Shown piece after piece: positions 1 to 64,000 of a stretch of DNA of 64,000 nucleotides (position 1 is its first letter; each line of letters starts with the position of its first letter). The notes under the pieces were generated by a model, which did no database searches, was not told the DNA's origin, and worked only from the letters and a program-made list of their open reading frames with translations. This DNA comes from Acarospora socialis. Lineage: Eukaryota > Ascomycota > Lecanoromycetes > Acarosporales > Acarosporaceae. A program made the position numbers and the translations under genes. The stretch is taken from NCBI GenBank assembly GCA_025617375.2, contig JAMYGW020000004.1, positions 62,001-126,000 of the forward strand. The letters run 5' to 3'.

Positions 1-266
1 CTGATTTAGCAAGGTGTCTGTACTTCGTACCTTACAGTACGAGGGCTAGCGGCATCCGGCCTTGAAAAGGATCCGTGGATCGTCCGGCCCGTCTCCTGGA
101 AAACGTCATCAAATCTCAGAGGCGCTGCAGGCAAGGTACCGAGACGATGAAATTCAATTGTTAGACTTTCTTGTCTCTTGTTCTCGTAGGAAGGCTCGTA
201 GATAAGTGCAGTCTCTGTATATTTAAGCGTCGTTGTGCTCCCTCAGTATCACCCTACCTCCCAGCA

Positions 267-1960
267 ATGGCGCACCTGCTTTCTCATCTGAATCCTATAC
301 CGGGGTTCCCTCCTTACACCGGCCCTTACAAAGTCGGTACTGTCGATGTCGAAGTCCCCGTCACAGATCTCCCTTCACCGTCGCCCGCTCCGGATCCAGA
401 AATCTCGACGGTCCATTTTCGCATCTTCTACCCATGCGAAGAGCCCACGAAACATCCGAAGAGGACATATTGGATACCGGACCCGCAGCGCGAATACTTG
501 GGAGCATACGCGCGCTTCTTAGGAGCTGGTCCTTCTGTGTCGGAATTTTTCTCGTAGGTTGAATGAGGGCAACCGAGCAGTCACGCGACCACGGCTAATG
601 TGGCTGTGCTTCTAGATATCTCCCTCGATTACTCTACCATGTGACTATACCTGTCTTTCAGAGCGCAAGGTTGCTGCCAGCACCAACAAGAACGACAAGA
701 TGGCCGGTCCTGGTCTTCTCGCACGGCCTGGGCGGCTCGAGGAACGCTTACTCGCATTTGCTGGGTTCACTTTCGAGCCAAGGCGTGGTGGTCGTGGCGC
801 CGGATCATCGGGACGGGAGTGCGCCGATGGCACTAATCAAGAGTGCGAAGGAAGGAGAGAAACTGAAAAGAGTAGAATATAGAGTAATGCCCCACAAACC
901 ATCACCAGAGGTTGAGGAAGGCAGGAACCAGCAGCTTCGGATACGTTTGTGGGAGTTAGGGCTTGTTCACGAGGCATTGCTGAAGATTGACCGGGGCGAC
1001 GAGATAACCAGTCTATCTACTTCAGACCAATTCTCCGACCGTGGCTTGAGCATGTTCCGCTCGACTCTTGACGTTCATGAACCAGGTAGTATTACCTGGG
1101 CAGGACACTCCTTCGGGGCCGCTACTGTCGTACAGTTCGTCAAGTCGGTTTTCTGGCGTTCTTCCCAAAGCCGAAGTGCAGAACCCTATCTCGCAGACTA
1201 CCAACCCCTGTACACACCCTCCGCCGAGTCCCATATCGTCCGTCAAATCTCCCCCAGGTCACCAGTCACTCTGCTAGACCTCTGGACTCTTCCTCTACGC
1301 GGCAACTCAACGCGGTGGCTTTGGAACAAACCGCTCCCTTCATATGCGCCAGATGGCCCAGGTGGTGTTAACCTCTTAGCAATCCTTAGCGAAGCTTTCT
1401 TCAAGTGGCGAAGCAATCTGACTCAGACGAAGAGAGTCCTCTCCTCCGACCCGTCAACCGAACATCCTACGCCCTCGGGCAAGCCTGACCCTCGAATATT
1501 TTACCCTGTATCATCAGCACATCTGAGCCAGAGCGACTTCGGCGTTCTTTTCCCACGTTTAACTAAGATGATTTTCAAAGCAGACAATCCCGAGAGAACA
1601 CTAAGACTGAACACACGAGCAATCCTGCAGGTCATGAGGGAGAACGGTATCGAAGTGGCCGATACATGCAGGATAGACATGGAGGAGGAGGAAGAGCATG
1701 TGGTGGAGAAGGCCCGAAATGGCGTTCCGAACGGTCATGTCAATGGGATGGTAGCCGAAGATGACCGCAATGCGGCGAAGCAGGACTGGAAGATATTGGC
1801 AACTGATGGCGGCGTCCATGGCTGGATCTCACTGAGCGTGGACGAAGACTCCGGCACACGCGGCACGAGCGGTGTGACAGACGCGGACGCTATGCCTAGC
1901 AAGGCTGTCATGCAGGGCGAAGTCCTGAACAACGAGGAAGGGCAGAGGGAAAGGCTCTGA
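267..1960 (+). CDS. Platelet-activating factor acetylhydrolase-like lipase
   Basis: Two exons, 267-553 and 616-1960, give 543 residues. The 62-nt intron was placed because the join restores a continuous frame through YLPRLLYHVTIPVFQSARLL, a stretch typical of plasma/intracellular type II PAF acetylhydrolases. The alpha/beta-hydrolase core is visible: FSHGLGGSRN (oxyanion region), the nucleophile elbow GHSFGAAT with the serine near residue 261, and a late histidine in GGVHGWISL near residue 497. By family knowledge it would hydrolyse short or oxidised sn-2 acyl chains of phospholipids; the true substrate here is unknown. No signal peptide is evident, so it is probably cytosolic. The C-terminal tail after the histidine is acidic, Ser/Thr-rich and low in conservation. 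The start is the first in-frame ATG that retains the conserved N-terminal PGFPPYTGPYKVGT stretch. Confidence 0.88.
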
Positions 1961-2668
1961 TTCGTGATGTCGGGAGTCTTTCTTGGATATAGTGATTTTT
2001 CAGCATGCCTGGCGTTGGAAGGCGCAGGTGAGACTTAGACCTGTGTTCCATGTTTCTCGTCAGGAAGATCAGCTCTTGTTTATAGATATAGACACGGCCT
2101 TCGGTATATAAAGTTGATGTGCTCAGCCTTCTCGGTACGAACCATTAAATGCCAACTCTTCCAATGGGACTCCAGGATGGTTTGAACTGACGCAATGTGA
2201 CGCTGACTCACACCCTACCAGCGAGTATAAGGTAGCTACAGATGGTAATACTAACCTTCAGGTTGAGGCAGAAGTCCAATCAATCATCCTTTAGGTGCTT
2301 ATCTAAGCTCACCTCGGCGAATTTGATTTCTTGATTATTGAACTTTCATGCACCCTTATCCACTTATCACAGGGCACTTGCAAGGGTTCAACCCCAGTAA
2401 AACGACTTGATAGTCCGAGCGCTTTCTAACATCCTACAGGAAGAGGAATAGCTACGATATTGCTAAGCCTCCGATGTACTCTTCGAAGAGGCTGACGTGC
2501 TTTGATTGCATGGCCGCAAATGCATAGGTAACAATGTTAACAGTTGAAGAGCCTGGGGCAGCTCAGTACATGCTGCATCTGACATCCTTCAATGCATACC
2601 ACTTCTAGAACCACCAAGACTCCTCAACGGCACAGCACCGTCTGCTCTATGGTCCTGCTAGCCAGATA
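1961..2668. other. Intergenic gap, lipase 3' side to bZIP 5' side
   Basis: No convincing gene. It holds the 3' flank of the lipase and the promoter/leader of the bZIP gene. A GGTTCAACCCC string near 2385 looks like a tRNA B box, but no A box or cloverleaf accompanies it. Confidence 0.6.
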
Positions 2669-4475
2669 ATGCACCTAACTCGTCGTCTTCCGATACTATC
2701 GATGGACTTGAGTGTGCTCTCAGCTGAGATCTACTATGACGGACATTTCACCGATGAGGCTCGAGACACTGTTATTGATAAGAACTCCCCGGCTACGTAC
2801 TATGGAGGCATCGTGCTGAGCGACGACACCGCCCTCGACGGCAGTCAAGATGTTAGTCTGGGTTACTCATCCATCCCAGTGTCAACACCCCGGCAGAACC
2901 CAACAGAGGTCGGTCGACGCAGCGGAGACGAGGGTGATAGCAAGAAGCGACGAGGTCGACCAAGGATAAACCCAAGAGATGACACCACCTCTAATGTACC
3001 TCATTTGCACTACTAGTCATGACAGCACTGCTGACGGTTGACAGCGACGGCGCACTCAAATCCGCCTTGCACAACGCGCTTACCGCTCGCGGAAAGAGAG
3101 TACCATTTCATCTCTCAAGGATAGGGTTAGCAGACTTGAAAGGACCTTGAACGAGATGAACAACCTTTTCCTTGCATTCAATGACAGTGCCATCGAATCT
3201 GGAGTTCTGAGCGTCAAGCCACAGCTGGCATTAAGACTCGAGCAGACAACGGAGCGCTTTGCTGCGCTTACTCGGACTTCCGTGTACGAACCTGGGCATG
3301 AGGTTCACCAGATAGAAGACCGGCAGGCGCGCGAGTATCCTACTCCAAACTCGGATATTGTAATCACACGCAGCCTCTTCAACGGCGATCAGTCGTCTGG
3401 TGACTCTTCATCACGGACGTCTTCGCGGCCGGCATCAGTCCGGCAACCGCACGCCATAGCCTCTGAACTCATCTGTGGAGAAGATGATTGGCCTGAATTG
3501 CTGCTGGATGTCCCTTCGGACCGGTCTACGGGCGCGAACTTCACATCGGAAGACGCCCTCGAGATCTGTACACAAATCGTCAGCCGCGATCAGCCTATGC
3601 AGTATCTTGGGGTTGACTGTCCAGAGATGACCAATTCCATGGCATCACCTTCGCCGATGCTCGATCAAGGCATCCAAACACCTCTCACTTATAGTTTCCA
3701 CGAGAGCACATTTGCACGCCGCCTCCATCGGGCGTCTCTCGAAAGGTCGTATGGCATTATAACCAGTCCGCATTCCAGCAAAGAGGAGATCACTCGTATC
3801 TTCGGCTTATGTTTCTTTTATAAGAACATTGAAGCGATAGTCAATAAGCTTCGGCAGCTCCTCAAGCGGTCTTGTACCGAATCGCTTGACAACTGGGCAG
3901 CTCCGTTTCATCACCTTGGCGGTGCCGGCACGCACTACCCACGCCTCGATGCCGACGGGAACAGGATACCGCTCCCGAACATGCGAGCCATCGGACTATC
4001 GCTCCAGCACCAACCTGAGAATTTGCCACCCAGGGACGCCACGACCGAACAGCTCCTTCGCCTGATCGGCTGGGACGGAGTTTGGCTTGACCCGTATGAC
4101 GTCGAACAATACTTAAGCACCGAGAAAGGACTTCGAGTTGATGGCCAGTCTATGTTTGCGGAGATGACAGTGCCTCTAAACACCGACCCGACACCTATTT
4201 TGCCCGGTTCGGCTTCTTTTACTGACCCAAGCGTGGACGATGTGGATATATTTCAAAGTCCTATCGATCCGCCATCGCCACCCGAACAAACTTCTCTACT
4301 TCACGACTTCACTGTCGAAGATAGAACCTCGAATCCATTCGAAGACCCGATCGATACCCAGAGCTTTACGGTAGACCACTCCGAGACAAGCCAGTGTCAC
4401 GCCACGCTGACAATCGATCTAAATAAGCTTCTTAGCGGTCAGAGTCGCCATTCATCTTCTGTTGATCGATACTAG
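2669..4475 (+). CDS. bZIP transcription factor (divergent Yap-like basic region)
   Basis: Exons 2669-2995 and 3045-4475 (49-nt intron, GTACCT donor, ACAG acceptor) give 585 residues. The intron falls inside the DNA-binding domain: exon 1 ends in the basic stretch KKRRGRPRINPRDD and exon 2 opens with RRRTQIRLAQRAYRSRK, followed by a leucine-zipper-like heptad run (ISSLKDRVSRLERTLNEMN). The fungal Yap signature AQRAxR is present, but the Asn normally two positions before LA/AA is Ile here. The C-terminal half holds a conserved block (LLRLIGWDGVWLDPYDVEQYL) seen in this fungal bZIP class, and a Ser/Asp-rich probable activation region. It is expected in the nucleus; target genes cannot be inferred. 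The start could instead be the internal ATG at 2702. Confidence 0.85.
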
Positions 4476-6649
4476 CCGTGCAGGTGCTGACAGCATTCAT
4501 ACCACAGGAATTACCCAGCGATGCGTAGTTATAGGCCGCTGCCCCGGCTTCCGGAAAGCGGACATTGACTCTGCTCTGCACGCAGTTGTGCAAAGAGCGT
4601 TTTGACGTAGATCATTCAATCAGCTTGGACAGATATGGTTCGAAATTGCGAATGATGATTGAGTTACGCCACTCAAAGAGCCTAGATGACTCCCGAAAGG
4701 CCAAAATGGGCTCTCTGGCAATCTATCACCGATGTTTTCATAGGAGGATCGTTCCGGTTCTTACAAGAATAGCATATGAAGAGACTACCTACTAGTCAGG
4801 GACGGTATATTCGTGAGTGTGATGCCATCGGGCCTATCGTAGTGCTGTCACCAGTGGCACGCCTTGAAGGGATCGATCCTGTCCACCTACCTACCTAGGA
4901 TGGCATTAGATATTGGACCGTCCTATCAGCCATGAAAGGCAACATTTGACCCCACATTCCAGACATTCCCCGCCAACAGATACACAGTAGAGTGCCTAAG
5001 GGTAGAAACTAAGATAAGCCGTAGTTGAAGATCGCCACCAGCCTATAATTATCTCCAGATAACGGGTCACTAAGGTACTGCAGCGTTGGCGTTGGGCGGG
5101 CACCTAAGGTGGCCCTAGCAGGCACTTACCTAGAGGTACGAGCCGTGCTTTTCGATAAGGTACCTTAGTGAGTAAAGCCCGACGGCGTTGTATGTATGTA
5201 CAGCGGCGAACTTCCTTTCCTTTTTCGACGATGACGGAAGTGATGCCTACATTCAAGCTTGACGAAGAAACGTGCGCCGATCTGGAATGCTTTTAAGCTA
5301 CCTCACCTGGATTGGAGACCGAACCGGAGGACTGAGCACACGAAGGTCGGCACACACGTGGCGCGCATACACATCACGGCAATGGAAAACGAAGTTGAAA
5401 TTGCTCGCATTCGTATCTTAAGGTTTAGCCCGATCAGATCGGCTCGGAGGCGATAGTCAACGGAGGCAAATCGGCTAGGACGGAAGTGGTCAAGGCAACC
5501 CTAACGGGGGTGAACGGACCATGTGGGTTGAACACGCACGGATTTGACCACAGTTCGGTTCACACTTCGTATAATGGATCAGATTTGTCATTTTGGTCAG
5601 AGATGCAACGGGTGGCCATGGACCGTCTGGTTCCGATCCCAAAGGATAACTTACCTGGGTAAGGGTATCGGTATTACACGATTGTCGACTCCATTCTCAT
5701 TGCTCATTACCTTACCAGTAGGTACCTAGGCCAGGTGTTCGGCCAAGTGGATAGCGGAGAGCAAGCTGTAGTCCATTATCGCCTTCGATGTCATAACTAC
5801 CTAACCTCATCTTCTTCTGGTAAAGGAGAGCGGGATGGTCTGACTGACGTTATTCGTACCGTATACTCTGTACGCGGAATACCTACGGTAGTGAATCGAC
5901 CTGTCGCTTCTCTGGCCGTGCGACCCCATGAATCAAACCGCTGGCACGGATAACTACTGCATCTATTTCTATTTAGAGACCTCTCCCACCGCCGATCATG
6001 TACTGGTAAGGATCAAGTAGAGTCACTTTACTCTTTCCGTTCGTCGAACACTGTGTGGCCCTTGTTCTGTTGATGCAAGCTGTGCTTCTCGACTACACAG
6101 TACATATCCTATCTTTCCATTCTTTTGGATTTGCCTTCTACCGGGACACAGATAAATAAGACAGATTGTCGTGTAACGGAGATTAGAACTGCGGGGACAC
6201 CGTACCTGGATAGCTGAAAAGATTCTTTCTCTACGCTTTGCCGTGCCGTCGTGGTCTTGTTTCACCTTCCGACGAACTCAACCTTTTTCAAGACTGAATT
6301 CACCGCAAGTCTTATATTGTTACCGAACGAAGCGGTCAGCACAATTTCCTTTGGCACGACACAGTCCTATCATTGTTACTCGTCCGAACATCTCACCTCA
6401 GCCGGATTGTTGGTGGTGTAAGGGCATTGAGGGACCCCTGACACTGCTCAGGAGGGCACCGAAACTCATACATCGCCATATTCCTGAAAGGAGCTCTTCA
6501 GCTTCTCGGATCGTGGAAGATCCGGTCATCGCCGAAACTTCCACCAGCGCTCTCACCTCTTCACTTACCCTCGTTCGACCGTGCATCGCACCTGTTCTTC
6601 CTCCCAAGTCTAACCACCAACCTCCTGCACAATCTTGAAGCGAAGCGCA
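4476..6649. other. Gene-poor intergenic region
   Basis: About 2.2 kb with only short, non-conserved open frames. It contains several AGGTA/TACCT motifs (around 4885-4900, 5060-5170 and 5715-5730), including an AAGGTACCTTA palindrome near 5157. The last few hundred bases are pyrimidine-rich and probably form the promoter/leader of the gene starting at 6650. Confidence 0.6.
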
Positions 6650-9600
6650 ATGGCCGAAGTCCAGCAACGAGAACCAAGGAGTCGTACTGTCGTTGGAAAG
6701 GAGATGCTGCAGCGGATGTTGCAATTGGAGAAACAGAGCCAGGTGGGTAACCTTAGCTGCAGAGATCCTCGTTGGATACATCCATCTTCCGTGTCTCCAC
6801 AACGACACCAAACTCCTTAGTCAAGTATTGGTTCAACTAACTAATCGTAATCGCACAGCAACGTCGCTCACCGACTACCTGTACGTCGGTGCCGGCCGTC
6901 GACTCTGCGCCATTACGCCGCAACCTTCCACAGCAGGAAGAATACGTTACAAGGACTCAACAACACCCAACTCAAGAGACCTCGGAAGTCCCCGGTCGAC
7001 CAACACTAGCCCCCAGGGCGAAGACTCAACCTTTACCACCCCTCACCATACCGATTCGCAAGCCGATGAAAGAGATACATCCCTCAATGGGCTCCGAGCA
7101 CGGGGCAGAATCAAGTGATCTACCGGCTGCTGATATATGTGTATCGCCGAGTTGGTCGGACTTTGGGAACAGTAAGAAGAAAAGGGAAAAGAAGCGAGTG
7201 GAGCGGGAGAAGAAAGAGCAAGAGAAGAAGGCGAAGAAAATGGAGAAAGAGCAGCAGGCTGCCGCCAAGGCTGCCGGGAAACGGCTGAGCAAGCGTCCCC
7301 CACCGGCGGCGATGGAAACTCAACGCATGCCGGCTGCCCTCCGACCTTCGATGACCAGTCCACAGGCGAACTCAACGGTGACATCAAAAGAAAACTCAAG
7401 GACCTCCTCTCGACGAAGCAGCTTCAACGACCAAGATCCCAATTCAGAGAATACCGACCGACCGTCGTCATCGCGTCACTCATTCAGATCATTCTTCAGC
7501 GCACCTCAGCTCCCTAAGCTCTTTGGACCACGCTCACGAAATGGTTCGACTGGCAGCATGAACGCATTTGCTGAGGGCGAGAGACAATACTTGAAGGATT
7601 TGATCAACTATGCGGACGAACAGGATGCATCAGACACAGAAGCCAAGCCTCAGCCTCTGAAACCGAAGACTCGAAAAGTGTCATTTTCAGTAGACACCGA
7701 TGACGCTACGCCCGCGATACCGCTCGACTCGAAAGTAGAGCTGCCTTGGATGGCTTCAGAAGGACGAGGGAGCAAAAATTCCTCGGCGTCGTCATTAGGC
7801 CTTAGGAACAAACCAGAGGGAGAGTGTCGGCACCCGAGTTCAACCAGGGCACGATCAAACGAAGGTATGCAGCAGGATGCAGAGAATATGAAAGCAGTGT
7901 GCGAGACTGGGAAAGCTCGAAATAGTATTCCACAGCCGGAGCAACAAGACTTGCCAAGAGAAAAGCGAGGGATCCAGAACACAGTCAAGTCGTCCCAAAT
8001 GGTACATACCGGCAATAGCAGCGGTTATGTACAGAAACATCGGATGCACCAACAACAACGCTCCATTGCAGGATACGAAGACGAACTTGCTTTGGGACGT
8101 TTCAATGACCTTACGGCGGCACAGATAATACTGGAGCTCGAAAGGCAAAGACTGCCACCGACACCTAGCGACTCCTTTGAGTCGCTCCACCGACCAAAAC
8201 GGATCCAGGAACAGTATGCCTGCAGTCAAGAAAATCTTCGAGACCTTACTCTACAAGAATTAAAGGCGGAGGAGCACCACCTTGAACACCACCTTGAGCA
8301 CCACCTTGAGCACCACCCTTTCTATTCCGAGCGGCCATTACATCCGGCAAGCTTTGACCGTCAACCCCCATCGTCGCCCAAGGGTGAAAAGACTCCGGGA
8401 CTTGCTCGACGTCCGAAGATTGCCAGCCCGACGATGTCTACAAACTCTTCCAATACAATCACAAAGGTCTCAAATGCTACTAGCTCGCAATTTCGACCTG
8501 TCTCTCCTCCCTCGCCAGTCAGCCCGGAAACAGGAGCCTTGGTCTCGAACATCTCCAAGGCGGAGAGCGCGCTCGAGACGGGAGGGAGAAGTCCACCAAG
8601 CCCGCCACGTCGAAGCAGTCGTCGGAACAGTAATAAATCGGGGCACGAGACATTCCAACAACCATTGTTCGAGCCTTCAACAGCACCTTTGAAGACCGGA
8701 GAGAAGTCGAATTCCTGTAAGATTTCCTCTCCAGATCCGACTTCGAATGGTGTCCAACCATTTTCCAAATTCTCGACGACGCCAGACCTCTCGCAACCAA
8801 TGGACGATTCACTTTCTTCATATTCATGGAGGTCTCTAGACAACGTCAACCGTCCGAGCAGCTCAAGATACAGTACATCCGCAAGCACAATCTCTAGCGT
8901 GGACAGCATTCCTACCCCTCAGCTTTGCATCAACAAGCCCGTGCCGGAAGTGGTGATCGAAGGGATCGACGGCGACGGAATGACCAGAAGAGCGTCAATC
9001 AAACGACCTCGATCCCAACCACAACTTCAAGACCCAGCAACGACGACCCAGGACCTCTCCTTCCTCCCAGAACTTAAACACCAAGCCCTCGTCAAACCCG
9101 ACCGTAAATCCCCTACCGCCTCTCTCGCTTCCTCTCGCTCCTCCTTCGGCGGTAATCCTCCTTCCACCTCCGACAAACACAGTCTTCATTCGTCCCCTCA
9201 GTTTCCGACACCCAGTCCACCGAGCACACGACCCAGCTCCGACGACGGCAGCTCCCTGCCCGTTGGGGCTTCCAGCCTCAATTACACGTCCAAAGCCGCT
9301 CTCCGATCCCCTAACCACAACCAGGCCGCTTCCGGGTCTGGATCGCTCCTCCGTCCCGGCTCCGCGCCCCGCCGGTCGACAATGAGCGCTACGTCGTTTC
9401 TCGGCGGACCGGGAGCGGGGTCGGCGGCGGGCGCGACACCGATCAAACCGCTGGCGAAGATGTTTGTCATTTGCTGCAAATGCAAGTTTTGGCACGATCT
9501 GCCGAGTGCACTATACAAGGAAATGGCCATGTCGAGACAGATTGTGGATGATGAGCAGGACGTCAGTCCGGAAGGCGTCGGTTCGAGGAATGAGGCTATG

Positions 9601-9756
9601 AACCAGGGAACTGAGAGTGAAAGAAAAGGAAGTACGGGTAAAGTGCAAGGGAGGATCGAGACGAGCGTGCAGTGTCCGTGGTGCGAACATGGCATGAGCA
9701 CGGCTTGTTGTGCCGGATGGAGCTGTGTGGTTTATTTGCACGAGCGACACCACTGA
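6650..9756 (+). CDS. Large low-complexity fungal protein with C-terminal Cys/His module
   Basis: Exons 6650-6742 and 6859-9756 (116-nt intron, GTGGGT donor, CACAG acceptor) give 996 residues. The N-terminus (VGKEMLQRMLQLEKQSQ) is a short helical segment. Around residues 125-170 lies a highly charged Lys/Glu stretch (KKKREKKRVEREKKEQEKK), probably coiled coil. Most of the rest is Ser/Pro-rich and likely disordered, with a 12-bp tandem repeat at 8272-8319 encoding EHHL units. The only strongly structured part is the last ~110 residues: CCKCKFWHDLPS, then CPWCEHGMSTACCAGW and a terminal LHERHH, a plausible zinc-binding fold. I recognise the C-terminal pattern as shared by uncharacterised filamentous-fungal proteins but know no function. 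The Ser-rich linkers suggest a phospho-regulated scaffold; that is inference only. Confidence 0.8.
8272..8319 (+). repeat. 12-bp coding tandem repeat (EHHL units)
   Basis: About four copies of GAGCACCACCTT with one or two substitutions encode a Glu-His-His-Leu run inside the large low-complexity protein. The near identity of the copies suggests recent expansion. Confidence 0.8.
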
Positions 9757-10892
9757 TGTGTTATCTTTGACTGAATTGGTATCAGTGGTCGGGGTGGGGT
9801 GGAGTGGAGTGGAATACAATACGTGAAATGGGATTGGATGCATCATGTTGGCTTACACTATCTACTGCTAAAAATATCATATATGTCTGTTTTAATTATT
9901 ATGGGGTACTGTGGGCTTTGGTTGTAGCACGACAACTTGGATGAGTAGCAACGCAAAGCTTTGACACGGAGCCGTGCATTTTGGCTGTGGCTATATAGGT
10001 AGCATTGACTTGACGTTACCAATCCAATTCTACTCCTCACGACTGAACAGCTCTCCTATATCTTACTCAACCATGACATGAACACGAGGCTTTTCCAAAA
10101 CACAACAGGAGTCCAATACCCACCTCACTGCGTTATTCGACACGGTCGTCGAACGTCTCAGTTCCTCCACGGCGTTTCAAGGAAGCCATCAGTGCCTGAT
10201 GATGATAAATCCAGTCACCCTGCAAAAGCACCAAGGCAGAAATCTAATGATTTCGTAAGTGCGAAAAGAGGTATGAGCCGTGGATCGTTGTGACAAGTTC
10301 GCGTGTTAGAATCCCAAAGACGTTCACCAAAAGTCTTCCAAGCTCTCCAGATCGGGTCCGGAGCAAGAAAGAAAGGAAGCGCATCTCATCGTCATCAACT
10401 GATGATGATGATGATCGACCTCTTCATAAGTGCAGGACAAACGGGCGGAGCACTCCTTACTGCAAAGTTCAGTGATAGTCAAAAACTTATCATAAGGGTT
10501 GAGCAGTAAACCAACAAAACCATGACGATTAACGATTCATCTCATCTACCACGAACGGATTCGTGTCCGCTACTGCACTTGGCTCATGTACCTGTATAGT
10601 ACACCTTGCTCCTTCTGTGAGAACGGAGAAGTTGCACTCAGCTACGGAGTATAGCGCACGGGCACCAGAACAGTACGGTCTGACGGTATAGGGAGTGGAA
10701 GCAGCGTCCATGGACTGCGGTGTGCGTGTGACGAGGGAGAGCGAGAAGGGCAATGGGGCTCTCGTAATCACGCTCTGTTATATAATATAGAAAATTAAAC
10801 AGCAGACAAAGGATAGTAACTCCCTTCTCGAACCGACGTGATGACTCCCCTGCCTTAGGTAGGCACAAGTAAAGAGGGTGAGCAGGGCTGAG
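9757..10892. other. Intergenic region
   Basis: No supported gene. Short frames here lack conservation or good starts. A CCTTAGGTAGGCAC motif of the window-wide AGGTA type lies near 10852, close to the left edge of the inverted-repeat element. Confidence 0.55.
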
Positions 10893-11189
10893 TACGGAGG
10901 CACAGCCCACTAGTTATGCCGCACTCACTAATTCAATGACTAAGCAATCTAAGAACTTCATCAGCCATAACATATTTTATTTGAGCGATACAACTTTTGC
11001 AACTTTATAGCTGATTACTTTCTTTCATGTATTGTATCTACTCAGCAGCATTCAAATAGATTGAAATTGAAAAGAAAAATTTGATTAACTGGAAGTTGAT
11101 TTATATGATTGCACACAAAAGAGTAAAAAACCGACCAGGCTTAGTCAGCCATTAGCGCTGCGGCATAACTAGTGGGCCGTGCCTCCGTA
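10893..11189. mobile_element. MITE-like element with long terminal inverted repeats and TA flanks
   Basis: An element at 10895-11187 (~293 bp) is bounded by inverted repeats. The left end CGGAGGCACAGCCCACTAG continues into TTATGCCGC; the right end is its reverse complement with one mismatch over about 29 bp, and weaker complementarity runs ~25 bp further inward to TGACTAAGC. A TA dinucleotide flanks each end (10893-10894 and 11188-11189), fitting the TA target duplication of Tc1/mariner-type elements. The interior is markedly A/T-rich and has no coding capacity. It sits about 330 bp upstream of the L-arabinitol dehydrogenase start codon. Confidence 0.8.
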
Positions 11190-11522
11190 CGGGTCGGACA
11201 ATCTCCGCCCGAACGAACCCCTCCATCCCACTCCTCGCAAGCCCACTGCCTCCACCCCGCTGACCTCGACTACCCTTCATCTCACTCCCAGCACAACCAC
11301 CTACTCGTCCTCTACAGACATAGTCGTCTCGCCATACCATACCCATCTTATCCAAACAACCCAGTCGTTCACGGGCACACACGCCCCTCATCCTCCTCAT
11401 CCCGCCTCTCAATCTCGTCACTTCCCTTCAAACTTCGCTCCCATCCCCCTTTCCCCTTCCTCCTCGCTCACCACCAACCTCTCCTCTCCTCTCGCCCTCC
11501 TCCCACCAATCCCCATCTCACC
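11190..11522 (+). promoter_or_regulatory. Pyrimidine-rich leader/promoter of L-arabinitol dehydrogenase
   Basis: The interval between the MITE-like element and the start codon is strongly C/T-rich, especially 11380-11520, as is common just upstream of highly expressed fungal genes. A CCAAT lies about 20 nt before the ATG. No XlnR/AraR-type site could be asserted by eye. Confidence 0.45.
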
Positions 11523-12970
11523 ATGTCACCCCCCACGTCCTCCTCACCACCTCCTCCACCGACAAAAGCAAAAGCAAAAGCAAAGGAAAACATCGCCCTC
11601 TACACGACGCCCTCGCACGAGCTGTATCTCGGACGGGCCGGGCCGGATCTCGAAGCGGTTGTGGATGGGGATGGCAGGGATGGGCATGACGCGAGGCAGG
11701 AAGTGAGTGAGAGTCAAAAGCTACGGGAGGGGGAGGTGTGTGTGGGCGTGAGGAGGACGGGGATTTGCGGGTAAGTTGCCTTTCGCTTTTTCATGTCAAC
11801 TCGAATTCTCTCTCCGTGGCGGGAATAAGAGATTTAGGCGGGGTAGGAGAGGGATGGATTTGGTGGGGGCACAGCGGAGGAGGTTCTGAGGTAGAGACGT
11901 GGCTGGTTGGCTCCTCCTCCCACCTACCTGCCTAAACACTGGTACTGGAGAAAGAGTTGGGGGCTACCTCATACAGTCTGAATAAACACATGCCATCCGT
12001 ATCTAAGCAACCTCACAAGCTGATCGATTACCATTTTAGTTCCGATATCCACTTCTGGCAGCACGGCCGCATCGGGCCCATGATCGTCTCCTCCGCGCAC
12101 ATCCTCGGCCACGAGTCCTCCGGCGTCGTGCTGGCCGTGCACACACCCTCGGTCACGCACCTCCGCCCCGGCGACCGCGTCGCCATTGAGCCCAACGTCA
12201 TCTGCCACGCGTGCGAGCCGTGCCTGACGGGCCGGTACAACGGGTGCGAGAAGGTGCGCTTCCTGTCGACGCCGCCGGTGCATGGGCTGCTGCGGCGATA
12301 CGTCGTGCATCCGGCCATTTGGTGTCACCCGATCGGCGACATGAGTTTCGAGCACGGGGCGTTGTTGGAGCCCTTGAGCGTGGTGTTGGCGGGCATGGAG
12401 AGGGCGGGTGTGCGGCTGGGCGATCCGGTGCTGATCTGTGGGGCCGGGCCAATCGGGCTTGTGGCGCTTCTGTGCTGTCGCGCGGCGGGCGCGGAGCCGA
12501 TCGTCATTACGGATATCGATGACGGGAGGTTGAGGTTCGCCAAGGAGCTGGTGCCGAGCGTGAAGACGCATCTTGTGCAGAAGGTCGCGGCCGAAGAGAC
12601 GGCGGAGAAAATTGTTGGCTTGGCGGGTATGAGGCCGGCGGTGGCGTTGGAGTGTACGGGCGTGGAGAGCAGTGTCGCGACGGCGATCTGGTCCGTCAAG
12701 TTCGGTGGCAAAGTCTACGTGATCGGCGTGGGCAAGAACGAGATGAATGTCCCGTTCATGCGTCTGAGCACGCAGGAGATCGACCTGCAGTTCCAATACC
12801 GCTATTGCAATACGTGGCCGAGAGCCATTCGGTTGGTGAGGAGTGGAGTGGTTGATTTGTCGAAGCTCGTGACGCATAAGTTTGATCTCGAAGAGGCCCT
12901 GGAGGCTTTCAAGACGGCTGCGGATCCGTCGACGGGCGCGATAAAGGTTATGATCAAGAATGATGATTGA
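11523..12970 (+). CDS. lad1: L-arabinitol 4-dehydrogenase
   Basis: Exons 11523-11770 and 12040-12970 (269-nt intron, GTAAGT donor, TTTTAG acceptor) encode 392 residues of the zinc medium-chain dehydrogenase family. The splice restores RRTGICGSDIHFW, which carries the catalytic-zinc Cys. Also visible: GHESSG with the catalytic His/Glu, the structural-zinc cluster [15 protein letters not shown], the substrate-region [14 protein letters not shown], and the NAD fold [11 protein letters not shown] followed by ITDIDDGRL, where the acidic residue implies NAD+ preference. The enzyme oxidises L-arabinitol to L-xylulose in the fungal L-arabinose pathway, in the cytosol. Oddities are a long intron and a Pro/Ser-rich N-terminal extension with a KAKAKAKEN run. 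Xylitol or sorbitol dehydrogenase is the main alternative, but the [15 protein letters not shown] context favours LAD. Confidence 0.92.
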
Positions 12971-14354
12971 TTTTGAGCGTGTGTTCCCTGTTGCGTTTCG
13001 AAAAGCGTGCTTTTGAGTTATTGTGGCTTGGCACAGCAACGCGATATGAATTGCATGACATGATGAACTGATGAGATGGAATGATTGACATTAAGGATAC
13101 TATCGTCATTTTCTCACAGCTGCTGTGAGACCTTATTCCCGGAACACACAAAGTCAATGGATCGGAGAGCATCTCTAAGTTTTCCAAGGTATGAGTCGAT
13201 CGACTGGTTGAAACCCTTGGGCAAGAATGATGGCTGCTAGGCTTGGAGATCAAAGGGTTGGCTTCGAGATAGCAAAACTGCCAGAATGACTGCCTCCTGA
13301 ATGGGAGCCCTCCAAGTTTAGGAGACAGCTCCTATGACACCCAAGTCCTAGCTTCCACGCAAGAGGCCGAACGTATTGAATGCTCCACTATAACTCTGGA
13401 AGCCAACTCTCGCCGCACAGCCACTCGGTGTACGCACCGACGCTTCGGAGAAGTCTCAACGACAATCGAGACTGTTCCTCATACCAGGAGAGTACCAATA
13501 CCCTTCCATAGTGTGGCCCACAAAACAGACGCACTAGCAGTGTAGCCAGAGTCTATAAGTTGAAGGTATGGAGTACGATTTGTATACCGCCAAGGAGTCT
13601 CTGTTCCAAATGTTCTCACTACCAGATTCCGACCCCTCCGTGACCGAAACTATAGTGGAGTACAGTCATGAAGGGTCGGCACTCGCCACTCTTGCGGTAG
13701 TTGGGCTTGTATAGGGTGACTGAAGAGGACGATAGGTGGCTCAAAGTCTTGTTTCAGACTCGTAGATTCGATGTGAAGCAGATGGTCCCAAAAGATGTTT
13801 GAAGCTGTGAGCCTTAACCGTTTTTGAGCCGAAGGATAGATTGGAAGTATCATCATGCGGGCGAGACGTCACCTTACACTAGTGCTCGGTCCTTGAACGA
13901 GGTCGACTATAACGAAGCTTTATGGCCCGCGAATTCATTGTTGTTCATGATGAAAACGGTGACCACACGTAGCCATCTCGTGCATCTCGCAGTGACCAAG
14001 GTGCCTTGCTTCGGAGGTAGTCTTCTGGCGAGCGCCTGCCGTAGGTTAGTTATAATGATGCCTCTCCGAAAGAACAGTTCATATGAACGCGGCAACCCTG
14101 TCTCTGAATGGGGGAAGGAAGTTTGAAGTTCGAAGGGTGTAAAGAAGACGGATGATTGATACTGTCCGCTTGCAAGTATCAGTATGGGTGTGGGGTGAAA
14201 GAGCTGTTCACCGAATCCTATCAGCCTTCGATTCTCTATCTGTTCTGAACCAAATACCGTGGAGCATTTTCGAAATCACTCAGCTTTGTTGTCCTCAAAC
14301 GTCGAACACTGGCACCTTCCTCCGAGATAGGGCAAGAGCGGATTTGAGCAACTC

Positions 14355-14392
<38 letters not shown>

Positions 14393-17135
14393 GTGAGAGA
14401 GAGATAGAGATAGAGATCGATGTGATGTAGGTGATTACATCAACAAGCAACGTCTGCAGAACAAAGAAAGCGGATAGCAATGCAGGAGTTGCTACGAGAG
14501 AGAAATCATGACAGATTGCGCAGGTGGATGAGAGGCGCAGGCCGAATCGCCTTTTCCACTGAAAGGAGCCGGTGCTTTTGAGAAGACTGTAGCTGGCAGA
14601 GGTCGGTTCACTCGGATATGGGACCTCACGTTCCTACAGATCCATGAGGTGTAGGCTCTTCAAGCGAGGCCGAAGTGACTGCCATAATCCGCACGCAAGG
14701 TCAAGTCGCGTCGGGACAGTGGGAAAGGTTGAGAGAATGTTTCTCACCGCGAATGTGCCGGAACGGAGTCCCGATTGTTGTCCATGGAGTAGGATACCAA
14801 CCCTGTCCTCGTCCTCCGAGCTGTTATGTTGGACGTCCCTTCGGTCCGTAGGAGGGCCTTCGGAAGATTGAGATAGAATAATATCGACTGCCTGGTCTAG
14901 CAGCGGCCTCGGGTCGGGCTGCGCCAAGCGCGGTCCTTATTCATGCGATAACGTACAACAGATGTGTACAATAATACACACGGCGTAACATTATTGAGCG
15001 AAACTCAATTCCCAAGAAAGCAGCACATCCAATCCGAAACTCCAGGGTCTCTGATGCAGTCGTGTAACTAAGCAGACACGTGCTCCAACGTCTGCACTGC
15101 ACGGCATCTGGGCAGCTCCTCGTTCCGGTCATGCAGGACATTGGCCGCCTCCCCCACTCAAAGCACGATTGATGGTATAGATGTATTGTACTCATATTCA
15201 TCCGCAATTCTTGTATGGAGTGAAGGAACGTGCAATATCATATCTGAATCATCAGTGCAGGACGGTACATAACCTGGAAACCCCAAACTTGGGCTGGAAA
15301 GCAGAAGCGCCGGAAGAGGAGTCTGTGCCCGGTTAAGCGCCGAACCATACGAGGTAAGGTAGGTAGGTACCTTAGGTAGAGTAGTATGGCGCTTGATGAT
15401 GATAAATGAAGAGGTAGGATATAACTGCTAGAGTACTGTCATCTTCACGCAGCAATTAGGTATGTTGAGTACGTTGTAGGTAAGACTGAGGATTGTGATA
15501 GATCAGATCCCAACCAAAACAATCAGCTCTCCGTGTGGGGTGGCGATGGCATCGCTCTCAGATATCGGTTTGTGTCTTGTTACTCTACCTTACTCACTTG
15601 TGATCAAGGCACCTTAGTGGTAGCTACCTAAGGTAGGTAAGGGATGTACGGCATATCATGCGCACGAAGCAGCGAAATGTTTGTAAGTGTGCAAGTGGTA
15701 ATCGATTGGCGTGGGCGTGGGCGTGGGCGTCAAGTGAGGTGGAGGTGCTTGGGGCTCTGGAGGGTGTTCGTGTCCAGGATGGTCGTAGCGTGATGGCGTT
15801 ACGAGTGCTTGAAACTACCTTACTCCTTACCTATACCCGTCCCCTTTCAGGCTTTGTGAGATGTGACATGAGATGTGATATGTGATGTCGTTCAGAGTCA
15901 TATATTTCTTCTTGTGCGCGACCCTTCCTTCTGACCACAGGCATTGTCTCGTGCTGACTTGAAGATCCCACAGTTGTCTCTACCCTGCTTTGCCAGATAC
16001 AACGTACCGTAACTTACCTTTTGTACTCTAATCAGATTAGTCATCGGCGGTTCATTCCCCCACCTCTAAGCAGCGCATGTTGCCAGGGTGATGATCTGAG
16101 TTCTCGTCTATTCGGCCTTACTACTTGCCGTATACCTCCATATCTGCTAAAGGTACTCTATGTGTGGCCAAGGAGAGGTTGACTGAACGGATGCTGATGT
16201 TTTGTATAGCTGAGTTATGACCAAGATGCGGGTAGTGTCCATGTCTCAAGGTGCGGAGACTGGTCCGCTCCCTAGGTACATGATATGCACTATATGCCCA
16301 GAGTGTTATTACCGGGCTTGAGCCGACCTCAGCCCGAACGTGCAACCGTCCCAAAATAGGAGATAGATAGGGTTGTCCTTGGTATAAAGGTACCTCCCAG
16401 GTTCCTAGGTTGCTTCGTCGACCGTGAGTCTACTCTCTTAGTAAGTACTCTGCTCCCACAGTAGCACCGGCCAGATGCTGGAAGTCAGTGGTTTGTGTTT
16501 CGCTTGCTTGGGCTCGGCTGGTACGGCAATCAGAGTCAATTACCTTGATTGTTCGGAGAGGCGAATCGGAATATCCCCAATCACCCTCCGTACGATACAT
16601 CTCTGTTGTTGTTACTTGTCCGCCATGGTTGTGGAGATCGTCCGCCAATCTGTGCACGGACAGTGGCAAAAGGAAGAAGTCTGTGCTCTGGTCCACAAGC
16701 TACCTATAGGTAGACCCCTCATCTGCCCTCTCGGTGCTAACTGAGTGTCCGTCTGGGTAGGGCCTCCTTTGCCAGGGTGGATTGGGACTCCCCTTCCCTG
16801 CCATTTTAGTCTCATGTGATGGCTGAGTGATTGTGATGACTCGCATATTATTCTGGAGAAGGCGTTCTGATTAAAATCTCCGACATTGTCTAGGTAGAGC
16901 TGCAGGGGGAAACCGGCGCTTTTTGAAAACACCCCCACTAAGCCCAGTCTAAACGCTTCCTTCGTTATGATGGTACTGTACAAGGCAGGGAAGTCATCGG
17001 TACATATAAAGTACCCCGAGTGAGAACAACGCTGCAATAGAATTAGAGCTCGCGGCATCGAGCAATGGAACAAAGAGACTTTTCAAGAACATGCTGATAT
17101 GGGAATCCAATCGCTAAATGTGCAGGACAAAACAA
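12971..17135. other. 4.2-kb gene-poor region
   Basis: I see no supportable gene. Features present are a GA microsatellite at ~14358-14418, a GTGGGC hexamer run near 15710-15731, and repeated AGGTA/TACCT motifs near 15350-15380, 15605-15640, 16265, 16385-16410 and 16700. Several open frames of 60-150 codons lack ATG starts or recognisable composition. Confidence 0.55.
14358..14418. repeat. GA-rich microsatellite
   Basis: A nearly perfect run of about 16 GA units followed by imperfect GAGT/GATA units. Confidence 0.9.
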
Positions 17136-18753
17136 TCATTGAGTGTACCAGTGTATAAGACTGTTGACGTTATTCGGGTCGTCGTCACGCTCGGCTGGCG
17201 TCACTCGAATCATTCGTGTGGCATCGGCAGTGTCTGCGCCTTCGCGACTGCCCCAGGCAGTCTGACCCTTGTCGTCAGTACCATGACGCTTTGTTCGTTG
17301 CGGGGCCCAGCCTCTCCCATGGACGAGGGGTGGCAACTCACCACATTCAGGGTCAACATCGCGTAAAGCTTGATAAAGCCATGAAAGTAACCAAACAGGA
17401 TGGACAAGGGTAATAACAGGAAGTCGACCGGATAACGGATGTAGTGACCGAGTAATTTGACGAACTTGCTGACGAACATCCACGAAGCGAACAAGCTCAT
17501 AACGACCAAGCGTGGGTGAGGATCCCAGGATGTTGTGGCATGGCAACAAAGATAGACGAGTAAGGCATCACCGATCAATGCCGGTGGTGATAAAGTCGTC
17601 AAATGAACTGCGTATGCGCTCCATGGTTGCTGCCTTTAGCCCGAGTCAGCCAGGACCAACATCATTAGCCGAAGAAGCACATGTCGGAAAGAGGTCAGTA
17701 CGAAAAGGTCAAAGTACAGATAAATCAACAGGGGGTAGACGGACGGCTAAAGCGATCGGACTACACGGACCTCCAGATGTGCCTCTCCACAAACATGCTT
17801 GTAAGGTTACTTCGCCAATTGCTGCGGGACCATCGCAAACATTGCTTTAAAAACATCGGATTGTCTTCCAGAGTGGTCTGTACCTCGGCCTCCTTGTGAT
17901 ATTGGATGTAGGTCTTCCAGCCATGCGATACAGTCCACCGGGTAATGAAATTGTCATCGTCGGCGTTGAGATGATACCTGCAAAGCCAGGACTCGTTGGT
18001 GAAACTGTAGGTGAAGGCCTCATCCTGAAGCATGCTGGTCCGATAGGCCACCGTTCGACCCGAAAGGCACGGGAGACCTCCATCCACGTGTGTACAAGCA
18101 GCGCAGTCGAAGTTCCTCCGCTCCAGGTACAGCGCTCCGAAAAAGTTATAGATGCGCTGTAACGCTTTTGGTTTCTCCGCTCGTCGAAGTCGCTGGCAAG
18201 TCCCCACTCCACCCATCCTTGGATCCTCGAAAGGCGCCAGTATCCAGTAGAGTATCCTCGAGGGCCAGGTAACGTCGTCGTCAGCGAAGATGGTGATCTT
18301 CGTCTGGACTTCCGGTATAGCTCGAGCCATCTGGCGCCGTTTATTGGGTTGCGCTACACTGAAGACGCGGATGCGGGAGGTCTCCATACACTTGACCATT
18401 TCCCACGCACGTTTGACGTGTGCATCGATGGTCACTAACAGAATCTCAAACGGCTCGGAGTTGAGCAGGGACTGAATGGTCTCCCGCAGTTCTCCCCCAT
18501 CCCCGTCAATAGTAGGAATAATGATGGTAACGTCTTGGGATCTCAGCGTGGGGTTCTCTGGTATATGAATGGGCCGGAAGGTCCAGAAGGCAAATAGATT
18601 GACGATTAGGCGTGTATAGCGATACAGACTGGCTCAAGAAGGCTCGTGTCAGCCATCACAGATTTGGGGACTAGAAGCCCTCGAGCAGGAACTGTGCCGC
18701 CGTGAGAGCATTACTTACAAAAGAAGGACGAAAAGCTCAAGCCGAGATAACAT
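17136..18753 (-). CDS. Family-2 glycosyltransferase (Cps1/hyaluronan-synthase-like polysaccharide synthase)
   Basis: Four exons on the minus strand: 18719-18753, 17767-18628, 17342-17629 and 17136-17261; total 436 residues, all phases consistent. A membrane segment opens the protein (FVLLFLYRYTRLIVNLF). The GT-A domain follows: VTIIIPTIDGDGGE, the metal-binding FADDDV, HVDGGL, ADDDNFITRW, and the processive-synthase signature QCLRWSRSNWR (Q..RW). Three C-terminal hydrophobic segments come next (GDALLVYLCC, VVMSLFASWMFVSKF, LLLPLSILFGYFHGFIKLY), then a short polar tail with WGSREGAD. This arrangement matches fungal Cps1-type membrane polysaccharide synthases, which use a UDP-sugar at the plasma membrane; the polymer is unknown. 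Donors of introns 2 (GTGTAG) and 3 (GTGAGT) were chosen to keep conserved WRSQPWSAYAV and NVTAWGSRE intact. The gene stands alone between gene-poor flanks. Confidence 0.86.
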
Positions 18754-21252
18754 GTTGACATGGAACGAGTGGATTAAACGCTTGAGTAATGAGAGCAGTC
18801 ACAACATCCATTGCGTGTCAAAAGTCCTCCGACGGACCCGCATGGTCTATATATTTTCTTTAAGCCACTCCTCCTCCCTGGGACGATAGCATGCAAGCTC
18901 CATCGGAGATTCTGGGGGAAAGTTTCGTATGCTGGGATATGAAGTCAGAATCGTTGCGCGACGACGAAACATCGCGGACGAAAAGGGTTGCCTGCATTAG
19001 ACTAGAGATCGTCATTCCCGTGCGGATTGAACGTTGTATGATGTAGGTATTCAATCCGTAACCATGAGAGGTACCTTTATCATTAATACTCCATATCCTT
19101 TGATGTGCGAGTAAGGTATGAGCTGCAGAGGGCGGCTGCACCATTTTGCGCCATGAGGGTGTGCCAAACAAAAACATGAGCAGGGTAAGGTACCTTAAGT
19201 CGGTAAGGTAAGGTAAGGTACTTTAAGGTACGGTAGGTAGGTACGAAATACATTGTAGGCCGGCAGTTCAAGACAACTAAAGTGGTGGATTCTCTTAGGC
19301 ACGGGTAGAGCAGAGACGAGTATTTCGAGGGGGCTGCTGCTTGTTTCAATAATGCTTGCGCGAGGTATCAACTACCTCGATAACACACGACAATGCGGCA
19401 CAGAAGCCAAGTATCTGATACGGTCCCTCTCCAGCGCAAGTACTTTGCCTTCTGGCATTCATACACGTCGTGACAGGATGGGCTGGATGGTATTGCCGGA
19501 ACTGAAGCCCACGCAAAGCTCGACTCGGACGGTCCAACCTTATGAGTTTGTCTTCTGTGTGCACTAGCTTGGATGAAATGCAAAATGCACCAGTCTTACA
19601 CTTCTCAAGCAGAAAGAGACTTAATTGATAAGGAGGGAAGCCTTCGCGGCCAGAATCAGCGCCAGCCTTTGCCTGAGGTGCCTAACCAGAGGAAACAGAG
19701 CTCCAAGCCAGTCGATGAAGGGAAAGTCTCCAGTCGAATGTAAGGTAGTGATAGTAGGATCGCTGTGAGCGTGTTCTGGTACATTACCTACGTCCAATAT
19801 GAGGCGTCGTCGACGGCTTGAGACTAGTTCCTGACGAATCAGACAAGTCCGTTCGCGGCCACCACTCGGTATATGCTGGTCGATGCCCACGAGTTGCCGA
19901 TTAGTTCGAGGAAGCATGCGGAGAGGTCTGTCATTCTGCCGATAGCCAATTTGCTGAGTTGCTATCGAAAGGTTGAGCGGCTGTGCCTGCATGCGGAGGA
20001 TGCTCTTGGAACCTATCGAAGATGCATTCGACCGAAGCGATACGCACGCTTAACGCGGCCATCAAAGCTTCAGGGTATGCGACATGTACCTTCTCGAGGA
20101 AGTGATAATGGTACATGCCAGAAGCCGTCGAGCGGTACAGATTGCGTGGGGGTTACTGGCCCTCTGCGTACCGTCAGAGAACCCTGGTCAGTGATACGAC
20201 AACGGAGAGGATCAGAAGACAAACGCGGGACAAGGGAATCGAAAAGCTAAACTCGAAGAGGTCCTTGGTTACACCGCGGCAAAAGGGTTGGTTGCGGATA
20301 TCCCTTGGAGCGACTTGGTTGTAAAGGCGTGCTGGACTTCGCTGTCCAAACTACTGACAGACGCGTCCTCGGGACATAAGGGCTTTTTTCGACGGCCGAT
20401 GTACATCGTTCGGCGGGAGAGCGGCCAGGAGGTACACCGGCTTCCTACCTTGCTCCCGGTAGATGCATAGATTGTGGCGCTCATGATCTCCCGGGCGTGT
20501 GGGAAGTTGCTTCCCCGTCCTTAGCGAGGGCTTATTCTCGAGCTTGTCGTGCGGTTTCTGGGGGTTGCCCCAGATTCGGGATGCAGATGGTGCCATGATT
20601 GGCGTGCATCTAGACCTCCATGTCGACTGGACCTGGCAATCGGCGGCAGAGCTGCATTGATAGACATGTTGGAGCTCCAAGTATGTCAAGACGTGCGCCA
20701 TACGGCAGATGTGCAATTCAATCGCACGAGAAAATAGAATGTTTTGCCTGTATCATCAGCTTCGCGATGCGGACTCGATGAAATGAACACCCTCATGGGC
20801 CTCATGAAGTCTGCAGTTTCAGTTTTCGTCCGCATAGACATGGCTGGTATTACTGCCCAGATCGACGATCCAATCTTACAGGCACTGGGGGACCCGCTGG
20901 GGTACGTGGTGAGACCCAAAATCAGTGGTGTAGCTGATCCAATGCTGATAGTAGGGCCGTACGTCATGCGCATTGGTACAGCAGAATGTTGTGATTGTTA
21001 CATGGACAAGTTGTCCTATTGCAGCATACGCTTTGGCAGGCAAAAGCCTTCAACAAGATCTCATAGCATTCTCAGTCGCTACCATCACAGTTGATACCAT
21101 TCTTGCACGGTTCGGAGCGGTAATATCTAAGCTTACTTCGCATAACGAAAGTAGGTGCACAGGCTCAGCAAGATCAGGTGTACACACAAGTTCTTTGGGT
21201 CAGAGCGAAGAACTTCGCCGGGATCCAACTGCACCTAGGTTAATCAGGCGCC
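18754..21252. other. 2.5-kb gene-poor region
   Basis: No gene I can support. A dense block of AAGGTA/TACCTT motifs lies at ~19185-19245. Between ~20270 and 21110 there are protein-like fragments in several frames of both strands, which could be a decayed gene, but no family is recognisable. Confidence 0.5.
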
Positions 21253-22464
21253 TTACAGTTGCCCTCGATAACACCAATCTCTTCCGTTCAACAATACCTC
21301 GAACTCCAATCCACCAAATACCCCGACGGCGGCATGGAGATCGTAGTTGCCCTCCAGTCCGTCGACACCCAAATCGTTGGCAGCATCCAGCTCCTCGTGC
21401 AGATCCCATCCAGCTTCTTTCCTGCCATCTCTGGTAAAGAACACCCCCACCACCAGCGGTGATGCGGAGGGGCGTGCGTCATATCCAGGCGGGCTTTCTG
21501 GGATCGAGAAAGTCATCCCAATACCCACCGTTTGACCCACCTTTATTGAAGAGGTGAAGTCTTTGCCGCCCCAAGTATCGTTCACATATCTTCTCCCATC
21601 GTCGCCGTGGACTGCCAATGAACCGCGTTCCCAACCTGGCATTCTCCATGTCGGGTACGGCAACGCGCAGAATCCGAGGGCTAGCGAGCTCTCGTCCGCG
21701 CCTCTACCGCCGCCGAGGGACAGGACCCGCACTTCGAAATAGATTATTTTGGTGGTCCTGGTCCTTAAAGGCGAATCCACCTGCGCAAAGTAGAGGGGCA
21801 GGTTGCTCAAAAGACAGGAATCTGTGGAACCTGGCCAGGTTCTACCCTTCCATGCGCCTATGCGTGACATGGTCAAGTTACCATTGAATTCTCTTGGTCT
21901 TATCAGCCGAACGTCACCGTGGTTTACGCTGCCGTACTCTGCCTGGTTGGGTAATCGTGGTTGGTAGAGCGGATACATACAACACCACGCATGGGCGCGA
22001 TCTGCCTCTGAAAGACTTGCATTGCCGGCCGGACTTGACTCGTGCCCTAGGCTAGGTGGTGGAGGTAAGAGAGAATTGTCCGGAACGACGGTCCAGTCGT
22101 GATTCGCTGGAACATCACCTTTAGACTGATGTGAGGGTGGGGGACCCGGCGGGGGTGCATATTGCTCCTGATGTGAGGGAGGTGGCCCCGCAGGAGGTGT
22201 GTATTGTCCGACATGTGAAGGCGGTGGGTCTGGTGGTGGTGCGTACTGTTCGCGGTGTGAGGGTGGTGGTCCCGGAGGCGGCGCGTACTGTTCGCGATGT
22301 GAAGGTGGAGGACCAGGAGGAGGTGTGAAAATCTCTTGTGATTGTTGCGAGGATGGCTGCTTTTCTATTGAAGAGTGGCCACTAGCAGAATTAATGCCTT
22401 CAGATGATGAAGGTCCACCAATCTTCTCGGGCAAATCCCCCTTCAGTGACTTGAAGAAACCCAT
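21253..22464 (-). CDS. Proline-repeat SPRY-domain protein
   Basis: A single exon of 403 residues. It begins MGFFKSLKGDLPEKIGG, passes a Ser/Gln-rich stretch, and then has five tandem 14-residue repeats of the PPPGPPPSHREQY type (residues ~47-116). The C-terminal ~220 residues resemble a SPRY domain: an opening DVRLIRPREF-like strand, IIYFEVRVLSLGGG, LALGFCALPYP, LAVHGDDGRRYVNDTWGGKDF, VGQTVGIGMTF and VGVFFTRDGRK. SPRY domains bind protein partners, and fungal ones often act as adaptors of ubiquitin ligases (Ssh4/Ear1, Vid30 complex), but this protein lacks a membrane segment and PPxY motifs. Function is therefore left open. It is transcribed in the same direction as the gene at 22996-24161. 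Confidence 0.85.
   Translation of the reverse strand: MGFFKSLKGDLPEKIGGPSSSEGINSASGHSSIEKQPSSQQSQEIFTPPPGPPPSHREQYAPPPGPPPSHREQYAPPPDPPPSHVGQYTPPAGPPPSHQEQYAPPPGPPPSHQSKGDVPANHDWTVVPDNSLLPPPPSLGHESSPAGNASLSEADRAHAWCCMYPLYQPRLPNQAEYGSVNHGDVRLIRPREFNGNLTMSRIGAWKGRTWPGSTDSCLLSNLPLYFAQVDSPLRTRTTKIIYFEVRVLSLGGGRGADESSLALGFCALPYPTWRMPGWERGSLAVHGDDGRRYVNDTWGGKDFTSSIKVGQTVGIGMTFSIPESPPGYDARPSASPLVVGVFFTRDGRKEAGWDLHEELDAANDLGVDGLEGNYDLHAAVGVFGGLEFEVLLNGRDWCYRGQL
22117..22326 (-). repeat. 42-bp coding minisatellite (five 14-residue Pro repeats)
   Basis: Five in-frame copies of a 42-bp unit in the SPRY gene, encoding variants of (T/A)PPPGPPPSHREQY. The second copy is almost identical to the first; later copies diverge (PPPDPPPSHVGQY, PPAGPPPSHQEQY). 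Confidence 0.9.
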
Positions 22465-22995
22465 CGTTTTCTCGCTGTGTCTCTAACGGTTCAGAAGTTT
22501 GGCTGGTATTCTGTGAAGGAAGAGTGAGTATTTGCGCTCTGTCTGTAGGTGAATGGTCATGAGATTCCTACGAAAGCATACAGAGGGGTGGCAGAATAGT
22601 GACGTAGTAGGTGTTAGCTCAGGGCGGTGTCGCTGCATAGCCCGCTTGGCGTAATCGTACGGGTATGGTATCAAGTTTATGTTATGATGGCAATTCAGTC
22701 ATGAGATTTAACGTTACTCTTAAATTGTATGCACATCTCAGTAGTTTCTCCTTCTCTCTCCAAATCCTTTCGCCCTTCAATTGCATGACTGCTTCTAAGT
22801 GGATTTTTTCTAAGTCTTTGGATTGCAAAACGTCAGTCTTGTAAGATCCCTACGATTACACCAATCTCTGCAGACAAATGACTCCATGTCACCTCTATAG
22901 ATGAGCCAGACATCCCAGCCGCAGAACAGTTGACCACTTGATATCAAGATTGAACGCCGCCGCTATGTCTGGTTACGATCAAACTTGGAAACGGA
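22465..22995. other. Intergenic region (SPRY promoter / MBL-like 3' flank)
   Basis: Contains the upstream region of the SPRY gene and the 3' flank of the metallo-beta-lactamase-like gene. No other structure was recognised. Confidence 0.5.
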
Positions 22996-24161
22996 TTACT
23001 CCAGTAACAACGACTCTCCGCTGTGCAATGCCGCAAATTTGACGTCACTCACGTCTGCAAAGTTATTCTGTTCTGACATAAGACCCCCTTTCTTTCTTTC
23101 CTTTTCCAGCGCTTCTTTAAGTGTCACAGTTCTCCGTCTGAGGAAGGGCGCCAGGATTCCACGACTCTTTTTCCGTTCATCATGTGTCCCGACCCAGTAC
23201 TTCGCCTTCAGCAGCCGTTGCAGCCGGAGACCGTTATGAGCTCCAAGGTTCAACTGCTTAGCACTGCTGATACTGATGTCGTCGAGACCATGCAAGAGCG
23301 CAACGGTTTTGATCGGAGGTATTGCTGATGGCATACAACGGAAGTGATCCGCGTAGAAGCCATGGGGAGAATACACGACGGCCTCCGCAGCTTCCTCATC
23401 CAGTGTCCCGCATGTTGATTCTGCCGCTATGTCGAAGACGAAAAGCAAAGCGGAATGCAAGTACAGCGAGTCTTTGTCCTGTACCAATCTCGAAATTCCC
23501 AACCAATCCGGCAGAGGCCACAGAGATGTACTCCTCCAGTCTGCATCTCGATCCGGAAAGGTCGGAGTGTTCTGGACGAGCGCGAAATGGTGCCAGGATC
23601 TGATGATATCTGCCGCTTTCTGACAGGTTATCAGCGTGGTGCAATCGGCAAACTCTATCACATACTTACTGCAGCTGCGAGAACAGGAACTTCCCTGTCA
23701 ACCTGTTCTAAGGTTTCTCTATGGCAATGGTCGGTGAATTCGTGCGAGATCACCACAACATCGATATGGGAGCGTGGCGGCACTGCACGGCCTGAGAGCT
23801 TTCTTGATTTCCTTTGGTCATCACTCGACCTTTGTGTGATGTCTTGGACATCTCGTAGTCGGTCCTCCAACTCCGCGATGGTCTTAACGCTCGGCTCGAC
23901 CACATGCCATTGCTTGGAAAACCATGACAAGACATCGCTCTGAGGCCCCTGCAGCCATGGATCGATGAGTATGTTGAAATGAGTCCTTCCACTAGCTGGC
24001 AATGCATGTTGCGGGTATGGTAGCTGAAGTAGCCAGGTTGTATCGGCGTTGAGATGAGTCAGGACAGGTCGTTGCATGGCGAAGGCTCGACGGATGGAGT
24101 TTTGGAGGTCCACGTGCAGCTGCACTGATGATTCATTCATGATAGCAAAGGCATAATCCAT
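22996..24161 (-). CDS. Metallo-beta-lactamase-fold-like protein with degenerate metal motif
   Basis: Exons 23670-24161 and 22996-23619 (49-nt intron, GTAAGT donor, GTCAG acceptor) give 371 residues. The N-terminal part reads QLHVDLQNSIRRAF, ADTTWLLQLPYP and HFNILIDPWLQGPQ, the opening strands of an MBL sheet. It is followed by VVVISHEFTDHCH, which aligns with the family's HxHxDH metal motif but has Ser in place of the first His. After the splice come KAADIIRSWHHF and later VYSPHGFY. Fungi carry many such proteins of unknown role, and I cannot name a substrate. Neither a signal peptide nor a membrane segment is apparent. It diverges from the Ca2+ exchanger gene across a ~670-bp gap. Confidence 0.8.
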
Positions 24162-24833
24162 ATCACCGCCCCATTCTATTGTGATCCATTGGTGTTCTCA
24201 TTGATTGATACGTGGCAATTAGCACCAACACTTGCTGTCGCTGTTGTGTTGTCTACCAAAGTACCAGTGAGCAGGCAGAGGACGTGGTCCGTATTATCGG
24301 TGGTGATGACAAACACGGCCTACAGGCTTCGGGGCAAGATTAGACGGGGAGCTCCCAAGCAGCCAAGCTAGAGTAAATAACAGGGAACTGTACACTACCT
24401 TTCACATCACTGGAGGAGCAGGGTACAGCTTCAAAGGTTGAGAAATAATCAGAATCTTACCATACTTATTTTGATTTGCATTGGCGGTGGAATTGGCAGT
24501 GGCCTTGGCATTTCTAATCATGACGAGATCGCAGCTGGTAGTCAAGGTATTGCCTTCCGGATCAATCGAGCAAGGAGCATTCCCTCTCCTTCATTATCAT
24601 TTACTTCATCACCTTATCAATTGAGGTTCACTAATGGTATATTGACAAGGAATTTCACTGAAATTCGGTTGATCTACTTCCTCGCATGGGCCAACGATCT
24701 GTCTTTGTAACCAAAGTACTCGTAATCTCGCCCCAAGATCGTCTTAGTCAGCAAATAGATCGACCTTATCTCAACTGACGATCCCCATCTTCGCCCCAAG
24801 AATCCTTACCTTCCAACTTCTCACGCAACATCG
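24162..24833. promoter_or_regulatory. Divergent intergenic region, MBL-like gene / Ca2+ exchanger
   Basis: Head-to-head 672-bp gap that must hold both promoters. The last ~100 bp before 24834 are C/T-rich, typical of a fungal leader. No specific binding site is asserted. Confidence 0.5.
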
Positions 24834-27752
24834 ATGGTGGAAACCTCTGACGATCCGACTTTATTAGACCGCATCCACTCATGGACAAGGCCTAAAGTGC
24901 ACGCCTCAAATGTCAACTCACCAGGAGCATATCATCACCATCCAGCGATCGCCTTGCATGACAGGAATCATGCTTCTACACTCTCCGGATCAGCGGCCGG
25001 CGCTGATGGGGGTGACTATCTACCGCCGCCGAAGTCCACGAGTCCAGATGGCGTTGCGAAGGCAGCCACGGTGTTGCCATTATCATCGCCACCTTCTGCG
25101 GCTGAGAACGGAGATCGAGAGGAATCTCCCACCATAGCATCTGAGCACAAACCAAATGTTGCCATTCGCTTTTGGCGCACAGCCAAGAACATCATTTTAT
25201 CCAGCTGGCTGAACGTTCTTCTGGTTTTCGTACCAGCCGGGATTGCTGTCCAAGTAGCTGGGTTGAACCCCACCGTCGTGTTCGCCATCAATGCCATTGC
25301 TATCATACCTCTCGCTGGCCTACTAAGTCATGCGACGGAGAGCGTCGCTAGTAGGATGGGAGATACGGTGGGAGCTCTGATGAATGTGACCTTTGGCAAT
25401 GCGGTTGAGCTTATTATATTGTATGTTTACCATCTTTGTAATCTAGGAGAGATCCGAATGAAGCTGACTGGAAACACAGCATGTATGTAACCGTGCAGAC
25501 GGGCGAGAACAGGAAGAGTCAGAGGCAGCTTCGCAGAACCTTACAACTAGACTGCATCCCCTAGTCGCAGCCTCTGACTCTGCGAAAAGACCGGTTGTTG
25601 TTGCTTCACATGCTTACTTCTGCACTCTATTGCCTTGCTGCAGCATTGCACTTGTCAAGGTCAGTCTTCCATCGGAGGTCTAAGTGTTATAATCTGGTCT
25701 AACTGGGCCACGTAGAATGAGTATCGCATCGTCCAAGCCTCTCTCCTGGGTTCGATCCTTGCCAACTTACTCTTGATTCTCGGAATGTGTTTCCTCTTCG
25801 GTGGTCTTCGCTTCCGTGAACAGGTATGCAATAGTTTCATCTCTGTGGCGGAGAGGAGTGCAGCTGATTGAGACTCGCACCAGATATACAACAGCACAGT
25901 AACGCAGATGAGTGCCTGTCTGTTGAGCCTCAGCGTCATGAGTCTTCTATTGCCGGTAAAGATACTCCCAATCGTCCCGTAACCTCAGCAACTCCTCCGC
26001 TCATGTGCTCACATATTGTCCCGTAGACAGCGTTCCATGCCTCTTTCACGGATTTGAAGATAGCCGACAAAGCTGTACTCCGAGTCAGTAGAGGTACCAG
26101 TATTGTAAGTTTTGTTCAAATAGTACGTTACAAATTCCAAGCGCTCACCGTTGCAGATTTTGCTGCTAGTGTATGTGTTGTATCTTTTGTTCCAACTTAA
26201 GTCGCACGCATACATGTATGCGAGCACACCACAGCATGTCATCGATGAAGAGTCACACCCTGGCGTCCTTGCAGAAATGCTGGGCTCGTCAAGCTCTTCA
26301 GACTCCTCAAGTTCATCAGACTGCAGTGACACAGATGCCTCGTCGGGATCTAACACCACGGCAAAGCGCATCAAGCGTGCTCTGAGAGGCCGGAGACGGC
26401 GCAAATCTAGTGTCAGCTCGAAGGATACGCCGTCCATGCCATCCGCCGTCCGGACTCCGTCTGTAGGGACCCATACTAGCCCTGAGAGTCCCGACTTCGT
26501 AGGTTCTGATCCGTTAGCCGATCTTCGACTGGGACCCCAGCATGAGTTGGGAGTGATTGCCAGTGGTGATGAAGCAGACACAGATGGAGAAAAGAGTGGT
26601 CGTCGTTATGGCAATCGTGGGGCGAAGATCAACTATCGAGATTTCGAGAAAGAGAAAGGCGGTAGATCGGGAACAAAGTCTCCGGAAGTTAAGCCGAAGA
26701 AGAAGAGCAAGACAAAGAAGAAGCATAGGAAATCCGCTTGTACTGCTGACAAGGTGGAAGATCTACCCGAGAAGAGTACTGAGCCCCCATCCGAAGATCA
26801 GAAATCTATGCCCCGCGTGGGGTTCGTACAGGATGTTCAGGTTGCACCGGACGGTTCACCAAAGCGTCCTTTCAATATTCGCGGCTTGTCCGTTCGCCCC
26901 GCGTTGCCGAATCTTCTCTCGTCGACGGTGTTTTCGTCCGTGCCTCCAGCTGGTCCACTGGTCCTGGGCCCCGGTGCTCCAACGACCATGCCTCGGGCTC
27001 TCAACGGCGTTCGACGGACTACTTCGTTGCCAGATCGCTTGAATCAACCACAGCCAGCGAATCCGGCACTTGCTCCCACACCACAGCCGTATATCCGGCC
27101 AGTCAACGCGTCACACGTTTCCACCGACCCCAGAAACGTCGAGGCAGCGAAGGAGCACATATCCCGCACCACAGCTGTCATTCTGCTCCTCGTATCTACC
27201 GGGCTGGTAGCCGTCTGTGCGGAGTTTCTCGTCGGCAGTATTAACTATCTGGTCGAGAACAGCGGCGTGAGCGAAGCATTCGTCGGTCTGATTATCCTTC
27301 CCATCGTGGGTAATGCCGCCGAACATGTCACAGCCGTGACGGTAGCCAGCAAGAACAAGATGGACCTCGCTATCGGAGTCGCTGTAGGGAGCAGTATTCA
27401 AATTGGTAAATCCACCCTTCCCCTCCACAACATCAGCATCCGCTTACTGACCTTCTCACCCAATACAGCCCTGTTTGTCACCCCCGTCATCGTCCTTCTC
27501 GGCTGGATCCTGTCCAAAGACATGTCGCTCTACTTCTCCCTTTTCGAGACCGTCTCTCTCTTCGTTTCGGCTTTTATCGTCAACTTCCTCGTCCTCGACG
27601 GCCGCAGCAATTATCTCGAGGGCGCCCTGTTGATTGCCGCGTACATCATTATCGCCGTCGCCGCCTTCTTCTATCCGGATTCGAGCCAACAGAGTCCCGT
27701 TGGAGGGGCGGCTGCGGATGGGGCGAGGAGGTTGTTGGTGAGGTCGATCTAA
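24834..27752 (+). CDS. VCX1: Vacuolar Ca2+/H+ exchanger with long hydrophilic loop
   Basis: Seven exons: 24834-25420, 25644-25659, 25716-25823, 25884-25955, 26027-26104, 26157-27405 and 27469-27752; 797 residues with all phases consistent. It belongs to the CaCA/CAX family: the two c-motif repeats are FGNAVELI (near residue 188) and [12 protein letters not shown], each in a membrane segment, and helices such as [20 protein letters not shown] and [19 protein letters not shown] match fungal Vcx1. The family exchanges cytosolic Ca2+ for vacuolar H+. A polar N-terminus of ~110 residues precedes the first helix. Between helices around residues 310 and 620 lies a ~300-residue Ser/Lys/Pro-rich loop, in place of the short acidic linker of the ~410-residue yeast protein. 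Exon 2 is only 16 nt; it supplies FIALVK across the joins, which the family requires. Confidence 0.92.
25516..25586 (+). other. Interleaved inverted repeats inside exchanger intron 1
   Basis: GAGTCAGAGGC (25516-25526) pairs perfectly with GCCTCTGACTC (25570-25580), and TTCGCAGA (25530-25537) with TCTGCGAA (25579-25586). The arms are interleaved and overlap by two bases, so the two stems compete or form a pseudoknot-like fold. They sit upstream of the 16-nt exon. Confidence 0.6.
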
Positions 27753-28240
27753 ACATTGTAAACGGTGATGATTGGGTTCGTGTAGTAGGTTGCATTTGGA
27801 TTAGGCTGGGTTGCGACTGCTGGAACGGAGTGGATGGGTAGGGATGCGTCGGGGGCGAGGTCAGGTTGGGATTTTCAGGGTATATGGGGACCGAGACTCA
27901 GGACTGTCGTTATCGTGGATCTGTTTCGTTACCTTGGGATGGTGGACGTTGTGCCTTCGCTACAGTTACCTACACTCGCTCATTCGAAAGTCATACTCAT
28001 TCCCTTGACTTTAAATTCTCAGTATCATTCGCACATCCGCTCGACTTGGCCCGACACCCGTCATCTCCACGCCGCAACATTCCCTTACCACCCCTTCACT
28101 ATGTAACACGATGGAGTAGAGATCCTCCTATAGTGGGCTCCGAGATCTCGCGAGAGATAGCCAGGCATAAATCATACCTACCCTTTCCATACATACCGTA
28201 ACTATCTATAGAATCCAAGTAAGAGCTTTTCTCCGTAGTG
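27753..28240. other. 3' flank of the Ca2+ exchanger
   Basis: No gene seen. G-rich then C/T-rich sequence, presumably the 3' UTR and terminator region. Confidence 0.45.
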
Positions 28241-31040
28241 AATCTAACGCTAATTCAAGAGCCAGTTTCTACTCCCTACCCTGTTGACGTCCCAGAGGCG
28301 ATTCAAGCTCCGGAGGAGGGGATCTCTCAACCGTGGTGTCTTGAAGGAAGGGCTCTCATACACATATCTAGCGGACTTTCTGCTAGATGCTTTATCGCCA
28401 ACCCTACGTTCTTCGGGCCAAAGTTGTGGTTCGGAACTTTAATTTCAGTAACGGGATCTTCAAGGTCCATAGCAGACCAAATTAGGTGTGGGTAAAGCTG
28501 GGGACACTCATGTCGATCTACAGCCCCAACCCACTCTCCCGACAGCCTCTGATTCTAGCAGCAACTGATCTGTCCCGAGCTCTTTCCCGAGAGCTTCAAC
28601 ATCATCCTCCAGCTCCCCAGACACGGTCCGTAGCTGTGCCGTGGGCTTACCGTGTCGTACATACGCATCTGGTTGTGGGAATTCACTGTGTTGGGGAGTT
28701 GTTCGTGGTGATGAGTTTCAAAAGGCTTCTCACGATTATGCAGAGTTTGCTTGTCATCACCAAGTACTTTGAGCTGCTCCCGATCTGCTACATATTGAGC
28801 CTTACAAGCACAAGGAAAACTCAAACTATGTTCGTCCTGGCCGTGGAACATATTCCTGAACTGCTCATCAGACTCTTCAACGTTAAGCTCTGCTCCCTCT
28901 GGTCGCTGAATTAGAATTTCACAGTTATTCTCCAGCTTGGCATGTTTTTACTTCAACGCCTCTTCAATGACGTTGACAACAGCCAATATAGTAGGACGTT
29001 GATTCTCTTCCTGTTGGGGAGCAGTTGCAGTCCACTCAAAATACCTTCATGGCTTTTTTGATCACAGTGTCTCATTGTCAAGTGCAGGTGGATGCTCTTC
29101 GGAAGGGGCTAAGCCGACCGCAAGGTAGATGAGATCGCGGCCCCAGACATGACCGTCGAAGGGTCGCAAACTAGCCGAAGGACACAGAGATTTTGGTGTT
29201 CCTATGCCAGGATCGTGATGATTGGGTTCAAGGGTATTCTGATTCCACTCTTTCATTTGAACGGTGTTATACAATTCAACAGCCTTCGCAGATCTGCGAG
29301 ATGTCTGTTGTCAGTCCTGTTTGATTGCAGTCTGTGTTGCATACATCTTAAGACTGAAAAGCTCTGTCACTGCAGCGAGGCTCCTATCCACAAGATGTGC
29401 TTTGTGGTAGGTCATTTGATCACGAACCAAAGGACTTCTCTCAACGTGATGCCTGAGAAAGGTCCTTCCTCAACACAAGGAGTTGAGCGGCATAGCTCAG
29501 AGCAGTGAGAATGAGAGTGAATTTTGACCGGCTTGCCAGCTTGGAGTCATCGAATCCGAGTGCGTGGATCGCTATGTTGGGACTAAGAAACACCTCCTCA
29601 AGCAAGAATGATCCAAATCGAAAGTTTTCAGTCTCACTTCGCGAGAATGGTCGTCGATGGTTCACTGAAGGTATCCCCGCAGTCAAGTTGAGGAGAGACG
29701 GAGAGCCACGATTGTTTCCGAGATGTCACCGTGGCAGTCGCTCAATAACGCAAATTCGTGAGTTCGACTCTAAGCCGATCTTGTCATAAGTCTGCCACAA
29801 GGTCTACCACTGTTTGCTGTAACGCATCTCCAGCTTCATTGTTCATGCCTTCAGATCTAACGATGACTTTGTGAAGCCTTTTGCTCCTTGATCTCGGAAG
29901 CCGTTTTTAGTTCAGATTTCCTTATGTGGTACTGGTTCTCAAGAAGCTGCTGTCTCAACTTGAAGTTAGAATGAAGCTCCACTTCCTTAAGCTTGAAGGC
30001 GGAGTGGAGCTGCTGCTGGCTGACAGCAAAGTGAAGTGAAGATCTTGTTGCTTGTCTTGATAGATAATCTAATGCTGATATTTGGAGGAATGTCTTCTTG
30101 AGCGCTTTGGCTGGCCCACACTTGGGGGGAGCGTGAGTCTGTCTAACGGTTCGTCTTCGTCAATCTTGATGTTTTAAATCTGTGACACAACGGACAGAAC
30201 CGCTGCCGAGTTCATATTTCCGTTTCCAACTAAGGTATCATCCTCTATGATGCGTAATAGGTCTTGGCCTCTTGCATACTTCATATCAGATCCTACTCCC
30301 CTTCATTTGTTGAATCTTCGCCCCAGCAAGGTCGTTCTGCTCCCTTCAATGAGTGGGAAAGGTAAGTGTTGTACCTCGACATGCAAAGGTGTAGTGGTGG
30401 GTCTTGCAATCCACTGATAAACTGTTCGATGGTAAAGTTCAACATAGATTGAGATATTGATATGTTTCTTTCAAACTTCTCACATGTAGCAACAATATCA
30501 GTCAGACATTGAGAAGTAACATAGCTTGTTGCTCTGTTAACATTTCCCTTCTATCATTTGTGTGACTGGAAGGACTTATAGTTGAGTTCATGACGACGTG
30601 CTTCAGCAGACCGATCAAATAAATGGATGATGTATTTACTTACTTCAATGCCATCAATCAACAGAGAATTGAGTATGTCATCAAACTAATCAACAATGTC
30701 TGAGTTTGCTGTGTGTGCGGCAAGTACAGTAAAAAACAGCTCAGATGGTTTCTCCAGGACGAGAACTACCTGACCTGGGAGAAAAATCCAACGTGTATAG
30801 TGAAAGCTCTAGCTCCAGGATTGCCAACTCTTATCTCAATAAAAGTGTACCATCGCAAAGGACCTGACGCGAGCCTTAGATGCAATAGCTTCGAGTGATT
30901 GGCCTTTGAGGATTTTTGACAAGCGGTGGTGTGGTTGGTCTTGCCAGAGATTGACTGATTGATCTCGAGTGAGAGTTTTCTCAACGATTTGAATTGGTGT
31001 AACGCATACGAAAGCCGCACGAGCGTAAGCAAAAGTTCAA
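28241..31040 (-). mobile_element. Decayed transposable element (class unresolved)
   Basis: Across about 2.8 kb the minus strand shows protein-like fragments in shifting frames, interrupted by stops. The best run lies at ~30330-30800: LVLEKPSELFFTVLAAHTANS, FDDILNSLLIDGIEV, HLFDRSAEARRHEL, LTDIVATCEKFERN and FTIEQFISGLQDPPLHLCM; the last resembles the F-I-x-G-L-x-D-P pattern of retroelement Gag proteins. Around 30100 a DEPLDRLTLPPSVGQPKRSRR stretch recalls basic tails of transposases. Farther along are FRFGSFLLEEVFLSPNIAIHAL (29600s), DLIYLAVGLAPSEEHPPAL (29100s) and KAQYVADREQLKVLGDD (28700s). No intact frame, LTR or TIR could be demonstrated by eye, so class and boundaries are uncertain. Confidence 0.4.
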
Positions 31041-32176
31041 ATCAATGAGAGATGACGGATCCAATTGTTGTTCTCGGACCAACCATGTCACAAAGCGGTA
31101 GAAGTTGCTGCAAATCTCGAAGTGGAAGATATCGGAAACTAGAAGATTCGTCAAACGAGCTGGTAAAGGTCATAAGAAGCCAGTGAGATAGAGAAATCAG
31201 AGACATGGTCCCCATGATAGATGTTTTGCTATCGATTTCTCCGACGGGACGCCAAATCTCGAAGCTGCCATATATGGGCGTGGTGCTTGAGCATGGTGAT
31301 TTATTTTGACATGAGTATACAGCGTTGCCTCCGATTCTCACTTGCCTTTATCATAGTAGATGCCGCTGATCGCTAGGGCTATGTTGTATATCTTGCAGCC
31401 CTGCCACTATGAAGAGCGGCCAGTGGAGGTCACATCTACCTCATCGAATCGAACTGATGTTTACGCTGAAATGGTCATAGACGTTGCGCACGAGGCTTTT
31501 AAGTGAATCTATTGATGTTTGACGCTGCGAACTTTGATTGTTGTTAGCTCGCCGATGGAGGAGCTGCCTGCACTGAAAATGTAAATCCAGTAGCGTTATT
31601 ACTAGCACTGCCTTGCATGCTCTTCGAATCTAAAGGGAAATTTGGAACAAGGTTCTGGGGCGTTGTCGTTCTAAGTTGATCATGCGTACGGCTTTCACTG
31701 TTACGGCATCCAGGCTTAGCGGTTACGGAGGCTTGGTGCTTACAGTAGAGCAGACATGAGAACATGTGATATCTTTAGATATTCCCTTAGGCGCGGTATT
31801 TGTTCAAAGGAGTAGAGCAAGGGTTAAGGACAACGATAGATTAAGGAAGACCTATTTCCGCGAAATACTCAGGTCAGGCTTAGGGGTATATGTTTCGGTT
31901 TGATTGCTTTTGTCTTTCGAAGTAGATAGTTCAACACTAAAGTGGATGAGGTCTAGATGGCGCATAGGAAGCTGAACAGGATGGAGTTTTATTCTAGTAA
32001 GACTCATACCCATGTGTTCAATAACTTAGGTAGGGATCTTGTCTACTCTACTCTATCAACCAGCAAAGCACGGGAGACGAGGCGGACAGATTTCGTCCAC
32101 AAGTCATGTCGAGTTATCATTCACGTCACGGGACAAGAGAAGAGAATTCGTGAAGAGGAATATATAATTGAACTAT
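31041..32176. other. Intergenic region beside the decayed element
   Basis: No supported gene. Possibly further eroded repeat sequence; a minus-strand frame at 31544-31765 is unrecognised. Confidence 0.4.
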
Positions 32177-33634
32177 CTATTCTTCCCAGAAATTAGGTAA
32201 ATTCCCATCCAAGAGAAAGCAGAGGAAGCAGCTCAATCGCGGTCCGAACATCGGAATGCAATAGAGCCATTTCTCCACCCCTTTCTCACCCCATCTGATC
32301 CTCAGCGCAACTTCCTCCTCCCTTGCAAGGCCACGGCCCAAGGCTTTGGTGGTTTCCGGTAAGTTATGCTTGAGCGGGTCATTGCAGGCCTGCTCCCCGC
32401 TCTCGAAGATGCTGCGTGATAGGTAGGCGATGTCATAGTATGGGTTCCCAGTAGGTGAGCGTTGGAGGATGAAGAAATCGGCATAAAAGGGCTTGAGGGC
32501 TTCGGTTAGTGCGGTGATAGTAGGGGATTCGGACGGGGGATGTTTTGGTCTGTGATTGTCGCGCGGGCGAAAAGGTGAGAAATGGCTTTTGCGGCCCGCT
32601 TTTAGTAGCTCATTGTGTGCCACTTCGAACCAGTCCATCGAGGTCCATTCTCTGTCGGTTTCGTCCTGTTCCGCAGGGTAGGTGGTATGCAATAGGGTCT
32701 CTAGGAGCTCCGTGGTCAGTAGGTGAGTCATGTTGACTTGTGCAATCAATCGATACCGAGTCTTGCCGGTCTCTTGGCTGATTATATCGCTAGGGAAGAC
32801 AAGGTGGTATTCGATGTCGCCGTATGGAGATTGCCTGGTCAGGAGATCCGGAGAACCGAGTAATTTGTCGAGATCCAGAAAGATGCCTTCGCCGTCTTGG
32901 AGGTCTTCGGGTGGGATCATGTCGTGAGACATGACATTGACTGGGTTCCCCGGAAGCTGATGGTCAATGATGTAGATTGAGCGTAGGAAGTTTGGTATAA
33001 TCTTGGCATGTTTTGTGATGGGACAATTGAGTAGTGCAGAGCCTTGCTCGGTAGCCCTGTTGGCAGGTGGGTTAGCTGCTGTTGTAGCATGGAAATGAGG
33101 GCCACCGAGATCCTTTCCAGGAAGCCGGGTTTGCTGATCCGTGTTTGTTGCCCGGGTTGCATCCCTGTAGAAAGGGTGGTCATGCTCATCTAGAATTGAG
33201 TCAGCCTTTGAGGCAGGTCGTTTCAGATTCCTCTGACCTCGGATCTTTCGGATACTATGCGTGGATGATGAGCTGTCTCGGCGAATCAGGTCATTAACTG
33301 TGGCCAGATATATAGGGTGTTCAATTTCCGGATGCTTGTCCTCTTCATAGATCACCAACTGAATTCTGGACGGTTGCGATTGTATTAATGACGTCCTCGG
33401 GGTTTTAGGTTCGCAATCCGGACAATCATCGCCCTTCAATGAGTATTGACTGGCTGTAAAGCCGCGTATCAAAGAGAGGCGTGAGATCTCGGAGAGTTGC
33501 GGAGCCCAGGAGAATTTCCGTCTGATGTGAAATGGCAATGGCAATCCACCTGGGGGAAGTAAAGGATCCGAGTATGTGCCCAAGAATTTCTTGACGGAGT
33601 CCTTCAGACTGTCGTGTCGATGATGACCTGGCAT
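32177..33634 (-). CDS. Conserved fungal protein with PAS-like stretch, function unknown
   Basis: A single exon of 485 residues beginning MPGHHRHDSLKDSVKKFLG. The N-terminal half is polar and probably flexible. The middle contains FLRSIYIIDHQLPGNPVNVMS, which is laid out like the first strands of a PAS/LOV domain (an I-x-D-x-x-L-P-x-N-P pattern), then GDIEYHLVFPSDIISQETGKTRYRL with further strand-like segments. A later segment reads LKPFYADFFILQRSP, followed by a C-terminal hydrophobic run (LYCIPMFGPRLSCFLCFLL). No LOV-type flavin cysteine motif (NCRFLQ) is visible, so light sensing is not supported. I do not recognise a named family; the PAS assignment is inference. Confidence 0.68.
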   Translation of the reverse strand: MPGHHRHDSLKDSVKKFLGTYSDPLLPPGGLPLPFHIRRKFSWAPQLSEISRLSLIRGFTASQYSLKGDDCPDCEPKTPRTSLIQSQPSRIQLVIYEEDKHPEIEHPIYLATVNDLIRRDSSSSTHSIRKIRGQRNLKRPASKADSILDEHDHPFYRDATRATNTDQQTRLPGKDLGGPHFHATTAANPPANRATEQGSALLNCPITKHAKIIPNFLRSIYIIDHQLPGNPVNVMSHDMIPPEDLQDGEGIFLDLDKLLGSPDLLTRQSPYGDIEYHLVFPSDIISQETGKTRYRLIAQVNMTHLLTTELLETLLHTTYPAEQDETDREWTSMDWFEVAHNELLKAGRKSHFSPFRPRDNHRPKHPPSESPTITALTEALKPFYADFFILQRSPTGNPYYDIAYLSRSIFESGEQACNDPLKHNLPETTKALGRGLAREEEVALRIRWGEKGVEKWLYCIPMFGPRLSCFLCFLLDGNLPNFWEE

Positions 33635-34395
33635 GATGTCAAGAGTGTTAGAGTCAGCTAGGCAGTGATTTAGTCTGTTGATGCTGATTGGTGATGGATG
33701 GGCTATGCAGCAATGCAGCGATGCAGATTATGTTACAGACAATCGAAGCTTATATACACTGACCGTGTGAGATATCATGCAGTCAAACAAAGGAACAGAA
33801 CAAAGCAACAAAGCCATTATCACAACAACAAATCCTCCGCCAGAAACATAGACAAAGACATTGTTCTGACGAGATGCGAATTCGGGCCTTACTCTTGAAT
33901 TCGAGAATAGGGCTGAAATGAACCCTCCAATGAAAGTAAAAGCGTCTATGAAAGTAGGCGTTGAGCTCGAGAGGGCAAGCCAGTAGATCAATGCTACCCA
34001 AAATTCCCAAAACGGTACTATACTTGCTCCTCGTCCGGGTAGGAGAAACAGTAAATATAGGTAAACAGGAACACCAGCCAGCTATATCGTAATGCAGAAG
34101 CCTTTACACTACTACATGTTGAGGTTGAGCCTCAAGAAGATCTCCTTGTCACCGTATGTTTTGGGTGAGGGATGAAGTAGAATGACACTCCATGGCTGTT
34201 GACGTCCGGATGGGTGGCTAAAGGAGATGGGCCAATCAGGAGCCGTTCGCTTCGTCAAGCTCTTTTTCCAGTTCCAGTTCCTCACCTTCCCGAGGGCCAT
34301 CACGAATGACCCGGTTGGCTTAACCACACCCAATTGACCTTTGCCATTCACCTCAGTCAGTTGGCGCTTTCCTCTTCCTTCTCCGAGCTACCGTC
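33635..34395. other. Intergenic region, divergent promoters
   Basis: A 761-bp gap between two divergent genes (the PAS-like protein and ATP synthase g). No other gene seen. Confidence 0.5.
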
Positions 34396-35297
34396 ATGTC
34401 TTTCGCCGCCTCTCGTGCCGTACTTCGGCAGTCCCATCTTACTCTACGCCGTTCCGCTTTGCGCAATGCCTCTACTACCTCCGAAGCGGCGTCCAATACA
34501 GCTTCGAAAGCCAAAGATACAGCTTCGAACGCAATTGCGAGAGCGTCACAAGGCCTCTCGCGGGTTACGTCGTCAGCGGGGTCAGGGATCAGCAGAGCTA
34601 CGGAAGGGGTAACTAATGCTTTGGGGAGGATGGGAGGGAGGGCCGGAAGGATGATCGCATTCGTTCAATGTGAGTTCTTCCCTCTTGTGAGCTGGTGCGG
34701 CTTGTCAAGCCTCAATTGACTTGAGGGATGCTTGGGCTGGGTGTACAGAGGGCCCTCCCTTAACGTCAGTTCCTGCGCCCCAAGGGAGGGCGCCATGGAG
34801 GCTTACATACGTTGGATCGTTTCGGCAAGCATTTACAAGTCTGTTGGAGCTAACAGCTGTTTCCAGCAATGGTTCCACCGACAATCTATTACTCAAGGGT
34901 AGGACTGGAGCTTGGCAGGCTCGTCTTTCAAGGGCAGAAGATGTCCCCACCGTACGTTCGACCCAAGCCAGTCAAACCATCACCATCCTCCTGTAGTAAA
35001 TGGCTGACCCTGATATCCAGAAATATGCAAACATTTCAATCCTATTTCCAACCCCTCATCAACGCCGCCAGAAATCCCATGAGTGCGTTCTCAGGGACGG
35101 CGAACTCGAATGCTATGTCTCCGGAGCATCTTCTTAGTCGAATGAGGAACGTCAGCCGACAAGAGATGATATCAGGGGCTATTGTCGCATGCGAATGTCT
35201 CGGTTTTTTCACGGTGGGGGAAATGCTGGGGCGAATGAAGGTCGTTGGGTATCACGGAGACAGAGAACATCATGAGACTGCCACACCACACCACTAG
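34396..35297 (+). CDS. ATP20: Mitochondrial F1Fo-ATP synthase subunit g
   Basis: Exons 34396-34669, 34867-34951 and 35021-35297 (introns of 197 and 69 nt) give 211 residues. The N-terminus (MSFAASRAVLRQSHLTLRRSALRNAST) is a typical mitochondrial presequence: Arg/Ser/Ala-rich with no acidic residues. An Ala/Ser-rich linker follows. Splicing reconstructs VPPTIYYSRVGLELGRLVFQ and then MSPPNMQTFQSYFQPLIN, both hallmarks of fungal subunit g, and the C-terminal membrane helix EMISGAIVACECLGFFTVGEMLGR carries the GxxxG-like face used for dimerisation. The protein sits in the inner membrane and helps form ATP synthase dimers and cristae. The C-terminal His-rich tail is not conserved. Confidence 0.92.
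34752..34791 (+). other. Perfect 10-bp hairpin in ATP20 intron 1
   Basis: GCCCTCCCTT at 34752-34761 and AAGGGAGGGC at 34782-34791 form a perfect stem with a 20-nt loop, roughly mid-intron. Confidence 0.65.
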
Positions 35298-36661
35298 AAA
35301 CAGCTGCGGCGAAGCGGTCCTGATGTTTGGGGAGAGAAGAGGTTGTGGTGGCTAGAGCTGTGTTGTGGATATTATGTGATGCTGCAACGGCATCTAAGGT
35401 TGTGAAGCCGAGAGTGTTGCCTGTACTCGACTCCATACACCTGTCAGATTGCGACCTGTACTTGATGTATAACAGAGGCAATGTGTCAAGCTACAATAGC
35501 AATGGTCTGACTTGTCTCCGCTCACGAGCTCGCGCAGCCAGACAGCAAGGCCGATGGTTGTCGTTCTGAACGTTGTATCCTATCAGGACGTTCTTTGCAT
35601 CTCTGAATGGTTGTGAGTGTACGAGTGCAGATGTAAGGGTCCATACCTAGGTAAACGTTCTCGTGCATAAGGGACTGACTTACAAGGACTTAGGGTTGGT
35701 AGTACCGTAACCTTCAGGGGTAAAATTTCCCCACAAGAGTGATAATCAGGAACATCCGGTAGGCCGTGCCAAGGTGATCGGGTGCTTAACTACGCTCCAT
35801 GAACTCCATGTGCTCTCCCCTCCTCTCCCATTTTCCCATTAGATACGGCCGCGCCGATAGGAACGATTTGGGATCTTGGGGTACCTCCTCGCTCAGCTGA
35901 TGGACGAGTCTAGTTCCGCGCAGACGGTGACGGTGACTATGCTGCTTCATACCCCTTAACCCTGCCCCTGGGTGGAGGTTCTTGGGCAGAGCCCCATATC
36001 CTACCTATGAGAGTCTCCACTCTGTCCGCTTTGGACGTTCTGTCCCGTTCTTGAGTTTTAGTTCCTGCTCCATCTTCCTGCTATTCCCTTGTGACATGCT
36101 CCGCTGTCGCCTGGAATAGCGTTCTTGTTGTTTTGTCTTCTGCCTTCATGGGGCATGCTGCGGTATACCTTCGATCAAACTGAAGAGAAGCGTTTAGAAG
36201 TGGATAAAAGCATGTTGATAGGAAGCAGTTCCCCATCGATGTGTATTATGGGAACGAAAGACGGTATAACAATGCGATGGTTTCTCGACAAAGATGTCTT
36301 GTGTTCTGGAACCTCTCGTCTTCCTCTCATCTAATCTTCTCTTTGGTCAGAGATACCTACCATGGACGAAATCCATCGTATCTCCAACAAACGGCCCGTC
36401 TTTATATGCATCCACTCAATGTCACAGCCCTAACATTGAAACTGTCTTGCAGCTTACTAGTGGCATCTTTGGTTGCTGGAGCAATGTTAAGATGCATGAG
36501 ATGCTAAACTCCGATGCATGTCGGAACCACTGCACGAGTGATTACAAAGCAATCATGTCTGGTATATTAACTACATATCTGCACATATTATTGAGTGCTT
36601 TGATCATCTTTTTCACTCTTCAGCTCATGCGTATATGTAGTATCATTCGAGTCACGCCAAC
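35298..36661. other. Gene-poor intergenic region
   Basis: About 1.36 kb with no conserved frame. One TACCTAGGTAAA motif of the dispersed AGGTA type lies near 35645. Confidence 0.5.
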
Positions 36662-37788
36662 ATGTCCAATCAAGCAGCGTGGATAATGGAGGCTAAGGCC
36701 AAACCACTCAAGGTGGATTCCGCAGAGATGTGGAAGCCGGGCCCCGGTGAGGTTCTGGTGAAGAATGCTGCCTGGGCTGTGAATCCGGTAGAATGGAAGA
36801 TCCAGGATATAGGCATGTTCATTGAGAAATACCCGAACATCCTTGGGGTGGACTCGGCCGGTGAGATCTACGAGATTGGCGAGGGCGTTACTCAAGTCCA
36901 AAAAGGCCAGCGTGTCATGGCGTAAGTCAAGTTCTACGAGATGATTCCGGTCGACTGCTCATGCCTCGACACAGATGGGCTCTCGGCTTGCAGACGGGCG
37001 AACCGAGGGATGGTGCGTTCCAGCTTTTTTCAATCGCCAAAGCGGATTTTGTCGCCCCAATTCCGGACTCCGTTTCTTTTGAGCAGGCTGCCGTTATGCC
37101 GTTGTCCATTTCCACCGCAGCCGCAGGTTTGTATCAGAAAGGTTTTCTCGCTCTTCCCTACCCGGCGAAAGACTCGAAACCACTGAACAAGACGATTCTT
37201 ATATGGGGTGGCTCATCCTCCGTCGGCGCAACCGCCATCCAGTTGGCACGTGCATCAGGTCTCACCGTGTTCACCACAGCATCCAGTCATAACCATTCCC
37301 TTATCAAATCACTCGGCGCAACAAAGGCCTTTGATTATACTCAGGGCGGCGTTGTCGACGAGATTGCCAATGCACTGAAGGGGAGTGATTTCGTGGGCAT
37401 CTTTGATGCTATTAGCTCCAAGGAAAGCTACACGACAGGCGCGGAGCTGCTCTCGAAGCTTGGCGGAGGGACGGTAATAGGAACCATCCCTCCTATGGGC
37501 TTTACATTGCCGGACAACATCAGGAATTCGAATGGTACTACAGATTGTTCCTTTTTACCAAGCGCATTCGCTGACTGTATTCTAGTTTATGCTCCTACGA
37601 TTTCCCGTGAGGAAAAGGAGGTTGGCGATGCAGTGTGGCAAGGGTATGTCACTGACGCTCTCATGTCCGGTCAACTGCAGCTGAAGCCAGATCCTATTGT
37701 GATCAAGGGAGGTTTGGCAAAGATGCAGGAGGGTCTGGATCGTCAGAAGCAGGGCGTCTCGGCTGGCAAGGTTGTAGTTGTGCCTTAG
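36662..37788 (+). CDS. Zinc-free medium-chain dehydrogenase/enoyl-reductase-like oxidoreductase
   Basis: Exons 36662-36921 and 36975-37788 (53-nt intron, GTAAGT donor, CACAG acceptor) give 357 residues. The GroES-like N-terminal half includes WKPGPGEVLVKNAAWAVNPVEWKIQDIG and ILGVDSAGEIYEIGEGV; zinc-ligand Cys/His residues are absent, as in quinone-oxidoreductase and enoyl-reductase types. The Rossmann half carries ILIWGGSSSVGATAIQLARASG, fitting NADPH binding. The fungal relatives are the CipB/ToxD-like proteins and the trans-acting enoyl reductases of polyketide pathways. No polyketide synthase or other biosynthetic cluster gene is in the window, so a general NADPH-dependent reductase is the safer call. 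The substrate is unknown. Confidence 0.85.
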
Positions 37789-38169
37789 ACGCGTTGGGCC
37801 ATTCTTCCAACCGACATTGCCCTAGCGTTCGAAAGCGTTGAACTCGGGACTGAGACAATCTTTGTACTATCGCTTCCAAAAGCATGAATGTAGATCTTAT
37901 ATTTACCTTGCATCTCCATGAGTATCACGGTGTAATCTGGTGTCGGTACATGTCCGAGAGATTTCAGCGTGAACTTTTACGATAATCCTCAAGAACCTCA
38001 ATCTCATACCCTTCCTCCCTGCAGCCTTCAAATATCTCTCGTGAAGTACCTGGGTCCCAACCTTGCCCAATACTGAACATCCCTGTTTGCAATGTCGGTG
38101 CTGTCATTTGGTGACATAGATTTTCAACTCAATCAACAAACATTCTCCAATTGAAGCTTAAAGAGGAGT
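37789..38169. other. Short intergenic region
   Basis: The 3' flank of the reductase gene and promoter of the amidase gene; nothing else recognised. Confidence 0.5.
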
Positions 38170-40259
38170 ATGATGGCTGGTAAGGATTATTACAACTATC
38201 CAACTCCATGCAAGGGACCTGATATTCCTTACTACAACCCCGACAAGTCCAACCCCGTCGTCCGAGGTCTACCATTGTTGATCGTAGCTTCAGCGTATGC
38301 GACAATGACTCTACTACACTCTCGGACCATTGCTCATATCGGGATTTCAGAGCCGCCAACTTGAATCTCGTCTCGGGCTTTCTATGGAGTAATGCCGGCT
38401 TCAGTAGCTTACGGAAGATCAAGGAACTCGAACAATACGAGCCGCGCTATGATCCCACCGTTATTCCGGTAGCAGGTCCTTCTGCACATACAGCAGGCTC
38501 ATCCACGAATCGATCATCCGTCCAAGACCCTGCACCGAATCCACTACGCAGGTATTATAGTGTCACCGACTACCACGCCTTATACAGATCTGGAAGGCTC
38601 ACGCCGACAGACTCGGTAGAAGCCCTGCTTCCTCTGATACGCCGAGATACTTCACCACCAGGAGCACATTCAGTTGCTTTCATCTCAACGGAGGTAGAGT
38701 TGGTACGCAGAGCGGCGGATGCTTCTACTTTACGGTATAAGCAGGGCAACCCCCTAGGAATACTTGATGGAGTACCGATAGCTGTTAAGGATGAGGTGGA
38801 TCTTGATGGATACAGGAAGACGCTGGGATCAGCCAGAGATTATACGCGAGATGGAGGGGGCACAAGCTGGTGCGTGAAGAAGTGGGAGGAAGAGGGAGCG
38901 ATTATATTGGGAAAGCTGAATATGCACGAGCTTGGAATGGGTAAATGACGAGTTTGCTTGTTACTCAGCGATGTCATGGCACCAACCCCTCAAAAACATC
39001 ACAATGAACTGGTGTAATGTCTCAGGCATGTCTGGGCTATACAACCTCTCTTCCGTTGTCCGATACGTCTGATCTCCGTTAACTTGTGGCGTCTTTCTAA
39101 TCTTTATATCCGTCTACACTCCATCTAGGCTACTCTTAGTTTTCCTCTACCCAGAACCAGCGCATCTAACCTCCACCCAGATACATCAAACAACAACCCT
39201 ATCCATGGCACACCCCTCAATCCGCACAATTCAAAGTACTACACCGGCGGCTCCTCAGGCGGCAGCGCCTATGCCGTCAGCACCGGTCTCGTCCCATTCG
39301 CATGCGGCGCCGACGCCGGCGGCTCCATCCGGATTCCCTCCAGCTACTGCGGCGTGTACGGTCTCAAGCCCTCGCACGGCCGCGTATCTGGGAACCCTAC
39401 ACTCAACCTCGCGACCACGTGCGGTGTCGACGGCCCCATCGCAGCCAGCATCGCCGACCTCGAAATCGCCTACCGCGTCATGGCCACGCCGGACCAAACC
39501 CACCCCTCGTCGTCCCGCTTCCCGCCTCCACGCCCATATACCGGCCCCCGACGCAAACTCCTAGGCATCTACAGAACCTGGTTCGACCGTGCCGACCCAT
39601 CCGTCCTGAACGTCTGCTACGCGGCCCTAGACCACTACAAGTCCCTCAACTACGAATTCATCGACATCGCCATCCCCTTTCTCCCCGAGGGCCAAACCGC
39701 ACACGCAATTACCAGCCTCTGCGAAATCTCCCTGGCGAACAAGGGCCCGCTGACCGACCTCTCGGCCCCGAACCAGATCCTCATCAGCGTCGGCCGCCAA
39801 GCGCCAGCGGAAGACTTCCTGCTCGCTCAGAAACTCCGCAACCTCCTCATGCAGCATCTCGCGTATCTCTTCACCACGTATCCGGATTTGATCATTGTGA
39901 CGCCTACGACGGCGAATGCGGGGTGGCGCATCGCAGGCGGTGATGCGGATCTGAAGTATGGGGTTAGCGATGCGAATGCCACGATGCGCAGTATGGAGTT
40001 TGTGTGGTTGGCGAATTTCGCGGGGTGTCCGGCGTTGAGTGCGCCGGTGGGGTATGTGGATGTTGATGGTGACGGTGAGGGCAAGATGCCGGTGGGGTTG
40101 ATGGGGATGGGGGAGTGGGGTAGTGAGGATGCATTGATTGAATGGGGAAGGGACGGTGAAGGCATGTTGCATGGGAATAGTGGGGACCAAGAGGGTGTGA
40201 AGAAGCCTGAGGGTTGGGTGGATGTTTTAGGGATGGCGGCGAAGAGGGCTAATAATTAA
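38170..40259 (+). CDS. Amidase (amidase-signature family)
   Basis: Exons 38170-38294, 38351-38940 and 39181-40259 (introns of 56 and 240 nt) give 597 residues. The N-terminal DYYNYPTPCKGPDIPYYNP and the KIKELEQYEPRYDPTVIP block are typical of a filamentous-fungal amidase subfamily. The Ser-cisSer-Lys triad is identifiable: Lys in GVPIAVKDEVD (near 187), the cis-Ser region TGGSSGGSAYAV (near 260) and the nucleophile segment GADAGGSIRIPSSYCGVYGLKP (near 285). The family hydrolyses carboxamides to acids and ammonia; the substrate cannot be read from sequence. Two adjacent ATGs (38170 and 38173) are equally possible starts. GC content rises sharply in exon 3, matching codon bias elsewhere in well-expressed genes here. 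Confidence 0.9.
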
Positions 40260-40433
40260 GCCTCAGGGTGCGCTTTTGATATCAAAGGCCTCACGGTCGG
40301 AGTGAGCCGGTTGGTGGGCTGTGAGATACTTTACGTTCTATTTGGTTATATAGTTGCTTGGTCCGTGATCGCATGTATGCCCTAGCACATCGAAACAGTT
40401 CTTACCACAATATAGTGCGGCGAAACTCCTTTA
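40260..40433. other. 3' flank of amidase
   Basis: Short non-coding interval between the amidase stop and the tandem array. Confidence 0.4.
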
Positions 40434-40970
40434 ACAAAGGGGAACTCAATCCCGAGACGCCCGAGAACAATCGCTGGATCCCCTCTGAGTCAGGCCAGCT
40501 AGATTGAACCTATCATCAATCAATGATGGAGGACTTCCTTTTGGGACCTATCAAGCACTGGGGCACTCTCTCCTGAGACGTTCTACGAGTATCGTAACAA
40601 CCTCTGGTTTCAGTTAACTTGAACCAAATCCATCATCACTCAATGATGGTGAGTGAATGGACTGAAGGAACACTGGAGGCACTCATCTCCCGAGGCCTTC
40701 GACGATGGTCATTGAGAACCTCTGAATCAACTAGGTAGATAACATCCATCACCGGACAACGATGATGAAATGATGAGAAGGATCAAAGAAGCACCAGGGG
40801 CACTCTGCCCCTGAGACGCTTGACGATAATCATCGAAAACCTGTGATTCAAGTTAGTAGGGCGGAGTCCATCATCGGTCAATGATGATGAGCACCTCAAG
40901 GATCACCGGGGGCACTCCCCTTCTGAGAAGTTCGACGACAATCTTCAAAACCTCCGGATTGGGTTAGAGT
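40434..40970. repeat. Degenerate tandem array, ~118-bp units with internal palindromes
   Basis: About four and a half head-to-tail units of 113-121 bp. Landmarks recur in the same order in each: GGCACTC (near 40565, 40679, 40800, 40914), CTGAGACG or a variant, TTCGACGA, AACCTCTG, then a small inverted repeat of the CATCATC-N-TCAATGATGATG kind (near 40512, 40631, 40748 and 40868). The first unit is the most eroded. The array lies wholly between the amidase and ROK1 3' ends and contains no gene. Confidence 0.85.
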
Positions 40971-41259
40971 GGAAAAGGCGCAACGTTGCCCTGTGTTTTC
41001 GGCGATATGTTGCCATCTTTACTGCCAAGGAACAGACTCACAAAATGTCGGGTACCGCGACCTAGAGTTGCGTAGCCCCCACAGGTGTACTATTTCAAGA
41101 TAGAGATATGCGGCCATGAGGGTCTTTACAAACCCACTCCTAATGCCTTTTACAAAAGGTAGCCAAGGACGAGAGCCATGGTCGCCATTACGAGACACGC
41201 TTTCAAGGTTTTGATCTCCAAATGAATCGCCGCCTGCCTCTATCTTTACTAATGAAAAT

Positions 41260-43647
41260 TCAATCCTCAAACCCACCCCACTCACCCTCACTCCCACTCC
41301 AATTCTCTCTCTCAGCCCCGTTCGTGACCCCACCTGCCACCCCTTGACCCTTCGCCTTTAGCCCCTTGCGATTGTGTTCGATCCGCCGATCATACCCGCT
41401 CTTCGTACTGATCCTCGCCGCCTTGTTTCCCCTCCTGCTCTCCTTGCCATCCTTCACCCCAGCCTGACCAACCGTCCTGCGAGCCTCGACACCCCTCCTC
41501 TTCAATTCTTTCTTCTCCTTCTTGCTCGGCGTTGGTAGAGCATCGAGCAGCCATTTCTGCACTCCTTGATCCTGACCCTGTCCCAGTTGCCCCTCACGTC
41601 TCAACTTCTCACTGGCAGCGATAACGTTTGCTACACCTTTAATATACGGCACGTCTTCTTTGGTATACAACGTCACGGCAACGCCACCATCACGGCCCGC
41701 CCGCCCGGTGCGTCCGACACGATGTACGTACGCGGCGCCGGAGCCGGGGACGTCGTAGTTGACGACGCCATTGAGGCCGCGGAAGTCGACGCCGCGGGCA
41801 AGCAGGTCGGTCGTGATGAGGACCCAGACCTCGCCTTTGCGGAAACGGGCCATGATGAGGGCGCGGGCGGGGTCAGAGAGGTCGGAGTGCAGGACGGCGA
41901 TGCGGGAGGAGCCACCTGCTTCGGGTGGAATGTCGTAGCGGAGTTCGGAGTGCAGGGCGATGGCGCGGGGGATGGTTTGGGTGAAGACGAGGAAGGGAGG
42001 GCGGAGGGCGGGGAGGGAGGAGAGGGCGGTGGAGGTGGGGTGGAGGAGTTGGCGGAGGGCGAGGAGCTTGCCGGGTTCGGTGGCGGCGTAGATGAGGTGG
42101 TGGGAGATGTTGGGGATGGCGGAATCTTTGAGGCCGACGACGAGGCGGATGAGGAGTGGGGCGTTGGTAATTCCGAGGGTTGATTGGCGGGTTGTTATTG
42201 TTGAGCAGGCGAGTTCTTCGATGTTAGAGCCCATGGTAGCGGACCAGAGGCTGGTTCGCAGGTCGGGGTTGATGCATGCGTTCCATATGCCTAATGTCTG
42301 GGACCGGAAAAGAGGGTCAAGAAGAACGTCGGCTTCGTCGAGAACCAAGTGTTGTACTGAAGGTAAAGGTATTGTTTCGGTTGATCCTGGCTTTGATATA
42401 GCATGGAGAAGCATCAGTGGTGTGCTGACTAGGACATCTGCCTTGACCAAAGGGCCGGCTTTGCGGCTGATGTCTTCCTGCTCCTGCTCCTCCTCCTCCT
42501 CCTCCTCCTCCTCCTCCTCTACATCTTCGTCAGAACGGTCGCTCCCATCATGCCCATTCTTTTCGAGCTCCTCATTACCATTCTCACCCTCTTTCGCTAT
42601 CCTCATGCCCTTGCGCATCGCCGTAATTCTGATCCCCGTCCCAGTTGCTAATTTCCTTCCCTCATTTACAATTTGGTCTGCAAGTTCCCGAGTTGGTGCC
42701 ACAACAATAGCCCCTACTTGTTGGTCATGTCGGGATGGTCGCTGCGTAGACTCAGAGGAGTGTTGGAAGTGGGCTCGCCGTGCTTGAATGAGTCCGTGGA
42801 GAACAGGTATCAGGAAAGCCAAGGTCTTCCCGCTTCCCGTAGGAGCAACGGTAAGTAAATCAACCGCGGGTGGAGTTCGAATATTGTCCTTCGATGACTC
42901 CACCTTCGGCTGTGTCTCACGCCCTCCATGCTCGTGCACAGGTGCAAGCAAGAGCGGCAGACCTCCAAGTTGTACCTCTGTTGGGATGGTATACCCTTGA
43001 GCACTTATATTATCTGCTAACCTCCGGGATATCTTGTATGTGCTCCTAAGTTGAGAGAAGTGCGTGAGCGGCTGTGGAAAGAGAGGTGTGTTGGACTTCT
43101 TTCGCCGTACTGCTAGATCGGGGATAGTTTGCGATTTGTCTTCTGAGTGCTTCTTGGATTTCGTCCCTGGGTCAGAAGCACAATGCTTGCCAACACTATC
43201 TCGACCTTCCAGGAGTGTGACCTTGAGCTTGTGTGCCCTCAAGATCATTTTACACTCTTTCCCACTCAGAGTAACCATCCCCTGCTCTGGAGTAAGGCCG
43301 ACGCCTCCATTCGACTTGGTCTTAACTGACGCAGACGCGCCCCGGTCCCCATCTCTCCCCGCGCCATTGTAAAGCATCTCTTGCCTATCACGATGATCGC
43401 CGAAAAAGTCTAACTCAGCTGGTAGAGTAGTAGCCAGCCCGAGCTCGTCCTCACCTCTCTTGCGCTTTCTGGCCCTATTGCTCTCAGTCTTTGTGTTTAG
43501 ATCTTGCAATTCGCTGCCACGATCCGCAAACAGCTGAGGGTTTTGGACTGCTCCGCTCGAAGGTATCTGTTTCTGGGGCCTTGCCTTCGCGTCTGCCGCG
43601 GCGCTTTTGAGATTGGTAGACCTCGCGAGCAATCTGAATGCGTCCAT
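41260..43647 (-). CDS. ROK1: ATP-dependent RNA helicase Rok1 (DEAD-box)
   Basis: A single exon of 795 residues. The start MDAFRLLARSTNLKS matches the Rok1 N-terminus. Helicase motifs occur in order: Q-motif region TIPTEVQLGGLPLLL, motif I APTGSGKT (~270), Ia APTREL, Ib STPLMLL, motif II DEAD (437-440), motif III SAT, and HRVGRTGRAG (~642) near the end of the core. A poly-Glu/Gln run (from a GAG-codon tract at ~42489-42518) interrupts the region between Ia and Ib. Rok1 acts in the nucleolus, unwinding snR30-linked and other helices during 18S rRNA/40S assembly. The C-terminal tail is Lys/Arg-rich. It diverges from the DUF1479 gene over ~320 bp. Confidence 0.95.
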   Translation of the reverse strand: MDAFRLLARSTNLKSAAADAKARPQKQIPSSGAVQNPQLFADRGSELQDLNTKTESNRARKRKRGEDELGLATTLPAELDFFGDHRDRQEMLYNGAGRDGDRGASASVKTKSNGGVGLTPEQGMVTLSGKECKMILRAHKLKVTLLEGRDSVGKHCASDPGTKSKKHSEDKSQTIPDLAVRRKKSNTPLFPQPLTHFSQLRSTYKISRRLADNISAQGYTIPTEVQLGGLPLLLAPVHEHGGRETQPKVESSKDNIRTPPAVDLLTVAPTGSGKTLAFLIPVLHGLIQARRAHFQHSSESTQRPSRHDQQVGAIVVAPTRELADQIVNEGRKLATGTGIRITAMRKGMRIAKEGENGNEELEKNGHDGSDRSDEDVEEEEEEEEEEEQEQEDISRKAGPLVKADVLVSTPLMLLHAISKPGSTETIPLPSVQHLVLDEADVLLDPLFRSQTLGIWNACINPDLRTSLWSATMGSNIEELACSTITTRQSTLGITNAPLLIRLVVGLKDSAIPNISHHLIYAATEPGKLLALRQLLHPTSTALSSLPALRPPFLVFTQTIPRAIALHSELRYDIPPEAGGSSRIAVLHSDLSDPARALIMARFRKGEVWVLITTDLLARGVDFRGLNGVVNYDVPGSGAAYVHRVGRTGRAGRDGGVAVTLYTKEDVPYIKGVANVIAASEKLRREGQLGQGQDQGVQKWLLDALPTPSKKEKKELKRRGVEARRTVGQAGVKDGKESRRGNKAARISTKSGYDRRIEHNRKGLKAKGQGVAGGVTNGAERENWSGSEGEWGGFED

Positions 43648-43969
43648 CCTTGACTCGCAAATCCTCTCAAGCAGTATCCCGGCCTATCATATAGATTCCC
43701 ACTTGGCGAGTGTCCTTGTTGTCCTTGTTATTGTGAAGACGAATATAATTTCGACTTCCAGCTCTCCCGAGAAATTCTAGCGGAGCGGCGTTGTTCCGCA
43801 CTCACAACCACTTTCTCCCTTCCCCACATTCGAGACATTGACTCCATACACCACTCTACGCTCCGAGTCAGCCGTGCGGCCTCTCTTGGTGCTGTCAAGG
43901 CAATCATCAATGCTAACCTACGACCGAGACTAATATTGCGCATATAGCATGTGAGATTGCACCACAACC
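43648..43969. promoter_or_regulatory. Bidirectional promoter interval ROK1 / DUF1479 gene
   Basis: Only 322 bp separate two divergent start codons, so both core promoters must lie here. No specific factor site is claimed. Confidence 0.55.
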
Positions 43970-45942
43970 ATGCGCCCCACCACCAAACCTCGCATCCTCC
44001 CACCCCTCCTCCACCTCCCCATCCGCCCCTCCTTCAGAACCAATGCCACCACCACCAACCCGCCACCACCCAAACCCGAAGGTGACATCTCCTCCGTCTT
44101 CGTCTCCCTCTCCGGCACCGCCACCTCACCGCTCCCCCCGCGCTTCGCTTCTCTCAAAGACAGCCTCATCCGCGGCCATGAAGACAGGCTGCGGGGCAGC
44201 TGGGAGAGGCTGTTGTCGCAGATGCGGGAAGAGACGCGGGTCATTAGAGAGCTGGGTAGTAGGGTGGTGCCGGAGATCCGGTTCGAGGAGATTGCGAGTG
44301 GGAGGGGGTCGGAGGAGTTTGGGAGGGAGCTAAGGAAGAGGGGGGTTGCGGTTGTGAGGGGCGTGGTGAGTGAGGAGGAGGCGTTGGGGTGGAAGGAGGA
44401 GGTTAGGGACTATGTCAGGGTCAATCCGCAGACGAGAGGTAGGTTGGGGTTCTGTGACCTTTCCTTATGGGCAACAATCCATCCATGTTTCGAGAGGTTA
44501 GGGTTTCTGCAGTTTGTGATGCTGTGAATCAGCGGGACTCTGTATTCAAGCATCTTTCTACCGTATAATATGGATCTTACCATTAAATGCCTTGATTCTG
44601 AACCCTACGCTGCTGCTGATTCCCTGTTACAACAATCCATCATTCTGAGCATCGTTTCGATGGGCTTTGCCCATAGGACCGGGCACCCATTTCCAGCAAG
44701 CAACAATCGTTACGTCCATACCATCACGACAGCAAACTTCAGAACTGATACCCTCTCACAGCCTTTCCACCCTCCAAACCCGCCGTCTACGAGCTCTACT
44801 GGTCCCCGCCCCAAATCCGCGCCCGCGCGCACCCACACCTCCTCCTTACGCAACGCTTCCTAATGTCCCACTGGCACAGCACCTCATCCGCCGCCCTCCA
44901 CTCGACCGCGCACCAAACCGTCTACGCGGACCGGCTACGCATCCGGCAGCCCGGCGACTCCGGCTTCGCGCTGGGCCCACACGTCGACGGCGGCAGCTGC
45001 GAGCGGTGGGAGCGCGCCGGCTACGGCCGCGGCGGCGTGTACGACGCCGTCTTCGCGGGCGAATGGGAGGACTACGATCCGTGGGAGGCGAGTCGGCGCC
45101 TGCCCGTCGTCAGCGACCTGTATAATGGCGCCGGGGCCTGCAGCATGTTTCGCATGTTTCAGGGGTGGCTGAGTATGTCGCGGACGGGGCCGGGCGAGGG
45201 GACGTTGTTGGTCAACCCGCTGCTGGGGAGGGCGACGGCGTATTTTCTGTTGCGGCCATTTTTCGAGCCGGTTAGAGGGGTGGGTGATGGTAGCGGTATG
45301 GGGATGGAGGCGTTTTTAGGCGCGGACAATTGGAGGTTGGAGGAGAGGAGGACGTCGATGCTGCAAGGGGCGACACCGTCGCATTGTCAGGAGTTGAGTG
45401 ACGCGCTGCATCCGCATCTCGATCTGGAGAGTACGATGGTTCATGTTCCGGAGGTGAGGCCGGGGGACTATGTGGTTTGGCATTGTGATAGTATGGAAGG
45501 CTTGGCTATATATATCCTGGAGGGATGCCTTTTGTTTGAGGGCTGACATTTTGAGGAATAGCTATCCATGCTGTCGATAAGGTGCACGCCGGTACCAGCG
45601 ACTCCTCTGTCATGTACATACCGTGCTGTCCTCTGACCGAGACGAATGCGGAGTATCTGGTCCGCCAGCGCCATGCATTTTCGGAAGGGCGTCCTGCGCC
45701 GGACTTTCCAGGTGAGACCTGCAAACCCATTGTGAGCACAACTCTGCTGATCAATTCTTTAAGGCGGTAAAGGCGAATCTGAGCACGTAGGCAGATTGTC
45801 GGTGGATTATGTGATGAGGACCACCAACAGCCAGGCTCAGAGGGCAATGGGCCTGGCAAAGTGGAATGTGAACGAGGAGGGAATTTCCACGGGGCAGAGG
45901 AGAATGCTTGAGAAAGCTAATGAGATATTGGGGTTTCCTTAG
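43970..45942 (+). CDS. DUF1479 family protein, probable Fe(II)/2-oxoglutarate-type oxygenase fold
   Basis: Exons 43970-44438, 44762-45490, 45562-45711 and 45764-45942 give 508 residues; introns are 323, 71 and 52 nt. Each join restores family sequence: QTRAFPPSKPAVYELYWS, VVWHCDTIHAVDKVHAG and PDFPGGKGESEHVG. A likely H-x-D iron motif is GPHVDGGSCERW, with a second His in the HAVDKVHAG segment. DUF1479 includes bacterial YbiU and many fungal proteins of unknown substrate; the cupin-like fold and dioxygenase role are family-level inference. The first ~30 residues (MRPTTKPRILPPLLHLPIRPSFRTN) are Arg/Pro-rich without acidic residues and could direct the protein to mitochondria. Confidence 0.88.
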
Positions 45943-46209
45943 AAGCTACGCATTTCACAAACAGGAAGAGACAACTGAAAGTTAGACAATGATATAACCT
46001 GTCAACAATTGACGCTGGTAACACTACAATCAAAGTCTATTGAATTTGAGCTTCGCTTTTCTCTCGAATTCAGGTTTGCGCTTCAGGTTGGCCGCTCCTG
46101 ACTGGTCGTGCAGCTACTCTTTCTAGACATGTGTTCCTGCGTCCGAACCCAAAAATCACAATCTGCCCGTGGCAACAATGCACTGAGTAGGGCGGCTGGA
46201 TGTGTCGAT

Positions 46210-47166
46210 CTAGATATCCTTTTTTGGCATGCCGTCTTGGTTCAGTCTTCCATACTGATCGCTCAGGTTGCCATATTCCCTGTTCAAGCCCTCGCTCTGC
46301 TTCTTGAGTGTCTCCAAATCCCTTTCCTTCTCCGCAAGCTGCTTCCTCAATTTACCAATCTCGCCAGCGTTGCCGGCCTGCGCTAGCTTCTCGCTGTCTT
46401 TGCCCTTGGCTGCTGGGTCGCCTTCATAACGCTTGACCTTCTCTTCGAGACGGAGAACGTCAAGGATCATGACATAGGTGCGGTTGAGAATGAGAGAGAG
46501 GAATAGCGTGAAGCCACAGAGGTACATGTTCCGCTGGGAGTAGAACTTCCTGGCCTGAACTTCCATGCGTTGAGAACCGCCAAGCACAGTAGCTCTGCCA
46601 TTGCACCATGGGTCAGCGCAAAGTACAGACGTTGGAAGTAACAAGCTAGTCGTGTCTTACTCGGCTGCTCCACCCTGTTTAGTCGCACTGGCAAGTTCAA
46701 TCTGAACACGATAGACTCGGTTCACGCTGTCGATGAAGAGGATGAGGATGAAGATAAACGTTATCTACCATGGCTTAGTCTCGTTGATCGCTGTTCGCAA
46801 AAGAGCATGTCATACCTTCATCCCATATTGTAATTTGGCCACTATCGGACTTTCCGATATGAAGGTGAAGAGTTTCCTCCTCCACGTGTATGGCAACGGG
46901 ACGATGAGCATCATGAAGATGGTCATCTCCGCCACGAGCAGGAGGAACACCTATCATGACAGGACAAGTCAGCATACTGGACGGTGTTTTGCGCTATTGA
47001 GCCGAATGTTGGGTTAGAGACCGGAGCATAGATGAGTGACATCGCGGACGTTCCGTCACAGTAAGTGGTGATGAGGAGCGATGGAGTAGGATGCCTTCAG
47101 CTGAAGTGGTGGGTTACGGAACTAAAGGGTGATGTGTTAACTCACGAGACTGTAGTAGAGCGTCAT
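46210..47166 (-). CDS. Bap31/Yet-family ER membrane protein
   Basis: Four exons on the minus strand, 47146-47166, 46816-46950, 46661-46764 and 46210-46594, give 214 residues. The first exon has just seven codons (MTLYYSL). Three membrane segments are visible: VFLLLVAEMTIFMMLIVPLP, ITFIFILILFIDSVNRVYRV and MYLCGFTLFLSLILNRTYVMI. A C-terminal coiled coil follows (EKVKRYEGD through KLRKQLAEKERDLETLKKQ), ending in the near-KKxx sequence PKKDI that can serve as an ER-retrieval signal. This is the architecture of B-cell receptor-associated protein 31 and yeast Yet1/Yet3, which help sort membrane proteins leaving the ER. The family paralogue cannot be decided. Confidence 0.92.
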
Positions 47167-47661
47167 GGCGGCGGTCTTATACTTTTACGACTTAACGAGT
47201 GCGAATTGGCTGCACAGTGGGTGATGTAAGGTAAAGTGAGGAAAATATGTGTCTTGTCAATAAGAGGAGAATTGGAAAATCGAGAGATGGCCGGTAGTGT
47301 GTCTTTTCGGGGTGGTGTGGTGTGGTGTGGTGTGGCTTGGCTTGTCCCTGACCTTGCCAGTTTGGCGGCTCCACCATTCACACGTCATTCGCGGCAATTG
47401 CCTTGGAACCGCGAATTGAACGGTTTAACACGTGCTCACGCTAATTCAACTCTCCGGCTTACAGGTATTACGGATTCAAATGTCCATACCTACCAGGTAC
47501 CTACTTTAGGTAGAGAGACTCAATCTCTTGGACCAGAAGTTAAGATGACAACAGAATTCATAGCATCACCTCTGTTTCGCTTTTCCAAAAGCAGGCTTAA
47601 GCAAGTTTTCTGGTCTCCTCTAAATGTAGCTTCATCACCGGACATAGCGGACTGACTTGCC
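47167..47661. other. Intergenic region, YET-family promoter / DUS3 3' flank
   Basis: Contains an imperfect GTGGT tandem run near 47310-47340 and a TACCAGGTACCTACTTTAGGTAG cluster near 47490-47515 (part of the AGGTA motif family). No gene. Confidence 0.5.
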
Positions 47662-50110
47662 CTACCCCTCCGCTTCAATTTCATAGCTATTTGACTTGTG
47701 CTTTGGTTCGAATTTGAAGTTCTCGTGTGCGGGTCCCAGAAACATCTCACTACAACGCATTGACAGTTAGCACGAGGCGAAACGAACGGCTGGGAATACA
47801 TGTTACGAGAAGGTTCGATACCTGATCTTGATCCAGTCTTTATAGTTGTCACTCCCCAGCAGAGTCTCCAGCTCATTCCTGCCTCTCCACGCAGGGGGTC
47901 GATCCTGAAGGCTTGGTGGCAGGTGCTCCAATATACCCAAGGGCACGTATCGGTACGCAAAGCTCAGCCACTCGAGCAAGAACCGTCGCGTGGTTCCTAC
48001 GCCCATCTCATCCGAGCCCCACGTCTCCAAGCCAAACCGCGCGAACTTCTCCACCAGACTTAACCGCTCAGTGGCGGATTTGTCGAGATACTGCCCCTTT
48101 TCAATCTCCTCGAAGATCCAAGGCTTGATGAGCGCACCTCGGGCGACCATGACCGAGTCAACCTTTGCTTGCTCGATGCGGGTGACATAATCAATATGAG
48201 AGTAACAATCCCCGTTTCCGATAAAGTAGAGTTTACTGTTCGCTGCCTGGGTTCTGGCATCCGTTTCCCGGATGGTATCGGCTAGTTCATCCCCCTTTTC
48301 GTTGTATCTTTTGATGAGGGCGGCACAATCGGATATGTACTCCCAGTCAGCACTTCTAGAATACCTCTGTTGTCTACTCCGTCCGTGCAGCGCTATTGCT
48401 GCAACACCTGAAGGGCCGCCTCCTATTTCATTGGCTTCGTAGCCACCGAAAGCGAGTCTTTCCACCAGCTTGTGTGCCGTAGGCCGGCCATCTTTTGTTC
48501 CCATTCGGACCTTAGCGGTGATGGGGATATCCTCAGACACAGCATTCATGCCGCGAAGAATCTTCTCGAGCTTCGATTGATTGTCCAGTAAAGCCGAACC
48601 TGCGCCAGCACGGACCACCAAATCGATGGGGCAGCCGCAATTCAGGTCAATGACACGTAGATGTGGGCAGAGCCTGGTTAGGATCTCCGTGGCTTTGAGA
48701 GCTTGCCAAGGCTTGTTCGCAGCTATCTGAGCCCCGAACTTCAGATCTTTGGAGTGGTCGTAGTCCGTCACCACCGACGCCTTTCTGGTAAACACTGGAG
48801 GCTCTATCTCGGATTCATGAGCCTTCATCAGCGCCCACTCCGACTTCTGTCCTTGCAGTATTGGTAGGCTCATTGCCATTTCCGAATACGTGATCTGAGC
48901 ACCCAGTTCGACGCATAGCCGTCGGAAAGGTAAGTTGCCCTGTGTAGTTAAGGGTGCTAGTACAGGCGTCTCCGGTCCGAAGTAAATTCGACGCTTCTCG
49001 GATGGGAGGAAAGGAGGCTCCGTGTACTGTGCGCGATTGTCTTCCAGACTCTCATTTTGGATTGATTGACCAGTGCCATTGGATGACTCTGATTTCTCGA
49101 GGACGTCACCAGGGCGGCCCTTAGGGCGTAGCTGCTTGAGCAGCTCCTTCCCGCTCTTCTCCAGCCAGTCACAATATGCATCTGCCTTTGGCGTCTTCAC
49201 TTTCTTCTTCATAAGGTCGATCTTGTCCTGTGTTTGAACCACATTGACAACTCCGGTTTCTTCGTCGCCATTGGAAGACGACCTTGTGCTCTTTGTTCGA
49301 CTTTCATCTTCAGTCAAGACCAACTCTTTTCGCCCGTCCTCCGTGACCCTCTCCTCGCTATGGGACCCTACAAACCGGCATTTCCATCCAGCATCACATC
49401 TCCCTTTCGCAGTCCAGACGGGACAGATGCCATTAAATGTACTTAGATCTTCACGCTTGCCCTCTCTCAGGTAGCGCCTCAGATCATGCTCAAACTTGCA
49501 GCCGTCTCCAAACTTGCAAGGCCCAGGTGCAAATTCTGGATACGTAGCCCGACTCTGACATAAACCAATCCGATCTTTCGACGAACCAAAATGCCGGCTC
49601 GTATTCTGTCCCTTTGACTTTTCCTTTCTTTTGCCGCCTGAACGATCTCGGTCGTCCGTATGATGAGAGGCTTCTGCTGCATCATCATCCGCCCTCATCA
49701 ACGACTGCGGCTGCTTGCTCCCCGGTGGAAACACAAGAAACCTATTATATTGAGCTCCTACACGGAACTGTGAGTGTTGACAGCTGGAACAGCACTCACT
49801 CTAACTTGGTTGGGGCCACTCCCTTTTGCCTCTCTCGAACCTGACCATTGTGCACCGCGGGCGATTCGTCATTGTTGCCGTCCAGCTTGAGGCGCTTTGC
49901 TGGTGGATGTTCAACCCCAAGCTCTTCGGAAACCAATCCATGTCTCTCGAACTTTTCGGCTTTTGTGACTGTGGAATCCTCTGGGTACGGAATCTGCGGA
50001 GGATGCGCCTCTTCTCGCGATGATTCCGGAGGCGGGGCTTTCAGGGCCGACTCTGGGTTCAAAGGATTGAGTTGTACATCCATGCTTGAAGGACCATCAA
50101 CTCCATTCAT
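47662..50110 (-). CDS. DUS3: tRNA-dihydrouridine(47) synthase Dus3
   Basis: Exons 49800-50110, 47822-49741 and 47662-47749 give 772 residues. The short last exon restores the conserved tail [22 protein letters not shown]. An acidic/Pro-rich N-terminus is followed by two CCCH zinc fingers ([22 protein letters not shown] and [22 protein letters not shown]). The FMN-binding TIM barrel then follows, with [17 protein letters not shown], the catalytic cysteine in [12 protein letters not shown] (~465), [13 protein letters not shown] and FIGNGDCYS. The enzyme reduces U47 of cytoplasmic tRNAs with NADPH, and some mRNA uridines, per family knowledge. Intron acceptor ATAATAG at 49742 was chosen because it yields [13 protein letters not shown], as in relatives. 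Confidence 0.94.
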
Positions 50111-51681
50111 GTTGTTTTTCCCGTGCCGTTCAGTAAAGATTACCCTGGTCTCACAGTGGCTACAGAACTGCCTGGCTAGAAGCAAAGATGAGCCGAGTAT
50201 GTCAATCCTGCCCTGCCTGCATCGTTATTGACTTCAGACCGCTATTTCCGTTGATGTTCCGGGTCCAAGTCTACATGTACTGTACACCAACTGACCTAAG
50301 GTATGGCAGTGGCGTAGCGTTACCCGAATTGCGGCTGAAATGATGTGGGTCAGCGTATTTGAAGTCGGGTAAAGTATACCGAGTGGATCTGGTCCCTGAA
50401 GATCGATTAGAGTCGAGCTTCATTTCAGCTTGTGGTATCTCCCACACACTTTCTTCAAGACTGAACAACCAATAATGATGAAGGTTTGAAGTGCCGGAAA
50501 TATGGAAGCGAGGCCTAGGCCCAGATGTGAGAGTTAAGGTAGGCCTCGTACTGTACTGTGATTGGCGGCTGCAAAAGCTTCTAGAAGAAGGCCAAGAGTC
50601 CAAAGCCGGCATGAACATCACGGAGTAGGGTAAATTCCGCAACAACACTCCCACCCAGTACTCTACGGCATGTTGTATACCTTACATATATCATTTGCAC
50701 ATCCCTCATCGCTTTGTCGAGCCAGGATTGATTTGTTGGTTCAGCTCATGCCAAGAAGCTCAACGGACGATGTGAATGATACGAGTATAGGTAGTTGCAC
50801 GAACTGCGGTATTCCCGTGCTTTGCCGAGGTGCCACCGCCGTCGAGGAGGGCTTACACTACATAACTCATTTCCGGACACAGCATTATTCATATTATTGT
50901 TCAGGCTGTGCATGAGCTGTCAGAATTCGGTCTGCATCGCATCGCATGAGTCCTTGGCGGCATCGAGTCACTACCGTAGCTGCCTGACGGTTCATCGCGA
51001 CGTTATGCCGGCCTCTCTCTTCTCCGATAGGTGGGTTTGTACTCTACACTGTAGCTTCACCTGGGAGGCAACCGTGATTACCAACCTTATAGGCCTGTTT
51101 TTGCTCTTCCTCAGGGGCGCCACAGCTTAAAGGTATCCAACCTGTCTACTCTACCTACTCTAGGCAGAAGTGGGTAACGGTTAGTAGCCAAGGCGGTTGC
51201 CGTCGTAAGGTAGTCTAAGGTAGTAGTCGTCACTTGTTTGGTAGTTACGAAGCTACTCCGTAAGGTGCCTAGTAAGGTAGTTTATGCCTCGGCGGAGTCA
51301 AGCAAGCAAAGTCCAAGCGTGGCGCGAGACGGATAGAGGCAAGAGGGAAGGCCCAAGAACCCACCACAGCCAAGACAAGCACCGACGACTCACAACATAC
51401 AACCTTACCTTACTTGTACATACAGTGCTCTACCCGCTGTCTATTCCGTAAGAACATATACATCTCCCGGCAGCAGCAACAACCTCACGTTCAGTCTTTG
51501 TCATAACGTATATGTATTGAAGCCTTCCGACGCTTCCATATCTCCTTGTAATACTCACATCCGCCTTCGTTGACACACCGCCAGATCACTGGCGCTTGTA
51601 CTCCACCCTTGGTATCCACTTCACTCGAAACATCGCTCCGGTCAAAGCACTCGACCTGGCCTTTTCGAAGTACCTTTTTGA
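50111..51681. other. Intergenic region upstream of the SFP1-like gene
   Basis: About 1.57 kb. A concentrated run of AGGTA/TACCT-type motifs lies at ~51140-51290, with TACCTTACCTTACTT near 51405. A small plus-strand frame at ~50670-50915 has scattered CxxC pairs but is not supported as a gene. The unidentified 5' exon of the next gene may lie here. Confidence 0.5.
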
Positions 51682-52044
51682 ACACTTGGAGGACTCGGTC
51701 TTGACTCGAACGAACACGAGAAGTTCCCTTGGGAGCTCTTCAACAACCGCATCGTAAAGCTGGATTCATCCGGGACGCCGCCACCTCTGCACTACTCGCC
51801 CGCGACGAGCGATTTGGGGCGAAGTTCAACTGCAGAAACCACCCCCATAGGCACCCCTCGTGGAATCGCTATCTCCTGTCCACGCCGCGTGGAAAGGGAG
51901 AAGGATCTCCTATTTTCTTGGCATCGGAAGCCGATCGACACAGCTGCTGGTCAGGCTAGCTTGTACCTCGATTCGACTCTGCTGGATCCGGACTTCGAGG
52001 ATACCACGTTTCCACTCTTCCCACAATCCGAATCAGACCGAAAC

Positions 52045-54112
52045 ATGGCTGGACCATCATCACCCATCAATATCGCCCCCCAACATCGACACAACCCTAA
52101 CTCTCCACGGAACACGCAAACTTCCAATCTCACATCTGCACTTCAAGGCGCAAGTGGCGAGGTATCACGGCCGGCTGTTGCTAGGGTCCCCAGCGGCACG
52201 AACGGGGGCAACGGGTTGGCCGCAGGTTCCGGAAGGCATGACTCGATGAGTGGAGGGCTGTCTGGGATGGGGTTCCAATGGAGCAGTGAGGCACGACCGA
52301 TAGCCATGAACAACTCAAACAGAGAGAAACCACGGCGTGAGAGCCTGGCCGGGAGTCTTGTTGGTGGGATGAGCTGGGGCGGTGTGTCGGTGGGAAGTTG
52401 GATTAGAGATGAGTAAGTGTCCTGGATCACTGGCTATGCCCATAGACACCCTTGGGTTTTGACGGGCTTTTCAATAGCTCTTCGCCAACTTGCCGGTGTT
52501 CAAGAACCCATTGACACGCCACGCAGTTACTGACGCTCTGTAGTATAATTATGACAGGCACATCTCCTTTCACGTTTCAGTCACCTTCGTACCATTCGTC
52601 CTCCTACCTGCCGAAACTCGAGGCCAATTTCATGAAAGATTTCTCATGTTGCGGCATCACCCTTCCCTCGTTGCACGATCTTCTACAGCATTATGAAGAG
52701 TGTCACGCGCAGCAGGCGCCACCGACCCTTCACAGAACGTCGCAGTCGAACCAATCCAGTCAACAACCCAACAGTAAGGCTGCAATAGCCGCTGGCGCTG
52801 CCGCGGCGGTCCAGCAACAAGCTCAAGAGCAACAACAGCGGCGACCATTACCCGATCAATCCCAGAATGTGCAGTCCGGGCAAAACTTCGGCGTTTCAAG
52901 TACCCAGACGTTATCGCAACCTCCGATGCAAACACCACAACCCCAACCGGGTGGCTTTGTCAAAACGCCTTTGCCGACCGTGCAGGATATGGATGCCGTA
53001 GAGGACATGGAGATGGACGATGATATAGGAGACAGTACGAAGACGTCTCTGGCAACGACCCATCAATCGTCACAATTCCAGCAGCAGCCGCAAATGCAGT
53101 TTGGACAGCCAGGATCGGCTCGAGTGCCGCCTCTAAATCTGAATACGCTCAACATGGCGAATGCCTTGCAAAGCCATCAAGGACTTAGGACTTCGCAGCC
53201 CACCACACCGGTATCAGGACGGCCTGGCCATCCTTACCAGAACAATCCTACCGTCTCTTCAGTCAATACACCGACGCTTAGCACTCATCCGTTGCAGCAT
53301 CATTTTCGACATACACCGGATTCGTCCGCTCCCGGGACGCCTGCAGAGCTCGATGAGGATTTTGGAGGTACTCTACCAGGGGATTTTTTACTGCCTGGCA
53401 ACTCGCACTTCCTTCAAGCCCAGAACCCTAATTTTGCTGGTTTTGGTAGCTTCGGATTTGGCAATGGGAATGATATGCTAGACCTGTGCATCGATGAACC
53501 GGCCAAACGACTGTTCAGTCCAAGTGGAGGTTTCAACACCTCGCACCAATACGCACAATTTCGGCTTGGGGGTGGGCAATACGGTCCAAACAGCGAGCTC
53601 GCCAAGAGGATCCGCGAACAGCAAATGATGGTGGGTATTGGCGAAGGCACGGCAGGAATGATGCCTGGTGAAGAGATCAAGCCTTTCAGATGTCCCGTGA
53701 TCGGATGCGAAAAAGCGTACAAGAATCAAAACGGACTGAAATATCACAAGACGGTAAGTTAGAATTATCCCTATTCTCCTGCGGCACTGTACTGATTGAT
53801 CCCCAGCACGGTCATACAAACCAGCAACTTCACGAGAACGCGGATGGGACCTTCTCCATCGTCAACCCCGAAACGTCGGTCCCATACCCCGGCACAGTCG
53901 GCATGGAGAAGGAGAAGCCTTTCCGCTGTGAGGTGTGCGGGAAACGATACAAGAACTTGAACGGCCTCAAGTATCACAAATCCCACTCGCCACCCTGCAA
54001 TCCCGAACTCAAACTGGCAAGCGCCATGAACGCTCCCATCAACATGCAAGGACTGAACGTCAATATCGCCGGAGCCGGCCTGACCGGCATAGGGGAAGAG
54101 ATGGTCCAATAA
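52045..54112 (+). CDS. SFP1: SFP1-like C2H2 zinc-finger transcription factor (5' end uncertain)
   Basis: Exons 52045-52412, 52544-53753 and 53807-54112 give 627 residues from the first in-frame ATG. The open frame, however, continues upstream without a stop to 51682 and reads protein-like (GTPPPLHYSPATSDLG, STAETTPIGTPRGIAIS), so a further 5' exon is likely. Landmarks: a degenerate finger FSCCGITLPSLHDLLQHYEECH (~157), a Gln/Pro/Ser-rich middle, then paired C-terminal fingers CPVIGCEKAYKNQNGLKYHK (~506; the 53-nt intron falls right after it) and CEVCGKRYKNLNGLKYHK (~566). The split-finger arrangement is that of Sfp1, which in yeast activates ribosome-biogenesis and ribosomal-protein genes under TOR control. 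It is nuclear by inference. It is tail-to-tail with NOC2. Confidence 0.85.
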
Positions 54113-54743
54113 CAGCTATTCACGGATCACGATCTGCTACCTTTTCGATGCCCTTTTCACACTACGTCCCTTCAAGTATTTCACTTCCCTGTCATAAGTT
54201 TTCTCCTTGCTGGCCTAATATCAAATTGTAATATGTACGAAAGGGAGGGACTGGTAGGCGCATTTGTCTTGCAAATCGTTCGGCGTAATCTCCGGCCCTT
54301 CTACCTACCTAGGTCTCTGCGGGGGAAAATAGGTGTACCGGGCCTTTCTTTTCTCTCATATAACCAGAGATATCCCACTGCGCGTGAACGATAGGCCGAT
54401 CGTTTTCAGTTCTTGACAAGATATCTTCTCTTTATCCTTGCTGATTCTCTTTTATCAACTCGAACTCGATCTCAACGAAAAGCTTCAGAATGTGGCTCGG
54501 CGTGGCGTTGGCGGCTCTTTCCCTTGGCCGTTTTTATTCCCTCTACAAACTTGCGTCCATCAGAAATCTCATATACTTCCCTTACACTACGCTTTTGGAG
54601 GCAGCCATACGGTCCGTCTTGTCTCGATAGCGCTTCGCTTGGCACAAGCTCTTTGGAGAACTTAGCACAGGACCGGGTATATAGGGCTTGGAAACAGCTG
54701 GTATAGTAACTACGCACTTCTGGCTACATTCCGTGACATATCA
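54113..54743. other. Convergent intergenic region SFP1 / NOC2
   Basis: 3' flanks of two convergent genes. It holds CTACCTACCTAGG near 54302, of the dispersed motif type. No gene. Confidence 0.5.
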
Positions 54744-57185
54744 TCACAGTTCAGCCTCATCCTGACTGTCTTCGTCAGTCTCCACATCTACATCCTCATC
54801 CTCACTCCCGTCCTTACTTCCATCCTCACCCCCACTCTCCACCTCACCCTCATCTTCCACTTCATCATCCCTCTCCACATCCCTCCCCCCACCCCTCTTC
54901 CGCTCCTCTTCCCTCCTGCTTTCCTCCACAGCCCTCTCCCTCTCCTCCCGCACAACCCTCTGCCCCACCACGAACGCCCCCAACGGACTCTTCTCCCACT
55001 CCACCTCCTTCAAGAACGCCTCGACCTGCGCCCGATCGTTCGGCGCGAATTCGACCTTGGCCCTTCTCTCCTCGATCCACCGACCGTTCGCCTCGAGCTT
55101 CTGCACCAGCAGCGCGATGGCGCCGTTGACTTTGCTGTTTTTGTTGCCGGCGCTTTGACCTTTCGACTTGCCCTTGCCGGCTTGAGTAGCGTTGTTATGG
55201 TGGTTGTGGTGAGAGTTGGTCGAAGAGGAGGAGATGGATTTGAGCCAGCGCTTCAGCATGACGATGACGGGGAGGGCGAGTTCGGGGAAGGCGATGCTCT
55301 TCGTCCAGAGGAGGAAAAACTCGGCCAGGAGTTCGGCGACCTGGTCGCCGACGCCGTCCTGGTAGACGCGGCTGCGGAGGTAGGATTTGGGGGCGCGGAC
55401 GGCAACGCTGAAGTCGAGCGGTTTGAGGGTGCTGGGTTTGGGAGGCTTCTTCATTTCCGCCAAGTTCAGCACCTCGAGGAGGGCCGGGGCGAGCGGGATG
55501 TAGGTGCTCGTGGCGCGGGAGAGGCGGAGCAGGGCGCGGACGAGCTGGAAGCGCAGGGGGAAGTATTGGGCTGTGGGAATGAGGCGCATGGCGCCGAGGG
55601 TGATTTGCACGGCGGGGTAGATGAGGGGCCGGAGTGGGGAGGGTTTGCCGGTCGTGGCTTCGGTGATGGCGTCGCAGTGCGAGGAGAGGACGCGGGACCA
55701 GAAGTCGAGGGAGTGGATGTATTGCCAGTTGTAGACTTGCTTGTAGGATTCGTTGGATGTGTTGGTGATGCTGCCACGGAGGTGGATGGCGAGCTGCCGG
55801 ATGAAGGTGAAGCCGGTGGTGTAGCCGATATTTTGGTCGATGCCCCAGAGCTCGGCGGCCGAGTTTTTCATGAGGTTGATACCCGGTAGGCTGTGGATAG
55901 TTGTGTTGCGGCTGCCCTTGACCAGGCCTTGGTAGGCGTTCCGGAGGGCAGCTTCTCTGATGCCGGCGTCTCCGATCACTGCTAGGTGGCGAATGACCAG
56001 GAAGGCTGTGATGCGGGTTGCCTCGGTGCTGGAGGTGTCGGACCACACTCCGACAACTGTCTTCAGTAGTGCTTTGATTGCCTTCTTGAAGGGCAGGAGG
56101 TAAGGGAGTAGAGGAATGATGGATGATAACGTAAGCTTGAGAGTTGGCGCGTCCGAAAGGCTCGTCAGTAGGTGGTGTACGGAAGATGAATGCGATTTAA
56201 GCAGAGGCGTCAATGTCTTGAACTTTTTCGATTCCGTTGCGATGCGGACCTTTCCGGAAGCGGCCTCCGTCACGGGTAGATGATGGTTTAGAACATCCGA
56301 AACATGCTTGAGGGTGAGGACTAGGAGTTCATGATATACATCAGGGCTCGAGATCGCGTACTTGTACTCCTTTCCGTCATCTTCATTGACGTGCGCGGCA
56401 GCTCGAAACGCGAGAACGACCTGACGCATTGCTCTCAAGGAGTGCAGTTCCGTCATTGCGGTCTTCCACTTCTTCACCATTGCCATTGTGACTTCCGTCT
56501 TGTCATCATCACCCTTGTCTATATCCTTACTCTCAAAATCCGCTTTGCTACCCTTCTTCCGCTTCTTATTCTTTACTAGTTCCTCCTCTTCGCCGTTGCT
56601 TAGTTCATCGACTTCCGCTAGATCTCCGTCCTCTGCAAACTCAAGTAGCTCTGCATCATTCTCCTTCAGGTACTTATAGAATTCCGGGTCCTTCTCTGAG
56701 AGTGCCTGCAAATCGCCCTTGTGAGTGTCAAGGTCCTCCTCCAGCCCAGATTCTGGCTCGCTCTCCACAGACACAACATCCTCCTCGGCTGAACTTTCCG
56801 ACGATACTGCAGAGTCATTCTGTTCCGACTCCTCTGCTCTCTTTCTCTTCCCTATTTGGTTTGGAACTTCCTTGCTTTTCAAGGCCTTTCCACCTTTTTT
56901 GGGCGGCTTCGTAACTATATCGAACCCACCTTGGAAGAACTCGTCGACGCTCATGTCAGTAAACCGATTGCCATTCGCCTTTCCTGTTTCGTTCTTTTTG
57001 CTAGCAAGATCATCTTTACCCTTGCCGCCATAGGTCTCCTCTCGATCACTTGCGTTCCTTACCTTCCTCTTTGCTTTGACCTGATGCCTCTGCTTTATTT
57101 TTGCAAAGTCTTTCCGGCGTCCGATGGTACCTTTGAGATGATTCTTCTCGAATTTCTTAGTGGCCTTCTTAGCATGACCCGCCAT
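54744..57185 (-). CDS. NOC2: Nucleolar complex protein 2 (Noc2)
   Basis: A single exon of 813 residues. The N-terminus MAGHAKKATKKFEKNHLKGTIGRRKDF is very basic and matches Noc2 starts; an acidic Glu/Asp/Ser block follows (SSAEEDVVSVESEPESG). The Noc2 domain is unmistakable: FLVIRHLAVIGD, LMKNSAAELWGID, YTTGFTFIRQLAIHLR and YNWQYIHSLDFWSRVLS, then PLIYPAVQITLGAMRLIPTAQYFPLRFQ. The C-terminus is a long acidic tail. Noc2 pairs with Noc1 and then Noc3 to carry pre-60S particles from nucleolus to nucleoplasm. It shares a ~316-bp divergent promoter interval with VPS28. Confidence 0.96.
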   Translation of the reverse strand: MAGHAKKATKKFEKNHLKGTIGRRKDFAKIKQRHQVKAKRKVRNASDREETYGGKGKDDLASKKNETGKANGNRFTDMSVDEFFQGGFDIVTKPPKKGGKALKSKEVPNQIGKRKRAEESEQNDSAVSSESSAEEDVVSVESEPESGLEEDLDTHKGDLQALSEKDPEFYKYLKENDAELLEFAEDGDLAEVDELSNGEEEELVKNKKRKKGSKADFESKDIDKGDDDKTEVTMAMVKKWKTAMTELHSLRAMRQVVLAFRAAAHVNEDDGKEYKYAISSPDVYHELLVLTLKHVSDVLNHHLPVTEAASGKVRIATESKKFKTLTPLLKSHSSSVHHLLTSLSDAPTLKLTLSSIIPLLPYLLPFKKAIKALLKTVVGVWSDTSSTEATRITAFLVIRHLAVIGDAGIREAALRNAYQGLVKGSRNTTIHSLPGINLMKNSAAELWGIDQNIGYTTGFTFIRQLAIHLRGSITNTSNESYKQVYNWQYIHSLDFWSRVLSSHCDAITEATTGKPSPLRPLIYPAVQITLGAMRLIPTAQYFPLRFQLVRALLRLSRATSTYIPLAPALLEVLNLAEMKKPPKPSTLKPLDFSVAVRAPKSYLRSRVYQDGVGDQVAELLAEFFLLWTKSIAFPELALPVIVMLKRWLKSISSSSTNSHHNHHNNATQAGKGKSKGQSAGNKNSKVNGAIALLVQKLEANGRWIEERRAKVEFAPNDRAQVEAFLKEVEWEKSPLGAFVVGQRVVREERERAVEESRREEERKRGGGRDVERDDEVEDEGEVESGGEDGSKDGSEDEDVDVETDEDSQDEAEL

Positions 57186-57501
57186 CTTGCGTTGGACTTC
57201 TCAGAGCAGTCAGCCGTTGTTGAGAGCTGAAATATAGTCTGTACCTCAACGATGGGATCTGCGGGACAGTGGTGGACTTTGGCGCGGAAATTTCCAACCA
57301 CGGCAACTCCCGGTCGTTAAGGCGAAAGCTTCAAGCAATAAATAAATGTGATCTATGCACTTGCAAGACTCAACTTCATTTGATCTTAGTGCAATGTCTG
57401 TTCTTCTGTTACGAAGCCTCAACGGGTGAACGAAGTACTTGTGGTGATCTACGTGGTGGAGCCCATATGCAGAGCCAGACCTAAAATTGCATCGAGGCAC
57501 C
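57186..57501. promoter_or_regulatory. Bidirectional promoter interval NOC2 / VPS28
   Basis: A 316-bp gap between divergent start codons; must hold both promoters. Confidence 0.55.
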
Positions 57502-58317
57502 ATGTATGCATCGCCGAGACAGCAGTCATATGCGCCTTCACCTTACGGTTTCACACCAAACCCTTCACTGTCGGCGACGATTAGCCTGGACGAGGTACGC
57601 TTTGTGCTTATTACAAATTAACAAGGTGTAACAACTAGGGTAGGAAGTCAAGCTCTCCACGACCACAGCTGAGAGAGACCTCTATGACTCGTTGGCAGAG
57701 ATCTACAGCATCATTGTGACTCTCGACGGCTTAGAGAAAGCATACATCAAAGACTCCATCACAGAATTGGAGTATACAGAAACATGCAGTCGTCTCCTCA
57801 AGCAGTATAAGTCGAACCTAAGCGATGAGTCCGTGTCAAGAGACTTCGTGGACTTGGAAACATTCAAACGCGAGTGGGATGTATGTGAGTCGAGCAACAG
57901 TCCGTGGATGCTGCTCACGTACGGTGATAGATTGAATGTCCAAGAGCCACAGAGCGCCTCCGCGTTGGTCTGCCTGCAACCGTCGAGCAGCCGTCCAAGA
58001 ACCAAGCTACCAATGGCACTGGAGGAGGGGCTGCTGGCAGCTTGATCTTAGCAGCAACAGAAAACTTTATCACTTTTCTCGACGCCTTGAAGCTGAATAT
58101 GGTGTCGAAGGATAGTCTCCACCCGCTATTATCAGAGGTCATCCAATCGGTGAACAAGGTTACGGACCAGGACTTCGAAAACCGCGGAAAGATCATACAA
58201 TGGCTGATCACGCTGAACCAGATGAGAGCTACGGAGGAGCTCACAGAGAATCAAGCAAGGGAACTGGCATTTGACATGGAGCAGGCATACCGTAGCTGGA
58301 AATCGACGTTGACTTAA
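57502..58317 (+). CDS. VPS28: ESCRT-I subunit Vps28
   Basis: Exons 57502-57594, 57644-57880 and 57931-58317 (49- and 50-nt introns) give 238 residues, the usual length. The N-terminal core reads EVKLSTTTAERDLYDSLAEIYSIIVTLDGLEKAY and ends in FKREWD, joined by splicing to IECPRATERLRVGLPATVEQ. The C-terminal four-helix domain is LAATENFITFLDALKLNM through RGKIIQWLITLNQMRA and ELAFDMEQAYRSWKSTL. Vps28 works in ESCRT-I at endosomes, sorting ubiquitinated cargo into multivesicular bodies; its C-terminal domain binds ESCRT-II/III partners. The start MYASPRQQSYAPSPYGFTPN is as in fungal homologues. Confidence 0.95.
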
Positions 58318-58631
58318 GAGGAGTTCTCGACCAGAAAGGGATGTCTCGCTCCTGTTTATTATGAAACTATGGTCCCACATGTCGGTGAAAGATCCTGATT
58401 TATTCATTGGAACGGGCAACGAAGCGTGAGGTTGAAGACCTTTTCCATACACATGGCCACTCATGCCAGCTATAAAGCATCACGCTGAACGCCAAAGTTC
58501 GTCAAAGCCGACACTCGCTCTTCATATTTTCGCTTCACCACCGCTGGTCTTGGAATTTCACATCGAGAGAAGCATTTCCGATCCACCTAGTCTTCCTTCA
58601 CAAAGACGCTGTCGCTCGGATCTCCCCCCGA
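58318..58631. other. Short convergent interval
   Basis: The 3' flanks of VPS28 and the small minus-strand gene. After the TAA of that small gene its frame stays open 14 more codons to a TAG at 58587-58589 (see findings). Confidence 0.45.
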
Positions 58632-58958
58632 TTAAACCGGTCCAAGCCTCAGGAACCGCTTCTTCTCAGGGACGTCACTCTTTGTGGTGCTGACACTGCT
58701 GGATCGGCGAGGTCTGTGTACTGCTACAGGCTCTTCAGCTGGCAAAGACGACAACGCGGTGATAGCTTTGGCAGAAGCGGCCTGGGCTGCCGTTGTGGAA
58801 GGACTTTGGATATCGCTGGTCTTCGAGAGCGGTAATGGTTGCCCAAATGAGGCCGATTGTGTAGGGGAGAGAACGAGGAAGTTCGATGGGTTTTGCTTCT
58901 GAGAGTGAGGGATGTCCGAGGGAAGCGCCCGCTCAGCTGTCAATGTCGAGAAGGACAT
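58632..58958 (-). CDS. Small conserved fungal protein with KKRFLRLGPV C-terminus
   Basis: A 108-residue single-exon frame starting MSFSTLTAERALPSD. It is Ser/Pro/Ala-rich (FLVLSPTQSASFGQPLPLS, TAAQAASAKAITALSSL) and ends in EKKRFLRLGPV. The [KR]-R-[FY]-L-[KR]-LGPV block recalls the C-terminus of a family of small uncharacterised fungal proteins, where I expect HFGG or HWGG next; here TAA interrupts, and GGDPS follows after the stop. No function is known to me. Composition suggests a mostly disordered protein. Confidence 0.6.
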   Translation of the reverse strand: MSFSTLTAERALPSDIPHSQKQNPSNFLVLSPTQSASFGQPLPLSKTSDIQSPSTTAAQAASAKAITALSSLPAEEPVAVHRPRRSSSVSTTKSDVPEKKRFLRLGPV

Positions 58959-61442
58959 TATTCTCGTATGAGAGAGGATGACGAGAGATGTTCTGGTCAA
59001 AGACGACACACAAGAATTGATGGGTATAGGTACGGTGGGTAGAACAACTGCTTATGAACGAGCGGTGATCGCGGACCAGAGCAGGCAATTTACTAATATA
59101 GCATCGAAAGCTCCGGAATATGCAGGGTGCGTTGGACCTCATATTGGCCAACAAATATTCGCTCGACGTGTCCCGTACTACTTCCGGCTAGACAGTATGT
59201 GTCTTGGAGATGAAGGTGAGAGAACATGGGTATAGATTCCGACGGGCTCCGTGGGTCCCTTATCGCGAAAGTAAGCCCGTTAGGTTAAGGTATGATCACG
59301 AGGCATGTGGATTCGTCCGATTGCATGAAAGCGCAGCCGAAGATCAAGCGGAGGCTACGGAGTAATTCTGGGGTAATTAAATATACCGTTCAAGATCGTA
59401 CCGCGGCCTTGAAGAGAGCGCAACGGACTTTCGAAAGCCGAATTGCAATTCCAAAATGTTATTACATCTTGGATGTTGGATGCGTGAGCACACCACCCCT
59501 CCTGGGGCAACTTCATTCGTCCGAAACGCTGAGGCTTTGCGCTTTGGTCGAGGCACCGCTGTGTCAGACAGCGGTCGTCAGCTGCGGAGTGGGGTGGGAT
59601 TCCTTGCTATTAGTCCTGGACAAGGCGTCAATACGGACGCTGCAGGCTATGACTGGGCGAGCTAGGGCCGTACGAAGCGTACCTCATACTGGCTTCATCG
59701 TGTTGAGCTCATCATTTAGATGCGCTTGAAGCCTTCAAAAGCAACTTGCGCGAGCCTCAAGTGGCGGAATCCTTCCGCACATCCGCCGAGCAGCGGAGGC
59801 AAGCGACAACGGTGTCAACATAGGCGCTTATTTCTCACGTGTTTATCCATATACTCGCTGTTATTCGTGTCTACCAACAAGTGCACTGTTCAAGTGATGA
59901 ATATCTCGAAAGTGGAACGAGACTCCCGTCAGCTATGTGTGCCACGGACATCTTGTCAACAGCCACATGCTCAAGCTAGAGTACTCGTGCAGTTACAGCA
60001 GGGAAGGGAGCGTATACGGTAATCTCTGATGCAGCAGGCCCACCGGCATACAAAGAAGACATAGACTCAGATGAGTCTGTACTTCGTACTCCTTGCACCG
60101 CATCGTCTGGTGGCTTGGACTACCCCCAAATACAGGCTTAGAGATCAATATAACGGACGGGCATATACCGACCTTCGTCGTTCGTTGGTTGCACATATTA
60201 CTCCGGCGCCGCAAGAACGCCTGCACAAAGGTCACAAATCTTGCCTCTGCTTGTAGTTCTCATTCGTCCAAGCAGCCGCCGTCATTAGACACACGCCATC
60301 TGTGATGGCGGCTTGAAGAGGATCGTCTATTTAACCAATAGCTATCACCACACGACAGACGTTTGCCTATCATCCACTCTATATATTTCAGAGAAAACGG
60401 GCAGGCAAGGCAACCTTGCGTCAATGACGTACTGGTAGCATTGTGACGATGGCTTTCTCAGAACATGCGCTGCAGTACTCCGTACTCGTTTGCATACATA
60501 TAGCTATTGTATCAGCTATAAGATCACTTGCTGGACTGACATACCTGTCCCTGGTGGAGAGCCTGACAGTCGTACTATACAGTCATCCCTCTGGAGACTG
60601 CCCGCTCTCTTAGTCTGATGCTGTCCTGCTGATATGATGGCACTTTGTACTGCGGTCGAATATTATTATTGTAGATGGTTTGCTTACCCTTGACAACGTT
60701 ACAACAGCCGAGTCAATCCGCACATCCCTGCAAAGTTGATACTGGTACTTCACCATTTCTTTGAGTAAGATAGCAACGCTCACACTCTTGCCCTTACTCC
60801 TTCTCCCTCCCTCAGTCACAGTCAGTCAATCAACAAACGATCCTCCATCCCCCAAGGTCAGGAGCTCCACTTATTTGCCCTGGCTGCCCGTACTGCACTG
60901 TGCCGCTAGTGTTGGCTCAGCCTTTGGCAACGAGCTATGCTCCGACCCCCTTGACACGGCCCCTCCAACTGCTATAACCGTCACGATGTGCTTGTTATCT
61001 TCGCCGAAGGTGCGGCACTGAAGGGACACGCACTCCGCGCCGTACTCAGCTTAGAATAACAGATTGCAGAGTGAACTGGACCCGGATGCTCGGGACATGT
61101 TGGCATCGTGTATAAGTAATCGCACATGCTGCGTACTTCGCCCTACAGACTCGTTCTTCATCCGCCTCACACACAGCGAGCCGCATTTACATCTTCTGAA
61201 CATTGTGGGAAAGAGCATCTGTTGTAAGTGTCCTTTTGCTACCTTCGCTTTACTTGAAGGCGAGGCGTTAGCAGCTGTAGTGTTTGATGCTTACAATGTC
61301 TCTCAGCATATCTACCTGCGGTGGAACTCTACATTCCAGAAGGTCTACACCTCGCTGCAATAATCACGGTAACCACGATCTCGAGAGGGACGCCTCAATC
61401 GAACTCAAATCCGGTGCAGGTTTACACAGACGATTCTCAGAC
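58959..61442. other. 2.5-kb gene-poor region
   Basis: Nothing I can support as a gene. Open frames of up to 145 codons (59292-59729) have no conserved look, and one near 60761 that seems to begin with a hydrophobic leader starts at TTG. Confidence 0.5.
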
Positions 61443-61589
61443 ATGTGTACTCGAGTAATCCACCACTACGGCTGCGGGCATCAACTCATTGAAACAGCAG
61501 CCTGTGCAAACTTCCGAGGTGGCGCATGCAGGGGTGTCAACGACAAGTATCTGATGCACGCCGAGAATTGCGATAGTTGCGGTGGTTAA
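61443..61589 (+). CDS. Small Cys/His-rich conserved fungal protein
   Basis: A 48-residue frame, MCTRVIHHYGCGHQLIETAA, then CANFRGGACRGVNDKYLMHAENCDSCGG. Cys and His spacing (C..., HHYGCGH, C, C, H..NC..C) fits a small zinc-binding module, and the MCTRVIHHYxCGH opening is one I associate with short or N-terminal modules in many filamentous-fungal proteins. The frame stays open upstream to 61284, so the ATG at 61443 may be internal to a longer or spliced product. No function is known. Confidence 0.6.
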   Translation: MCTRVIHHYGCGHQLIETAACANFRGGACRGVNDKYLMHAENCDSCGG

Positions 61590-63620
61590 TACGTATGTAT
61601 ATCGAGGGTACCCCCATGGTATTGAGGACAGTACTTACCCGTAAACAGTCTCTAGTCGCATCCCACGCTCTCGAGATAGAGGCTGATTCAATTCATGTGC
61701 CTACTTCATGTCGAAATTTCATTCTTTACGTCGGATCGATGTGGCGATGGCAGAGTTTCATGAAATTCATCTGAATTCCTGATTGCAAGTCAAAAGGGGT
61801 AGCACAGGAGGCGCCATGAGCGAGAATCAGATGGGTCGGGTTGTTCATTGGTCAGCTGGGAATTCCCGCCCGCACAGTTTGGAGTCATCATAGAAGGAAA
61901 GGCAGGGCCAGCAATGGCAGGACGGTCATTTTTAGTACCGCTGGCAATTGGGTTACGCAGATACAGGAAGGAAAGTTTAGCGAAGCAATGTTCACAGCCA
62001 GCCACCACCACTACCAGCCACATCACGTTTTGTGTGGAGTTCAACCTGCAGATCTGCGTATATCGCGCTTCAGGGGGCCCTCTAAATCAGAATTGCTTTT
62101 TGAAAGCTGATAACCCTGTACACCATCAGATGAACTTCAGCAAAGAGAAGCAGACATGCGTCCATGCATGAGCCGGACTCCAGCCAATTATTTGACAGCA
62201 CGGCAACTGAGTGGCACAAGAGGAGGAGCGACGGCGGCAGTTAATGGGGTCTGCTAGAGGACTTGGACGGATACAGTTATGGGTGCATGCAGCCTTACTT
62301 CAACCGGCTGTAGAGCCTCGAAGACAATCGTGACGACCGCGGCTATACGGTCAATGAAGGCAATCGCCCTATAGTCGAGTTGTCGCTAATTTGTAAGGTC
62401 GTTGCGGATACAGCAGCCTATAGCGACGTCATCCTTGTGAGTGTGTAGCTGTACATGCGGGTGATCGTCGAGTGACTGACATGCTGCATCTCAAGCCTTT
62501 ACGCCTCACATGCATGCAGCTATATACAGTCAGCTGACAACGGCAACACATTTGATTCGTCGCTACACCCAAACTACCCACCTTATACGGCAAAGGCGCA
62601 GAAGTAATACGGGGAGTAAAAAGCAAAACTGACAGCAACGGGCCGCAACGGCACGGAATACCACAAGCAAAATCCAAGCCTCGATGAAGGGACACTGCAG
62701 CGCATCCGTCAGGTAGCATCCGTCAGAAATAAATAACTGGTACGGCAGCACAACTAGCCATACACTGTGGCACAAACATTGGATATCAATTTGATAGCGG
62801 AGCCTGAAGGTTGCCTAATCAATACATAAATCAACTTCTTCATTTATTCGTGCCGCAATATCGCAAATGGCACAAACGCTGAAAGAGTTACCTCGTAGTG
62901 TCCACCAGTGGCATCGCAGCTGGATCTTCAGTGGTTAATTGACAGTGGCATAACGGTTGCCGTCTTGGAAGCTCTTGGTCCCAATGTTGATGGATTCATT
63001 TCAATCGAGGAGGGACCCCAACGGAGCTATGTCTATGCACGGATCGGTAACCCTACTCGACACATACCAGACAATGAATCGTTCACACGTGGATAACAGG
63101 ATGGGCGGCTGCGGGAGAAGCCCGCATCCATGACCTTTACCGTACATTGATATTCCCGAGTGGCTGATCGTCAGATATCATCAAGGGTGGGGGGAAGACG
63201 TTGGCAAGGCAGTAAAGGGGTCCGACAAGAGTGCTGACTCTTACGGAAGGGTGTGGCCGCTGATGCAGCGGTTACAGTCCTCGGCGCTGTGTTTGAAAGC
63301 CACAGCATATTCGTAGATTATGCCGGCGCAGCTGATGATGATCATACGTGTTTGACACTCCACCCCGGACATTGTAGAGCGTGAGCAATAATACCTCTGA
63401 CAAATTTCCTACATTGTATTCAGTGCGACCCCAAGTTTCTCTTCGTTTCTTCGTTTTGACGGAGCTCCCTCGACGTAACCGTGTTGGTGGGGGTCGCTGC
63501 TTACTAAGCTAACTAACCCCAACAATAGCCCTTTATCCCGTCCCAAGCCATGTGTTGATATGATCTTTCGGCGAACGGAATCTCCACCAGCCACCTCGTC
63601 TTTACGCCGATGATGATGTG
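61590..63620. other. 2-kb gene-poor region upstream of MDM12
   Basis: No supported gene. A frame at 62908-63096 lacks an ATG. The last ~150 bp act as the MDM12 promoter/leader. Confidence 0.5.
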
Positions 63621-64000
63621 ATGTCCATAGATATCGACTGGGACAATCTCACCACTGGCGCTGATGGCCTGGCTCTCGCCGAGCGGGTACGAGACTTCAT
63701 CCATGACAAATTCCAGCAGGTGACACTGCCCCGTTTCATTCGGTCCGTTGAGGTCCATTCTTTCGAGTTCGGTACCGCTGCTCCTGAGATTGAGCTGAAG
63801 GACATATGTGACCCGTTTCCTGACTTCTACGAGGAAGAGGAGGACGACGGAGAAGAGGAAGATAGTGATGAGGGCGGTAATGAGGTGAAGGAAGGGCTAC
63901 AGATTAGCCAGACTCTCAGTCAAGGGCGACCAACCGAATATCCTTCAAGAGCAGAGACTGGCTCCGTTGGAGGCTCTAATTCACGACCACCGCCTTATAT
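63621..64000 (+). CDS. MDM12: Mdm12, ERMES complex subunit (5' part; runs off the window)
   Basis: The first 126 codons are present and the frame is open to the window edge. [20 protein letters not shown] and [18 protein letters not shown] followed by [32 protein letters not shown] are hallmarks of Mdm12, including the start of its lipid-binding SMP domain and the acidic insertion typical of Pezizomycotina. Mdm12 is the peripheral subunit bridging Mmm1 (ER) and Mdm10/Mdm34 (mitochondria) for phospholipid transfer. The ATG at 63621 is preferred because the MSIDIDW start is the family norm. Confidence 0.95.

Follow-up and report, generated by a model that had tools for sequence, protein, structure and literature searches.

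A probable Tc1/mariner-type MITE family in Acarospora socialis, with one copy upstream of an L-arabinitol 4-dehydrogenase gene

The DNA analysed here (the window) is a stretch of 64,000 nucleotides from Acarospora socialis that contains a two-exon gene for a predicted L-arabinitol dehydrogenase (LAD) of 392 residues. The best solved relative of this protein is the L-arabinitol 4-dehydrogenase 3m6i (E 9e-172), and the identification is a good one because this structure stands far ahead of the second-best one, from a sorbitol dehydrogenase (E 2.5e-89). The splice sites of the GT-AG intron were placed by eye and keep the frame; at 269 bp this is long for an ascomycete intron. Upstream of the gene, in the approximately 1.77 kb between the stop of a 955-amino-acid open frame (6889-9756) and the LAD start codon, lies a short element bounded by terminal inverted repeats (TIRs). 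It ends 333 bp before the ATG, in agreement with the approximately 330 bp given in an initial annotation, which had also named the gene. The features of the locus are collected in Table 1.

Table 1. Features of the MITE copy and of the neighbouring LAD gene (positions in the window)
Feature	Position	Strand	Basis or remark
MITE copy including TA on both sides	10893..11189	+	297 bp; sequence, inverted-repeat search and genome search
Element proper without TA	10895-11187	+	293 bp
Left TA, presumed target-site duplication	10893..10894	.	sequence; TA at both ends in 17/17 complete copies
Right TA, presumed target-site duplication	11188..11189	.	sequence; TA at both ends in 17/17 complete copies
Left TIR, 29-bp near-perfect part	10895..10923	+	inverted-repeat search, TIR pattern
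Right TIR, 29-bp near-perfect part	11159..11187	-	inverted-repeat search, TIR pattern
TGACTAA, inner end of extended left TIR	10937..10943	+	presumed transposase-binding sequence
TGACTAA, inner end of extended right TIR	11141..11147	-	presumed transposase-binding sequence
Internal block TTGAGYRAYACAACTTTTG	10981..10999	+	conservation between subgroups similar to that of the TIRs
LAD exon 1 (neighbour gene)	11523..11770	+	translation, protein comparison
LAD intron, GT-AG	11771-12039	+	splice sites by eye, in frame
LAD exon 2 including stop codon	12040..12970	+	translation, protein comparison

The initial annotation, made from the window's sequence, had described an A/T-rich, non-coding segment of about 293 bp with near-perfect inverted repeats of about 29 bp (one mismatch), a weaker inward extension and TA on both sides, and all of these points held. 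Without the two TAs, which the annotated interval had included, the element is 293 bp long, with a GC content of 0.38 vs 0.54 in the 500 bp on either side. Judged from open frames it is non-coding: no frame of at least 90 amino acids lies wholly inside it, and three such frames overlap its ends. The inverted arms (10892-10923 and 11159-11190) are 32 nt each and 97% complementary, with one mismatch and 235 nt between them. A search of the 64-kb window for inverted arms no shorter than 28 nt and no more than 1 kb apart, using an exact 10-base seed, returned this pair and no other, and none was found in 20 simulated first-order Markov windows. A 26-letter TIR pattern allowing up to 3 mismatches likewise had two sites in the window, both belonging to the element (mean in shuffled sequence, 0.00). 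The weaker inward extension is real, and in 32 aligned arms from the family the terminal similarity reaches approximately 52 bp. Because of these TIRs, the whole element folded as RNA forms a strong hairpin (-100.1 kcal/mol, z -8.97, equalled by 0 of 200 shuffles).

When the 297-bp element was used to search its own genome (31.1 Mb), 27 match lines were returned, some of them one arm matching the opposite arm, and TIR patterns revealed additional ends beyond these matches. Copies were defined from 33 fetched regions, the remaining regions being fragments or chance matches. At least 17 copies are complete (289-308 bp); they occupy 16 places, and fragments exist besides. These counts are lower bounds, the genome search having scored the best candidates only. 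Fragments left out of the 17 are L030/L051, L036, L038-L043, L047, L049, L075 and L076, and L050, L052, L053 and L077 were dropped as chance matches. Short length (under ~600 bp), TIRs and dispersed copies of similar length, by which MITEs are recognised, are thus all found in this family, and the flanks of the copies are unrelated, all of which supports the initial description of the element as MITE-like. That description had named two outcomes that would speak against it, a single genomic copy whose orthologous sequence is conserved at the same site in distant species, or the lack of any other locus with these TIRs, and neither occurred. The family is apparently undescribed so far, as judged by a full-text literature search for the TIR strings alone, in which no occurrence of six 16-letter strings was found.

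The copies fall into subgroups that are 59-75% identical to one another. The subgroup of the window copy has four members with mutual identities of 90-95%, the three others being 90-93% identical to the window copy; a second subgroup contains six copies (90-98% identical), a looser third contains six (79-97%), and L034 alone stands outside. In the tree, bootstrap support is 100% for the window-copy subgroup and for the tight six-copy subgroup and 86/85 for the looser one, and long inner branches followed by short outer ones suggest several bursts of transposition. At one place on contig 12 (L029 1001-1645; C12:167429-168073), two copies from different subgroups lie 48 bp apart in the same orientation.

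Two short sequences are conserved in this family apart from the outermost repeats. TGACTAA, which closes the extended TIRs on their inner side, is exact in 27/34 arms, and in both arms of 10 of the 17 copies. The block TTGAGYRAYACAACTTTTG occurs unchanged in 12 of the 17 complete copies; whole-copy identity between the most distant subgroups is no more than about 60-65%, whereas this block of 19-20 bp matches the TIRs, approximately, in its constancy. Across the three larger subgroups, 18 of its 20 columns are constant, a level reached by 43 of 10,000 permutations of the inner columns in a test that took columns as independent. The block was absent from those parts of the larger elements (described below) that were read. 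There is a small chance that it could serve as a second, internal binding site for the transposase or a host factor, needed by short elements for mobility in trans and carried into promoters, such as that of LAD, on landing.

Several observations bear on whether these sequences have moved. TA is present at 34/34 ends of the complete copies, although this is weaker than it appears because the search patterns themselves began with TA and because the right end of L037, which follows a one-base gap, was shifted by a single base so as to fall on a TA; the fragments L043 and L036 end in something other than TA. No flank-to-flank match between copies was found at E 0.01 among the 32 flanks of 200 bp around the 16 places. 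Further evidence comes from the copy L033, which sits inside a different repeat. Insertion is shown in this case because nine paralogous arms of the host repeat, in five loci (L049, L088, L092, L093 and L094), run through the same point without the MITE. These empty arms have three nucleotides between the anchor bases shared with L033, where the site before insertion should have four if TA was duplicated and two if nothing was, so the size of the target duplication is ambiguous by one base. Alignment of copies, which the initial annotation had proposed as a check on TA duplication, shows TA at the ends, but the empty site is one base off either way. Joined-flank searches of the own genome for empty sites, made for all 16 places, returned the L033 case only, and the joined flanks of the window copy matched only themselves. 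The host repeat of L033 is another inverted-repeat family (GTAACGTTTTCTAGGATTAARCGA...), present at L049 26-460, L088, L092, L093 and L094.

The strong hairpin and the conserved internal block would also be expected of a non-mobile, conserved non-coding structure, such as a regulatory RNA or a silencer, that had been amplified by segmental duplication. The unrelated flanks and sharp boundaries of the 17 copies, together with the nine host-repeat arms that lack the MITE, argue against such an origin, and a search of window positions 9500-13500 against Rfam at gathering scores gave no match; we consider this explanation scarcely conceivable.

The initial annotation had further proposed a search for a full-length Tc1/mariner-type element with the same TIRs, and this was borne out in part: the outer TIR has a similar counterpart in larger elements, of which one contains a broken transposase-like protein, but no intact one was recognised. 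A degenerate TIR pattern identified two ends on contig 5, C5:670799 and C5:707794, inverted with respect to each other and 37 kb apart, with 2 mismatches each (the reversed control of the pattern gave 10 and 9 hits at up to 3 mismatches). The two ends are 77% identical over 128 bp. Their outer 40 bp are 92.5% (C5:670799) and 90% (C5:707794) identical to a TIR of the MITE copy L031, and the C5:707794 end is 82% identical to the window copy over 38 bp. C5:854465 marks a third such end, and C5:1815643-1815902 holds a further copy. Similarity between the MITEs and these larger elements stops after the outer 40 bp or so, and since the interiors do not match, an origin of the MITEs by simple internal deletion is unsupported.

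Behind the C5:670799 end is a broken frame with 15 TGA and 1 TAG. Read with X at the stops, its protein has a weak match to HTH_Tnp_Tc3_2 (E 8.3e-5; 23.2 bits, below the curated 31.5) and 27% identity in tblastn to a locus bearing a DDE_3 domain, L058 (E 9e-11). Related sequences occur at C5:1815446-1815682 (73% over 79 residues, with no stop in the stretch), at C2:1885269-1885997 (36% protein identity, 12 stops) and, more weakly, at two further places. The contig 2 sequence belongs to an element of 2017 bp with a left end at C2:1885068 (TACAAAGGC...), a right end at C2:1887084 (TACGGAGGC... read inward) and TA at both. Its right end opens with the same nine letters as the MITE, and this nonamer is present at that one end only; originally a 3-mismatch pattern hit, the end was accepted because it has an inverted partner 2 kb away with a transposase match between them.

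Other candidate parents were less rewarding. The 17 DDE_1 (pogo-type) and 19 DDE_3 match loci, some of which overlap, were searched over approximately 3.1-3.5 kb each, and this TIR was absent from all 36, and an autonomous parent among them was rejected; as none of the 17 DDE_1 loci shares the TIR, membership of the pogo group was rejected as well. The presence of GCACGGCCCAC inside the TIR of L060/L069 was treated as chance. A Starship origin of the interval C5:670799-707794 was also discarded, none of the 10 DUF3435 matches listed falling there. Within this interval (L075, L106, L105) there is a transposase-like start behind one end and an open frame of 67 residues that ends near the other, and other repeats lie within the 1 kb read before the C5:707794 end. 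The pair may represent one interrupted element or two truncated ones, and the ends may not belong together. Positions C7:1314580 and C8:962810 look like further ends.

It could be argued that the MITEs belong to some other DNA transposon superfamily that leaves TA or short duplications, and that the likeness of their TIRs to Tc1-type relics is coincidental. No intact parent element was recognised in the own genome, the larger copies having been read in part; the MITE interior is not common to the relics, the protein match falls below the Pfam cut-off and the L033 empty site leaves the duplication size ambiguous by one base, all of which would be compatible with this idea. Coincidence would, however, have to account for about 40 bp at roughly 90% identity to two larger-element ends, and for the independent contig 2 element of 2 kb, which has a related transposase and a right end starting TACGGAGGC, and we regard it as very improbable. 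The contig 5 elements are the probable parent lineage of the MITEs, and their assignment to the Tc1/mariner-type elements is of moderate strength.

The segment upstream of LAD is thus very probably a copy of a non-autonomous Tc1/mariner-type MITE that was mobilised in trans by the transposase of a larger relative. This relative would make a Tc1/mariner-type transposase which, by analogy with mimp and impala (PMC3599309), would bind the approximately 50-bp TIRs of the MITE, so that the element could be cut and pasted into a TA, presumably duplicating the TA upon insertion. The transposase lineage represented by the contig 5 elements would have mobilised these MITEs. The family is probably inactive, or nearly so, because no intact parent was recognised.

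The initial annotation had raised the possibility that the insertion brought or displaced regulatory sites of a sugar-regulated gene. We take the TGACTAA in the MITE arms to resemble an AP-1-type site. If the copy upstream of LAD had been co-opted as a regulatory module, its two inverted TGACTAA sites or a transcribed hairpin could alter the expression of LAD. Neither the 333 bp leading to the ATG nor the 500 bp upstream of the element contains a site of the AP-1/Yap pattern tried, and the strength of the hairpin and the conservation of the internal block between subgroups would also suit a regulatory role. Transposition nevertheless explains both the motif and the hairpin, because the motif is found family-wide and the hairpin stems from the TIRs. 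With a branch length of 0.045 the window copy falls inside the range of its subgroup (0.013-0.069), and in Fusarium, promoter deletions at two effector loci gave no sign that the mimp acts directly (PMC3599309).

A pattern scan of the element found two TATA-like words besides the two TGACTAA sites. Patterns for AraR, XlnR, CreA, CCAAT and AreA were absent from it, which also counts against co-option. The AraR and XlnR patterns are absent as well from the 333 bp downstream and the 500 bp upstream of the element, so the regulator scan carries little weight in either direction; the 333 bp between the element and the ATG contain three CreA-like sites and one CCAAT. Among the matches listed in a literature search on L-arabinitol, ladA, transposon and promoter, nothing was relevant. 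Co-option is therefore very improbable in our judgement, and the insertion before LAD is most likely a chance landing.

The mutation pattern of the MITEs was compared with that of the DDE_1 loci. In the central 600 bp of 11 of the 17 DDE_1 match loci (L012, L014, L015, L017-L023 and L025) the observed/expected ratio of CpG is 0.00, CpA plus TpG is raised and TpA shows no clear rise, and 53 of the 75 stops listed in the 17 DDE_1 matches are TGA. This signature points to a CpG-specific mutation of repeats rather than the usual CpA-specific one. One survey (PMC4352252) includes a truffle with a predominantly CpG signature plus CpA, and some basidiomycetes with CpG only. In the 17 MITE copies the CpG ratio is 0.20-0.96, and the C-to-T counts show no sign of classical CpA-type RIP. 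Such changes in the window-copy subgroup favour CpG, with 10 at CpG (on 18 sites) and 3 at CpA (on 39), but by count there is no preference for CpG in subgroup B (10 CpG, 13 CpA, 22 CpT) or subgroup C (7, 11 and 12). Short MITEs have been described as less affected by repeat-directed mutation (PMC9970103), and the retention of CpG in our copies fits this report, the mutation here being of the CpG and not the CpA kind. The neighbouring pair on contig 12 has the lowest CpG content among the 17 copies.

The TIR sequences of the mimps of Fusarium oxysporum presumably differ from those of the present MITEs. In other respects the mimp/impala system is a close parallel: mimps are short and non-coding, have TIRs (of approximately 27 bp) that resemble those of a Tc1/mariner element and target TA, they form several subfamilies from past bursts with copies in promoters, and the transposase of their parent impala is broken in the sequenced strain (PMC3599309). 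Mimps are smaller, at 200-220 bp, with 103 in the published table (PMC3599309), whereas here we find at least 17 complete copies of 289-308 bp. The MITEs of Zymoseptoria tritici also show distinct bursts as clades with long inner branches, undergo less repeat-directed mutation than long elements and are often near genes (PMC9970103); they differ from ours in species and sequence, and proximity to genes was judged here by open-frame lengths alone. Sclerotinia sclerotiorum provides another ascomycete with non-autonomous members of Tc1-Mariner families; its six MITEs (481-813 nt) were placed in named families (PMC4188875), whereas here the parent is seen as relics only.

The element upstream of LAD is therefore real and of an ordinary kind, and its biology repeats what mimps and other fungal MITEs already show. 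What is added is a MITE family of Tc1/mariner type that appears to be undescribed and whose probable parent lineage is broken. The LAD copy also provides a defined candidate marker, scored by presence or absence, for the promoter region of a gene in the arabinose pathway. Should strains without the copy exist among relatives, LAD regulation could be compared directly with and without the MITE. Adjoining the MITE copy of L045 there is a further element of 443 bp (L045 467-909) with perfect inverted arms of 88 bp. A part of this element resembles DDE_1 ends (79-83% over approximately 40-49 bp), which marks it as belonging to a second family of MITEs whose parent can be recognised.
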